The translations under genes and the position numbers were made by a program. From Tetradesmus obliquus (Eukaryota; Chlorophyta; Chlorophyceae; Sphaeropleales; Scenedesmaceae), in the NCBI GenBank assembly GCA_030272155.1, contig CP126194.1, forward strand, positions 4,641,501-4,705,500: DNA of 64,000 nucleotides, written 5' to 3'. Every line of letters starts with the position of its first letter. Within the stretch, counting starts at the first letter, position 1. Shown piece after piece: positions 1 through 64,000 of this stretch. The notes beneath the pieces are model-generated. The model searched no databases. It saw only the letters and a list, made by a program, of their open reading frames with translations, and had not been told where the DNA came from.

Positions 1-1896
1 TGCCGCGCTGCCGTGTTGCTGCATGCTGCTGCTGTGCCTCGCATAGCGTGTCCTTGCAGGACTGATCACTGCGGCTGATCCAACATGTGCAGGTGCATGC
101 GCTGCAGCTTTAGCTGCCGCAGCAGCAGTGGCAGCTGCTTTGACGGATTCCTGCAAGCTGTGTCCTGCAGGCTTGCCACCTGCAATGCTTGGTGTGGTCT
201 GGCAGGCCATATTGCTCAGCACTACCTGCTGCCACTGCTGCTGCTCTGCGTTGCGCTGCTCTTGCCGCTGCTGCTGCTCCTGTTGCCATGCCTGGAAGCC
301 ATCCATGAAGCTTGCAACACTGTCTGCTAGCGTGGTCATGCGTGCTTCCAGCGCGCTGTGCTCGCGGCTGCTGTTCTTCGCGAGTTCCTGCAAGCTGTCC
401 TGCGTGCTGGTCTGCTGCTGCAGCAGTGCTGGTATGTCCTGAGTGGCAATCTTGTTCATGCAGCTGCAGCACTCCTGCAAGCTGCTGATGCGCTGCGCCA
501 GGTCAGCACCAGCTGCTGCTGTAGCAGCAGGGCTTGCTGCTGCTGCTGAGTCATCAGCAGCACGTGCAGCGGTGGCAGCAGGAGGCCTTGCAGGAGATGC
601 TGCAGCTGTTGAGGGTCTTTGGCGCCGCTGCTGGTGATGACTGTGCAGCTGGGACTGCTCTGTGCCGTGCAGGACAGCTCCTCCTGCCCCATCCCTTCCC
701 CTGCCTGTATTGCCAAGCGGCAGCAGCTGCAGCGCGTGCTGCTGCTGACTGCCCAGTAGGGATGCAGGTGGTTCAGTGGCGGCACTGTCATAGTCGCCGA
801 TCCCTAGGTTGCCTGCACCCTGCGACGTATGCCCCAGCAGGTCTAGCTGTTGAGGTGGTTGGCTGCCGCTGAGCAGGCCCAGGCCCTGCTGCTGTTGTGA
901 ACTGCTGCAGGCCAGCCTCAGCCCAGAGAGATCCCTCTGCTGCTGCTGTTGTTGACCGCGGTGACTCATTCCTAGCAGAGACTGCTGCTGCTGCTGTTGC
1001 ATGCCTGCTGGGGCACCTGTCAGCAAGCCAGGCGCAGAGCCAGGCCTGTGTTGCTGCAGCTGGCTGGCCAGGCTGCTGGCGCCGCCACCAGGCACACGCA
1101 GCAGAGGCAGCGGCTTGGGACGCAGCAGGCTGCTGCTGCTGGGGCCTCCTGCTGCGTGGTGGTGTCCTGCAGGGCCAGAGCTGAGGTGGTTGGGGTTTCC
1201 TGCAAGGCCTGAGGGTGCCTGCATGCTGGCAGTGATGCCCAGCATGTTTCCTGCAGGCTGCTGGGACCACTGGCTGGCGGTGAGGTCCATCTGGGATGAT
1301 GAGGGGCGGTGCATGGAGAGCTCGGCATGGGGCGCAGAGCCTGGGCGGAACACGCCGGAGAGGGCTGGCTGGTTGGGGGTGTGGCAGAGGCCGCTCCTGG
1401 CGTGTCCACTCAGGCCCTGCAGGAAAGGCATGGGCAGCATGATGAGGGTGCAGGATTAGCCACCAGACGCTTTTCAGGCAACACTGGCTGCTGAAAAGGC
1501 TAGTGAGATGGCTGCTTTGCACACGTGTACCTTGCCGTGTGAGCTGTAGCAACAAGGCATAGCACACGCGAAGCTAAGAGGTATGCAGGATTGGCCAACA
1601 TCTGCAGCAGTATGCTTGCACCTGCTTCTCCTGCTTGCAGGACAATCTGCAATGCCAGGAGCATGCAGCAAATCAACGGTACAGCTCACCTGCTGCTGAG
1701 AGAGTGGCCCTAGCTGAGACATGGAGGGCTGCGAGCCACTGTTGTGCAGCCCTGCTGCTGCCGAGCGCTGTGTCAAGGCAGGCTGGCTGAGCAAGGGCGA
1801 GGCAGAGGCACCTGATCTCGCGTCAAAGTTGCTGAACTTGTTGCCAAGGATATTGTTGTATGGTTGAGACTCGGTGCCATAGAAATGGTGAGACAT
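1..1896 (-). CDS. Gln/Ser-rich coiled-coil protein, 5' part only
   Basis: I do not recognise this gene. Two exons fit: 1690-1896 (69 codons, starting MSHHFYGTESQ) and 1416 running off the window edge at 1, joined in phase 0 by a GTGAGC...TGCAG intron. The start is the first ATG of an open stretch and lies about 80 bp below a TATA-like element at 1975-1983. At least 540 residues are open. The first 380 are low-complexity Gln, Ser, Gly, Pro and His. Around 430-345 the protein becomes heptad-like (AQRISSLQECCSCMNKIAT, then Gln/Glu-rich), which suggests a coiled coil. The short peptide PAG, encoded by CCTGCAGG or close variants, recurs through exon 2. The C terminus is outside the window. Function is unknown; a scaffold or regulatory role is only a guess from composition. 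Confidence 0.6.
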
Positions 1897-1974
1897 GCTG
1901 CTAGTGTGGGGTGGAGGAGTTCTGGGTCGGTGAAGGAGGAAGGCTGCTAGTTGTGGACCACCTGCTCTGTCCAC

Positions 1975-1983
1975 AATATATAG
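1975..1983 (-). promoter_or_regulatory. TATA-like element of the Gln/Ser-rich gene
   Basis: AATATATAG on the plus strand (CTATATATT on the minus strand) lies about 80 bp upstream of the minus-strand ATG at 1896. Spacing and sequence fit a core promoter; no transcript evidence. Confidence 0.45.
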
Positions 1984-3807
1984 CTAGACGTGAGCGGAAT
2001 CGGGTGGAATTGCCGTCATGTTGCTACCTGAAACTGATCAATACGGCACCCCAGTTCAAAAACCGTGACGGTCGCTGGCCACGCCCCAGTTAGAAAACAC
2101 GTGCACACGCGACAGAATAAACATCAAACCGAATGATAGTGCTGCTTAGCGATGTTGGCGATTAGTTTGTGCCACAACAACCAGCTGTCTGTTACTTGAA
2201 ACCCTAAGCACGGCACCCCAAAGTCGCATGGCCGATCTCGCGCAAGGAGCATGTTTCCGCTCAAGTTGCAGCCCGAATGTGTTGGATACTTGAATTTTAG
2301 GGTAATTTTGAGGTGCTAGCTTCACACTTGCAGCATGTCATGCTGGCACCATGCTCACACAGTCTGTGTTGCCAACACAGTGGGTGGGTGGGTGGAAGCA
2401 TGAGCTGCATCCTGACGCCAGCCGGTGCTTTATCCACGGACAGCTTCACTGTTTCAGCTGGACAAATTAAACACTTAATCAAGGGATGTGACGCACCAAT
2501 ATGTCCTTTGCTGCTCCGCTACAGGAGCAGCCAGGGATTGCAGCCGCTGCGGCACACGCCGTGACGGGCGACCGTCAATGCACCAAGTGATCGAGCCAGA
2601 TGTAACCAACAATGTACACAAACAAGTGGTCTCTGCATATGCCAGCAAACGTTGTAGCCTACCGTAACTTGGCAACAAGCAAGAGGCGTGGACAGCTATG
2701 CCTTGGTAATGTAGCACAAGTACAGTACTCTGCCAATCCCAGTTATACACGCCAGCTTCAGCTTTAGTTCAGTCAAGCAGAGACTACACATCCAGCATGC
2801 ACTACATACTACTACAAGTATATGGCCGCGACAAGCAGCAATGGCAGAAGCAGCTGAAGGGCACACCTGGTATCCCATCCTGCACTTTGCACCAAACACC
2901 CGCCCCCAAAGCAGCTCTGCTCATGCTACCATGCATGCAGCATATGCTGCACACAACGCTCCCATCAACCCAACGAACTGTACACAAAAACCCTGTCCCA
3001 GCAGAATACAATGGTTGCATCAGTGCCTATAAGCCCTCGCTTGACAAGCATACATGCTACTGCAGGGTGCAGTGCTGCATGCCACTCAGCATGTGCTGCT
3101 TCATCTGTCATACTATGCAGTGAAATGGTATGTTGTTGCCGCTTTGGCAAAGCAAGGAGACCTCGTAGGTGCCTGCTTATGCTGTCGACTGTACAACTGT
3201 TGGCCTATGCCAATCCCCAACGCTGCAGCAAAGCCAGACCCAAAACGCAAATCCTGCGCAGACATACACAAGGCGCCGTGTGCTGCTGTCATCCTTAGCA
3301 TGCTTGCGCGGCTGCTTTGGCAGTCGGCAGTTGTCAACCATGTCAAAGTCAAGATCATCAACTGCCACAGACGCTATGCTACACAAGGAAACCAATAGTC
3401 ATAGTGTATACGCTGCAGTCCAGTTGCACACAGAGGGCAGCACAAGCTATGCCCGCGTAACTGTGCAAGAGCAAACGTGCTTTGCCTTGTGCAGCAAATG
3501 CAGCAAGTGTATCAGCTGAACAACTGTCTGCATGAGCAGCAGCATAGCATGCATTCATACGCCTTGAAAGACACATAGCGGCATGGCAGTACACGTGCTG
3601 GGCGCCAGTGTGGTGCGGCAGCACAACGCTGCGCAACGCATGCACTACATGAGCAGCCCACCACTCGGAGTGCCTACATGAGCAGCCCACCACTCGGAGT
3701 GCCAGGAGACTTTGGCGGGGGTCTTCTGGCTCAGCATTGCCTGAAGGTGCGCAGCTGTGCATGACCAGCGTGCTTCGGCATCCTGGCTTTGTCTAGAATT
3801 CGTCATT
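1984..3807. other. intergenic, A+C-rich on plus strand
   Basis: No gene with domain similarity or consistent splicing was found. The plus strand is A+C-rich, the composition seen downstream of other minus-strand genes here. Two degenerate direct copies of a roughly 34-bp block (around 2021-2054 and 2192-2226, sharing ACGGCACCCCA) are present. A perfect-looking 29-bp tandem pair lies at 3646-3703. Confidence 0.5.
3646..3703. repeat. 29-bp tandem duplication (2 copies)
   Basis: The block beginning TACATGAGCAGCCCACCACT occurs twice with a period of 29 bp and no visible difference, so it is a recent duplication. It lies just past the E2 gene. Confidence 0.9.
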
Positions 3808-3812
3808 TTACA
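3808..3812 (-). terminator. TGTAA poly(A) signal of the E2 gene
   Basis: TTACA on plus equals TGTAA on minus, about 90 nt after the E2 stop codon at 3899. TGTAA is the standard polyadenylation signal of chlorophycean algae. Confidence 0.5.
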
Positions 3813-3898
3813 TGCACTGCTTGTGCACGGACAGCTGCACCAGCACTTGCCAGCATCCAATGCGAGTGCGCTTGCAGTGTTGCCGGCCGGCTGCTGCT

Positions 3899-5936
<2,038 letters not shown>

Positions 5937-6395
5937 CCACACGCTCTGCTGAGCCTGCTGGGCAGGTACCAGGGGCACCACAGTACGTTGCCTGTTCCTG
6001 GTGTGTGCTTATGCCCTTGCCGCCTACTCAGTATATAAGCGTAACATGTGCAAGGTTATGACTGAGATTGTTGTTAAACATGCAGTAGAACAGGGTGCAA
6101 TACAGATGCGAAGAAGCGCGCACGGAACTTGAACTCTTGGGTACTCGGCGGTCAGTTGAGTGAAGCCCCTCTGACATGTGTTGTTTGGGGTTTTCAGGGA
6201 CACAGAACATTTGCCGGAGCGCAACATGGCTGACGCATCCAGGCAGTTGAACAGTCGCTGGACCCCGATAACATGCATGACCTGCTGTTGCAAGCATTCC
6301 AGGATCTCTGTGTGGGCCTCATGTTCTGTTGACGCCCCATCGTTATGCAGATGGCAAGCCATTGATTGACGTGATGCTGCTCAGCGGTTGACCAG
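5937..6395. promoter_or_regulatory. divergent promoter region, E2 / DXO-RAI1
   Basis: The 459 bp between the two start codons must hold both promoters. A TATA-like GTATATAAG at 6031-6039 lies about 95 bp from the E2 ATG and would serve the minus strand best (CTTATATAC). No clear TATA was seen for the plus-strand gene. Confidence 0.5.
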
Positions 6396-7955
6396 ATGTC
6401 AGTGTTCAACGTGGCCAACTTCCTTGCACAGTGGGACAGTACTGCAGCACCAGCTGTGCAAGTCAGCAAGCCCAGGCAAGTTCATTGCTGGACAAAGACA
6501 TCCAAGGACGAAGGGGGACAGTTCTGCTTTGGCGACGAATCAGGCAAGCAAGCAAAAGCAATGCAGGGTGGCCTTGCACCTGTGCCGCAGCTGACCTGCA
6601 GCCGCAAGGCAAACACTGCATAACTCTGCTGTGCTCAGTACAAGCTTGGACACTCGCAATGCATGGTCGACTACCACGTGCTTTCTGTCCTGGCAGGAGT
6701 GCGGTTTCCAGTGTTTCCATCTGCATCGACATGTGTGCTGCTATGTGTGCTGCGCCCTTTCCTTGCACCTGCTTCCTGTGCTGCCAGGCCTGCTGCCATA
6801 CAAGCCTCCTTCGCTCCCAGCAGACCTCAACGCAGGCTTTGAAACAGCATACACCAAAAAGGATGATTGGGAGGTCTCCCCCGTAGACACCATCATACAA
6901 GCAGGCACCGCAGCAGCAGTAGACTGGTCCAAGGTTGGGCTGTGCACGTATCGCAACAACCTCAACAAGGTCCTGCTGACACCAGTGTCACTAGACAACG
7001 AATGGGCTGTGGACGCATGCTTCTGGGGTGGCACGCTGTTTCTAGACATCAACAAAGCAGGCAACCAGGAGTATCCCAATCAAGACAAGTTTGTATACTA
7101 TGGTAGGGCCCTAGCAAGGCTGCTGTGACAGTGCAGGTGCTGCGGAGCGTCGCAGCAGCAGCTGGATTGCGTGCTAGTGTACAGTGTGTCAGCAGTGCCA
7201 GCAGCTGTACCTCAGCACACAGGCCACCAGGTGCAAAGGCAACAGCAAGGTGATGCATCACTCATTGGTTTGAAGGCAACTGGGTGCATACCAAGCCCCG
7301 GCAGCACAGCTCGGCCAGCAAATGCTTGCCAGTTCTGCAGACGTGTCCCTGGTTGTGAGTCCGAGTCCGAGCCCGGCTGTCTTACACTACTGTGCTGTTT
7401 CTTGTGCTTCTGCCTGGCTGTTTGCAGGATACAAGTTTGAGGCGCTGTGCACAGGTGCGGAGCAGCACCCATGTGTTAGACAATAAACACAAGACTTGCC
7501 AGACACCAGCTTCGGTCCACTGTTTACACGTACAATGCAAACTATGCAGATCAGTAGTTTAGCAGCCAAGCACCCAGCCGCCCCACACGCGAGATGGCCC
7601 TCAGCCCACAGCGTGTATGCCAAACTCTGATTGCAAACTGTGCATGCAAAACTCTGATTGCAAACTGTACTCACCCCCCATGCTTTAAGATGAAGGCAGA
7701 GCGGCTGCACCCGCACCAAACCGACAATCACCCGGCTGCTGTTCTGTCATACTGTGACCCTGCCGCAGGCCAGGATCACGTGGACAGCAGCAGCGAGTTT
7801 GCAGTGCTGGTGCAGTACCGCCTGGGCAGCCACAGCGTGCTGATGGCTGCTGAGATCGACTGCGCCAAGGAGGAAGGCGACGGGCCTGACGGCGGCCGCC
7901 CATACGTGGAGCTCAAAACATACAAGTGCGTTGTGTGGGATGCTGCTGCGGCTGC

Positions 7956-7994
<39 letters not shown>

Positions 7995-9005
7995 GCGCCC
8001 AGCGTGATTTTTGACTGCCCTCTGTTGCAAGCAGCACAGGCATGGCTCGGTGTTGCTGCAGCAGATCAGTGAAAGAGACACACCAGGTGACAACTGGCAA
8101 AGTGCAGGGCCGTTGAACAGCAATCAGACGTACCGGCCTTGTTGGCTACCCGTGTTAAAACCTGCTGTGGCAACAACACGCTTGCCTGTTGTGTGTGCTG
8201 CAGGATGCCAGCGCACAGCAGGGCCGTGGCCATCATGTACAAGGACAAGCACCCGCGCTGGTGGCTGCAGTCCTTCCTGGCAGGGGTCACCACGCTCGTG
8301 CTGGGCGCGCGCAACCACACAGGGCAGCTGCTCAAGGTGCCACGGCAGCCGGGTGATCTGAGCGTGCTGAGTGTGGTGATTTGTGTACACGTTGCACATC
8401 AAGTGTGTATGCTTAGCTGGCCAGGCCGTCGCACGGGACAGCTGCTCAAGGTGCCAGGGCAGCAGGGTGATCTGTGTGTGCTGCTTGAGGGTTGTCCTCA
8501 TGTACACGTTGCACATGGGCGCAACGTGTTTGGCTGGACAGGCTATCAATAGCACTAGTCAGGGCTGCACGCTTGCAGTCGGCACTGAGAGGCACAGTGC
8601 CTGCGCTGCTTGTGTGTTCAAAACCCTTCCTGCTGCCCACTGGTTGTGTGCTGCTGCAGGTGCATGAGCTGCCAGTGCAGCTGCTGCCGGAGCTGTTGCC
8701 CAGTTTATTATGCGCTGCTGTGCGCTAACCCCTTCCTGCCCCTTGATGGTTGTCTGCTGCTGCAGGTGCACGAGGTGCCAGTGCAGCTGCTGCTAGGGCT
8801 ATCAGCCAATGCAGGCCAGGCCTGGGACCCCAACCTACTGCTGGGCTTTGGGGACTCCGTGCTGTCCTGGATTGCTGCAGCCGCGCAGCAGCAGCCGGGG
8901 CAGCAGCTGCTGGTCAGCTACAGCAAAGACAGCAGAGAGATTCACTTGGAGCCTGCTGAGGATGGAAGCATGGCACAGCGGCTGGCACAGCTGCTGCCGC
9001 AGTAG
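6396..9005 (+). CDS. DXO/RAI1-family decapping and 5'-cap quality-control enzyme
   Basis: DXO/RAI1 proteins remove incomplete or non-canonical 5' caps (pyrophosphohydrolase, deNADding or decapping activity) and help RNA surveillance. Six exons close in frame to 339 residues: 6396-6543, 6788-7102, 7428-7454, 7769-7925, 8204-8336 and 8766-9005. All family motifs are visible in order: Arg in CTYRNN, GYKFE (split across exons 2 and 3), EID in LMAAEIDC, ELK in YVELKT, and Gln in WWLQSFLAGV; the C-terminal VLSWIA also matches. The first intron is uncertain: a GC donor (CAG|GCAAGC at 6544) or a weak GT donor at 6568 both keep frame. Junction-duplicate copies follow exon 5 (8439) and precede exon 6 (8660), and part of the 3' end is repeated at about 9211. 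Whether it partners an XRN exonuclease cannot be seen here. Confidence 0.88.
8318..8545 (+). repeat. duplicated exon-5 end plus donor site (about 115 bp period)
   Basis: The last bases of DXO exon 5 with their donor (CAGCTGCTCAAG|GTGCCA at 8325) recur at 8439, and the following intron motif GTACACGTTGCACAT recurs at 8385 and 8502. Two tandem copies of an exon-intron junction are therefore present. Confidence 0.85.
8640..8805 (+). repeat. duplicated acceptor plus exon-6 start (106 bp period)
   Basis: CTGCTGCAG|GTGCA and the following bases (GAGCTGCCAGTGCAGCTGCTG or close variant) occur at 8660 and 8766. Only the second copy leads into the conserved C-terminal coding sequence; the first soon reaches a stop, so it is a decoy or alternative exon. 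Confidence 0.85.
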
Positions 9006-9604
9006 GTGCTGAAGATGGAAAGGAGGGTGTGCTGCGCAAAAGGGCCGGCGCTAGCAGGCGTGGTAGCTGCAGCGGTCAACTGTGGCTGGAGCTGGTAGTG
9101 TTTCTTGGTATCGAGCAGCGCAGGCATGAACGACAGGCAGCAGCTGCAAGCAGCAGGATGCTACATGTGCTGCGTGCGAATGTTTGGTTGAGGCCACCTG
9201 CAGAGGGCGGCATGGGGCAGCGCGGCCTAGCATAGCTGCTGCCGCAGTAAGAGAGATGTTATGGAGTGTGGTGTGCAGCAGTGAGTGACAGCAGCATGGT
9301 CGGTGCAGCATGCAGCCGTTGCTGGTGATCCTTTGCCACCAGCGCACGTGATGCGCATAGAGGAGTTACCATGGCTGGCAGAAATTGCAGCTGCTGCCAC
9401 AGCTGTTGTCCTATATCGGTGACAGGCGTGGTGCTTCACCAGCCAGCCAACTGTGCTGCGTGCTGTGTAGCAAGTGCCAATGCATGCTTGCAGTTTTATT
9501 ACCAGGGCTTCGGTGCTGAGACCTTCTGGGTTCAAGCATCCTTCGTTTGCTGAGTAATAGATATCTGCTGCAGGCACGCTCAGCCATGCCAGTGGTGCTA
9601 CCAC

Positions 9605-9609
9605 TGTAA
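9605..9609 (+). terminator. TGTAA poly(A) signal of the DXO/RAI1 gene
   Basis: First TGTAA after the stop at 9005, about 600 nt downstream; a second lies at 9913-9917. Confidence 0.4.
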
Positions 9610-10345
9610 CGCCACTACCGCTGTTGGTAACGACGCGTTTTGTGCGAGGCAGGGGCAGTGAGCTTGAGGTGGGACATGGTCAACGACCCTATGAGGCGGG
9701 ATGTTTCAGGGCGCACACCCAGGTGAGGCATCGTTCACCTGTCCAGCATCATCAGGAGGGAGTACATTGTGCATTATAGTGTGGCAGCAGCTGCGGGTCG
9801 GGTTCATGTGAGCCCTTTCACCTACTGAGGCGCTTTGTGACGCTCATGAGCCACCAGCGGCCGTATGTGTTGACGTATGGGGCTGCATATGGTGTTTGAG
9901 ACAGGTCACTTGTGTAAAGTTGCTGTGAACCGCATCTGGCTTGCATGCAACGATAGACCTGCAATGACTGACCTGCTTGCACGTTGTACCCATTTTTTTA
10001 TACTGGCTTGCTACGAACTGCCCCTTTGGTTTGTGTTGATCGCCCAGTGACCCTCTCCACAGCAACCAAGATTCTTGCGGTTGTTGCAACTTGAAGTTGT
10101 AGTTTGTGTGAACTTGAAAGCTGTTGCAACCTAGCGTCGATTGTCGACAATGGCCGTGCTTCGCAACAACACACCGCAGAAGTTCACAGCAACCGGGCAC
10201 GGTTCTCACCAGTCACCGCGTCAGCTGTTACAAACACTCGGGCCGTGCTGGTTGGCCAAAGCAGGTTCGACCAATGCCCTACAAATTTCCGGCGGAATTC
10301 CCTCGCTTGCCGTGTGAACTGCACTTGCTCATTCAGACACGTTGG

Positions 10346-10350
10346 TTACA
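10346..10350 (-). terminator. TGTAA poly(A) signal of the NDC1-like gene
   Basis: TTACA on plus; the first minus-strand TGTAA seen after the NDC1 stop at 11111, implying a 3' UTR of about 760 nt. Confidence 0.35.
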
Positions 10351-11110
10351 CAAGTTCACTGCTCCAACCTGGCTGGCCATGGCCCAGTGCATGCTGCCCT
10401 ACAGTGGTACTGCACAGTGCAGATGTCCCACGTGCCCGCTAACAGCACTGTCTTGAGGTAAGTCGCTTCTGCAAAAGCACGGTGCGCACATGTGGGCCTG
10501 CCAGTAGCAATGGCAATCACACCCCAAAGCCGATACCTGCTGATGAGGTGCTCAACGAGTGTGGACGACGCTCACAAGGATACAAAGAACCTAGTAGAGT
10601 ACTCTGCTGCGCAATAAAGCCTGCTGCCAACAGCATGCTGTTGGCATCAGGCTTTGCCCCGACTGCAGATGCAATGACATCGATCAGGACACCGTGTCTG
10701 AGTTCAACCATGACACTGCCATCCCCACAATAAGTTGCATTCATATGTAGACAGGTAAAAGTGGAGTAGCGCAACCCCATGGCCATCCCCATGGCCACCC
10801 CCCAAGCGATCCGATCGCACGTAGCGTCTTAACATGAGCAATGAAGTGAATGTGGTGTTCAACAACGGCCACACTCTGCATTGCAGCAACCATTCGACCC
10901 AACAGCTGTCACGCTCCAAGCTGCTTGACCTGTCAACCTGCAACTCGCAGCGCTCAGTACCTAAGCACACGTCACATCCTTCCCAGTGCCAATACTGGCA
11001 CGACACTGTGCAGTACTTTGGGGCAACTGTTTGAGCAGACTACGATAATCTGCTTATTAAACACACGCAAAATAACAAGCCAATTGTTTCTGCAGACCAC
11101 ATCAGCTCCT

Positions 11111-12257
11111 TCACCGCCTGGCGTCAGCACTGCTGCTGCTGCTGCTGCTGGCAGAGGCCTCTGCAGCCAGGCGTGCCGCAGCATCCGCCGCCTGCTGCAT
11201 CCAGCTCGCCGCAACATTGATACGCTGCTCGTTTGTCGGCTGCCTGTACAGGTACGCAGCGCGCCGCAGCAGCTGCGCAAGCGGACCCTCCAGCGTCACC
11301 CCGTCACCTGATCCAGCTGCTGCTGCTGGCTGCTGCTGCTGCTGCTGCCCTGAGCCAAACTTGACGCCTGCTAATGACAGCAGGGGGCCCAGGGGGCTTG
11401 CTGTGATGCTGGCTGTGAGCTCAATGGGCAGCTGGAAGGGCAGCGCCACTGCAGCATTGGTGGCACCGAGTGACATCATGTCGCCTAGATGCTGGTACCT
11501 GCACACAGCAGGTGAAACAGCAGCAGTGCGGCAATATGTTTGTCAGCGATGTGATCAGATGGGAAGCAGGATGGGCGGAATGTCACCTCCGCTGCTGCGA
11601 GGCTGTTGATGTGCTAAGCAACCTTGTGGCAACATGCTAAGCAATTTTGCAGCGGCACGAGCGTCAGCATGCACTTGCGAGCAACTCAGAACCTATAAAT
11701 GAGACCAGCAACACACTGTCAGCAGCAGACTGCCTAGCGTGTGGCCGAGCACACCAAACACACCTGAATGGCAGCAGCGCTCGGCCATTGATCGCAGACC
11801 AGATGTTCCACGCAGCATAATCTGCCTGCTGGAACGCCACCTGTGCTGTTGCAGGGTACACTGCGGCCTGGCCGCCAGCAGCAGCAGCACTGCTGCCGTC
11901 ATTTCCGGGCTGCCCTTTTGAGACATCACCAAGCGCAAACACACGCGAATGGCGTAGCACGCGCAGCGTGGGGTCTGTCTGCAACTGACCCCTGCCATCT
12001 GCAGGGAATGGCTGCAGGGACTGCGAAGCAGGCTTACTGCCAGCTGTCCACAGCACTAGGTCTGCAGGAAGTGCGGTGCTGCTGCCGTATGGTCCTGCTG
12101 GCTCCAGCCGCACTGTGTAGGGTGCTGCATCGGGGCTGATAGGGTAGACTGGCTGCTGGGGAGCACTGCTGCTGCTGCTGCTGATGGGGGGCTGCTGGGA
12201 GCTGCTGTCTTGCTGATCCGCAAGTTCGGCAGCAGCAGCTGCTGCTGGCGAAGGCTG

Positions 12258-12295
<38 letters not shown>

Positions 12296-14267
12296 CTGCC
12301 ACGGACTCGACAGCCGTGACCTTCCAGCCTGTCATGATGTCCACACCCAGCGACTGCAGAGCCTGCAGACATCAAGCAGCGCATCCGACGTCAGCGAACC
12401 AAAAGCCGAACATAAAAGTTGGAAGCAGCGCATGTTGAGAAGCGTGCACACCACTTCAGACTTGGCAGCACCAAACAAAATCAAACAAAAGTGCCAGTAC
12501 CATCATGATTAAGCGTGAAGACCAGCAACTCGCTGGTGCTGCTGCCGTTGCTGTTGCAACACGCTGCAGCCACTCTACAGCAGCCCACTCCCCAAAGCAC
12601 ACCACTGGCCCCTCCTCACCTGCACAGCTGCCTCGCGCTGCCCTGCCGGCGCCGCCTCCAGAATCTCCGCGCCAGGCGTCAGCAGCACCACGCGCGCCTT
12701 GCCCTTCAGCCGCTCACCCACCACAGCAGCAAGCTCCACGCCAGCATAGCCCGCACCCACCACCGCCACTGTTGCCGGCGGCTGGCCCAGCGCTGCCCGC
12801 GCCTCATATGCTGCTAGCTGCTGCGCAACGAACTCGGCATCTTCGAGCGACACAAAAGGCCTCGCATGCTCCCGCACGCCAGGCACCCCGCGCGGGTCTG
12901 CTGCAGCGCCCAGTGACACCACTAGCCAGTCGTATTGGATGCTGCCGCCTGAGGCCAGCGTGATGCTGCCGCCTGTCGCGCTGCCGCCGTCGGTGAGCAG
13001 CTGCTCCGGCTGCACCTCCAGCACCTTGTCCTGCAGTAGCAGCAGCAGCAGCGGCAGCAGCAGCAGCAGCATCGGTGCAGCGCTGGTCAGCTGTAATAAG
13101 ACCACACTCCAAAGTTCTGTCAGACGTTCATGCAGCTGCACGACACACCAGCTGCTTGGCGTGCTCAGCTCAATTAAACCTGCCGCCTGCGACACTAATC
13201 TCCGCACCTGTACAAACTGGATCGGGTATGGCGCGAGCAGCTGCGCAAAAGGCGGCGCCACCTCCCAGGCCTGTGCAGTGCCGTTGATGAGCTCATACAG
13301 CAGCGGCTTAAAGATGAAGCGCTCCCCCTGGTCAATCAGTGTCACCTGCAGGGATACCAGAGGCGGCAGTTGTTGCTGCAGGGCATTAGCAGCGTGGTGT
13401 GGAGAGGTGCTGCAGGTGACAGCTGCTGGCGGTGATGCTCAGCAGCGCACAAGCAGGCAGGAAGGTGCTCAGTCCTGGTGCTGTCTGCTGTCGTGCATGG
13501 AAGTGCATGCATGCTTGCACTCACGTTCGAACAGCTGTCGGCGCCACTGCTGCTCTGGCCTACACTCCCCTTCGCTTCTGTTACAAGCACATCACAAGCA
13601 CTAACGAATGCACTGTCCTGTGTGGGCTGCACTTGCCTTTGGCTTCTTGCCCCTGGGCCACATCAGCAGCTCCAGCTTGATCGCTGTGTACAGCCCGCCA
13701 AAGCCGCCACCGAGAATGCACACGCGCGGCCTACCATCACCGCTGTCCATAACGGTGCTGCTGCTGGCAGCACTTGTGTTCAGTGGTGTAGTGCTGGTGC
13801 CTGCAGGGCAGTTGGCAGCAGGACAAGTCAGCAGCAGCGGTTTGCTGATTGTGCGCATGCATGTTGAAAGCAGTGTAGCCACCTGGGGCATCCCAGACAA
13901 CATATGCACGGCAATGCAGAGATCTGATGCATGCACAAATGACGCAAGCAAGATTAGCAGCCACGCAGTACCTGTTGCATCGCCGTTGCCAGCTGCTGCT
14001 GAGGTGTGCAGTGCCCTGCGCCTATGAAGCATGCAACCTGCACCTGCATGGTGCATGCTCAGGCCATCAGCAAACGACAAGGAAGCCGTAAAACACGGTT
14101 CACCACCTGTAATTTCAACTGGGGCACTACACATGCGCTTCACCTGCACTACACCTCCTTGCCGCCCCTTCAACTGTTGTGCCAGCAGCACCACACGCTG
14201 CAGGTGCCCTGCTGTGGCTGATAACTGCTGCTCTGAGGGCTCGCACACCAAAGGAGGTGCCGCTCAT
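11111..14267 (-). CDS. NDC1: type II NAD(P)H:quinone oxidoreductase, NDC1-like
   Basis: NDC1 is a rotenone-insensitive FAD enzyme passing electrons from NAD(P)H to plastoquinone/prenylquinones in plastids; the plant enzyme is also needed for phylloquinone maturation. Seven exons close to 618 residues: 14155-14267, 13972-14015, 13637-13800, 13208-13345, 12620-13030, 11764-12362, 11111-11498. The N terminus (MSGTSFGVRALRAAVISHSR) is basic and Ala/Ser-rich like an organelle transit peptide. The FAD site GGGFGG is near residue 81, the NAD(P)H site VVGAGYAGVE near 245, and an ATG-type FAD motif lies in VFALGDVS. The C terminus (YQHLGDMMSLG, LLRRAAYLYRQPT, VAASWMQQ) is the NDC1-specific tail. Exon 3 must use a GC donor (AAG|GCAAGT) to keep phase. 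Exon 6 carries a poly-Ala/Ser/Gln insert of about 55 residues. Plastid versus dual targeting is unresolved. Confidence 0.88.
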
Positions 14268-14867
14268 CGCCACTTGCTTGCAGCCACTGGAACTAATCAT
14301 CGAACAGCTGCTGCGCGGACGATGCGCGCCCAACCTTGCAAGCTTTGAAATGTATCAAGCACCTACTAGCCCTACTAGGGTCACTGTAAGCTACAGCCAC
14401 AGCTTGGGGTGTTGAAGTGACCAAGCAAAACACCAAACGCTTTCATTTTTTACAGGAGTGGTTAAATCGACCCGGGCAGATCGTGGCTGCCACACCCCCG
14501 CCCGCTCATGATGGGTGTCATAGCTCCCGACTAAACCCGTGCCCTGTCACACGTTTCACGAGGAACAAAGCACGATCTAATCTGCATTATTTCTTGCCGT
14601 TCTCCTTTTTACACACCTCGTAGAAAACACAGTCACGGCACGAACACAGTAGATTTGTTCATGCGCTATTTCCGTCGTCACCGCACCGGATGTCGTGCGA
14701 AAGCGACCTCTAGGGCTGATTGGAACCATTTTGGGGGCTATGGGTACTTGGCGTGCCTTGAACAGTAGACAGTCGGTATGCGCCTGCGCAGCAGACCATC
14801 CAGGAGGCGTCCACGGGACGGCTGGCATTTCAACGGAAGAAGTTGCGCTTCTATAGCATCCATTATT
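14268..14867. promoter_or_regulatory. divergent promoter region, NDC1 / membrane kinase
   Basis: 600 bp separate the two start codons. It is more A+T-rich than its flanks around 14410-14640. I saw no clear TATA box and no ORF with similarity. Confidence 0.4.
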
Positions 14868-15416
14868 ATGCTAAGCGCTCGGCTGTATTTCCTGCTGCTG
14901 GTGGCTGTGAGTTGTTTGCTGCACTGCTGCAGCATCCCCTTGCCATAACACCAGCTGTTTAGCCACCTTGTTGTGTGTCAGTTTCTAGCTGTGCCCTCAG
15001 CGAGGCGCTGATCTGTACTTGCAGTGGTGTAATTGGGCCCTCGGCAAGGAGCTTCACTCTGCTGTGCCTTGCGTGCCGCTAGCTGCGTCATGCCATCTTG
15101 ATGATGCACTAGCATGCGTGGCAGCACAACACCCCAGCGTTGCAGCAGCAACAAGTGTCCAGACATGGTATGCACGGCCTGTGGCATGTGGTGCATCGAT
15201 GACGCACCAGACTTTGGACTCGAACCCGCCTTTAGCATCTGTCCTGCGTGTACTGCAGGTGCATGCGCAGCTACCGGTCGGGACAGTCACCACCACGCTT
15301 GCAGAGGTGGCAGATGGAGTTTTCTTTCAGGCTTTCACAAACGAGTCGGTCACAGAGATCTTGGTGAATCCCAAAAACTTTGTACTGTCCAGAGAGGCCT
15401 GGTGAGCTGCAGCCCA

Positions 15417-15452
<36 letters not shown>

Positions 15453-15821
15453 CGGTCAACAGGCAGTGCTAGCTGGCTGCGCGGGAACAAAGCTAAGGAG
15501 TTGCTGCTGCTGTGGTGGCTGCTTGCACAGGGCAGCCGGCAGAGGCTGCGCCAGCAAGCGTGGCGACATGCAGCAGCGGCAGCGGCAGCGTTACCCGGCT
15601 GATGCACAGCCTTTGTGTCGCCTGACTGTGGCTGTCCTGTGCTGCGCAGGTCCGTGTATAACGTCGACAACCCGTACCGCCTCACTCGTGACATTTTGAT
15701 TAGGTCGGCATTTGAGACAGCAGGGCAGCTGGACTTCCAGTTCCTGTCTGGCAAGGTGCTGGTGGGCCAGGGAGTGACAGTCACCCTGGAGAACCTGGTC
15801 GTGCGCAACATCAGGTGCGCA

Positions 15822-15861
<40 letters not shown>

Positions 15862-18800
15862 GCGTGCCGAGGGCCTTGCAGCCGTCAGCAGTCAGCGCCA
15901 ACTGAGGAAGTAGTAGCGCTTGCAGCGGGCGTGTTAGTGTTTGACATGGTTCGCATCAGCACTGGCAGCTTCAACAATGGCAGCAGCAGCAGCAGCAGCA
16001 ACAGCAGCGCAAAGCGCGGTGGGAGACGACGAACGTAACAGTGTGCAAGCACAACTGCGTGCTTGGCGGACATTCGCTTGTACACACAGATCACAAACCT
16101 GTCTGTGTACACACATAGCATATGCACCTGCCAGTTGGCACGCTTGCCGTGCTGCTGCATGGACAGCATTGTGACCAGGGCGTGCTGTGTGGCTTGTTGC
16201 TGCGCTTGCAGGAAACTGGGTGGCTTCTCCCTGGACTTCTTTGGTGGGTGACTGATGTTTGGCGGGAAGTCAACTCGGTAGCGTTAGCAGTGTTAGCAGC
16301 AGCAGAGGCAGCAGCATCAGCAGCGTTGGATGGAGCTGGGTTGATGTTTGCGATGTGCTGTTGTCATGCCAGTGTTGGTGCTGAGTCATAGCACCCACAG
16401 AGACTGCTCAGCAATGCATCAGCATCTGCGCCCCTGGTGTGCGTATTACTGCTTAGATGTAGCATCTCTCTCTACAGTATCAGGCGTCATTTAGCTCACC
16501 TGACGCCGTGTCTCCATTGTGCTGCCCGCATGTGCTGTTCCGCTGTGTGGCTGCTGTCGCGCTGCACAATGCAGTGGTGAGTCCTCAGCTTATGCTGCTT
16601 CTGCAGTGCTAGACAATAAGTGCATTCCACCCAGCATGCTTTATAGTCTTTGATTGCTCAGAGATGGCTATTCAATAAGTGCATGTCCTCTCAGCGGCCG
16701 TCTGTGGTGCATGCAGACGTGGATTGGAAGCGCCGGGTGTTGGTTACGGGTTTACAGCAGTGCCGAGTCGTGCTCTTTGGGTGTTTTGGCTAATGAGGCT
16801 TCTGATATGTCGACTGCTGCGGGTTGTTGTGGTCACGGCGCATAAAGCAGCTGACGACTTGTAAACCAGCTTATGCGTGCCAGCTGACAGTGATCAAGCA
16901 GCCGCTGCCAACTTGATGTCAAGCAACTTCACGGCGAGCAGATTCCTGTAGGGTTTGTGACATGCTGTGCTTGTGCGCTGCAGGGTGACACCAACTCGAC
17001 CATCATCATGCGCAACGTGGTGCGTGCGAAGCTGGTGTGCAACCCCATCGACCAGGCCCTCACCTCTGCCAAGTCCTTCAGCAACTACCCTGGCTTTCCA
17101 CCCAACAACGTAACTATGTTGAACGACGTCTGTATCTTTGCGCCCAACTGGACAGACCAGGTAGGGCCGGCTTTTGCTGCCGCAGTGCACGGCTAGGGGA
17201 GGGCGGTGGTATGCGCTTTGTGTGTTAGCCGCTGTTCACACTTGCGCTTGTGCAGAGGCGCAGGACGTGGAAATGCTGCCTGCAGTTGATGCTCTCCGGC
17301 TCCGGTACAGCTTGCTGCTGCACACGCATCGCATCCTGCTGCGCTAGTCTAAGCTGGCTTTCTTGCTGCTCTGTGCCTCTGCCGCTGCTGCCGGACGCCT
17401 GCAACGCTTTGCTGCAACCATCCTGCTGCACACCTTTGCTCAGCAGGTCTGCTTCGACGACAGCGTTCATTTCGGGAGCATGGCGTTCCTTGTGCGCAAC
17501 ACAGACCCCGACGCAGGGTTCAGCTGGCCTGGCTATGTGCTTTACATGGTCAACACCACACGCGTGTGCTCATACTACATCTCCAACAAGTGCTACGCAA
17601 GCTTTGGGCAGGACACCTGCATAGCCGAGGCGCTGAACAGGCTGCTGAACGACACACGAACCTTCCAGTGGACTCCAGGCGCGATCGCGGGCGTCGCCAC
17701 TGCAGGTGTGCTTGCAGGACAGCGGCGTCTCTCGGCTGGCCTGTCAAGCAGCTGAGGCTGCGGCAGTTCCCTGCTGACTCAGCTGGAGCTTTGTGCTGGT
17801 GTAAACGCTGCTGACTGTTGCACATGTGTAAGCTGCATACCAGCGTGCTCGTGCAAGCCCTCGTGTGCGTGCTGTTCTGAGTGCAGTTAAGTTGTTCAGG
17901 CTAGCATTATCAGCACCAACTCTGCCAGTACGCCAGCAGCGCCTACTGCTGCCCACTTTCACATAAGAGTTTTGGCACTGCCATTCACTAACTAACTCTC
18001 CTGCCTGTGCTGTTTTTTCCTGCAACACTTTCCATGCCTGCTGTGCGGCCTGCAGCTGGCGTTGTGGTGGTGGCGGCTGTGCTGTGCTGCGTGTTCCGCA
18101 AGCGCCTGCTGCTGTGCCTGGTCAAGATCAGCCGCAAGTCCCTGCAGGAGCTGGAGTCCAAGAGCAGCCCGTGAGTGACGTTTGAAATTATGTTACATTG
18201 TTACATTGTTACATAACGTACTCACGGTCACGCCTGGTGGGCTTGGCAGGTTGCCACAGGGTTGCAGAAGCAGCAGATACTGCTTGCAGTGTGTTTGATG
18301 CAGAGGTGTAGGTGTGCTTGCCCCATGCAGCAGCTCAGCGTATGGTTCACATGCACATGTGCTTGCCAATATCATATATATAATGCCTATTGTTCCACCC
18401 GCAGCTGTCCTGCACTGCGTACGGCTTGCAGCACATACGCCTGTGGCGGCTCACACCCAAGTAGACGCGCGGCACGTGACACGCTTGCTGTTGCCGCCGC
18501 CGCTGCTGGTGCTGCTGCTGCTGCTGCAGGACGATTGATGGCGAGGGCACATCAAGCCTGATACTCACGTCGAGCGATCAGAACAAGAAGCGGTCGGTGG
18601 CGCAGACTGTGCGATTAGGTGGGCCCTGGAAACCCAGCTAGCCCATGCTGCGTTTGGATGTTGCACCTAGGTGCTGTACCGGTAGCACAACTGTGAGTTG
18701 GTGTCCCAGCTGCTGGAATCTGCACAGCACCTTGCCATCAGCAGCTGTTTGACTTGACGGAAGTGCATCTAGCATTGTGCTGTTTCTTTTTATATTGCTC

Positions 18801-21477
18801 TGGCGAGTTTCTACACAGCGGGGCTAATCTTGTACCACCATCATGGCTTGCTGCTGCAGGTGTTCTGCTGGGCTCTGGCTCGTTTGGAAGGGTCTACAGG
18901 TAAGGTCTCACCTAGGTGGATGATGATGAGGTGCCAGGTGGAGTAAAATGTACTGCTTCTTTTCATGGATAATGATTATTTATCAAAGAGTGTCTTGAAC
19001 GGCGCGATCGGCATTGCGCAGTGCTGGACGGACGCCTGATTAGATGCCACATGCTGCAACAAGACTGACACCAGTACGCATGCCGCATGCTGCTGTGAGA
19101 GAGGCCACCTTGAAGCGGCATCAGGCAATGCTGACTGCAAAGTGCTGGCCGCTGCTGCTGCTGCTGCTGCTTGTGTGATGCTGCAGGGGCTGCTGGCATG
19201 GCACTGATGTTGCGGTGAAGATCATTTCCTGCACGCCTGACGAGCTGCCAAAGGTGCTCAAGGAGGCGGAGGTCATGATGCAGGTGCGGCAGGGTAGTTA
19301 TGTTTGGGGCCTGTTCAACTCTCAACTGCCCTGAGAGGTAGCGTGTGCTTCACATGCATGAGGAGAGTGTACAGCGCACAGCGAAAGGATTCCTGGCCTA
19401 CCTCTTCAATCGCAGTTGCAGGAGATCTGCGCAGCGAGCTGGTGTTTGGTGCTGCCACCACACTGACCGCTGCCCTGCACCGCCTGCTATCTTTCTGCCT
19501 TGTGCGGCCGCCTTTGCTGCTGCTGCTGCTGTGCAGCTGCACCACCCCAACATCGTGCGGGCCTACCAGTGCAGCGTATGGAACCCGACTGAGCAGCAGC
19601 GCGCCTTGCAGGTGAGGCACGCCTGGCAGCAGCCTGCAGCCCAGCACCATACATCGCACGGCACACGGGGTGTACTGCTGATTGCTGCTGATTGTGAAGG
19701 CTGAGCTACTGCTGGATGCCGTTTGTGGAGACCCTTTTATGCACTTCAGCAGGCTGGTGCCTGCTGACTGTGAGGTGCCGCGCTGCTACTCATATGGACC
19801 AAGGTCTTCTGACATGTGGATTGCTCCGTGTGTCCTGCAGGCCGGCAAGAAGGCAGCAGCAGGCGCTGCCACACCAGCGCAGAAGGCCAGTGGCCGCCGC
19901 GCCAAGGCAGACAGCAGCAGCCAGCAGACCGGCAGCACCAGCAGCATGATGCAGCGCAGCAGCAGCACCGGCCGCGGCGGCAGCGCAGCAGCAGCAGCAG
20001 CGGGCGGCAGGGCTGCACGGGACAGCAGCGTCGTGATCAACATCATGCCTGACATTGTGCTGCACCCGCACGGCAACGCGGGCGCCGCCGGCAATGCTGC
20101 TGCAGCGGGCGGCAGGAGGGGTGCCGCTGCGCGGCAGGCAGCTGCCGCATCTGCTGCTGGCAGCGGCACAGTCAGCAGCAGCCAGGACGGCACGTCCGGA
20201 ACGCTCAGCGGGACACACAGCGGCATTGTTTCTGGGTCTGGCACTGCTGCACACTCCCAGCCTCGCTCTTCAGCTAGCGGCTCATCCTCAGCTGCAGGCA
20301 CCGCTGCAGCGGCAACGCCGGCAGCAGCAGCAGCAGCAGGGGCAGTGACTGCTGGCTACACCTCTGGCGGCAGCAGCTCTCTGTCTGCAGCAGCGCGGCA
20401 GCTGATGTCCAAGGTGCTGCACCCCGTGGCGCAGCACCAGCAGCAGCAGCAGGAGGCCTGGGCGCGGCAGCAGCAGCAGCAGCAGCAGCACCCGCAGGCA
20501 CCCTCCACACGCAGCTGGAGCCAGGAAGGGTACATCTACCCACATGGCCGCTTTGCAGGTAGCCCGTTGTCCAGTGCTGCCCCTACTGGCAGCGCAGCCG
20601 GCAGCAGCGGCGGCACTTGGGGTGCCAGTGTGGGGTACTACTTCCCACGGCCCTTCTTGCCAGCACCGGCAGACCCAAGTGCCGCCAGCAGCAGCAGCGT
20701 GGCGGGTTTCTTAAGCGGTGGCAGTGCCAGCGCGGGGCAGCAGCTGGCGCCTGCTTACTCCAGCCAGGGTGTGCACAGCGCGCCGCTAGTAGAGCGCGAG
20801 CAAGCAGGCAGCAGCTTCATGGCAGCAGAGGTAGGGTCATCCACAGCACCCACAGCGTATGGCAGCAGCGGCGCGCAGGTGCTGCTGCCGATGATGCGCG
20901 GCGTGCCGTACACCGCAGGCAGCAGCGGCAGCGCCCCCATGTCCACGTCTGCGGTTTCGCCCACGGCTGCATCTGCAGCGCAGCAGGGCTCGCAATCGCA
21001 GATGGGCTACAGCAGCACCAGCTCCGGCAGTGCCCTGGCTAAAGGCAGGGACGGCAGCGGCGGCTGGTGGGGGGTCAGCTCCTGGAGGCAGCAGCGGCAG
21101 CAGGCCCTGCAGCAGCAGGCCGGCGTGGGCAGCAGCAGCAGCGCGACGCGCAGCGGTGCGCAGACTGGCAGCAGCAGCGGCGGCGGCCAGCAGCAGCAGC
21201 AGCCGCCGTATGATGGCTTGTCGGCGGAGCAGCTGTCATCTGGAGCTGCCATTTCATCGGGAGCAGCGGGAGCTGTTGTGGATCCAGCCACTGGCAGGGT
21301 GCTGGAGATCCAGCCGGCCGCAAGTGGCTGGTGGAGGCGGCAAAAGAAGCGCAGCTCTGCTGGCAGCTCCTCAGCAGACAGCCAAGCCCCCAACAGCAGC
21401 AGCAGCATACCCGTGAGCGGCGAGCAGCAGGGCGTGGCGGCGGCAGCGGCTGCCGCCGCTGCTGCTGCGACGGCTGG

Positions 21478-21510
<33 letters not shown>

Positions 21511-22568
21511 AGGGCAGCCTGGCGATGAGCTGCTGCCTGGTGATGTGAGCAGCGAGGAGGGGCGCCAGGAAGTGCAGGTGGGCTGCTGTGCAGTGAGATG
21601 TGTTGGGAGATGCATGTGCTGCGTGGATGCATGTCCATGTATGATTGCTGGTGGTGGATCTGCACTGAGCAAGCAGCGGCCACAAGCGCAAGCGCGGTGT
21701 TCGGTATAGGGTGCTGTGGCTGTGGTTGGCTATCAACCGAGGAGCATGCAGCTTTGGCTGCCAAGGGCTGCTATGCTATGGCCTTTCCTGCTTGCTGTGT
21801 GCGGCACCATTGCTCTTTGTTGAGCTGCTCTGTGCCTTGCTGCGGCTGCTGCTGCTGCTGCTGCCGTTTTTAGGTGTGGCTGGTGCTGGAGCTGTGCACG
21901 GGCGGCACGCTGAAGGATGCGGTGTCCATGGGCAAGCTCAAGGCGCAGGGCCGCCTGGAAATGGTGAGCGGCGCAGCAGCTGTTGATGTGCATGCTGACC
22001 TTGCGATTTGCGCTGCTTTGCATTGCATCTCATTCGCCTTCTTTTGTCAGCAAGGGCTGCTGGCATTGCAGCGGCTGCTTTGACGTGGCGAGAGCTCAGC
22101 CCATTTTGACTGCATGGCTGATTGTTGGCATGCATTTCAGTTACAGCAGCATGCATGAGCACGTAAGCCCAGTTGTTGTCCACTGCACTGCAGCTGCATA
22201 TTCTGCCGCACTGAACCTTGCCCTGATGCCTGCTGCTGCTGCTGCTGCTGCTGCTGCTCAGGCCAAGCTGCTGTGCAGGCTGCTGGATGCTGCCACTGGC
22301 ATGGCCTACCTGCACAGCAAGGGCGTGCTGCACGGAGACCTCAAGGCAGGCAATGTGCTGCTGCAGGCCACAGTGCACGGCACCTACGGCCAGGTGCGGC
22401 GGCTGGCGTGCTGCTGGTTGGTTTGCAGCAGCTGTTATGGTTTGCAGCGGGTGTGCTTGGTGCAGTGTACAGAGTTGTGCGACAGCGTGCCTCATGTTTG
22501 GACGGCGTGCAGCGTGCTTGGCGAGCCTGGTGGTGGTGTCAGAGGTGATGACTGTCTGTTGGTTATCC

Positions 22569-22609
<41 letters not shown>

Positions 22610-24769
22610 CTGCAGGTGGCCAAGATCTCCGACTTTGGCCTGGCAGCCACGCTGCTTGATGGAGCAACGCACCGCAGCACAGCCAGCATGGGCACCATGT
22701 GAGCTCAATTCGGCAGTTCGGCAGCTTGGCAGCCTCGTTACATCGATCATACAATATTTTTGGTCGTCGACTTTGGGCACATCATGCGATGTCGACTTTG
22801 CTCACAAGCTTGCATGCCGATTAGAGCGCGCGGCGCACTTTCGAATCAAGCTGGCTGTGCTGTTGTGTTGCTACACCAGCGGCTGACATGCTGCTGCCTG
22901 CACTCTGCCTGCTGCACCCCTGTTGTCTTTCTCTGCTGCAGCACCCACATGGCTCCCGAGGTGCTGCGCTCTGGACACATGAGCACAGCAGCTGATGTGT
23001 GAGTGCCAGCTGCCCTTGTTTCTGCTTCATAGCTGCTGCGCTGAGGATGGTTTGCGCTCATTGTCAGTTGTTTCGCATGCAGGTGTCATGCAGCTAGTCG
23101 AGCATGCGGAATCCCACGTATCATTGCAGTGTGTGCTGCGTTGTGCTTGCGTGTTCAGCAAAGCGTTGGTGCAGTGTGCCGGCTTTTATGCTCAACCAAC
23201 TTATGCCCGGGCTGACAAGCGCGTCTTCTGCTGCTGTGATGCTTGCTGCTGCTGCAGGTACTCTTTTGGCATCATGAGTGAGTGCTGGCATGCAGCAGCT
23301 ACCGCAGCAGGGGCAGCTACACATGCACGCAAATGACTGCACTTACTCAAGTACTGCCCGCTAGCAGCTGTTGAGCGTGTGTGCTGTGGTGCTAACGCAT
23401 CCTCAGCTGCAGTGTGCTTGCATGCTGTTGTTCACCTGCGTCTCCTGCGGCGTGCAGCACCTTGCTCACCCCCTGGCGCTCTCAGCTCGCGCTTGTGCTG
23501 CTTGCTGCTCCTTGTCACTGAGCCAAAATCAAACTACTGATCCTTGCTGCTGCTGTACTCTTGACTCGCAGTGTGGGAGGTGTACACCAACCAGCAGGCG
23601 CACCAGGGGCTGCACTACGGTGCAGTGGTGGAGCGAGTGGTGGTCCGCGGGGAGCGGCCAAAGGTGATCCCCACTGCCTAGGGCACTGCTGCGGCTCTCA
23701 GCAGATGCTGTACCTCACACTGCCGCAGCTAGTCTGTGGATGTGAAGTATGGAATACTGTAGTCTGGCAGATGAGGCAGATCAACATCTCTGTAGCCGGT
23801 GATCTTGCCTCTCTACAGCGGCCCCCGTACACGTCATGCACGCTTACTAACAAGAACGTTGCTGACAGGCCTGCTGCTGTGCTTCTGCCTGCGTTTCTTG
23901 TTGCGTGCGGCTGCCTGACTTGCGTGCTGCTGCAGGTCCCCGCGGACATGCCGAACGAGTACTCGCTGCTCATGCGCAGCTGCTGGGATGGGGACGCAGC
24001 AAAGCGCCCCAACTTTGCACAGGTCATCACTTGCCTGGAGCTCCTGCTCGACAACTTGACATCAGACTCTGACGGCCGCATCAGTGAGGGCAGCGAGGGA
24101 GCAGCAAGCACCAGCAGCGCCAGCGGCAAAGGCGGCAACGCCAGCGGCGGCAACGCAAGCAGCGTGAAGATGGAGGACCTGCTCGCCCGCAAGTCAGAGC
24201 CAGTGTCAGCAGCAGCGGATGCGGCGCCGGACTCTGCATGTGGGAAGGACAGCTCCGGCGCTGGCAGCAGCAGCGCAGCGGCTGCGGGTGTTATTGCTGC
24301 CGGCAAGCCTGGCGGGCTCCTTGCCGGCAGCAGCAGCAGCCGGCCGTCGGCTGCGTCGGGCTCTGGCCTCGGCGCTGCTACGCCTGGCACGTCGCAGCTG
24401 CTGGAGCAGCGGCAGCAGCAGCTGCAGATGGTGTCTGTGCCGAGCGGGGGCAAGGCGTTGTTAGAGCGCCTGGCGTCTGGCGCCTCCACATCATCATCGC
24501 ATGGCATGCTGTGTGCCACTTCGCTGCTCGGCACAAGCTCCAGGGCCGGTCAAACTGCCGGCACCTGGTCAAGCTCCTTAGGAGGGTCTGGTAGCATGGG
24601 GTCGACGCTGGGAGTGCCAGCGACGCCGCAGCAGCCGGGCGCGCAGCAGCAGCAGCAGCAGCCGGACGCGTGGCAGCAGATGGGCAGGCAAGGGTTGCGG
24701 CAGGGGCAGCAGCGCGGCAGCAAAGACGAGGCGGAAGCAGATGGAGGGCAGCTGGTGCAGGACCTGTGA
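14868..24769 (+). CDS. single-pass membrane protein kinase (TKL-type) with large N-lobe insert
   Basis: Receptor-like kinase expected at the plasma membrane or an endomembrane. Twenty exons close to 1453 residues: 14868-14906, 15259-15401, 15650-15814, 16212-16247, 16495-16576, 16984-17160, 17447-17705, 18056-18170, 18530-18618, 18860-18899, 19187-19283, 19537-19611, 19841-21577, 21874-21963, 22262-22393, 22616-22698, 22942-22998, 23258-23277, 23572-23663, 23936-24769. Signal peptide MLSARLYFLLLVAVHA; extracellular part to about 290 with several Cys and N-glycosylation sites; membrane helix about 290-312 then RKR. Kinase motifs: GSGSFGRVY, AVK, HGDLKAGN (HGD, not HRD), DFG, APE. Residues 440-1018, all in exon 13, form a Ser/Gly/Gln/Ala-rich insert between strands beta4 (HHPNIVRAY) and beta5 (VWLVLELCTGG). 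A low-complexity tail follows about 1210. The ligand is unknown. Exons 4 and 5 were chosen by phase and are the least certain. Confidence 0.82.
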
Positions 24770-24815
24770 GCGCCTGCAGTTTGAATGACTGGATGCCTTC
24801 CCAGTTGTGTGCCTG

Positions 24816-24900
24816 GCTTGCAGGACAGGGCGCCCGCACAGCTTGCAGGGCAGGGCGCCCGCACAGCTTGCAGGGCAGGGCGCCCGCACAGCTTGCAGGA
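24816..24900. repeat. 25-bp tandem repeat, about 3.4 copies
   Basis: The unit GCTTGCAGGGCAGGGCGCCC plus GCACA begins at 24816, 24841, 24866 and 24891. Each copy contains TTGCAGG, a 3' splice-site-like word, just downstream of the kinase stop codon. Confidence 0.9.
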
Positions 24901-27140
24901 CTTTGCACGGGCAGAGCCTGCGGGTGCGGTTTGAGGCGCGGCGGGGGTCCTGCAAGGGCTGGGCGCTGCTCTGCCTGCAGGACCGTGGTGTGGCTGCGCA
25001 GGGTAGGTGCAGCTTGCAGGAAGCTGCAGCAGCGTGCAGGGTGCTGCTCCCTGCTTGATGGCAATGCCAGCCGGTGTTTCAAACACTGGCCAAGGATGGT
25101 GGGTTTGCGTACACGCTAGGATTTGTGTGGTGTGACCCAGCTCGCAGTGTCTTGAGCTGAATCTATGGTAGTCAGGGGAATCGGGGCCGGTTGTGGGCTC
25201 GTTACAGCCGCAGGGTGTGCTGCAGCGGACCAGTTTGAACGCGTATGACCAGGCACCTTTGTTGATTGGCAGGAACGCATATGATGTGAGTGGTCACGTC
25301 TGCACGCCCGCGCATGCTCGTGCGTGTGCGTGCGCTGCCTTTGCACCACAATTTGCACTTGCTGGGACTGTCGTTGCTGATTTTGTTGGTCAGCCATGTC
25401 ACACAGGACTGCTTTGGGAAGCTGTCCTCTGCCAGCTTGCTGTATGCTGCTTTCATGTGCAGCGCGGATGCAGTAAGTGCAGCGGCAGCTATTTGGGTAC
25501 TTTGTGTTGTGTTGCAAACAGGATGTGCGGCGCAACAACAGGAGGGCCATGATATTGTTGGACCGTTAGTAATTGATGTGCATGCAAGTGCACATTGTCT
25601 TTGTGCGTGCTTTGCGTGCATGTTGTTGCAGAATCGAATGGCCCGTAGAAGCATGTCGCGCAGTTTGTTACAGTGCAAAAGTCTGAGCACGTTGAGGTGC
25701 CAGCGCCAGTCTTATTTGACTGATGTGTTTTTGTGTGTTTGTTATTGATGTGCTGGCCAGCTCTAGCTGCTGCAGTTGTTTTGCGGTACATGCATGTTGA
25801 CGTGTATGCGCGTTGCATGTTTAATGCTTGGTGAGACTGGCCTCCAGCAAGTCAGCAAAGCGTGTTGACTCCTTGCCCCGTGGTTAGTGGGGCGGGCCAT
25901 GTGCACCGGCGCTGCATGTCGTTGATGTTGTAGTGCTAGGCTTACAGAGTGTCCTCTCTTCACACACAGCCGCATCAGCCTTCGTGTTTCGTGTTGCCAG
26001 TGTGTAGCATGCTGTTGTCCTCACAACAACAGCTGGGCCTGCTGAAAATAAAACCTGTCACTGCACAGGACTTAATTGTGCGCCCTCACGCTGCTGTGCC
26101 AGCGCGCGTGTAGGCGCGCACACGATTGCATTGACGCCAGGTCAAACGGCAGGCGGGCTGTGCTGGCACTGCTGCTACTTGTTTGGCGCCGCCATCTCGC
26201 TTGCCGCTGCTGTGCTCATTCAATGCCCATGGTTTTAGTCAACGGCTGGTGTTTTGGGCAGGCATCATTGTGTCGTTGCAAAGGCTTCAAGCTTAGCTGC
26301 AGTGTGACCGGGTGGCTGTCGCTTCCACCTGTTGCTTCCAGTGGTCGAGTGGTCGATCCCTGGGCTGTTCAATGCCTTGCGTGCGCTGCCTTTTGTTCAT
26401 TGGTGGTCGCGTGACATTGATGCAGGCAGGGCATCATGTCGTCTGAGCTGTTGATTCTGCTGCGATGGCTAGCGGGTGGGCGTCTAGTCTGCAGCAAAAG
26501 CTGTCTGGCTATGCGCTCATTGCGCACCACACCCGTTGCTGTTACTGTACTTGTGATTAACCAGCCGGGGGTGGTTTGGCTGTGGCAGTACTTGCTGCTG
26601 TCATCATTATGCTGCTTGCACCCTGCGGGCATGGTCTCTAGCTCTGCATGGGTGCTGATGCCGACCGCGCACTGGATTTGTTCGCGGCGTTACTCTCTGT
26701 GAGCTCGTCTTAGCGCGCCTGCAGTCATTGCGCTTTGTGCCGCGGTGGCATGATTTCATCTGGGTCGGGGCTGCCTTGCAGTTGCGCGGCATGTGCACAT
26801 GGGAGTGGGCTGATCTGGTGTTTCCCTGGTGCGCATCGCTTACCAGCTTTCACACCTATCTGTCGCTTGAGTAGCAGTATGAAGTAGCAGTATGAGCAGA
26901 AGCAGAACTGGGACCGGCTGTTTGCTGTGGCAGCACGTTGAACTTGGCTGAGCAAGCCTCAGCGGCATCATCATTGAGATGTCAGCAATCTTCCACAGCA
27001 GCTCTGTGTCAGTCTTTGGAACTGTTGAGCAGCGTTGTTGTGTGTGCAGAGTTCAAAACACTTGGACAGTTGCACAGTGCCGTGTGGCGGCGATGTGTGC
27101 TGGCAGCGTGAATACAGGCTAGCAGCTGTGGCATACTTCT

Positions 27141-27199
27141 GCTTGCATGCTTAAGGCTTGCATGCTAAGGCTTGCATGCTAAGGCTTGCATGCTAAGGC
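27141..27199. repeat. 14-bp tandem repeat, 4 copies
   Basis: GCTTGCATGCTAAG repeats four times (the first copy has one extra T). The core TTGCATGCTAAG contains the palindrome GCATGC. Confidence 0.9.
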
Positions 27200-29263
27200 T
27201 CACCGAGTGCTGCCAGGTGCAGGGGCTGGTGCCATCGTCAGCGTTGTGCGCTTGCTTTGGCTCGATCTGCACTGAGCTGTTTGGCACTGTGTGCGTGCTG
27301 TAGCTAGCTGAGCACTCGGGGACTGACACAACATTGTGGCTGCTGCGTTTCCAACACGGTTTGCTGATCATTGATGGATGTTTGACTGTTCAGGGCTGCC
27401 TGGTGGTCAGACGGCAGCACAATGAAACATTCACATGCCTGCCTACCATCAGCAGCAGCAGCAGCGGCAAAGTTGTCCTGCAAGCGGTGGGTCTGCGCAA
27501 TGCTTGGTGCACACCGCCTGCGCCTTGGTTTGAGGTATAGTTTCCCTCCTTTTTTGAAACTGCCTGTCATCTCGTCACCTGGACAGCTTGTATGTGTATG
27601 CAATGTGGACAGGTGGCGCTGTGGGAGCTGCTTGCGCCTGCAGAAGATGCGCGGCAGAATATCAGCAACTGTGATGTCCTCAGCTGTGCTTCATTGTCAG
27701 GGCAACACCTGGGTTGAATGTTGTGGATGTGCATGAGGCAGCGGCACAACGGGGTACGCTTGTCGCAGGAAGATAAGCCTGCCTTGGCGTGCCATTGGCC
27801 TGACTGTGAACGTTTTCTTTGGTGCGAGCGGCAACTCAACAACGCGGCTTTGCATGCCCTGCTATGCTCTCGAGCTGTGTACCGCCTTGAACTTCCAATG
27901 CGTGCTGTCATCTCAACTACGCAGCATGGGTGTGTGCTGCTTGTTTGATTGACGCGCACGGAACAGCACAGCATAAGGGGGTGGTGTTGCCTCAGTGTAT
28001 TGCATGCAGGGCGTGGCACTCAGGCATGAATTGCTTGCGACCTGCCTGCCTTTCTTGGCTATGAACCAACAACAGACCACTGCAGCACCTGCTCCTCAAC
28101 AGACGGAGTTGTTGGTTCTGAGCGATTGCTTCTCTGCCTGATCGAACCTGCCAGCAGGCGGCAGAGCAGCGTCTCATCTCTTTTGCCTTGCATCGGCATC
28201 ATACCGTGCGGTGCTGCGTTGTGGCTGCCACTGAACAGCGCATGGCATGGCATGCACTGGGCTTGTGGTACCCAAGCGCCTGCTGATCTCCTGTCAGATT
28301 ACAACCTGTGTACCGGATCGCTGTCTTGTTTTGTGCAGCTATGGTCGGTCCTACTCTGCTGCCAGTTGAATGGCCTGTGCATAGTATACGGCATGCATTG
28401 CTGCACGCTGCTGCCTGGCTGATGGCGGCTGCCGACATCGCATATGTTGCGGCGCCACAGCGCCAGTTGCAGTTTAGCGGGGCTCAACGGCAACGGCGCT
28501 GCGTAGGCAGATGGCTTGTCTGCTAGCTGTGGTGCTGCATGTGTGTTGTATGTTGGCCTGTGGCCTTTCTTCTGCTGCTCGCTCGCTGCGTGCAGCCGGC
28601 GACGCAGTTCAGCATCGAACCTTTTGTACTTGAGCACTGCGGGGCACACCGCAGGCAGCATTGCACCTGGCTATCACTGGGCTGTGCCTGCACCGGCTGC
28701 ATAGGCCTTGTAGGCTGTTGATACATACTTGACAATCCTTGCAGCTGCATGACACTGTAGGCGTCGCACTTGCTGTGCATGTCTTGCGGTTTGCTGGTAG
28801 TGGTATAAGGGAACTGGAGGGCCGCGCTTGGGTTATCGTTGTCACAACTTTACGATTGCTGTACTTCCACGCCTGTTTGGCCAACTGCTGCCGTCAGTCG
28901 TCTGGCGGTGGGCTCTGGCTGATTACACATTGCCGCCCGTTGGGTGAACACGCATTGTGCTTCTTTGCCCTTGAGCAGAAACCAGGTGCGCGCTTCCCTA
29001 GTGATTGCTCACACTAGCATCCACGAGGGCGCATGTGTTTGGTGCATTGCCTTCAGACACAGTTTGCTTATGGACTTGGAGAATCAGATAGTTGCACAGG
29101 CTAGCCATGCAGGCACCGTTTCCTGCTTGCATGCGGTGCAGGAGCACACTCGTTGGGTTGCGGCTGCCTGCGACTTGGTGCTTATGTAGGCCTGTCCAGT
29201 TTAGTTGTTGTGCTGATGATCCCAGCACATTGCATGCCACTGCTTCATGCTCCGTCTTGATGT

Positions 29264-29297
29264 TGTAAAGAAAGCGTTTTCATTTTACAGCATGTAA
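29264..29297 (+). terminator. paired TGTAA motifs, candidate poly(A) site
   Basis: TGTAA occurs at 29264-29268 and again at 29293-29297. These are the first plus-strand copies after the kinase stop codon, and lie about 0.6 kb before the compositional switch at about 29.9 kb. Confidence 0.4.
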
Positions 29298-31010
29298 GCA
29301 GTGTTGTGTGCTGATGGCTTGCCAGCGCGGCGGTGACCTACAGCAATAGGCCGCTCACAATATGCCGGTCTGGCTGACTCAAATTGAGCTTACAGCACTT
29401 TGCCACTCGCATTGAAAGTGAGCCACCACATAGGGTCGCGGCAATTTGGCCCCTGCAGCGCCGCAAGGGCTGCTGTTGCTGCGTTGTGTTGTGTCTTTGC
29501 AAGTGCATGCGTATTTTGTGACCTTGCCGCAGCGTTTAGGGCTGAAGGTCCCTTCACGGGTAGTTGCCAACTGGCTTTGGTAATGGTGCAGACTGGGTAT
29601 TCCAGGTGCTTGTGTCGTGATACTGGCATGCATCAGCAAACCATTGTGTGGCCTTGAAGCTTGGTGCACAACTGCACATGTTGTCTTACTTTGGTGCTGG
29701 GCACTCAGTGTTAGGTTGGCATGTGGCGGTGATGTCTGGTTTTCTCACCGAACTTGCTTAGCTTCGCATCATGTACATGCTGTGCATGCCTTTACAAGGC
29801 TGCTGAGGATGATGCGTGGCAATGGGTCTGTTGAAACATCCATCCATTGTTCTATTTACCTAAGTGGGTTAACCAATCAACGGTGATCGCGTGCACCACA
29901 AGATGCCAGGCGGCGCGCTTAGCAACTCCACCAATGTGTTGCTGCACCTGAACTTCTTTCCAGCATGAAACCGTGAGGCGGCCTTCCATCAACGATCAAT
30001 CCACTTGCAAGTGTCCCCGATTGGGGAGAAACTGAAACCGGCACAAACACCAAAACGTCGTGCCAGTGCCCTCAGCTGGCAAGTGCCGCACCAATCAACC
30101 AGTGCACCCGATCACTGCGTCTGTCAATAGAAGAATGGCACCACCGCCGCCATCTCCAATGTAATTGTGCAGTGCACTCTGCGTGGCATGCTTTTGCGTT
30201 TACCTCAGCCTGCGGCCTCATGCATGCTGCATGTATGCAGATAGGACGATTCTAAGCATGGTAAAAGCATCACTGCGCACCTTACAAGCAATGCTGGTCC
30301 AGAAGCCCCATGTGCAGCATGTGCAGCGGATGCCTGCTAGCCATGCTGACGCTGCGTGCCCGCACAAGGAATCAGACAGGTGTTGCGTGATGTACCGCTG
30401 CGACCAAAAAGGTAAGAAACACACCCAAGAGAAATCGCCGCTGGCACCCTGTACAGGTCCCCATCCCACCACACATTCCACTTGACCATCATGTGTGAGT
30501 CACAGATCTCTAGAGCGAAGCCTTCACGGGGGCTGCGGCAGCCACCTGCCTTCACCGCAGCATGTGTCTCACGCCAACTGCGGCAGCAGCTGCTAGTGCA
30601 CCCACACTTGAGATTGCACAGGTGACCTCGTGCATGATAAGTGCAGACACTGTGACGCTTCTGACAAGCTAAAGAACGGCCCAGTAGCTCATGCCGATTG
30701 GGCTTCATCATGCAGCATGCACGTGTTTAAATGCTCTACTATGTCATTGTCTGGCCTGGTCTGGCACAACAAATGCTATGATGCTCTCAATGCCATGATG
30801 CATCCACATCAGACTGCCAAGCTATGTACAGGCTCAGTCTGCGGCAGCTGTGCCACTTGTTCCAACAGAGAAGCACAACACTTCAATACGTTTGTGCAAC
30901 CACAACACAGGCCAAGCTTCACACTGTCAGCGCACGGCACCAACATGGCAACAGCAGCACGGTGTGTCTCTCACAAGCAGCCACATGCCACAGCTAGGTG
31001 CTGCTGTCCT

Positions 31011-31139
31011 ACTGCCAGCCTGGCAGGCCACGTCAGCACTGCTGCCAGCCTGGCAGGCCACGTCAGCAATGCTGCCAGCCTGGCAGGCCACGTCAGCACT
31101 GCTGCCAGCCTGGCAGGCCACGTCAGCAATGCTGCCAGT
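31011..31139. repeat. 30-bp tandem array with internal palindrome, 4.3 copies
   Basis: Unit CTGCCAGCCTGGCAGGCCAC plus GTCAGCAMTG. CTGCCA and TGGCAG form an inverted repeat in every unit. Alternate copies read CACTG or CAATG, so there is a 60-bp higher-order period. One frame would encode repeated LPAWQATSA, but no gene context supports translation. Confidence 0.9.
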
Positions 31140-32489
31140 GAGCCACACACCTGCCGCAGGCCTGCCTGCAGCTCACTGCAGAGCAGCTGCACTCCTCGCC
31201 TCAACAGCATGCATTGAAAGTTGGATGCAACTGAAGTTTCAGTCGACTGCAGTGCGGCCGACGCTGAGACGCGTAGTTGCGCACGCACTGCCAGCTGTAG
31301 GTCAGCTTCTGGCCACTCACATGCAGCACTGGCAGTTGCAGCATGCCTAAATGCAGCCCTGACACCCCAAATACTCTGTGGATCGACGCACGCACCTCAA
31401 CCGCTGCCACGTGCACAAGAGGGTGGCACACTGCTGCTCCGTTCATTCCCTGTCCCTCAGTCCAACACGCAGCCTCTGCGGCAGGGACAGAGACCCAGCG
31501 CTGACGGGCATAACTAGTAAACCATGCATTTGTTGCAGAGCCGCGCACAGCCAGTGGCGCCTGACACGGGCCGAGGCATTGAATGCCTGTCTACCGATCT
31601 TTGTATATATCAGTGCTGTGCGCATACAACACTGTCGGCATGCAGCCCAGAGCCCCACAGGCTTCCCGCCGTGTCGCTGCTCTGCCAACAAGCCGACATG
31701 CACTCTCAGCCACACTTCAGGAGAGCGTGGTCAGCTATATGCAATGCTGTCATTCAGTTGCCAAACGCACTGCCGCATTCTGTGCAGCAGTTGTTCAGCA
31801 AAATGCACGTCACCGATCCTAGATGTACTGAGCCCAAGACGCCCCATGCAGCACTGATGCTGGAAGTCCTTGCGCCAGTCCTACCTGATGAACAACAGCA
31901 AGGTGCTGGCTGTGACTGACCAGCCCAAGAGGTCAAAGCACTGAACCCAAGACGCCCCATGCAGCACAGACGCTGGAAGGTGCAGTGTCAAATCCAATGC
32001 TGTTTAAGTACTTGAGCTGCTGCACTTGCAGCACATCAGCTCGCCAGAAGTGTCTGCTGGAACCCGTCAATACTATGCACCACGACATGTATGCTGTGTG
32101 CTCTGCAGCTCTGCAGGAAGATACCAGCGGGCTGGCCAGCATTGCATGACAAACAGCAGCAGCTCATGTATGTGTGAGAAACCCAAACTCCAGGAGCACA
32201 ACCACAACCCAGCTCGCAACGCCCTCGTTACATGGGGCACACAGATCAGGGACACCCTGCATGCACGTGTGGTGCAATGTTTGCTACCATTCTGTAGGTC
32301 CATTGAGTGCTGTGAAAGAAAGGCACACCCCAAGACTGTCATGCCATGGCCTCATTTTTTAGTTGACATTGAAGAGTAGAGAATCTGAGCGTGAACTGAC
32401 AACCGTAACGTTGTGCAAGAAGCAGTGCTTAGCCAAGAAGACACTACCGGTGCGATCACCTGCTAGCATGCATCAGTGCCAGCTGCAGC

Positions 32490-32494
32490 TTACA
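32490..32494 (-). terminator. TGTAA poly(A) signal after the multi-pass membrane gene
   Basis: TTACA on plus, about 175 nt beyond the minus-strand stop at 32669. Another copy at 32716-32720 lies inside the last coding exon as modelled. Confidence 0.35.
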
Positions 32495-32668
32495 TGGCAT
32501 GCCTTTGATTGCAAACTGCAACACAAACAAACAACATCCCCCTTACCCAACTCTACTGCAAGCACCCTACCCGCCAACTGGCATGCACTCTATCCGTGCG
32601 CAGCTCAATTGGCTTGCCTTTGATCACATGCATACAACAACCCGCGATGCGACTGAACTGCAAGCCCC

Positions 32669-34546
32669 CTACTCAGCTGTCACCCCTTGCAGCCTCAACA
32701 GATGCGGCCCCAGCTTTACAAGGCCGAGCAGACTCACCATTGTCAATGCAAGCACGCACTGAGCCAGTGCAGCGACAGGCATGTGGAAAGCATCCTGCCA
32801 CTTCCAATCATCACTCCCCAGCACACCAGTGCCCCTGCTGTTGCCGCTGCTGCCTCTGGCTGTGCTGCTGCTGCCAGTTTGCTGCAGCTGCTGCTGCTGT
32901 ACTGCGCCGTCTGCTGCGAGCAGCTCCTGTGCGTAGAACTGCTTGCGCAGCCTTAGCTCTAGGAGGAACCACACCGGCAACGGCAGCAGCACCCCGCACA
33001 CCAGCAGCATCAGCATCACCGTGTGGTGGCACACGCCCATGTCACCCGCGACCCTGCCGGCAGACGTAACAGCCTCCGTAACATTTGTAACAACCCCGCC
33101 CCCTGCCGCCCAATGGGCAATCTCAGAGTCCCCAGTGAGTCCAAGCAGCATCAGCAGCGCTGAAAGCACCTTGCGGCAGTGGCCCCACAAGCTGTGCAGC
33201 ATGAGCAGCATTGCAGGGTCCTTGATAAGCCAGCTGCAGCTGCTGAGCACGAGCCGCTGATGGTACACTGCAATGGCTGCTAGCTGAGCAGCTAGCTGCA
33301 GCCAGAAAGGCAGCGGCAGCACAATCGAGTACCTGCAGCAGCAGCCAGCAGCAGCTACAGGGGTAAGCGGCAGTGCCTGCAGGCAGGTTTGACCAGCTGA
33401 GTTTGCGGTGTTAGTATCAGTTGGTGGTGATTCCGGCACAAAACTTACATCACTCATGACATGCAGGATGCTGTTACTGCGAGCTCTTGCTGTGGTATAC
33501 CCTGCAGCTGGGTGACGCGCCAGTGCACTCACCACACCAAAGGGATGATGCCAGTCTTGTAGAAGAGCCGCATCGTGGCTGCGGCCTCCGTGGTGCAGCT
33601 AGGCACGAGTGCTGCTGTCACGGCTCGCCCACCAACAAGCAGGCAGGCCACGCACAGCGTCCTGTGCCGCAGGTAGAATGAGCTGTGTCTCCACAGCAGC
33701 CAGCCATGGCTCAGGTGCAGCAGCCAGCTCAGCAGCACCAGCCAGATGCAGTCCCACCTGCCCTGGTTGAAGACCACGAGAGTGCCTGCGCAGTGCAGGA
33801 GCAGCAGGAACGCATGCATGCATGCATTTCAGGGATGGCTTTGACTAGGGGTGCTGGAAACTGGCGTACTAGTATTGGCTGGCTGCACTCCGTTTGCAGA
33901 GGAGCCAGTGCAGATGCGTGCGTAGCATGTATTAGATGATTTGGTTTCTGCTGCCGTGGTAAACAGGGGCTGCTAGAGGTGCTCCAGCAGCTGTGCTCGA
34001 GCAATACACACTGCACACAGCGCAAACTGTACAGGCATGCCTCCAATGGCACACTCATCTGCAAGCTGGCTTCATCAAAGGCAAGTAAGCTTGGCTGGAT
34101 TCTTGAGTGATGATGTGGCCGCGCTCAATTTGTAACATGGGGCTGCAGGTGTATGGTCGCCCTGCTGCCTCACCTGGTGCCAGTTGTAGTAGGCAGGTGT
34201 ACAGGCCGATCGTGTCAAAATAGACACGCTTCTGCGCGTAGAACAGCTGATACTTTGTCTCAGTAGTTGCATCCGCAAAAGTGAGCAGAGGGCCCAACAG
34301 GGCAGGCTTCATGCCAGGCTGCCGTGCTGCTGCTGCTGCTGCTGCTGCAGCAGCAAGGCTGCTGCTGTTAGCTGGGATGTGTCCTGCTCCAGTGGTACCT
34401 TGCACTGCCTGCAAAGTGTTGCCACCACTGCTTCTGCTTCTGCTTCTGCTGCTGCTGCTGCTGCTGTTGCTGCTGCTTCTGCTGCTGGCGCTTCTGTTTG
34501 CAAGCTGTGGTGGCGTGGCCAGTTTGACGTTGTCTCCTGCGTGCAT
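32669..34546 (-). CDS. unknown multi-pass membrane protein
   Basis: I do not recognise the family. Three exons close in frame to 429 residues: 34174-34546, 33533-33785 and 32669-33332. The first about 75 residues are Ser/Arg-rich and poly-Ala, then a conserved-looking stretch (KYQLFYAQKRVYFDTIGLYT). Hydrophobic segments lie near 137-157 (WLVLLSWLLHLSHGWLLW), 166-183, 210-232 (PFWLQLAAQLAAIAVY), 249-273, 314-335 (LLVCGVLLPLPVWFLLEL) and about 390-415, so five or six membrane helices are likely. A Gln/Ser-rich loop lies between the last two. A strong donor (ATG|GTGAGT at 32743) sits inside the final exon, so the true C terminus could be spliced to an exon further left that I could not identify. 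The mix of exposed aromatic residues and helices suggests a sensor or transporter, but this is unproven. Confidence 0.65.
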
Positions 34547-35436
34547 GCAGTGGTTTAGAGGAGTGCTGACAGTGCTGGTGCAGTGCTGGTAGAGCCCTTA
34601 CTCTGAACATCTCCCTCTAAAACGACCCTTCGAATCAATTTAAAGCAGGGCAGGCAACCATGATGCATAACTAAGGAGCAGACGAAGCAGCAGCAGCACC
34701 CTTGGCAAGGGTCCCTTGCTGAGGGAGTGCCCCCGCAGCCGGTATGTGCTTTAAGACTCACAACGGCGTCAATGACGAGCCTTCACCTTCAAAGAAGATG
34801 CTCCCCGCCCGGCTGCCTTCAACCAATAATCAAGTGAGACTCGAGCGTTGATTATGGGCTGACCAAAGCAGAATGGCGACATCACAATCGAGCAGGAAAT
34901 CTTCGCGCCTTTACGTCGATCCTACAGGTTACCTCAAACCCGTGACGGGCGATGCCGTTGTGGTTCAAACCATGCACCCTGAAAATCAGCCGCGACGTGG
35001 AGGAACGCAGTGAGCCTGTTGGTGCTGCTCTGACCTGCTGCAAGCCTTGGAAACATAAAGCTGAGTATCGATATACGATTTACCCCAGCGCAGCAAAATA
35101 TGAGTGCTCCATGGCGCACCTACCCATGATCTGCAGCGGTTCACCCCAGCTGTCATCGATCACCCTGAAGGCATCGAGTCAAGCAGACCTGAATGTTACA
35201 CTACGCTGTCAGTTTGTGATGTGTATGAGCCACACCAGTCTTCTTCACGCAGCATGCTGCCCTGGTGACCCCAGCAACAGATCAGGCCTGCAGGCCTGAC
35301 AGGCCTTAGAGCAGTTGGCTTGTCGCCAAGCACGGACGCAGAGATCATGCACCCTAGCAAATGCACTCCATGCAGCTGTACACCAGCTCACTGCCTGCAG
35401 CCGACAGCAGCGACAGCTCCGCCGCGCCGTCACCAC
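34547..35436. other. intergenic, tandem minus-strand genes
   Basis: 890 bp between the Sec16-motif gene and the membrane-protein gene. A minus-strand TGTAA at 35196-35200 is the likely poly(A) signal of the former. The stretch 34750-34930 is the probable promoter of the latter, without a clear TATA box. No ORF of note. Confidence 0.4.
35196..35200 (-). terminator. TGTAA poly(A) signal of the Sec16-motif gene
   Basis: TTACA on plus, about 240 nt past the minus-strand stop at 35437. Confidence 0.4.
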
Positions 35437-38400
35437 TCATAGCGCAAGCTGCTCAAACACAGCATCAAGGTTCATGCCGCCAGCCCTGAACGTGTCAGCC
35501 ATGGTCTCTGCTTTGTATTGCGTCTCCCCGAACATCTCCAGCAGCTCCACGTGCTCAGCCTGCTGCTGCTGCTGCTGCTGCATTGTGCCGCTGCCGCCGC
35601 CAGCAGCTGCATCCTCGTCATCTGCTGCGAGCTCTGGAAGTTGCCAGAAGAGCCAGTCGCCGTAGCCGATAAAGGTGTCCCGGTTTGCAATGACGCTGTC
35701 ATCTTCAATAGCCACGCTAGCCACACGCTGACGCATGCGCTGCCAGCACTTGGGGTACTCTGCACATACATACACATCATACAGACAGACGAAAAGGAAA
35801 GGTAAGTGCAGGCAGCCAGAGTAACACGAGGATGCAGCAAGTCATTGTGAATGGCTGGCACAAATAGGCAGCGCAAGCGCATGCGCAGAAAACACGTTCA
35901 ACACAGTGAGCCGAGCACAAGGACCACGGACACCCACCACCCGGCCAAACCACCCAACACATGGTGACGTCCATGCCCCAGTGAAAAATATATGCAAAAA
36001 AAAGGAAACACAATTGCCGAGTGTTTCACAGTTAGGGTGCTGCAGTGATCATGGCTCCACCCACCTGGTGCAACCGCAGCTGCTGCAGCATCGCCATCTC
36101 CAGCAGCAGCTGCATCTCCAGCCTGATACTGCTGCTGCCCGTCAGCTGCATCTGCGGCAGCAGCTGCTAACGCAAGTTCCGGGTACAGATCATGGCCAGG
36201 CTCCAGCTGTGCATTGGCAGCAGCTGCTGCCACCTGCTCATCGACCTCCCAGCCGTCACCATCCCAGCCATCAGCGGCACCGCCAATCCCTGCTGCTGCT
36301 GCTGCTGACTCAGCTACACCCGCGGCAGCAGCAGCAGCAGCGCCAGCCGCCTCATCCTCGTGCTCCTGGATGATGCGGCTGAGGGCGCTGCTCACGATAT
36401 GCCGCGAGGCTGCTGCTGCCGCCTTGGCGGTGTTGGGCTGAGAGCCGCCTGTGCTGCCTGACAGCGACACCCTGGCTGAGCGCTGCTGCTGCTGCTGCTG
36501 CTGCCGCTGCTGCTGTTGGTGATGATGGTGGCTTTCCTGAGCCAGTGCTGCTGCTTGTGCAGCTGCGCTGCTGTCGGCACTTGGCCGGGCCAGCTGCTCC
36601 GCTGGCACCTCCAAGGCATTGAAAGCATCAGCATCGGCATCCCAGGCAGATGCTGCTGCATCAGCTGCAGCTGCTGTGGCAGTGTCCAGCTGCTGCTGCC
36701 CTTCGATGCCATCACCCCAGAGGCCAGCAGCAGTGCTCGCAACAGCAGCCGCTGCTGAGTCACCAGCTGCTGCATCACCATACGCCACGGCTGCTGCTGG
36801 CTGCTGGCTGGCTTGCACATTGGCTGGCATCTGCTCTAGCTCTGAACCCCAACCCTGCAGGTGTTGCTGCTGGTGCTGCTGCGGCTGGTCGAGCGACGGG
36901 TGCTGCTGCTGTTGCGGCTGCTCTGGCTGCTGCTGCATCTGTTGATCCGGTTCCAAAGGCTGCTGGTGCTCATAGCCTTGCTGCTGCTGCTGGAAGCCTT
37001 GCTGCTGATCATACCCTTGCTGGTAGCCCTGCTGCGCGTACCCCTGCTGTGCATTGTACTCCTGCCACTGTGCATAATACTCTGGAGGGTACTGATACGC
37101 TGCATTGGGATCTGGCTGCACTTCACCAGCAACACCTGCAGTTCCGTAGTACTGTGCATATTGCTGCTGCTGCTGTTCTACCTGCCAGTTGCTGCCATCG
37201 CCGGCTGCTGCGTCCTGGCCGCTGCCTTCAACCCACATAGATGTAACCTGCTGCTGCTGCTGCTGCTCTGGTGCTGCTCCAGCGCTGCTGCTGCCCAGGG
37301 CATCTGCTGCTGCTGCTGCCGCTGGATCACTGCCATCTTCCGCTGTTGGTGGCAGCGGCATGAACTTGCTAGTGGGCGTGGGCTCCTCCCCAGGGCTGTG
37401 CCCCGCCACAGCATACGCAGCATCAGCAGTGACCGCACGAGCCGGCGTGCATGGCGGCGCAGCCGCCTGCTGCTGCTGCTGCTGGTTGTGGTGCTGCTGC
37501 CAGTCCGTGTAGTTGCTGGCCTGCGAGAGGCTGGAGTCGCCCGGGCTTGGTGGCGCTGCTGCTGCTGCTGCTGCGCGGCCTGCTGCTGCGTGGCTGGGCA
37601 TGTGCGCTGGCTCGCTGGCGCTGGGCTTCATGGAGCCTGCCGGCAGCTTGCGGCGGTGCTCCATCTGGCGATACCAGAAGGCTGCAGGCGCACGGCACAG
37701 CAGATGGCAGCAGAGAAGGGGGGGGGGGGCCAGAGGTCAGCAAACATGCAGCCCCGCATGGCTAGTGCAGTGCAGACAGTAGGGCATGGGGATGACAACA
37801 GACAACAGAGCGCAGCAATGCCAGCGGGGGAGGGGGAGTGTTACAGATGGGCAGGGTCGGGACACAAGTAGCAGGGCCACGCAGACGTGGCGTTGCACAG
37901 CCCGCCAGCACTATCAACGCGGCAATGCTTGTCTGCTGTGTGAGGCGTGCTGCCAGTATAATACAGAGTGCTGTAGCAGCATCCTACCAGGCAGCTGCAC
38001 GCTACCACCGGCAACAACAATACTGTGCCTCGACTTCCGCAACACACACAGCAGCACACCACAGCAAGCACAGCCAACAGCCGCTGCCTCCATGAATGCA
38101 GCAGCGTCAATTACTGTTCCTCACCTTCCCGCTTCTTGGTGGGCGTCAGCGCCTCCTGCGCCTCCTGCTCTCGCGCGCGCTGCATCTCAAACTCCTCATA
38201 AGGCGTCTGCCGGTTCAGCTTGCCAGGCTGCTTGAAGTGCAATGCACGCCAGTTCGTGTTCACCAGCTGCATGTTCAAAAACGCATCATATGGGTGCGTG
38301 CGCTGCTCATGCCCATGCTGCTGCTGCTGCCATGGCGGCGAGCCAGCACCGCCTGCCATGCTGCCAGGGCCAAACAAACGGTCAGCGCCCTTGCTTGCTG

Positions 38401-41400
38401 CTGCGTCTGAATCCAGCTGGCGGTGGCCAACCCCGGGCAGGAGCCCGTTGCCGTTGGCTGCTGCTGAGTGCATTGCTGCTGCTGCTGCTGCTGCGCCACC
38501 AGCACTGCCAGCAGCAGCAGCAGCAGCAGCAGCGCCATGCAGATCCAGCATGGGGCCTGCGCCAAACAGCTGGCTGCCAGTGGTGCCCATGTACCCATCC
38601 AGCACCATTGGCGCGCCAAAGGCAGGCCCCTGCATTTCGCCATGCCCACCCACACTGCTGCGCTGCTGCACTGCCCCACCAGCAGCAGCATCTGGCTGCC
38701 ATGGCGCCAATCCCTCTGCTGCTGCTGCCCCGCCTGCAGGCGCTGGCACGAAGACCCCCGGCTTGCCCAGCATCTGTGTGGGTGGGCTAGGGATGGGGAA
38801 TCCGCTGTCACCCCTCGCCAGCGGGCTGCCGCCGCTGCCGCCCTGGTGTCCTGCAAGCGGGCTCACTGACCTGGGTCTGGCATACGGGCTGCTGGGCCGT
38901 ACCATGGTCAGCATGCTGGTGTCGCCAGCTACAGCAGGCGCTGGCACAGTCAGCGTGGAGCTCTCCGCGCGCAGCGGCGGCGAGCCGCTGCCGTTGACCG
39001 AGGGCCGGTGCGGCGGCAGCAGCGGGTTCACGCCGGCAGCGCTGGCACCCGGTGCGTGCATTGAGTTGCTGCGCGCGGGTGGTGCAGACAGGTAGCCGCC
39101 AGCAGCGCCGCCAGGCGAGGGGATGCCGCTGCCGTAGCGTGCAGGGTGGGGCGCGCTGCCGGGTGCACTCTGGTGCCGCGCTGCTGCTGCTGCTGCTGCC
39201 GACGTGCTGCGCTTGGCTGCTGTGGCGCTGTTGGGGCCCCACAAGGGACCCACCTCATCGCTGCCTTGCTTGTCAAGGGTGGTGCTGATGCCTGGCAGCT
39301 CAGGGTGCACTGGATCCAGCAGCAGCGGCATCTGCTGCTGCTGCTGCTCTGTTGCTGCCAGCTGTTGCTGTGGGGGCATCGCATGCTGCTGCTGATGGTA
39401 TGCGTACTGGTCATAGCCTGCTGCCGCAGCTGCCGTTGCTGCCCCATCTGCTTCACCTGCAGCGCTATCAGGCAGCAAAGCAGCCGCGCTTGCACTTGTT
39501 TCAAAGTCGAGCTGCTGCTGCTGTTGCTGCTGCTGTTGCTGCTGCTGTTCAGCGGACACCTCGCCAGACGCATAGTACCCACTGCTGTCATACGTGCCGT
39601 AGCCATTGGCCATGCCATAGTACTGCTGCTGCTGCGCCGCTACATCCCCACCCTCTGCTGCTACCTGCTGGTATCCCTGCGCGTATGCATTGGCATCATA
39701 GCCAAACCCCTGCTGCTCCCAGCCACTGTACTGGTTGTACGCATATCCGTCTGCACCAACATACCCTGCACCGGCGGCAGCAGCAGCATTGCTGTCACCA
39801 CCACCTTCTGCATCCATTCCAGCCCAGCCACCCTCTGCTGCTGCGGCATCTTGAGGAGGGGCGACAGGAACACCAAACGGGTCCTGTGGCTGCCCAAATG
39901 GATCCTGCTGCTGCTGCCAGTCACCGTAGCTACCTGCCTCCCCACCCTCTTCAGCTCCTGCTGCTGGTACACTGCTGGTGGGCTGGGTCGGCCAGTCACT
40001 GCTGCCGTGCTGCCCTTGTGCTGCTGCACCTTCCGGATCAACGCTATCACCGGCAGCATTGTCGTAAGCACCGCCATTGCTGTATGGCGCATAGCCCACA
40101 TGGTTGCCGTTGCTGCCTGCAGCTGCATATGGCAGGTGTCCCGCTGCACCCTGCTGGCCTCCACTGCTGCGCCGCGCAGGCGATTTGACAGCGTTGCTGC
40201 CATCGTCAGCAGCATGCGGCGTCCAGGTTGCAAAGCTGAGGTTGCCAGGCCGTGACAGCTCAGCCATGCTGCCGCCCGCGCTGCTGTCCCGCCCATCCAA
40301 CACTTCAGGCTCCTGTGCTGCTGCATGCCCCATGAACACATCAGCGGCACCGGCTGCACCCGACTCGCCCTGGCCCTCTGCGGCGTTTGCCTCTGCTGCG
40401 CCGCCGCTGCTGCCGCCTGCAGGCGCCGCAGGCATGAAGAACGCCGGCTGCTTGCCGGCCCCAGCGCCCCCAGGCACGAATGCATCCATGGACATGCCCG
40501 ACTGCGACTGCGACATGCCACCTGCAGTGCTGCTGCTGTCGCCAGCGTTGGCGCCGGCTGCTGCTGCCTCGCTGGCTGTGTCTGAGCCTGCAGGCGTGGG
40601 CATGAAAAACGAGCCGGGCTTGCTGGGTCCTGCAGGCAGCCCGGGCACCTTTGACTTGCCAGGCACCAGCCCGCTGCCGCTTGCAGGACCCGAGCCAGGC
40701 AGCAGCGCGCTCTTGCCGGAGGGCGGGCACGAGCTGCTGCCTGTGCCTGAGGGCGGCGGCGGCCCTGCTCCCGGTGTTGCGATGTAGCGGTCTTTCAAGC
40801 TGCGGCCCCTGCAGGTTGCAGGCAGTTGATTGCACAGCAGGCAATATGGGCGGGAGCAAGGGCATACGCATCTGAGCGCAGGCACAGGAGAGACGAGCAG
40901 GCGATGCAGTGGATCAGCGAGCGCCAGCAGATGGATTGAGGCTGTCCCCCAAAAAATGTCGGACAGCTGCAGCAAACATGCCATCCCATGCTGCAATCCG
41001 AAGCACACTTCATGTTCTGTTTACTCTCTTCCATGCTGTTCACCAGTCCACAGGATCATCAACAGTAGTTGTGACATCTAACAGAAGCTTCACTGCATGA
41101 GACAAATCCACACATTGCATACGCACCTGGTCCACGCACTGCCTCCTGGCACTGGTGGGATACCTGCTGCTGCCGCGTCTGCTGCTGCTGTGTTCAAAGA
41201 GGTGGAGCTGGATGCTGCAGACATGGTGCCCACAGATGGTGGAGGAGCGCTGAGCTTTGCCTTCTCTGCACGTGCCTCATCCTCCTTGCCCCGCTCCACC
41301 CACATCTTGAGCTGCAGTACGAGCGTCAACACATTGCGGGTGAGACCAGGCTGCTGGATGTAAAGCGGCAGCTCAAGCCTGTCAACCTGTACATCTGCAG

Positions 41401-41741
41401 CTGTAGAGACGTGGATCGTCTGGCACGGCTTCAGGGCAGGAGCGAACATGCGCACCAGCTCAACTGAACTGCTGTCCCAGCAGCAGCAGAACAAGGCCCA
41501 CCTCTTCATTGTAGTACAGCTGGCCCAGGCTTTCACCAAGGTGAGCCTTTTTATATACCTTTGCCTCCTCCTCACCCTCCCCCTGCATCGCCAGGCAGCA
41601 CACAGACGTTCAGGAAGCTCCCATCGCCAGCAGCGCTGACACAACCATCAACCGCCCATGCTGCGCACAGGCAGCCTCCGCAAGCGCCTCTCTGCATTGT
41701 ACCTTTCGACTTGGTTTGCGAGAAAGCAACCGCCCCAGCAT
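35437..41741 (-). CDS. large Gln/Ala-rich protein with Sec16 C-terminal-type motif
   Basis: Six exons close in frame to 1630 residues: 41703-41741, 41502-41546, 41127-41311, 38125-40808, 36065-37681, 35437-35759. The N terminus reads MLGRLLSRKPSRK, then AHLGESLGQLYYNEELKMW and VERGKEDEARAEKAKLSAPPP. This matches the motif near the C terminus of Sec16 (basic patch, FYYDE-K-RWVE, acidic stretch, then APPP), and RGRSLKDRYIATPG resembles the following Sec16 RYVD segment. Sec16 organises ER exit sites for COPII vesicles. Repeated FFMP boxes (GSFFMPTPAG, AFFMPAAPAG) follow, then about 1100 residues of low complexity with many Gln-Gly-Tyr repeats. A conserved-looking end (YPKCWQRMRQRVASVAIEDD, GYGDWLFWQLPEL, VFEQLAL) closes it. 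No Sec16 central domain is present, so it is either a Sec16-derived scaffold or an unrelated protein with the same motif. Confidence 0.7.
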
Positions 41742-42065
41742 GGCGCGGCTGTTTTCAACACAGTACTGGCCCCCCTCCCCTAGGTGAGCTGTGCATAGCA
41801 GTAGCAGAGTTCAAACAAACCCCAAACACTGTAAAAAGCAAGCTTAATGAAGCAACCAACGCAGTCGTGCTCGTATTCGCATTTGACAGACGCGGAAGTC
41901 GAGTGCTTTGCGATGACATGGTTACGTCGAATTTGACTGCAGTGTGTCCTACGGCCCCTTTTACGTAGCATTGGAACGTTGCTTTGTGTGCTGAAGTGGA
42001 TTGCGGCAGCCAGCAGGAACTTCTCCTTTGTGCTGCCTGCTGCCGGCACGACAAACACAAAGAAA
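41742..42065. promoter_or_regulatory. divergent promoter region, Sec16-motif gene / Ldh2-CBL
   Basis: Only 324 bp separate the two start codons, the shortest divergent gap in the window. No TATA box was seen. Upstream in-frame ATG 41979 would extend the Ldh2-CBL protein by 29 residues; 42066 was preferred because it gives a typical transit peptide. Confidence 0.45.
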
Positions 42066-45000
42066 ATGCATACTCTGCAGAAATCCAGTGCGTTGCAGCA
42101 GGCTGTGGTGGGCAGTAGGCGTGGTAGCACAGCTGTTCCGCAGGCATTAGCAGGGCCCCGAGCTTGGGGGCGTGCTGGCAGCAGGCTGCAGACATTCACA
42201 CCTTCAGCGCCCAGAAGCACGCCACAGCTCCACCACCAGCAGCAGCACACAAAGCCCATGGCCTCACCAGTGGTAGCAGCTGCATCTGGCGGAGCGGCAG
42301 CAGCAGCGGAGGGCAACACAGTGTACATCCCCATCAACGAGCTTAAGGAGCTGTGCACAAAGTCTCTGAGCACGCTGGGCTACAGCACTGAGGAGACTGC
42401 AGTGCTGCTGGATGTGAGTACTGCTGCAGCTGCCCTGCAGCCTGCTGCAGGCAGCCACAACCCTAGTTCCAGCAGAGGTGCAGCAGGCATTGCTTGCTCT
42501 GCATGTACATGACTGCTGAGTACAAACACGCAGAGTAGTATGAGTGTCAGCTGATATTCATGTGCTGTAGGCTATTGGCGTGAGCTCAGCAGTCTGATGT
42601 GAGCTCAGCTGATTCATTCTGGTAGTGCATGTGGGCCTGACCAGCTGGAAGTAGTTTCCTACTAGCATCAGCAGATAGCAATAGAGCAAACAACTGAGTA
42701 GCAGCTAGAAGCCAGCTGGGTAGCCATGAGACTGCGTGGTACGCCAGCGTTGCTGTTGCAGGCAAGCACAGACTATAGGCACACGTTGAGCTACTGTGAC
42801 CCTTCAAGCGTCTCTTGAGCTACTGTGACCCCTCAAGCGGCTCTTAACGGACACCGAGTCACTGCAAGCACAGACAATTGGCACACGTTGTGACCTCGTG
42901 CTCCCCGCAGTCGCCCTCCCAGCCCATCCCAACCAAAGTTAATGCCGTTCTGTGACTATTCTGCTTGCAGGTCCTGCTGTACGCACAGCTGCGCGGCAAC
43001 AACCAGGGCATCATCAAGATCACCACCGGCGGCATGAACCGCGCAGCTGCAGCAGCGCCCATAGCAGTCGAGCGCGAGACGCGGCTCTCCGCGCTGCTCA
43101 ACGGCAACGCGCAGGCCGGCATGCTGGTGCTGCACCGCGCGATGACCATGGCAGTTGAGAAAGCCAAGTCCGCAGGCTTTGGCATTGTGGGCACCAACAA
43201 CACCAGCACATCAACAGGAGCGCTGGGCTACTATGCTGAGCAGGTGGCGAAGCAGGGCCTGATTGGCATCGTGTTTGCGCAGTCGCCCGAGTTTGTGGCA
43301 CCCCATGGAGCGAAGCAGGCCATCTTTGGCACCAACCCCATCGCTATCGGCATTCCAGCAGAGAAGGTACGCTGTCAGATGCAGCAGCAGCAGCAGCAGC
43401 GGTGGCATGGGAGCTCATGAGGGCAGCACGGGCAGCCGCAAGAGCACCAGCATGCTGGCAGCGGTGTGTGTAACCCAGCAGCAGCTGCGGAACACAGTTT
43501 GGCAGCTGTGATGATGACAACACTCCCTGGCCAGGCTGCTCAAGCTGCTGGCTGGGCAGGAGCTGCCTTTTCATGCAGCGGCCCTGCAAGAACAGCAGGG
43601 CTCAATACCCATGCAGCACCTTATTTCACCTTGTGCCGCTGGCCCTGGCATGCTGTACCACAGCACACCAGGAGCTGTCAACGCAGTCTGTCATTATGAG
43701 TCTGCCTGCTACCTGCTACCATGGTCACGTGCTGCCTACATGCCGAGGATCGCAGTTGCGCACGCGCAGAGAGGCTGGTTACAGGGGGAATGCATCTTAC
43801 CACCTGAAGGTGTAGAACTCGCCTCACTTTCAGTGCCTCACACTGCAGCTGATGCCTGCCTGCCTCACACACCACGCTTGCAGGGCCCTGTGGTAATGGA
43901 CATGGCCACTGCAGCATATGCCTGGTTCGGCCTGCTGGAGGCCAAGACTGCGGGCCGGCCCATCCCTGGTGACGTGGCGCTGAATGCACAGGGGCAGCCC
44001 ACCACTGACCCGAACGAGGTGCTGTCGGGCGGGGCCATCCGCGTGTTTGACCGGTGAGGCGGCAGGCGGGGCGTTTGTGTTTAGGCTGCCAACTTGAGTG
44101 AATGGAACCCCCAAGCGTACAAAAAACAGGAGCTGCCGTGGCTTGCCCTTGTGCATCGGTTTGCGACCCTTTTGGTTGTCTACTTCTTCAGCGGCTGCCG
44201 CCTTCCCTGCTGTGTCCTCCATGTGATTTCTCGCCTCTTTCACCTGCGCCAGGAGCCACAAGGGCAGCAACCTGGCGCTGATGGTGGAGCTGCTGCCATG
44301 CGTTGCCCCGGTTACTGGCGACCTTTCAATTCACTGAAGCTTCATTTCTGCTCTGACGTCTGTGTTACTCTGCTCCCACAGCAGCCACAAGGGCAGCAAC
44401 CTGGCGCTGATAATGGAGCTGCTGCCATGCCTTACCCTGGTTATTGGTGACCTTTCAATTAACTGAAGCCTTATTCTTGCGCTGACGCCTGTGTTGTTCT
44501 GCTCCCGCAGGAGCCACAAGGGCAGCAACCTGGCGCTGATGGTGGAGCTGCTGGCGGGCCCGCTGGTGGGCGCTGCTGTGGCCGACAAGCTGGAGCAGCG
44601 CAACTGGGGCAACCTGCTGCTGGCAGTTGACCCGGAGCTGCTGGGCGACGCGGAGAGCATCCGCGCACGCACACAGGTGGGTAGTTGGTTCAGCGGCGGG
44701 GTGAGGGTTGCTGCTGCTGCTGCTGCTGCTGCTGGTGTACCCGGAGCTGCTGGGCAATGGGAGACCATCCGCGCATGGACACAGGTGAGTGGTTGGTTCA
44801 AAGCGGGCGGGGTGAGCGTTGCTGGCCGCTACCGTTGCTGCTGGCAGTTGACCTGATGTTTCTGGCACCAACATGCGCCTACCGCCCCTGCTTCTCGCGT
44901 GCGGTGCCGCAGGTGGTGCTGGACCGCGTGAAGGGCACAGAGCAACTGCAAGGCGTGGTTGAGATCCTGCTGCCCTGCTTGTTACTGACATGTTATTTTG

Positions 45001-45961
45001 TGGCACGCTGCTGCAGGTGGTGCTGGACCGCGTGAAGGGCGCGGCGGCTGCCTGGCCTGGACGAGATCCTGCTGCCCTGCTTGTTATTTACATGTTACAC
45101 TGCGGCACGCTGCTGCAGGTGGTGCTGGACCGCGCGAAGGGCGCGGAGCGGCTGCCTGGCGTGGAAGTCATCCTGCTGCCCTGCTTGTTACTATCATGTC
45201 AGTTTGTGACGCGCTGCTGCAGGTGGTGTTGGACCGCGTGAAGGGCGCGGAGCGGCTGCCTGGCGTGGACGAGATCCTGCTGCCCAGCGAGCGCGGCAAC
45301 AGGGTGGCAGCGCAGCGCGCCAGCAGCGGCATGGTGCCCATTGAGGCCAACCTGTACCACAACCTCAAGGTGGGCTGCATGTGTGAGCTATGCAAGCAGT
45401 GGTGGAGGAAATCTGCATTTGGTATGTGTGGGTTTGACTTGGAGTTTGTGTGGTGAGATGTTACACTTGAGCCAACACTTCATAAGCAAAACTGTATGTT
45501 AATCTGGCTTGACATCACATATCATGCTCACACCCCTGCACGGCATGGCTGCATTGCAGGTCATGGCCTCCAAGGCAGACGCAGGCAGCACTGGCAAGGC
45601 AGCAGCAGCAGGCGCACCCGCCTCCAAGATGAAGCTGGAGACGCTGCTGTTGCACCCTGCAGCCAGCTCGGTCACAGACCCGTATGATGCAAGCGGGCCG
45701 CCGCTGTACCAGACCGCTACCTTTGGCCAGCCGAGTGCGACTGAGGGTGGCCAGTTTGACTACACGCGCAGCGGCAACCCCACACGCACCATGCTCGAAG
45801 AGCAGGTGGGCACGGGCTTATGCCTAAATCGGCTTTAATGCATCAGTTCTCGATGCAGCCTGTTACAGTGATGATATTCAGCCATGCCTTGCATGCTCCT
45901 GCTGGCACATCCAGCACAAATGCACGACTACCTCTGTCTCACGCATGTGCCGTGCTGCTTC

Positions 45962-45994
<33 letters not shown>

Positions 45995-48965
45995 AGTGGG
46001 CGGCGCTGGAGGGCGGCTGCCGGGCACTGGCCTTCACCTCTGGCATGGCCTCCCTGGCAGTTGTCACCAAGCTGGTGTCTGTTGGCGGCCACATTGTGGC
46101 TGGCGATGACATTTATGGGGGCACCAGCCGCCTGCTGGCGTCCGTGGTGCCTGCAGGAGGTGTGAGCGTGAGCAACGTGGACATGACAGACATCAGGTGA
46201 GTTGTTAGGCTAACATTGTTTGCAAAAAAAGATTGCATTTTGCATGTAAGCGCGCACGTAAGCATCGAGCGACGGGGTCGGCGATCGGTGAATCCAATCA
46301 ATCAAGATAGTGTCAGTCAAGAAGTTGTTGCAGCGGTGGCAGGGTGGGCCACGTGATCACGGAGCCCATGGTGCGGCAAGCTGCACGTGCCCAGCTGGCA
46401 GCCTGCTTGGGCAGCTCGCCAGCGAGGCAGCATACATTGTGCAAGTGGGCTGCAAGTGTTGCTGGAATTATGGTTGTGGCGCCTGCAGGCTGACCTGGCT
46501 GGCGGGCAGCAGTGGGTTGCCCTTGATCTTGGAGACCAGATCACTTTGCTGAACTCACAATGCACTGTGTGCCTGTTGCTGCTGCTGCTGCTGCTGCAGT
46601 GCTGTGAAGGCTGCCATCATCCCCGGCAAGACGCAGCTGGTGATGGTGGAGTCCCCAACCAATCCACGCATGCAGGTGGGCCTGCTGCTGCTGCCTCAGC
46701 AGCCCAACAAATCTGTGTTCAACATGTCCCGTGCTTGGCGCCCTGTTTCCGGCAGCGAAGCCTGCATCTTGCTGCATAGGACGTAGGACTAGATAATACA
46801 TGTAGTACAGCTGGCGCCACCGCTGCACAGATCACACGCGGGCTTCACACCCTCTGCTTGCAGCTGCATGCCGCAGCACCATCACCTCATGATCCTCACT
46901 CATCTTCGGCTGCGCTGCTTCTTATCGTCCTCGCAACCAACCAACCGCATCAACCCACCAATCACGCAGATCTGCGACATTAAGGCCATAGCAGCGGCAG
47001 CACACGCCGCCGGCGCGCTGGTGTGCGTGGACAACTCGTTCCTCACACCGCTCTACCAGCGGCCCCTGGACCTGGGTGCTGACATCAGCATGACCTCCGG
47101 CACAAAGTATGTTGGCGGCCACGGGGACACCACGCTGGGCCTGCTGGCAGTGAAGGATGCGGAGCTAGGGAAGAAGCTGTACTTCCTGCAGAACGCGGAA
47201 GGCGCGGGGCTGGCGCCGATGGACTGCTGGCTGGCGCTGCGCGGGCTCAAGACGGTGAGGCTGTAGGGCATGGGCCTGGGTTGCGTCTTGTGTGTGTGAG
47301 GGAGCGCGTGGTGAGGGCTGGTGGCTGCGTCTTCGTGTCTGTGATGCGGCTGGCTGGCGCTGCGCAGGCTCAAGACGGTGAGGCAGAGAGGGGTGTGGGG
47401 TGGGCGTGGCTGCTTGCGTGTGGGTGGTGGTGTCTTCTGTGGGCTGGCTCTGCGTGGGCTCAAGGCGGTGAGGCTGTGAGGGGTGGGTGATGGGCGTGGT
47501 TGCTTGCGTGTGGGTGGCTGTGTGTTCTGTGGGCTGGCGCTGCGCGGGCTCAAGACGACGAGACTGTGAGGGGTGGGTGGTGGGCGTGGATGCTTGCGTG
47601 TGGGTGGTTGTGTGTTCTGTGAGGCTGTGCGTTGCGTGTGTGCTTCTTCTGTTCTGTGAGGCTGTGAAGGGCGGGCGTTACTTGCATGTTGCGTGTGGGT
47701 GGTTGTGTGTTGTGTGATGCTGGGCACTTAGCGCTGCCTGGGCTCTAGACGGTAAGTGGGGCATGGGCCTGGCTTGCGACTTGCGTGTGTTTGAGGGAGC
47801 GCGTGGTGAGCGCTGATCGCTGCGTCTTTGTCTGTATGATGAGGCTGGGCCGTGTGTGTGGGGCTTCAGTGACGCTGTGTGTGTTGTCGCTGGTGATGAG
47901 GCTCATTTCTTAAACAAGGTTTGGCTGGCCAAAACAGTCTGACTGGCCTGTTAAGTCAGGCACTGCCGCAGAGCGGCAGGTGGTGTCGCCTGCTGGTGTG
48001 CTTACAAGCATGCTGGCCAACATGCTGACTGACATGCCGACTGACTCCCTTTCTGCTGCTGCTGCTGCTGCTGCTGCTGCAGATGTCGCTGCGCATGGAG
48101 CGCAGCATCGCCAACGCGGAGAAGATTGCGGAGTTCCTGGCGGGTCACTCGCTGGTGCGTAAGCTCAACTATGCGGGCCGCCCGCAGCACCCGGGCGCCG
48201 CCGTGCACGCAGCACAGGCCACCAGCGGTGGCGCCATGATCAGCTTTGAGACAGGTGGGTGTCTGCAGCGCAAGGTTTTGGTAACAAGTTTGCAGCGGAA
48301 GGCCGCACGGGGTGGGCTGCTGGATTGTGCTTTCCTACTGCTTGCTAGTTGCTTCGCTGTTGAGCCGAGCATCAGCCGGGGGTAGCTGCACTAACTCGTT
48401 GAGATGTGCAGCTTATCGTTCGGTCAGCGCATGGGATCAATTCACGCCTCAGCATTCAATCTGCATCCGCTGTTTTCCCATTCTTGTTTTTGTGCATACA
48501 GGCGACCTGGAGGCCAGCAAGATGATTGTGGAGCTTACAAAGCTCTACAAGGTGACCGTATCTTTTGGCAACGTGATCAGCCTCATCAGCCTGCCTTGCT
48601 TCATGAGCCATGCCAGCATCCCTGCAGAGGTGCGTGCAGTGCGAGGGCTGCCGGACGATCTGGTGCGCATTTCCGTGGGCATTGAGGATGCAGCAGACCT
48701 CATTGCAGACCTGCAGCAGGCGATGGATGCAGCGCTGGCAGACAAGCGGCGTCGTGAGGCGTCCAGTAGCAGCAGCAGTGGGTCAGCAAGCGGGGGCGCG
48801 AGCGGGAGCAGCGGTGTGAACGGGAACGGGAATGGGGCGGAGGGAGCAGGGACGGCGGCGGTGCTGGCGGCGGCGCACAGCCGGGAGCAGGAGCTGGTGC
48901 AGCGGATACAGCAGCTGGAGTCGCAGCTTGCGGGGCTGAACGGGCAGGTCAGCAAGCCTGTATAG
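42066..48965 (+). CDS. fusion: Ldh2-type malate/L-lactate dehydrogenase domain + cystathionine beta-lyase domain
   Basis: Eleven exons close to 889 residues: 42066-42413, 42971-43366, 43884-44053, 44511-44676, 45223-45369, 45560-45805, 45997-46196, 46600-46675, 46970-47254, 48083-48254, 48502-48965. Residues 1 to about 60 (MHTLQKSSALQQAVVGSRRG onward) look like a plastid transit peptide. About 80-409 match the Ldh2 NAD(P)H oxidoreductase family (GIVGTNNTSTSTGALGYYA, FGTNPIAIGIP, GQPTTDP, KGSNLALMVELLAGP). After a roughly 25-residue linker, about 430-860 are cystathionine beta-lyase (PLYQTATFGQPSATEGGQFD, YTRSGNPTR, TSGMAS, SPTNPR, PLP Lys629 in SGTKYVGGHGD, PCFMSHASIPAEVR). This enzyme splits cystathionine to homocysteine, pyruvate and ammonia in methionine synthesis. 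A Ser/Gly tail with a short coiled coil ends it. The joining intron (45370-45559) is 190 bp and phase 0. Alternative: two overlapping genes, the second starting at ATG 45563 without a transit peptide. Confidence 0.85.
42789..42845. repeat. about 29-bp tandem duplication in intron 1 of Ldh2-CBL
   Basis: GAGCTACTGTGACCC-TTCAAGCG-CTCTT appears twice in a row with small differences, within the first intron. Confidence 0.7.
44253..44552 (+). repeat. 129-bp tandem array of acceptor + exon-4 start (3 copies)
   Basis: The start of Ldh2 exon 4 (AGCCACAAGGGCAGCAACCT, then GGCGCTGAT...GAGCTGCTG) occurs at 44253, 44382 and 44511, exactly 129 bp apart, each preceded by a CAG acceptor. Only the third continues into conserved coding sequence; the first two turn into CCATGC and intron-like sequence. 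Confidence 0.93.
44632..44850 (+). repeat. 109-bp duplication of exon-4 end + donor
   Basis: CCGGAGCTGCTGGGC...ATCCGCGCA...ACACAG|GTG occurs at 44632 and 44741. The second copy keeps a strong donor (ACACAG|GTGAGT) but has no acceptor in an equivalent place. A (CTG)n run links them. Confidence 0.9.
44913..45290 (+). repeat. 102-104-bp tandem array of acceptor + exon-5 start (4 copies)
   Basis: GTGGTGCTGGACCGCGTGAA and following bases (GGGC...GAGATCCTGCTGCCC) occur at 44913, 45017, 45119 and 45223. Each follows CCGCAG or CTGCTGCAG. The copies differ by substitutions and a one-base change of length in copy 2. Only the fourth continues into the SERGNRVAAQRA segment. Confidence 0.95.
47229..47770 (+). 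repeat. array of exon-9 end + donor copies (4-5) in a G+T-rich intron
   Basis: CTGGCGCTGCGCGGGCTCAA-GACG|GTGAGG, the end of lyase exon 9, recurs near 47349, 47442 and 47531, with a weaker copy near 47727. Spacing is about 120, 93 and 89 bp. Between them are repeated GTGTGGGTGG-type stretches. Three of the copies keep a usable GTGAGG or GTAAGT donor. Confidence 0.88.
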
Positions 48966-49601
48966 GCAGCTGCAGCGTGTGTTCTGCTGGTGGGGGTGAG
49001 GGGATTGTGGTGCATATTATGCGTTGTGGCTGCTGTTGTAATGAAACTCTGACGGGGCAGAGCATCGCGTTGCACTGCTGCAATGTGGTGCTTTTGGGCT
49101 GACTGCATTGGCTCAATGTGGCGTGTGGCAAGTTCTGGTGCAGGGTGGCAGTTGTTTGTGATATTTGATGGGTCTGCAGGATGTGCTTTTATTCTGACTG
49201 TACAGAAAAGTGGCAACGGCACAGCAACCAAGCCTTCAGGATTGTGTTACTTGCAACGCGAATGTACATGTATGACCATGTGGCTGCCACCCTTGCAGCA
49301 AAGCACAGTGGGCGATGTACTGCGTCAGCTCTGTGTCGCTCAGCTATATGCAATGCACCACGCTGCTGGGTGGCGTACTGCAGAGTTGTATGTACAGCAG
49401 GGTGGATGCAGGACAGCAAGGCCTCAAGGTTTCAGGCCCAGCTGGGCTCGTGATGTCGCTTGCGACAGCCCTTGTCACAATGGTTGTGTTGCATTGCGTA
49501 GCGTTGTGTGCGCATCAGACCCTGCTGAGCTGCTTGCAGCTTCCTACCATTGTTTGACCAGGTGTCTGTGGTGGCGTATGCTGCATGAACACACCGTGTA
49601 A
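48966..49601 (+). other. T+G-rich 3' region of Ldh2-CBL with TGTAA motifs
   Basis: The plus strand stays T+G-rich after the stop codon. TGTAA occurs at 49037-49041 (72 nt after the stop) and at 49597-49601, exactly where the composition flips. Either could be the poly(A) signal. Confidence 0.5.
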
Positions 49602-52600
49602 CCCTCTATCTATTCGACACTGCTGTATATGGCAGCCAGGGGGCCCTGTCAGCATACTGAGATGAGGTCTCAGTCCGCCCTGCTGAATAGCCTTTTCAGT
49701 CTATCTTCACGGTACAGAACTGCCAGCCGGCAAACGCCCAGGCATGGCTTGGTCCACCACAGGCACCATGTGGCGCACCACGTGTGTGCACACACTTGTG
49801 GCTGTACTGCCCAGCTGACCATCACCATCAACAGCACTGCCGCGCCTGAGCAACACTGCGCGGCACGTGGATAAGAGGACAAACTTGGCACACATGTGTT
49901 ACAGGTACACACCACAGTGTTACAAGTGGTGGCACCATGCAAGCATGATACTCGCAGGGTGAACTGCAGACCCTCTGCAACAGACTGCCGTGAAAACTTT
50001 GCAGACGCACCTATGCCAGCAGGCAGCGCATGGGTGTTGTACAACCAGGGCCGCACGTCAGCCCGCTTCACCTTAAGGCAAGCTTGCCGGCCAGCTCAAG
50101 ATGATGCTGCGATTGCAGCAATGCCACCCAATTGCACCAACCCAGCCTGCATGTTGCATCAGATGCAGCGCCTTCACTGAGAGCTGACCAACACCACGGA
50201 GACCATACATGGTGCGCAACACAGTACTTCAGCAATTTGTCGTACTCCGAGTACTGGTACAAGTGGCATGCAGGGACAGCAAACAGCCGTATCAGGCATG
50301 GTAGCACCTGCATGCGTACATCAAGCAGAACAATTTACCACTGCAGCAAAGTGCAGGGCGCTGCCAGATCTTTGAGCAGCATGACTCAGCAGACGACACA
50401 GGACGCAGCACACGCTGATTCAGTAAGGAGCTCTGCGCACACCACATGCAGGCCTGCGCTGTAACAGCACCTCGCAGACGTCCCACTGACTGATGTGCAG
50501 TGTGACCACCAAAGTGCGGTGGCAGGCTGCCAGGTGAAGGCTTGCCACCCCCCAGAAACTGGCACAGAACACACACTGTAGGGCCTACAGTGACCCACAA
50601 AGAAACATTGGACCAAGCACCTGTGTACACATCAGGTACCCAGGAGCTGAGCGCTGCTCAGCACTGCCAGTGCAGTGCTCCAGAGTCAAAGCAGCTGTGA
50701 GGATATGTGCGTGCGGCAATGCAAGCACCAACACGCGACACATCCCACGACACTCAGCAGCCGTCACAGCCCCTTCCTGACAGTTGAAACGTAATCAAGT
50801 CAGCATGGTGTCCAGCAGATTTTCATTTCCAGCAGCAGTAGTCAGCTGCAAGCGGACAGCCTGGGATCCTAGCAGACAGGCAACAGCATGCCAGCCGTGG
50901 CGGCAGTTCACCACGACAGCGTGACAGCTGTGCACTACATCTGCTGCACTGCACGCACTGCAATCATCGCACACACAGTCGTCGCAGGAGCTAGGTACCA
51001 TAAATCATGAGCAACGGCGCGTGGCAGCGTCTGACACTGCAAGCACAGTAGGTGCGGGAGGCTCAGCAGAACATACGGCTGAGGCCACAGCGATAGAAGG
51101 CAGCACCGCTGCTACTTTGCCAGACACCGCTCCCGTATTCAACCAACGAACACCAACACCGCCACCTTCCAAACCATAAGCGACATGTGGCATGCGTACA
51201 AAGCAGCAAAGCCCAGCCAAGCTCATAAGGCTGTGGACAACAGCAAGTCTGGTACAATGCAGCCAGCTGCAGCTGCCTCAAGTATGCCGCACATTACCAC
51301 TGACAAGGAACGACCGATATCTTCACACACATTCAGCATGCAACATCACCTGCCGCAGTCCAATCACAGCAGCTGTGCCGTGCTGAGATAGGGACAAACG
51401 CAGGGCGCAGATTCTCCTGACAGAGGCCGGAGCCAACTGCCAGGGCCACACAGTAAAGCAAGCAACTTGTTGAGCTTGAAGGAGTGCAAGAAGCTCGTCC
51501 CTCCGCTCACCATTTAACAGCCCCAGCAGCTGCCGCACATCTCTGGCAACAGCTGCTCTGGTCACACTTCTGTGTGCACCCGCAACAGTGTGTGAGGGTG
51601 GCTGCGCCACACACGAGGGGATGGGAAGGGCCGCAGCTCACTCAATTTATTGCCCTGCTTGCTCGGCCATTGTGCAGCAACTGCAGTCAAAATCAGACAC
51701 ACGCACGGTGTCCAGAGGCGCGGTACACAGCGCCGGTCAACACGAAATCCTACCAACACACAGCCGAGAGGACACAAACACAAACGGCGAGTAGACCCAT
51801 CACACAAACTCAACCTCATAGCTGTTGGAACACTCTACTTGGACTGCCATCTATCATCAACTGCACTGCAGAATGTCCCACACAGCTGAGTGCAACCCAG
51901 GAAAGTAGCTGCATCACTGGGTAATACACCTGAGACCAAACGAAGGCACTTGGGCAGGCACTAACGACATGCTCAGCACAATACAGCACCTGTATGCAAT
52001 CTCACTGTCAACAACATGGGCAGCTAGCACCACGCGTTTGGAAGGCGCAATATAATAACGATATAGCGGGCCCCCCTCACACAATCAAGCAATCAACCCT
52101 ACCGAGAGGTGCTGCAGCAGCAACACTGCTCTGAACAACACTGTCAGTGGCACTGCACACACATACACACACAAAGTCCTATTGTACTGTACTGTGGCTA
52201 TGTGCCTGCAAAAGACACCAGAGCACCCAACAAAGATCAGAAAAGCGTGCAAGTATTACGAGGATCAAGCCCAACCAACAACAAGCGGCCTGTGATCAAG
52301 CAACAACAGGCAAGGCTGACAGGACAGCAATCGCCCATTCATGCAAAGTGGCGCTGCGAGCGGAGGCTGTGTCTGTGAATGCAATGCGGCAGGCACGAGA
52401 CAAGCCGGTGCATGCAATCTGGTATCACACAGCAGCACAGCGGCAGCAAGAGAGGTGGCAGCACAACACGCCAAAACAGACCCCTGCAGTTAGTACTAGA
52501 AAGCCTGGCTAGTGCTCGGGCGATCAAACACAAGGCACTGCTGACGGCCTTTTAAAGGACGGCAACACGCCTGTGACGAGTGGCAACCAGTGCAAGCAAT

Positions 52601-55105
52601 GGTGGCTGACAGTGCCTTCAACACCACAGCAACAACCCCGACAGATCCCTAGCTTGCCTACAATCAAGCAGCACAGGTGACACAACAGATCCGACCTCAG
52701 GTGCACACGCACACTCATCATCTTGTGCTGCTGCCAAGGACAATGAAGAGCTCAACCAACCCCTGACCTGTTTATGATGCAAGCCAGCAATCGCTGCGGC
52801 TGCGGCCACTGCCAGTATAAATAAGAGTGGGAGCTCAATACATGGGCAGCAGCATGCTCACAAGCCACCCAAAAGGCTCTTGAGCACAGCAGAAGCTAAA
52901 CACAACAGCGAGGTCGCGAAAGTGTGCCGCACTGCGAGCACACAAGCAGAGATCTTGTCCAAAGCAGCGAGCTGCGTCACCTCATGCATTCCAGCTGCAT
53001 CCAGCACGCAGCTTAAGCAGCAGGCTGTGTGGCATGTCATAGCCAGACATGCGAGCAATAAGTTGACACCTTTTGGGGATGCAAGGCTGCATCCCGGGCA
53101 GCGGTGCTGTCAGCACGTAGTGGCTGCCGCTGCAATGCATTGCATTGCAATGCAATGGGGAGGCCCCCAAGAACTGTGCCGGCCCTGAAGTGTGCAAATA
53201 CACGTAACGAAGCAGCCGCACATTCTCAAGATGCACTATAGGGCAGGCTCTTGCCTGCCTGCATAATGCTCTGCTGGGAGGGCAACAAGCGCAAGGGCTG
53301 CACGCGCTCAATGTGTCACATGCTATGCCACAATGTGTCACATGCCATGCCACACTGTGTCACATGCTATGCCACAATGTGTCACATGCCATGCCACACT
53401 GTGTCACATGCTATGCCAAAATGCGTCACATGCTATGCCACAATGTGTCACATGCCATGCCACACTGTGTCACATGCTATGCCACACTGTGTCACATGCT
53501 ATGCAATAATGCGTCACATGCTATGCCACAATGCGTCACATGCCATGCCACGCACCGTGTATCCAACGCCGGCTGTTTCCCAGAAAGAGGCCCAGCCAAG
53601 GGGCCAACAAAAAAGCTGCTCACAGCACATCCCTCAGGCGGTTTGAGCACCAGGCGGAGCACCTCAACAAAAGCGACAAGTGGCGGCTGTCACGTCCATT
53701 CATTCCATCCCGGAAAGTCAACAGACATACGTGCCTGATTGAAGTAACCGGGTGTACATGTACCTCTGCAAACAGGCTGATGCTGCAGGGCACTACTGAC
53801 ACGTTGAGATCCGTCAACTGATCCCACGTGCAGCATTGCTCTTTCGGTCAACCAGACAGCTAGCCAGCAAACCGGCCGCACCTGCACACACTCACAACTG
53901 GTTTGGTAGCATACGCACAAGTAAAGTAGCAGTAGTGCCAGGCATGCTCATTGATAGCAGTGGTTTTTTCAGCGCGCGCTGACATAACCTTGCAGGCACC
54001 ATGTAATCCTATGCACGCGACACAAAAACTTCATTCACGGTTGTTCCAAAGGTGATACGACGCGAGACACGAACAGCTGCGGCAATGCACACACCAAGAG
54101 ACAGTGTGCCAGTCGACCTCAAGGTGCTGCATCAGCGCTGCATGCACGTGGATAGTTGTGCCTGTGCTGAAGACAGCACCCCAGATGAATGTTCTCGGCA
54201 GATGGCAGAAGACAGCTTACACGCATGCCCAAATTCTGCCTATCTCTCAATGCTGAGAGGTGCGCCAGGCTGTCAACCGCACAGCCGTGCACACTAAAAG
54301 GATCCGAATGTGCACAGTGCTCGGTAAACAAAGTGCACCCAGAGGCAGACGAAAGCCCCCCACACATACATCAATGTGGCACATGTGTTGGACCTGCGCC
54401 TGAAGCCTGGCAGCAGCACAAGCAGCCACAGGCGGGTGGACTCAGTGTGTCTGGCTAGCTAGCACAGCACTGTGCTGTTGAACATTCAGCAATGCAACAA
54501 CGGCATACGGCATTGATCTGGGAATAACACAGCTTTCAAACAACCTTGGGACATCAAAACACAACACGTAACGAGGGCGACACGGCTGTAGTGGTTGAAT
54601 ATGTGTTCCGGCGGCGTAGGCTGCACGCCGCCCTCAACCAACCCCTGCACCTCTGTGCAGGCAATCGTGTGCATTCGTGCCTGGCCGCGACGGCAGCAGC
54701 AGAAAATGGACAATGACATGCACTTCCTGTTTCGTGCATCACAAGCGTAGACACCAGGCTTCGCTTTCAACACGTCACAGCAAGCGCAAGTACATTCAGA
54801 GAGACACGTGTTGCAGTCCAAGTGACCCGCTGTTGAGAGCAGCATGCTAACACCCACTGCCAAGCAGCAACATTGAAAAGTCCCGACCGATTTCATGCGG
54901 TATGCGATGAGCTACTCATGGCATTCAAACACTCGCAACAATCAACGGGAGCACACACCAACACTACACAACCAACTGCACCTGTTGGAACTACACCCTG
55001 CACCTGGACACGTGTAACATCTGCGTAACACAAAACCAACAAGCAAACAAGCCGCATTCCTCGTGGCTTGTTGACTGCGGAGCCTGCTGCTGGTTTTCCG
55101 GCTGT
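49602..55105. other. A+C-rich region without a convincing gene
   Basis: About 5.5 kb with many short open frames but no recognisable domain, no splice-consistent model and no RNA gene that I could find. The plus strand is A+C-rich throughout. Contains the 22-bp array at 53310-53553. It could be long non-coding transcript from the minus strand or plain intergenic DNA. Confidence 0.4.
53310..53553. repeat. 22-bp tandem minisatellite, about 11 copies
   Basis: Unit ATGTGTCACATGCYATGCCA plus CA, with variants at a few positions (T/C in GCTATG or GCCATG, A/C at the unit junction, TGTG/TGCG). TGTGTCACA is a near-palindrome. Because 22 is not a multiple of 3 the translated reading is an artefact. 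There are no spacers, so it is not a CRISPR array. Confidence 0.95.
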
Positions 55106-55225
55106 TCAGCTTGCCTTGTTGTGGGGCTGCTGGCGCCCAGGACGCAGCAGCAGCAGCAGCAGCAGCACGCAGGCTAGAGCAGCCCCGCACAGCACCGCAA
55201 ACACCAGCACCTCCTGTGCTGTCAT
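55106..55225 (-). CDS. possible 39-residue single-pass membrane peptide
   Basis: A short ORF starts MTAQEVLVFAVLCGAALACV, runs into seven Leu, then RPGRQQPHNKAS and stop. The hydrophobic stretch of about 22 residues followed by Arg residues is a good membrane anchor, and its codons (GTG, CTG, GCG, TGC) match the genes here. No family was recognised, and the seven Leu come from a CTG run, which could arise by chance in this genome. It sits in an otherwise gene-poor stretch. AAG|GCAAGC near the end could be a GC splice donor, so this may be one exon of a longer gene. Confidence 0.35.
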   Translation of the reverse strand: MTAQEVLVFAVLCGAALACVLLLLLLLRPGRQQPHNKAS

Positions 55226-56787
55226 GCTGCACATTGCGCCTGCTCAACAAAGCGCAGCAGAACCAGTGTGGAGGAGCTGCTACAACCCAAATCTTCAGTG
55301 CCGAAGTCAAACAGGCCGCAATGCAGCGTGCATGCAGACACTTCGCACCCTATCCTCCTGCCGCGCAGCAACAAACCAGCCCTGCTACAACCCAAATCTT
55401 CATGAGACCAGCATACAGCGGCTACCGCATCCCACAGCTGGCAAGAGGCAAAAGCAGCCTGCAAAGTAACATCACCTGCACACGTGCTGGACGCTGTTAG
55501 TCAACCGGCCCATGCATATACCAGCACATGCTGTTTGGCAGGACAGTTGCCGGCATGGCGGTGCTGTGCTGTTTCAGGCCATGCAAGCGACGTATGTGCA
55601 GCTGTGCCAACCCGATTAACCAAAACAGCGTCGCCACACTCCACACAAACATGGCCAATCCTACTACTGGAGTCTTGCTCTACAAAAGGCGCCCCACCCT
55701 TGCAGCATGCAATGTCCTGCAAGCAGCTGGCGGAAGGGTACACATGCCGCAACTGTTGAATTCACATTCAGTGGCAGTGTATAGGTGAGGCTGTCGCTGA
55801 AAAGGTTTAAGCACGCAGCAGCATGCTGGTAAATCTGGCCAGGCTATGCCGGCAGCACCAAACAAAAGCCAGGCTGCAAGAGAGCTGACATGCTGTGAAT
55901 GTTTGTGGGGATTTGTGCGTGTACTGAAAAACAGTGCATGCTTTGGTTGGTGTTGGTGAAAAAAGGTTGGGGGAAAAGCCGGCTCACAGTGCCTGGCATG
56001 CGGCAAACCACCATAGGAGCTTGCAGCATTGCATATGCAGGAAGCCACGCAGGCGTAAGAGCGCGCCTGCACAACACACCTGACACTCCTGTCGCAACAC
56101 TCGTAGCAACAGCCGCCGTTTCCGCACATTGCACTACGGGATTCGCCTCTGTCTGTCACCCTACAAAACGCGCGCAATGCCATTGCAGTGCAACACACGG
56201 CACTAAACAGCACGAGCTGCTTTCCCACACCACAGATACACATCTGACTGTTGGCTGTGAACAGCAGCGCTGCACATGCAAGAGGCACCACAGTCACCTA
56301 GTTGTGCAACAATGGCAGACACTCGGCGCTTCTCACCCTGCCACACTGCTGCTTAGCTGCCAGCATATGGCTGCAATCCTCCCTTCAGATCAACTCGGCC
56401 GGACAGATCACAGCTTGACCTACCCGCCAACCCCCCAAACACTGCCTCAAAGCCACGGGTGTTATACATATAGCTTTCAGGTTGAGGTTATACAGGTTGA
56501 GGCTATATGGCCAGGCGACTGATACCCGCGCTTCAGCGCCCCTCACCCGACCCCACCTCTCCCACGATCGCAGACGTCTGTTAGACGCGCTACAGCAGGC
56601 GGCGCACCGCTGTCGCAAACGCACAGTCAGGCACACTGCATACTCAGCAAGCACCCCCGAAGAAAAACCGCAATCGCCCACCTATTGTCATGCAAAAAAA
56701 ACCAATCGCCCACCAACCGTCACGCAAAAAAAACCCGCGATCGCCCACCAACCGCCACCCACAACAAGTGTCCAAACTCAGCTACAC
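55226..56787. other. intergenic, no supported gene
   Basis: A+C-rich. CTACAACCCAAATCTTCA occurs at about 55280 and 55388, a local duplication of roughly 110 bp period. The long minus-strand open frame at 55680-56297 has Cys-rich, random-looking content and was not accepted. Confidence 0.4.
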
Positions 56788-56792
56788 TTACA
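56788..56792 (-). terminator. TGTAA poly(A) signal of the RRM/KH-like gene
   Basis: TTACA on plus, about 97 nt past the minus-strand stop at 56889. Confidence 0.5.
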
Positions 56793-56888
56793 GGCATGTG
56801 CACATCCCATGCCATGTAAGCTGTTAAGTGAGGGGGCCATTGATGGTGCCAGGACTCACATGTGACTACCCTCGCTCTGTTGCCCAGA

Positions 56889-59616
56889 TCAGCAGCGCGT
56901 CAATGATGCAACCAGCTCACGCGCAACCTCAACCTGCTCCTGCCTGCCAGCAATACACAGCCCCAGCGGCAGCGGCCCGCGATCTACAATGCGCAGAGCA
57001 GCACCCGACAGCCTCTCAACAGCATCAAAGCTGCCAGCCGCCAGCGCGAATGCTGCTGGCTGCAGCTCCAGGAGCACCTCAACAGCCCTGCTCCCAGCTG
57101 CTGCAACACGTGCTGCTGCTGCTGCTGCTGCCTGTGCTGCTGCTGCCTGAGCAGCAGCAGCATGCTGCGCTTGGGCCTGGAAGCTGCTTATTGCCCGGGG
57201 TGGGGCCATCACAGGAATGTACTCTGGTGCAGCCTGCAGCGGCTGCTGCAGGTGCATGTGGCCTGCAGGAAACGTCAGCCGGCCGTCTGGCAGAGCTGGC
57301 GTGCGTGCCGCTGCTGCAGCAATGGCAGCGGACAGTGCAGCAGTGACGGTAGGGTCCACTGCTGCTGCCGCCGCCCGATGCGGGTGCTGGTCGTGCTGCT
57401 GCTGGAGCAGCATCCAGTCAGCGGAAGGGATGACATCCAGTAGCCGCATTGCATTGCTGCAGCTGCTTGCAGCACCAGCGGTGCTGCCGCTAGCAGCAGC
57501 TGCAGCGACCAGAGAAGGGCCGTCAAGCCATGCCTGCTGCTGCATTGTCTGCTGCTGCTGCTGCTGCTGCTGCAGGGAGTCTCGCACCAGATTGAGGTAG
57601 GAGACCTCCAGCTGGGGGTTGAAGCTGGCAGCCATATTGGCAGCATCTGAGCCCTGGCTCAATGCAGCGCTGGCTGCAACAGCAGCTGCAGGCTGGCGCA
57701 GCAGCAGATCGGCGCCAACAGGCGGTAAGTTCACACTCCTGCTGCCACATGCAGCGCCAAAAGGGCTGGCAGCTGCTGCTGCTGCTGCTGCGTCGACGCC
57801 ATTTGCTGTGCAGTGGCTGCTGCATGAGCAGCTCATGAGGCTTGTTGGGTGGCTGCTGCTGCCGCTAAAGCTGCTGCTGCCCATGCTCCAGCTGCTGCTG
57901 GCGTGCAGACTCCTCCAATTGCTGCTGCTGCTGCTGTTGTTGCTGATGCTGCTGTGCACGCCCCAGCTGGCTGCTGGTGCAGCTGTGCTGCCGCTCCTTG
58001 CTCCTTGCGCCAGAGCAGCGAGCCACTGCATGTTGGATGCAGCTGCAACTGCAGGTGACGCAGTGCACACTTCAGGAAACGGCAATGAGCCTGAAACAGA
58101 TGGAGACCATAGCGGTGGAAGCCACTGCTGCCTGTTGTCGTGGCAGGTAGCTGCTGCCGCTGCCGCTGCCGCTGCTGCAGGTGGCGCTGGGGCTGATCAC
58201 CTGCAGACAGGGAAGCACACCCCGCGCAGCAGTGCAATGTTGTCAATTCATCGTGAGGTCTGATGCAGTTGCAGGCGGCAGAATGCAGCACCGCATGCAG
58301 GTTTAACAGGAAGCCTTGCAAACACTCTGTGAAGATTGATACAGCATTTGGGCCTGCAAAGTCAGATCGGCCTCGGCGACGAGCTTGGCGGATCAACAGC
58401 TGCGACAGGTGACATGGCATACATACAACAGCTGCGGCACGTGACCTGCTGTGCATGAGAGCAGTAAAGCTTGTGGCAGCCCACCTGGCCTGCAGCTGTC
58501 AGGGGCACCAGCTGCAGCTGCGTAGCCACACAGGGCCGGGCATGCAGCGTCTGCACTGCTGCATCGTACACGTCAGCCCAAGGCTCCTTCGAATTATGGG
58601 CAGCCGGCCTGCTGCTGCTGCTGCTGCCACGGTGGTTGGCAGCAGCTGCAGGCTTGCCCGCATCCAGCTTGTTTGCGGTGCCTGTGTTGTCCTTGGGGCT
58701 TGAAGTGTCGCTCTTGCAGTCGACCTGTCTCTTGGCGTGCCTGAGGTTGGGGCGCTTGGTGTGCGTGCCTGCAGGACAAAGCATAGGGCAGGAGGTGGCA
58801 GGTGAGTGGCCAGCTGTCTGTGGGCAGACACAGAACCGTGTGAGTGTGAGTGTGCGTGCTGTGCTGTCTGCGTCCCTATTGAGTGACAGCACATGGGGTG
58901 CATCTGCTGCTGCTGCTGCTGCGACTGGCACTGTTTGAACAAGCTGTCCGTCAAGGGACGGTAGTCGCTGCAAGCGGCTCCCGGACGTACCTGCTGCGCC
59001 GTTGCGCTGCTGTGTTGCAGCCAGCCTGCAAGGGTCCAGCCACTCAATGACCATAGGGGCCTCACTGTCTGGCCACATGTGCTTGCCATGCAGGGCTGCC
59101 AGCGCAGCAGCAGCAGACTCGTGGCGCGAGAACGTCACAACACCGCAGCCTGCAAGGACAGCCGGCAGAGCAGCAGCTGCATGTCGTGACAGAGCGGTCA
59201 GACGCTTCGGGGTGCTTGCTGCGTGGTGCTGACCAACAGGCGCGCTGCTGTTAGGTTGAGAGAAAGGAGGCGCAGCGCAATGCAGTGAAGTGTAGGGCTG
59301 CGCTGCCGTTAGGTGTACCAGCCTGTGGTGCGCTGTGCAGCACATGTGCAGCCTGACAGCTTCAGTGCGGGTGCTAGCAGCAGTCTTACATAGTATCATC
59401 GGCGCTGCACGTAACATCCAGCAATCTTACTGCAATCACACCATATGTCCTACTGCAAGCATGCGCCAATGGGTGGCTTGTCTTTGCTGGTCTAGCAGTT
59501 GCCCAACGCTTGAACAGGTTGAGGCTGGTGACCGTCCCATAAGACTCGAACAGCGACTGCAGCTCCTCCAAAGTTATCAGTGGAGGGCAGCGTGCAAAGA
59601 ACACCGACTTGGCATC
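56889..59616 (-). CDS. RNA-binding protein: RRM plus C-terminal KH-like domain, 5' end unresolved
   Basis: Exons consistent in phase: 59442-59616, 58991-59149, 58485-58768, 56889-58025, about 584 residues; the first exon lies between about 59620 and 59860 and was not resolved. The first two exons encode an RRM: KSVFFARCPPLITLEELQSL (RNP2 and helix 1), then TYGCGVVTFSRHESAAAALA (RNP1 and helix 2) and PMVIEWLDP (beta4). A low-complexity middle (poly-Gln, poly-Ala, Ser) follows. The last about 65 residues (VERLSGAALRIVDRGPLP, LCIAGRQEQVEVARELVASL) match the second half of a KH domain, but the GXXG loop is not clear, so nucleic-acid binding there may be lost. The join to the last exon (acceptor ATGCAG|TGG at 58025) is the least certain. 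It probably acts in mRNA regulation; the target is unknown. A KH gene lies 3.7 kb to the right. Confidence 0.7.
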
Positions 59617-60300
59617 CTGCAAGACAGCATACAACGACGTAGCACAGTGTTCCTGTGAGGGCCGGTCAGGTTGGCTTCATCGGCCAAGCGGATGGCACAC
59701 CGCAGCAGCTTCAAAAATAACCACGAAAAGAAAAAGTTAGTGGTGCTGTGATCTGCTGGTAACACTGCTTTACAGCAGGTGTCACTTGAGGTGGCGGGAA
59801 GGGGCCAGAGATGGCATACAGCGTCTTCTGCTGAGCTTGGCAAACCACATGTAAGACTTATGTGCCATATACAGTTTTCAGCCGACGTGGCTGCATCTGT
59901 TTGGGGAAATCAACAAAATTGTGTGATTCACAACTTCCCACCTCTCCACACGACGCTTCAAGGCAGGCCCCCACGGCGTCTTCCACAGCGAGATCTAGCT
60001 CAGAGAGATCTAGCTCAGAACTGTTTAGGCCCTCGCTGCACGTCATGCCGCTTGCCAACGAGTCAAACGTCCTCCCACAGGTGCCTACGACACTCCAGGC
60101 TGCCCCATGTGTACCAGAGCAGAGATGCCGGCTCGAAAACAATAACCTTTAGAATATCAAAACGCACTACACGGTTCAGACGTGTGTCAATCAGCAAGAA
60201 CACTACTTGTGGCAAGTTGGTTTGCACGTCGCCGCTAAAAATTCATTCCGTGTCAATTCATCTAGCCTCAATCCGCCGCAAAACGTAGTTTGCTGCTGCC
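59617..60300. promoter_or_regulatory. probable first exon and promoter of the RRM/KH-like gene
   Basis: CTGTATATGGCACATAAG on the minus strand (about 59855-59875) holds a TATA-like sequence; the missing first exon should lie just left of it. A 15-bp direct repeat (AGATCTAGCTCAGAG) lies at about 59991-60020. Confidence 0.35.
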
Positions 60301-61031
60301 TAGTATCCGCTAATTGGCTCAGAGTATGTCACTCGGGCGGTAGCACAGCATCGCCGCAAGCCCTGGCTGACCTCAAGTGAGACCTGCGTCGCCATGATTT
60401 TGCTAAACGAAGTATCTTCACAACTGTGTTGCATCGTGACCGCGCTGCTAGCTTACTGGCCTTCCTGAAGCAGTCATCGTGTGGTGGATTTCAGTGAAGA
60501 TCATGTTGCAACAAGTGAGGCGTAGACAATCAGCTGCTTGCACGCCAACAGAGCTGTCTATGCACCGTGGAAAGAGCGATAAGCATGCCGTGGCAGCAAA
60601 TCAACACAGCTCCAACAAACCCACTGGCTTGGAGGCACTTTGCTGCCATGGTTGGTGCAAGCTGCTGCCAACACTTGTTGTGGCTACATAGCCTTGCCAG
60701 TTTGGTAATTTAATGCTGTATGTGAAGCAAGGTGACTGTCGCTTGCTCCTTTACATAAGAGTGTCGCGCACGGCCACCTTTGATGGGAGCGGGAGCACTC
60801 TGCCTGCCAGGGCCTCTGCCGGGCATTGCAGAGTTGCAACCAAAAAACATGGCAGCATTCAGGTGCATGCGCATGGACACTGGTACACATCATGTCGCAG
60901 TGTGTGAGGTGTACAGCTCACTATTGCGACACCACTTCACTGAGGAGTCAGTGCTCCTGACCTTCGCCCCAACCCGCAACAAGGCGGCACGCCCGACGAG
61001 TCGCAACACACATGCGTAACACAGTGCATGA
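60301..61031. other. intergenic, nothing recognised
   Basis: No domain, RNA gene or repeat identified. It lies between the RRM/KH-like promoter and the GNAT 3' end. Confidence 0.4.
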
Positions 61032-61036
61032 TTACA
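61032..61036 (-). terminator. TGTAA poly(A) signal of the GNAT gene
   Basis: TTACA on plus, about 165 nt past the minus-strand stop at 61198. Confidence 0.5.
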
Positions 61037-61197
61037 GGGTCGACGCACACCACGCAACTGCAGTAAAATACTCACAGTACAGTGTACGCCGTGTGCAGAG
61101 GCATCTCCAAATGTTTGAGGCACTGCTCCTGGAGCTCAGCCAATGTTCGAGCCCCACAATGCAACTTGGCGTCAACACATCACTGGGCTGGTCACAT

Positions 61198-61735
61198 TCA
61201 CCGAGCCCAGCGCATCACGGGATGCAGCCCGTGCCGGCCGACTTGCTGCATGCCCGCCTTGGCGAAAAAGTCTGCCACGCCCTCCCCTGCAGCCTGCGCA
61301 GCCAGAGGGAGCCCGTCCTGCTGCGCAGCCGCCACAGCAGCCTGCAGCAGTGACAGGCCCAGGCCCCGCCCTTGCGCTGCAGGCGTCACCCCAATAATCG
61401 CCACCTGCAGATACTCCCCAGCATGCCCTGCGCTGCTGCTGCTGCTGCCGCTGCTGCTGCTGCTGCTGCTGGGCTGCTGCACTGCCGAGAGCCCTGCCTC
61501 ATATGCCTGCTGCACCCGCTGCATCATTGTGGGCAGGCTGTCCTGAGGGATGGCTGTCAGCATCTGCAGGCTGCCTGGAGTGAGGCTAAATGGAGTGGGC
61601 GTGGCCCGCACATCTGCCGCAAGCGACGCAAACTGGCAGCTGCGCAGCAGCACTGCGGCGCCGCTGCCGCACTCCGTCACCAGCAGCACGGGCTGATCCT
61701 CAAAGCTGTCCAACATCATGCGACTCAAGCCTGCA

Positions 61736-61770
<35 letters not shown>

Positions 61771-62706
61771 CCTGGTCATCAGCTGCCGTTGGTGGAGTCA
61801 AGTGCGAAGACAGACAGCAGCAGCACCCGCGCAGGGACGGGTGGTCGCCAAGCGCCTCAGCTCTGTTATGGCTGCATACAGCGCTGTTGAGGCGCACACT
61901 GCGCTGAGCAGCGTTGTGTGTGTGCTATTCACAGAGAGTTTGCATATGGCATGTAAGCACGTAGACATCCTGAGCACATTCGATCGAAATGTGCGTGGAA
62001 ATCATCGACTATGCTATGCGCTGTGCTCTGCGTTGCTGGCTGACCCGATCAGACTGACGCCGCTGTGGAGGGGTTGTGCATTCCTGTTGCTACATTCTCG
62101 CAACGCGCGGCTTGTTTGTGACTAGTGATCTTGCAGCGATGGGCAGCTCTTCCAGCATGTGCTGAAGCTTGCACCAACTGCTGCAAAGTGCTGCCGGCGC
62201 AGCGCTCACCAGCAAACACGTTTTGTTCCTTGCCGAGCCGAGTCTGCAGCACCCTGTGGAGGCTGTTCATGACAAATGCCTGCGTGCAGTTGAATATGTG
62301 ATCATAGTTATGCATGTTCTGCAGAAGAAGACCAACAGGCACTGCATCACCAGCAGACCAACAGGACCTGCAAACTGTGCAACAGCAGGCTGCAAACACC
62401 TGCACTGATCTGCGGCAGCACAACAACAGACTAGGCTGATGTTGTGTTCACTTGGTGCGTGCTGCTTCAGCCATGAGCAGCTATGGGTGACCCCTGATCT
62501 GTTAGCTGCAGGCAGCTGCATTGCTTGAGGGCAGAAAAACCTCAATAAGAGCCCAAAGTAATGTGTGCATGAGCCGATGTGCACGCTGCTGCTGCTGCCG
62601 CTGCCGCTGCACTGCCAGGCTGTCGTACCTCGCCCAGGGCCCTCACTGCCTGCTCTGTGGCGTCCATGTCACTGTTGGGCGCCAATCGCCGTATGCCTGC
62701 TGGCAT
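61198..62706 (-). CDS. GNAT-family N-acetyltransferase
   Basis: GNAT enzymes move an acetyl group from acetyl-CoA to an amine; the substrate cannot be told from sequence. Three exons close in frame to 226 residues: 62629-62706, 62210-62279 and 61198-61730. It starts MPAGIRRLAPNSDMDATEQA (beta1-alpha1), continues FVMNSLHRVLQTRLGKEQ, and beta-strand 2 reads QPVLLVTE. The acetyl-CoA loop is intact: LQVAIIGVTPAAQGRGLGLS with the Q-G-R-G-L-G signature. The C-terminal AAQAAGEGVADFFAKAGMQQ matches motif B (residue-FFAKAGM-). A Ser-rich loop separates two parts of the fold. The intron before exon 3 ends in a (CTG)n run against the acceptor. There is no clear transit peptide. It is divergent from the KH gene. 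Confidence 0.85.
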
Positions 62707-63296
62707 GAGCTGTGCAGGAGGGCCACTGGCTGCAGATCTACACCTGCTGCTGTTGAGCACATTCTTCCATGGCGCAGCAGCATGTGGCGCGTAGTGCCTG
62801 TGATGCGCCACTCGCCGTGCTGCAGATTGCTTTGCTGGGCATGGCATCATGGCCGCTTGCTGGCAGAGCGTGTTTAAATAAGATCAAGCGCAGTGGCTGA
62901 CTTGTAGCCAGGTCATCCACTTTTCAAGCTACTTTCAGGTATGGCAGATGATCTGCCTGTACAACAGTACCTTGCCGCCCCTGCCAATGTGCCAGCCGTG
63001 CGCCGTTGCTAGGACCCCAAGAACTTTCACTTTCAAGTGTTCAGCGGTGCACGAGGGCTAAAAACGCTTTTCCCACACCACATGGCCTGTGCAAACCCTA
63101 ACCTTACACCACAAATGCTGACAGCTCGTTATTCTGTCATGACGAGCCACATCGTCCTCGCTGCAGCAAATAATTTAGCCAGAGTATGTGAAAGCAGGGA
63201 TCTGGTCGCCATCTAGTGAACAGCCCTGCCTGCCTGCGTAACTGGGATTGCAAAGCCACCTGTGAAGTCGCTTACGTTTGTGTTTATCGGTTAGCC
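62707..63296. promoter_or_regulatory. divergent promoter region, GNAT / KH protein
   Basis: 590 bp between start codons. TTTAAATA at about 62873-62880, some 170 bp from the GNAT ATG, is the only TATA-like element noticed. Confidence 0.4.
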
Positions 63297-64000
63297 ATGG
63301 CTAGTAATGAGGATGCGTCTGTAGTGGCAGCGGATGTATCAATGGGTGACGCAGTGCAGCCGGCAGCAGACGCAAACTCTGCGGACGCAGAACAGCCTGC
63401 CGCCAACGGCCTGGGCTCGCTTGCAGAGCAAAGTAACTCAGACGACAGCGCTGTCGTCGGTGCCAAGCGGGCAGCGGACCATGAGGCGCCTGCGGCAGCT
63501 GCTGCTGCAGAGGGCGAACATGAGGATGCACCAGCTGCCAAGAAGCAACGCACAGAAGGCGAGGCAGCTGATGCAGAGGCAGTTGTGGATAACCCTGAGG
63601 CACAGCAGCAGGACGGGCAGGCCTCAGCAGCGCAGGATGGCTCAGCTGCAGCAGACGCAGCAGCGCCAGGCAGCAGTACGTCACCCAGCAAGCTCAGCAG
63701 CAGCGCGGCTGTCTCCCCCAGCAAGCAGGCAAGCAAGGTCAGGCCAGCATCGCCAAGCATGCGCGGCAGGCGCCTGGGAGATGTCGTGTTCAGGCTGCTG
63801 GTGCACCAGCGTGCAATGCCCAACATCATCGGCAAGGCTGGCTGCATTGTGAAAGAGATTGAAGCCAGCAGCGGCGCGCGTGTGCAGGGCATGAACGCTG
63901 TGCCAGGCTGCGACGAGCGTGTGCTGGTTGTGTCAGCGCCAGAGGACCCTTCGCAGCAGCTGAGCCCAGCAGAGAAGGCGCTGATTGCTGTTCAGCGGCG
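63297..64000 (+). CDS. KH-domain RNA-binding protein, 5' part only
   Basis: Open from ATG 63297 to the window edge (234 complete codons, no intron seen). The first about 155 residues are acidic and Ala-rich with two basic clusters (GAKRAADHE, PAAKKQRTE) that could be nuclear signals, then Ser/Pro-rich SPSK repeats. A KH domain begins near residue 160: DVVFRLLVHQRAMPNIIGKA, GXXG loop as GKAG, then GCIVKEIEASSGARV and RVLVVSAPEDP. This is the PCBP/HEN4-like KH arrangement that usually comes in two or three copies, so more KH domains are expected outside the window. A relation to the KH subunit of the Chlamydomonas clock RNA-binding complex CHLAMY1 is possible but not shown. Confidence 0.8.
   Translation, partial: MASNEDASVVAADVSMGDAVQPAADANSADAEQPAANGLGSLAEQSNSDDSAVVGAKRAADHEAPAAAAAAEGEHEDAPAAKKQRTEGEAADAEAVVDNPEAQQQDGQASAAQDGSAAADAAAPGSSTSPSKLSSSAAVSPSKQASKVRPASPSMRGRRLGDVVFRLLVHQRAMPNIIGKAGCIVKEIEASSGARVQGMNAVPGCDERVLVVSAPEDPSQQLSPAEKALIAVQR

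Follow-up and report, generated by a model that had tools for sequence, protein, structure and literature searches.

Does the interval from 42066 to 48965 on the plus strand of our window (the whole 64,000-nucleotide stretch of Tetradesmus obliquus DNA that was analyzed) encode one protein that joins an Ldh2-type oxidoreductase to a cystathionine beta-lyase (CBL) or two separate proteins, and what might such a pairing do? We resolved the interval into 11 exons that give one frame of 2670 nt, i.e., 889 residues and one stop codon, with a calculated mass of 91.8 kDa; all ten introns are GT-AG, and the reading frame is continuous across the exons. The original prediction of eleven phase-consistent exons, 890 codons, and a single stop was thus borne out, as was its claim of two complete enzyme domains: Ldh_2 (PF02615) matches residues 89–409 at 282.2 bits (cut-off 38.8) along profile positions 2–333 of 333, and Cys_Met_Meta_PP (PF01053) matches residues 437–810 at 435.6 bits along profile positions 2–380 of 381. 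Two full-length domains at such scores are not explicable by chance. Exon 1 (42066..42413) carries the N-terminus and the onset of the Ldh2 domain; residues 1–81 lack D and E, are enriched in A, S, Q, and R, and by this composition appear transit-like, which fits, in composition only, the transit peptide that had been proposed for the front domain. The Ldh2 domain continues through exons 2 (42971..43366), 3 (43884..44053), 4 (44511..44676), and 5 (45223..45369). CBL begins in exon 6 (45560..45805) and extends through exons 7 (45997..46196), 8 (46600..46675), 9 (46970..47254), and 10 (48083..48254) into exon 11 (48502..48965), which also holds the C-terminal tail and the stop codon. The pentamer TGTAA, which we take to be the green-algal poly(A) signal, lies at 49037..49041 (plus strand), 72 nt past the stop codon.

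The best PDB match of the front half is 2x06, and compared with the L-sulfolactate dehydrogenase-like enzymes (2x06, AllD, DpkA, YiaK) the algal domain shows family likeness over its full length and shares four cofactor residues, but it lacks both family histidines. In the AllD paper, H44 and H116 are termed invariant in the family, the mutants H116A and R48A are inactive and H44A is strongly impaired, and the conserved cofactor-site residues include T156, P158, D174, K224, and G306 (PMC3527362). Our 45-row alignment places Q, S, and K at H44, H116, and R48 in the alga and in two bacterial proteins, L013 and L017. Exon 2 of the algal gene encodes RGNNQGIIKITTGG, with Q at the H44 site, and NNTSTSTG, with S at the H116 site; one extra residue near H116 makes the exact aligned partner unsure, and the motif there holds no His. 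T156, P158, D174, and K224 are retained in all three proteins (in the alga, the cofactor Asp lies in DMAT of exon 3 and the cofactor Lys in SHK of exon 4), and at G306 the alga has S where both bacterial proteins have G, so that four of the five listed cofactor-site residues are kept in the alga. Among the 41 other rows, a nonrandom set of 30 loci of best matches, the weak locus L015, and 10 plasmid matches picked by eye from 55 listed, H44 is kept in 38/41 and H116 in 37/41, and both are absent in 3/41 (two from Paraburkholderia, one from Pseudonocardia), all three being plasmid genes from the ten picked by eye. Because of these three further rows, the invariance of the histidines fails for the wider family. 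Five NCBIfam Ldh2 equivalog models matched the front half (sulfolactate dehydrogenase, two ureidoglycolate dehydrogenases, malate/lactate/ureidoglycolate dehydrogenase, and 3-dehydro-L-gulonate 2-dehydrogenase), and none of the five reached its cut-off (best: 218.3 vs. 500 bits).

The nearest bacterial protein that we found is L013, encoded by an Opitutales MAG. Its 55% identity to the algal front half over the whole domain suggests that selection has maintained the algal domain; L017, from a genome of the same order, is 80% identical to L013. Both read N-[NS]-Q-G-I-I-K and S-T-G at the two histidine sites, as the alga does, and both are free-standing, whereas the algal domain is joined to CBL. 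In a maximum-likelihood tree, the six His-less rows are split off by one branch (support 97/93, present in 98% of 200 bootstrap trees), and the alga, L013, and L017 join at 100/100; several rows are long-branched, and groupings that involve them may be spurious. The loss of the histidines looks old on this tree, and the His-less branch is bacterial as well as algal. The closest bacterial branch also looks rare: at E 1e-60, a search of 288 Verrucomicrobiota genomes recovered just one, its own source genome; at 1e-50, it appeared in two of 372 genomes of the order of L013, and it accounted for one of 60 pattern matches in the genome collection, the exact eight-residue patterns reaching close relatives only. 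An AlphaFold2 model of L013 (12 rows) had a mean pLDDT of 51.9 and was set aside. No relative was found on virus contigs with the two-sequence Ldh2 alignment (0/148 pattern matches), with CBL (0/23), or with the algal Ldh2 (0/23), and a broader alignment returned 13 Ldh2-type loci (L074–L086) among 52 matches. These loci of uncultivated viruses retain both histidines in 11 of the 11 aligned; L081 lies outside the alignment, and the virus contig of L086 has stop codons within the matched stretch.

The rear half reaches the equivalog cut-off of the eukaryotic CBL model TIGR01329 narrowly (491.8 vs. 487.5 bits). Its best PDB match is the CBL structure 1ibj, presumably the Arabidopsis enzyme, and the two sequences agree in 215 of the 365 aligned columns (59% identity). 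Residues Y127, R129, Y181, D253, and K278 of 1ibj, whose roles we take as given, are all retained in the alga, the PLP lysine (K278) lying in SGTK of exon 9. CBL converts cystathionine to homocysteine, pyruvate, and ammonia. The algal enzyme differs from 1ibj in its place behind an Ldh2-type domain and in a tail of 79 residues past the lyase domain, which is Ser/Gly/Asn-rich and ends in a run that looks coiled-coil-like by eye. The nucleotides encoding this region (48726–48965) fall outside the 1ibj alignment, and the 1ibj chain itself stops six residues past the aligned part.

Both halves were sought throughout the assembly (104,662,953 bases in 17 contigs). All three PF02615 matches lie within this gene. 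PF01053 gave 16 matches: this gene accounts for five, a single cluster on C3 for another five, C7 for four, and C14 for one, and the last lies elsewhere on C3. With CBL itself as query, there were 12 matches, six from this gene at 69–97% identity and six from other places at 29–40%. The C3 cluster best matches the plant-type cystathionine gamma-synthase structure 1i41, which we take to be a plant enzyme, and an 89-residue piece on C7 best matches gamma-lyases. The CBL gene is therefore apparently single in the assembly; the check for separate copies raised with the original prediction returned no further Ldh_2 match and no other close CBL match. Two smaller traces were recorded, a short PLP-lyase-like piece at bases 765–1046 of C14 (L008, L021), about 38–42% like this CBL and at most 1.1 kb from the contig end, and a weak PF01053 match at C3:5246054–5246275 on the minus strand (25.2 bits, below the family cut-off).

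Whether the two halves form one chain depends on intron 5 (45370..45559), the interval between the domains, which measures exactly the predicted 190 bp. Splicing of this intron is the step of the gene model that we infer. Read unspliced from exon 5, it has a codon score of –23.5 and meets a stop codon at 45454–45456, and exon 6 is coding-like from its opening codons, with a score of +20.0 over its initial 81 nt (385 intron windows: maximum 4.4; 96 coding windows: median 12.5). On a crude splice matrix trained on nine sites from the other introns, the intron 5 donor ranks 7 of 423 GT sites, and its acceptor ranks 162 of 479 AG sites, the poorest acceptor rank among the ten introns. TGTAA occurs at 43469, 46245, and 49037 and nowhere within 45370–45559, a weak support for fusion because only 0.6 per kb are expected. 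Exon 5 closes with NLYHNLK and, after the splice, exon 6 opens with VMAS; L013 ends in NLYEDLKKMAVV and L017 in NLYNELCRMAEV, so that a C-terminal NLYxxLxxMA is common to the alga and both bacteria. Exon 6 thus seems to hold the last Ldh2 residues (VMA, with M-A as in the two bacterial relatives), followed by an Ala/Gly/Ser/Lys linker and the CBL onset, and homology of M-A would place the fusion point within exon 6. At the same C-terminal place in three other His-less proteins, L064 has M-S and two have no M. The two-residue match may be a coincidence because the second codon in exon 6 is the ATG at 45563, which has the favorable context gtcATGgcc, and MAS resembles a protein start. In two other green algae, colinear monocistronic genes have median spacings of 3415 and 2518 nt (PMC11291117), and a spacing of 190 bp argues against independent genes by that comparison. 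Fusion is the best reading of these sequence features, one gene giving one protein, with a probability of about 0.6; the original prediction of a fusion is supported by the coding signal that reaches the splice site, the M-A in exon 6, the lack of TGTAA in the gap, and the short spacing.

Two separate genes lying head to tail, with Ldh2 stopping at the unspliced 45454–45456 and CBL beginning at the ATG at 45563 or at 45524, would account for the weak acceptor of intron 5, for the G at –3 and the G at +4 of the ATG at 45563 with Ala-Ser after it, and for the frame upstream of 45563, which scores –10.1 and is not coding-like, as expected of a 5′-UTR. The coding score alone cannot separate fusion from a CBL gene that starts at 45563. 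The stronger argument for fusion is that Ldh2 has no plausible end of its own: its tail would consist of 28 intron-like codons, unlike the ends of both bacterial relatives. Two genes would also leave CBL without a long transit-like peptide, would lack TGTAA in the gap (a weak point at the expected frequency), and would lie far closer together than the medians of thousands of bases just cited, and we regard them as improbable. Slightly less probable is that both products are made, the fusion and, driven by another promoter within intron 4 or intron 5, a CBL-only protein that starts at 45563; the favorable start context is the sole point for this reading. A bicistronic mRNA, with intron 5 retained and CBL made by leaky scanning, belongs to a known green-algal class in which two same-strand coding regions are likewise close together (median inter-ORF spacing in Chlamydomonas: 183 nt; PMC11291117), about as here (~190 bp). 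The locus departs from that class in having a continuous frame if intron 5 is spliced, in its lack of ATG depletion (observed/expected 1.17 within ORF 1 and 1.32 as far as the start of CBL, vs. medians of 0.49 and 0.43 before ORF 2 in the known cases given there), and in an ORF 1 of >1.2 kb rather than medians of 357 and 291 nt (PMC11291117); ORF 1 also starts with A at –3. We consider this the least credible account, with very little probability.

If the fusion is real, the Ldh2 domain could still be a dead enzyme that is retained as a cofactor sensor or as a scaffold for CBL assembly. Both family histidines are absent, G306 is also altered in the alga, and the mutations H116A and R48A abolish AllD activity (PMC3527362); against this, R48 is exchanged for Lys rather than lost, and bacterial genes whose searched flanks gave no CBL match have lost these histidines too. 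As a tblastn query (E 1 or better), the algal CBL found no match in the 13.0 kb around L013 or the 6.6 kb of L018, the two closest bacterial genes, nor in the surroundings of the three plasmid genes without the histidines (L087–L089), and because of this the His-less bacterial proteins are unlikely to be CBL scaffolds. A dead front half seems rather unlikely to us. The surroundings of the plasmid genes variously contain AMP-binding proteins, MFS transporters, flavin reductases, or an amidohydrolase, and offer no usable hint of function. The original prediction also had the front half reducing 2-keto acids or cyclic imines. Reduction of pyruvate or its imine may occur, but the front half is no ordinary Ldh2 enzyme, having lost both histidines, so family membership is insufficient to establish it; since the front half belongs to the His-less branch, ordinary 2-keto-acid reduction is not to be assumed.

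Taken as a fusion, the gene would give a protein of ~92 kDa made up of a transit-like peptide, the His-less Ldh2-type domain, a linker of ~20 residues, CBL, and the coiled-coil-like tail. Both halves would enter the plastid via the one transit peptide, if its composition is a guide, and the CBL half would cleave cystathionine by the established chemistry. The front half would most likely bind NAD(P)H because four cofactor-binding residues are kept. We lean slightly toward a front half that is a live oxidoreductase with altered acid-base chemistry, tethered to CBL for shared plastid import and joint assembly. That its substrate would be the 2-oxo or 2-imino acid product of CBL is a guess and a doubtful one. 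The fuller proposal, in which a His-less oxidoreductase tied to the only CBL of the alga would use the CBL product or its imine and so couple plastid methionine synthesis to NAD(P)H, we hold to be unlikely.

Fused proteins frequently cooperate in function. Among the literature matches listed, which covered few subscription papers and supplements, there was no description of an Ldh2-CBL fusion, and no paper with both PF02615 and PF01053 was found in the literature searched; a case already described or annotated may exist. If made as a single chain, the protein would hint at an unrecognized partner step of green-algal methionine synthesis, and it draws attention to an Ldh2-type branch without the histidines that underlie the proposed mechanism of the family. 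Because the assembly yielded a single copy of each half, removing or separating one of them should give a clean read-out.

Several introns of this gene contain tandem repeats. Repeats of 129, 108, and 104 bp, at 44250–44553, 44614–44844, and 44905–45285, respectively, duplicate the borders of exons 4 and 5 together with their splice sites, placing the copies in introns 3 and 4 (borders read by eye), so that partial decoy exons sit next to the true ones. Intron 9 holds a further tandem repeat (90 bp; 47352–47636), which duplicates the 3′ edge of exon 9 together with its donor site.
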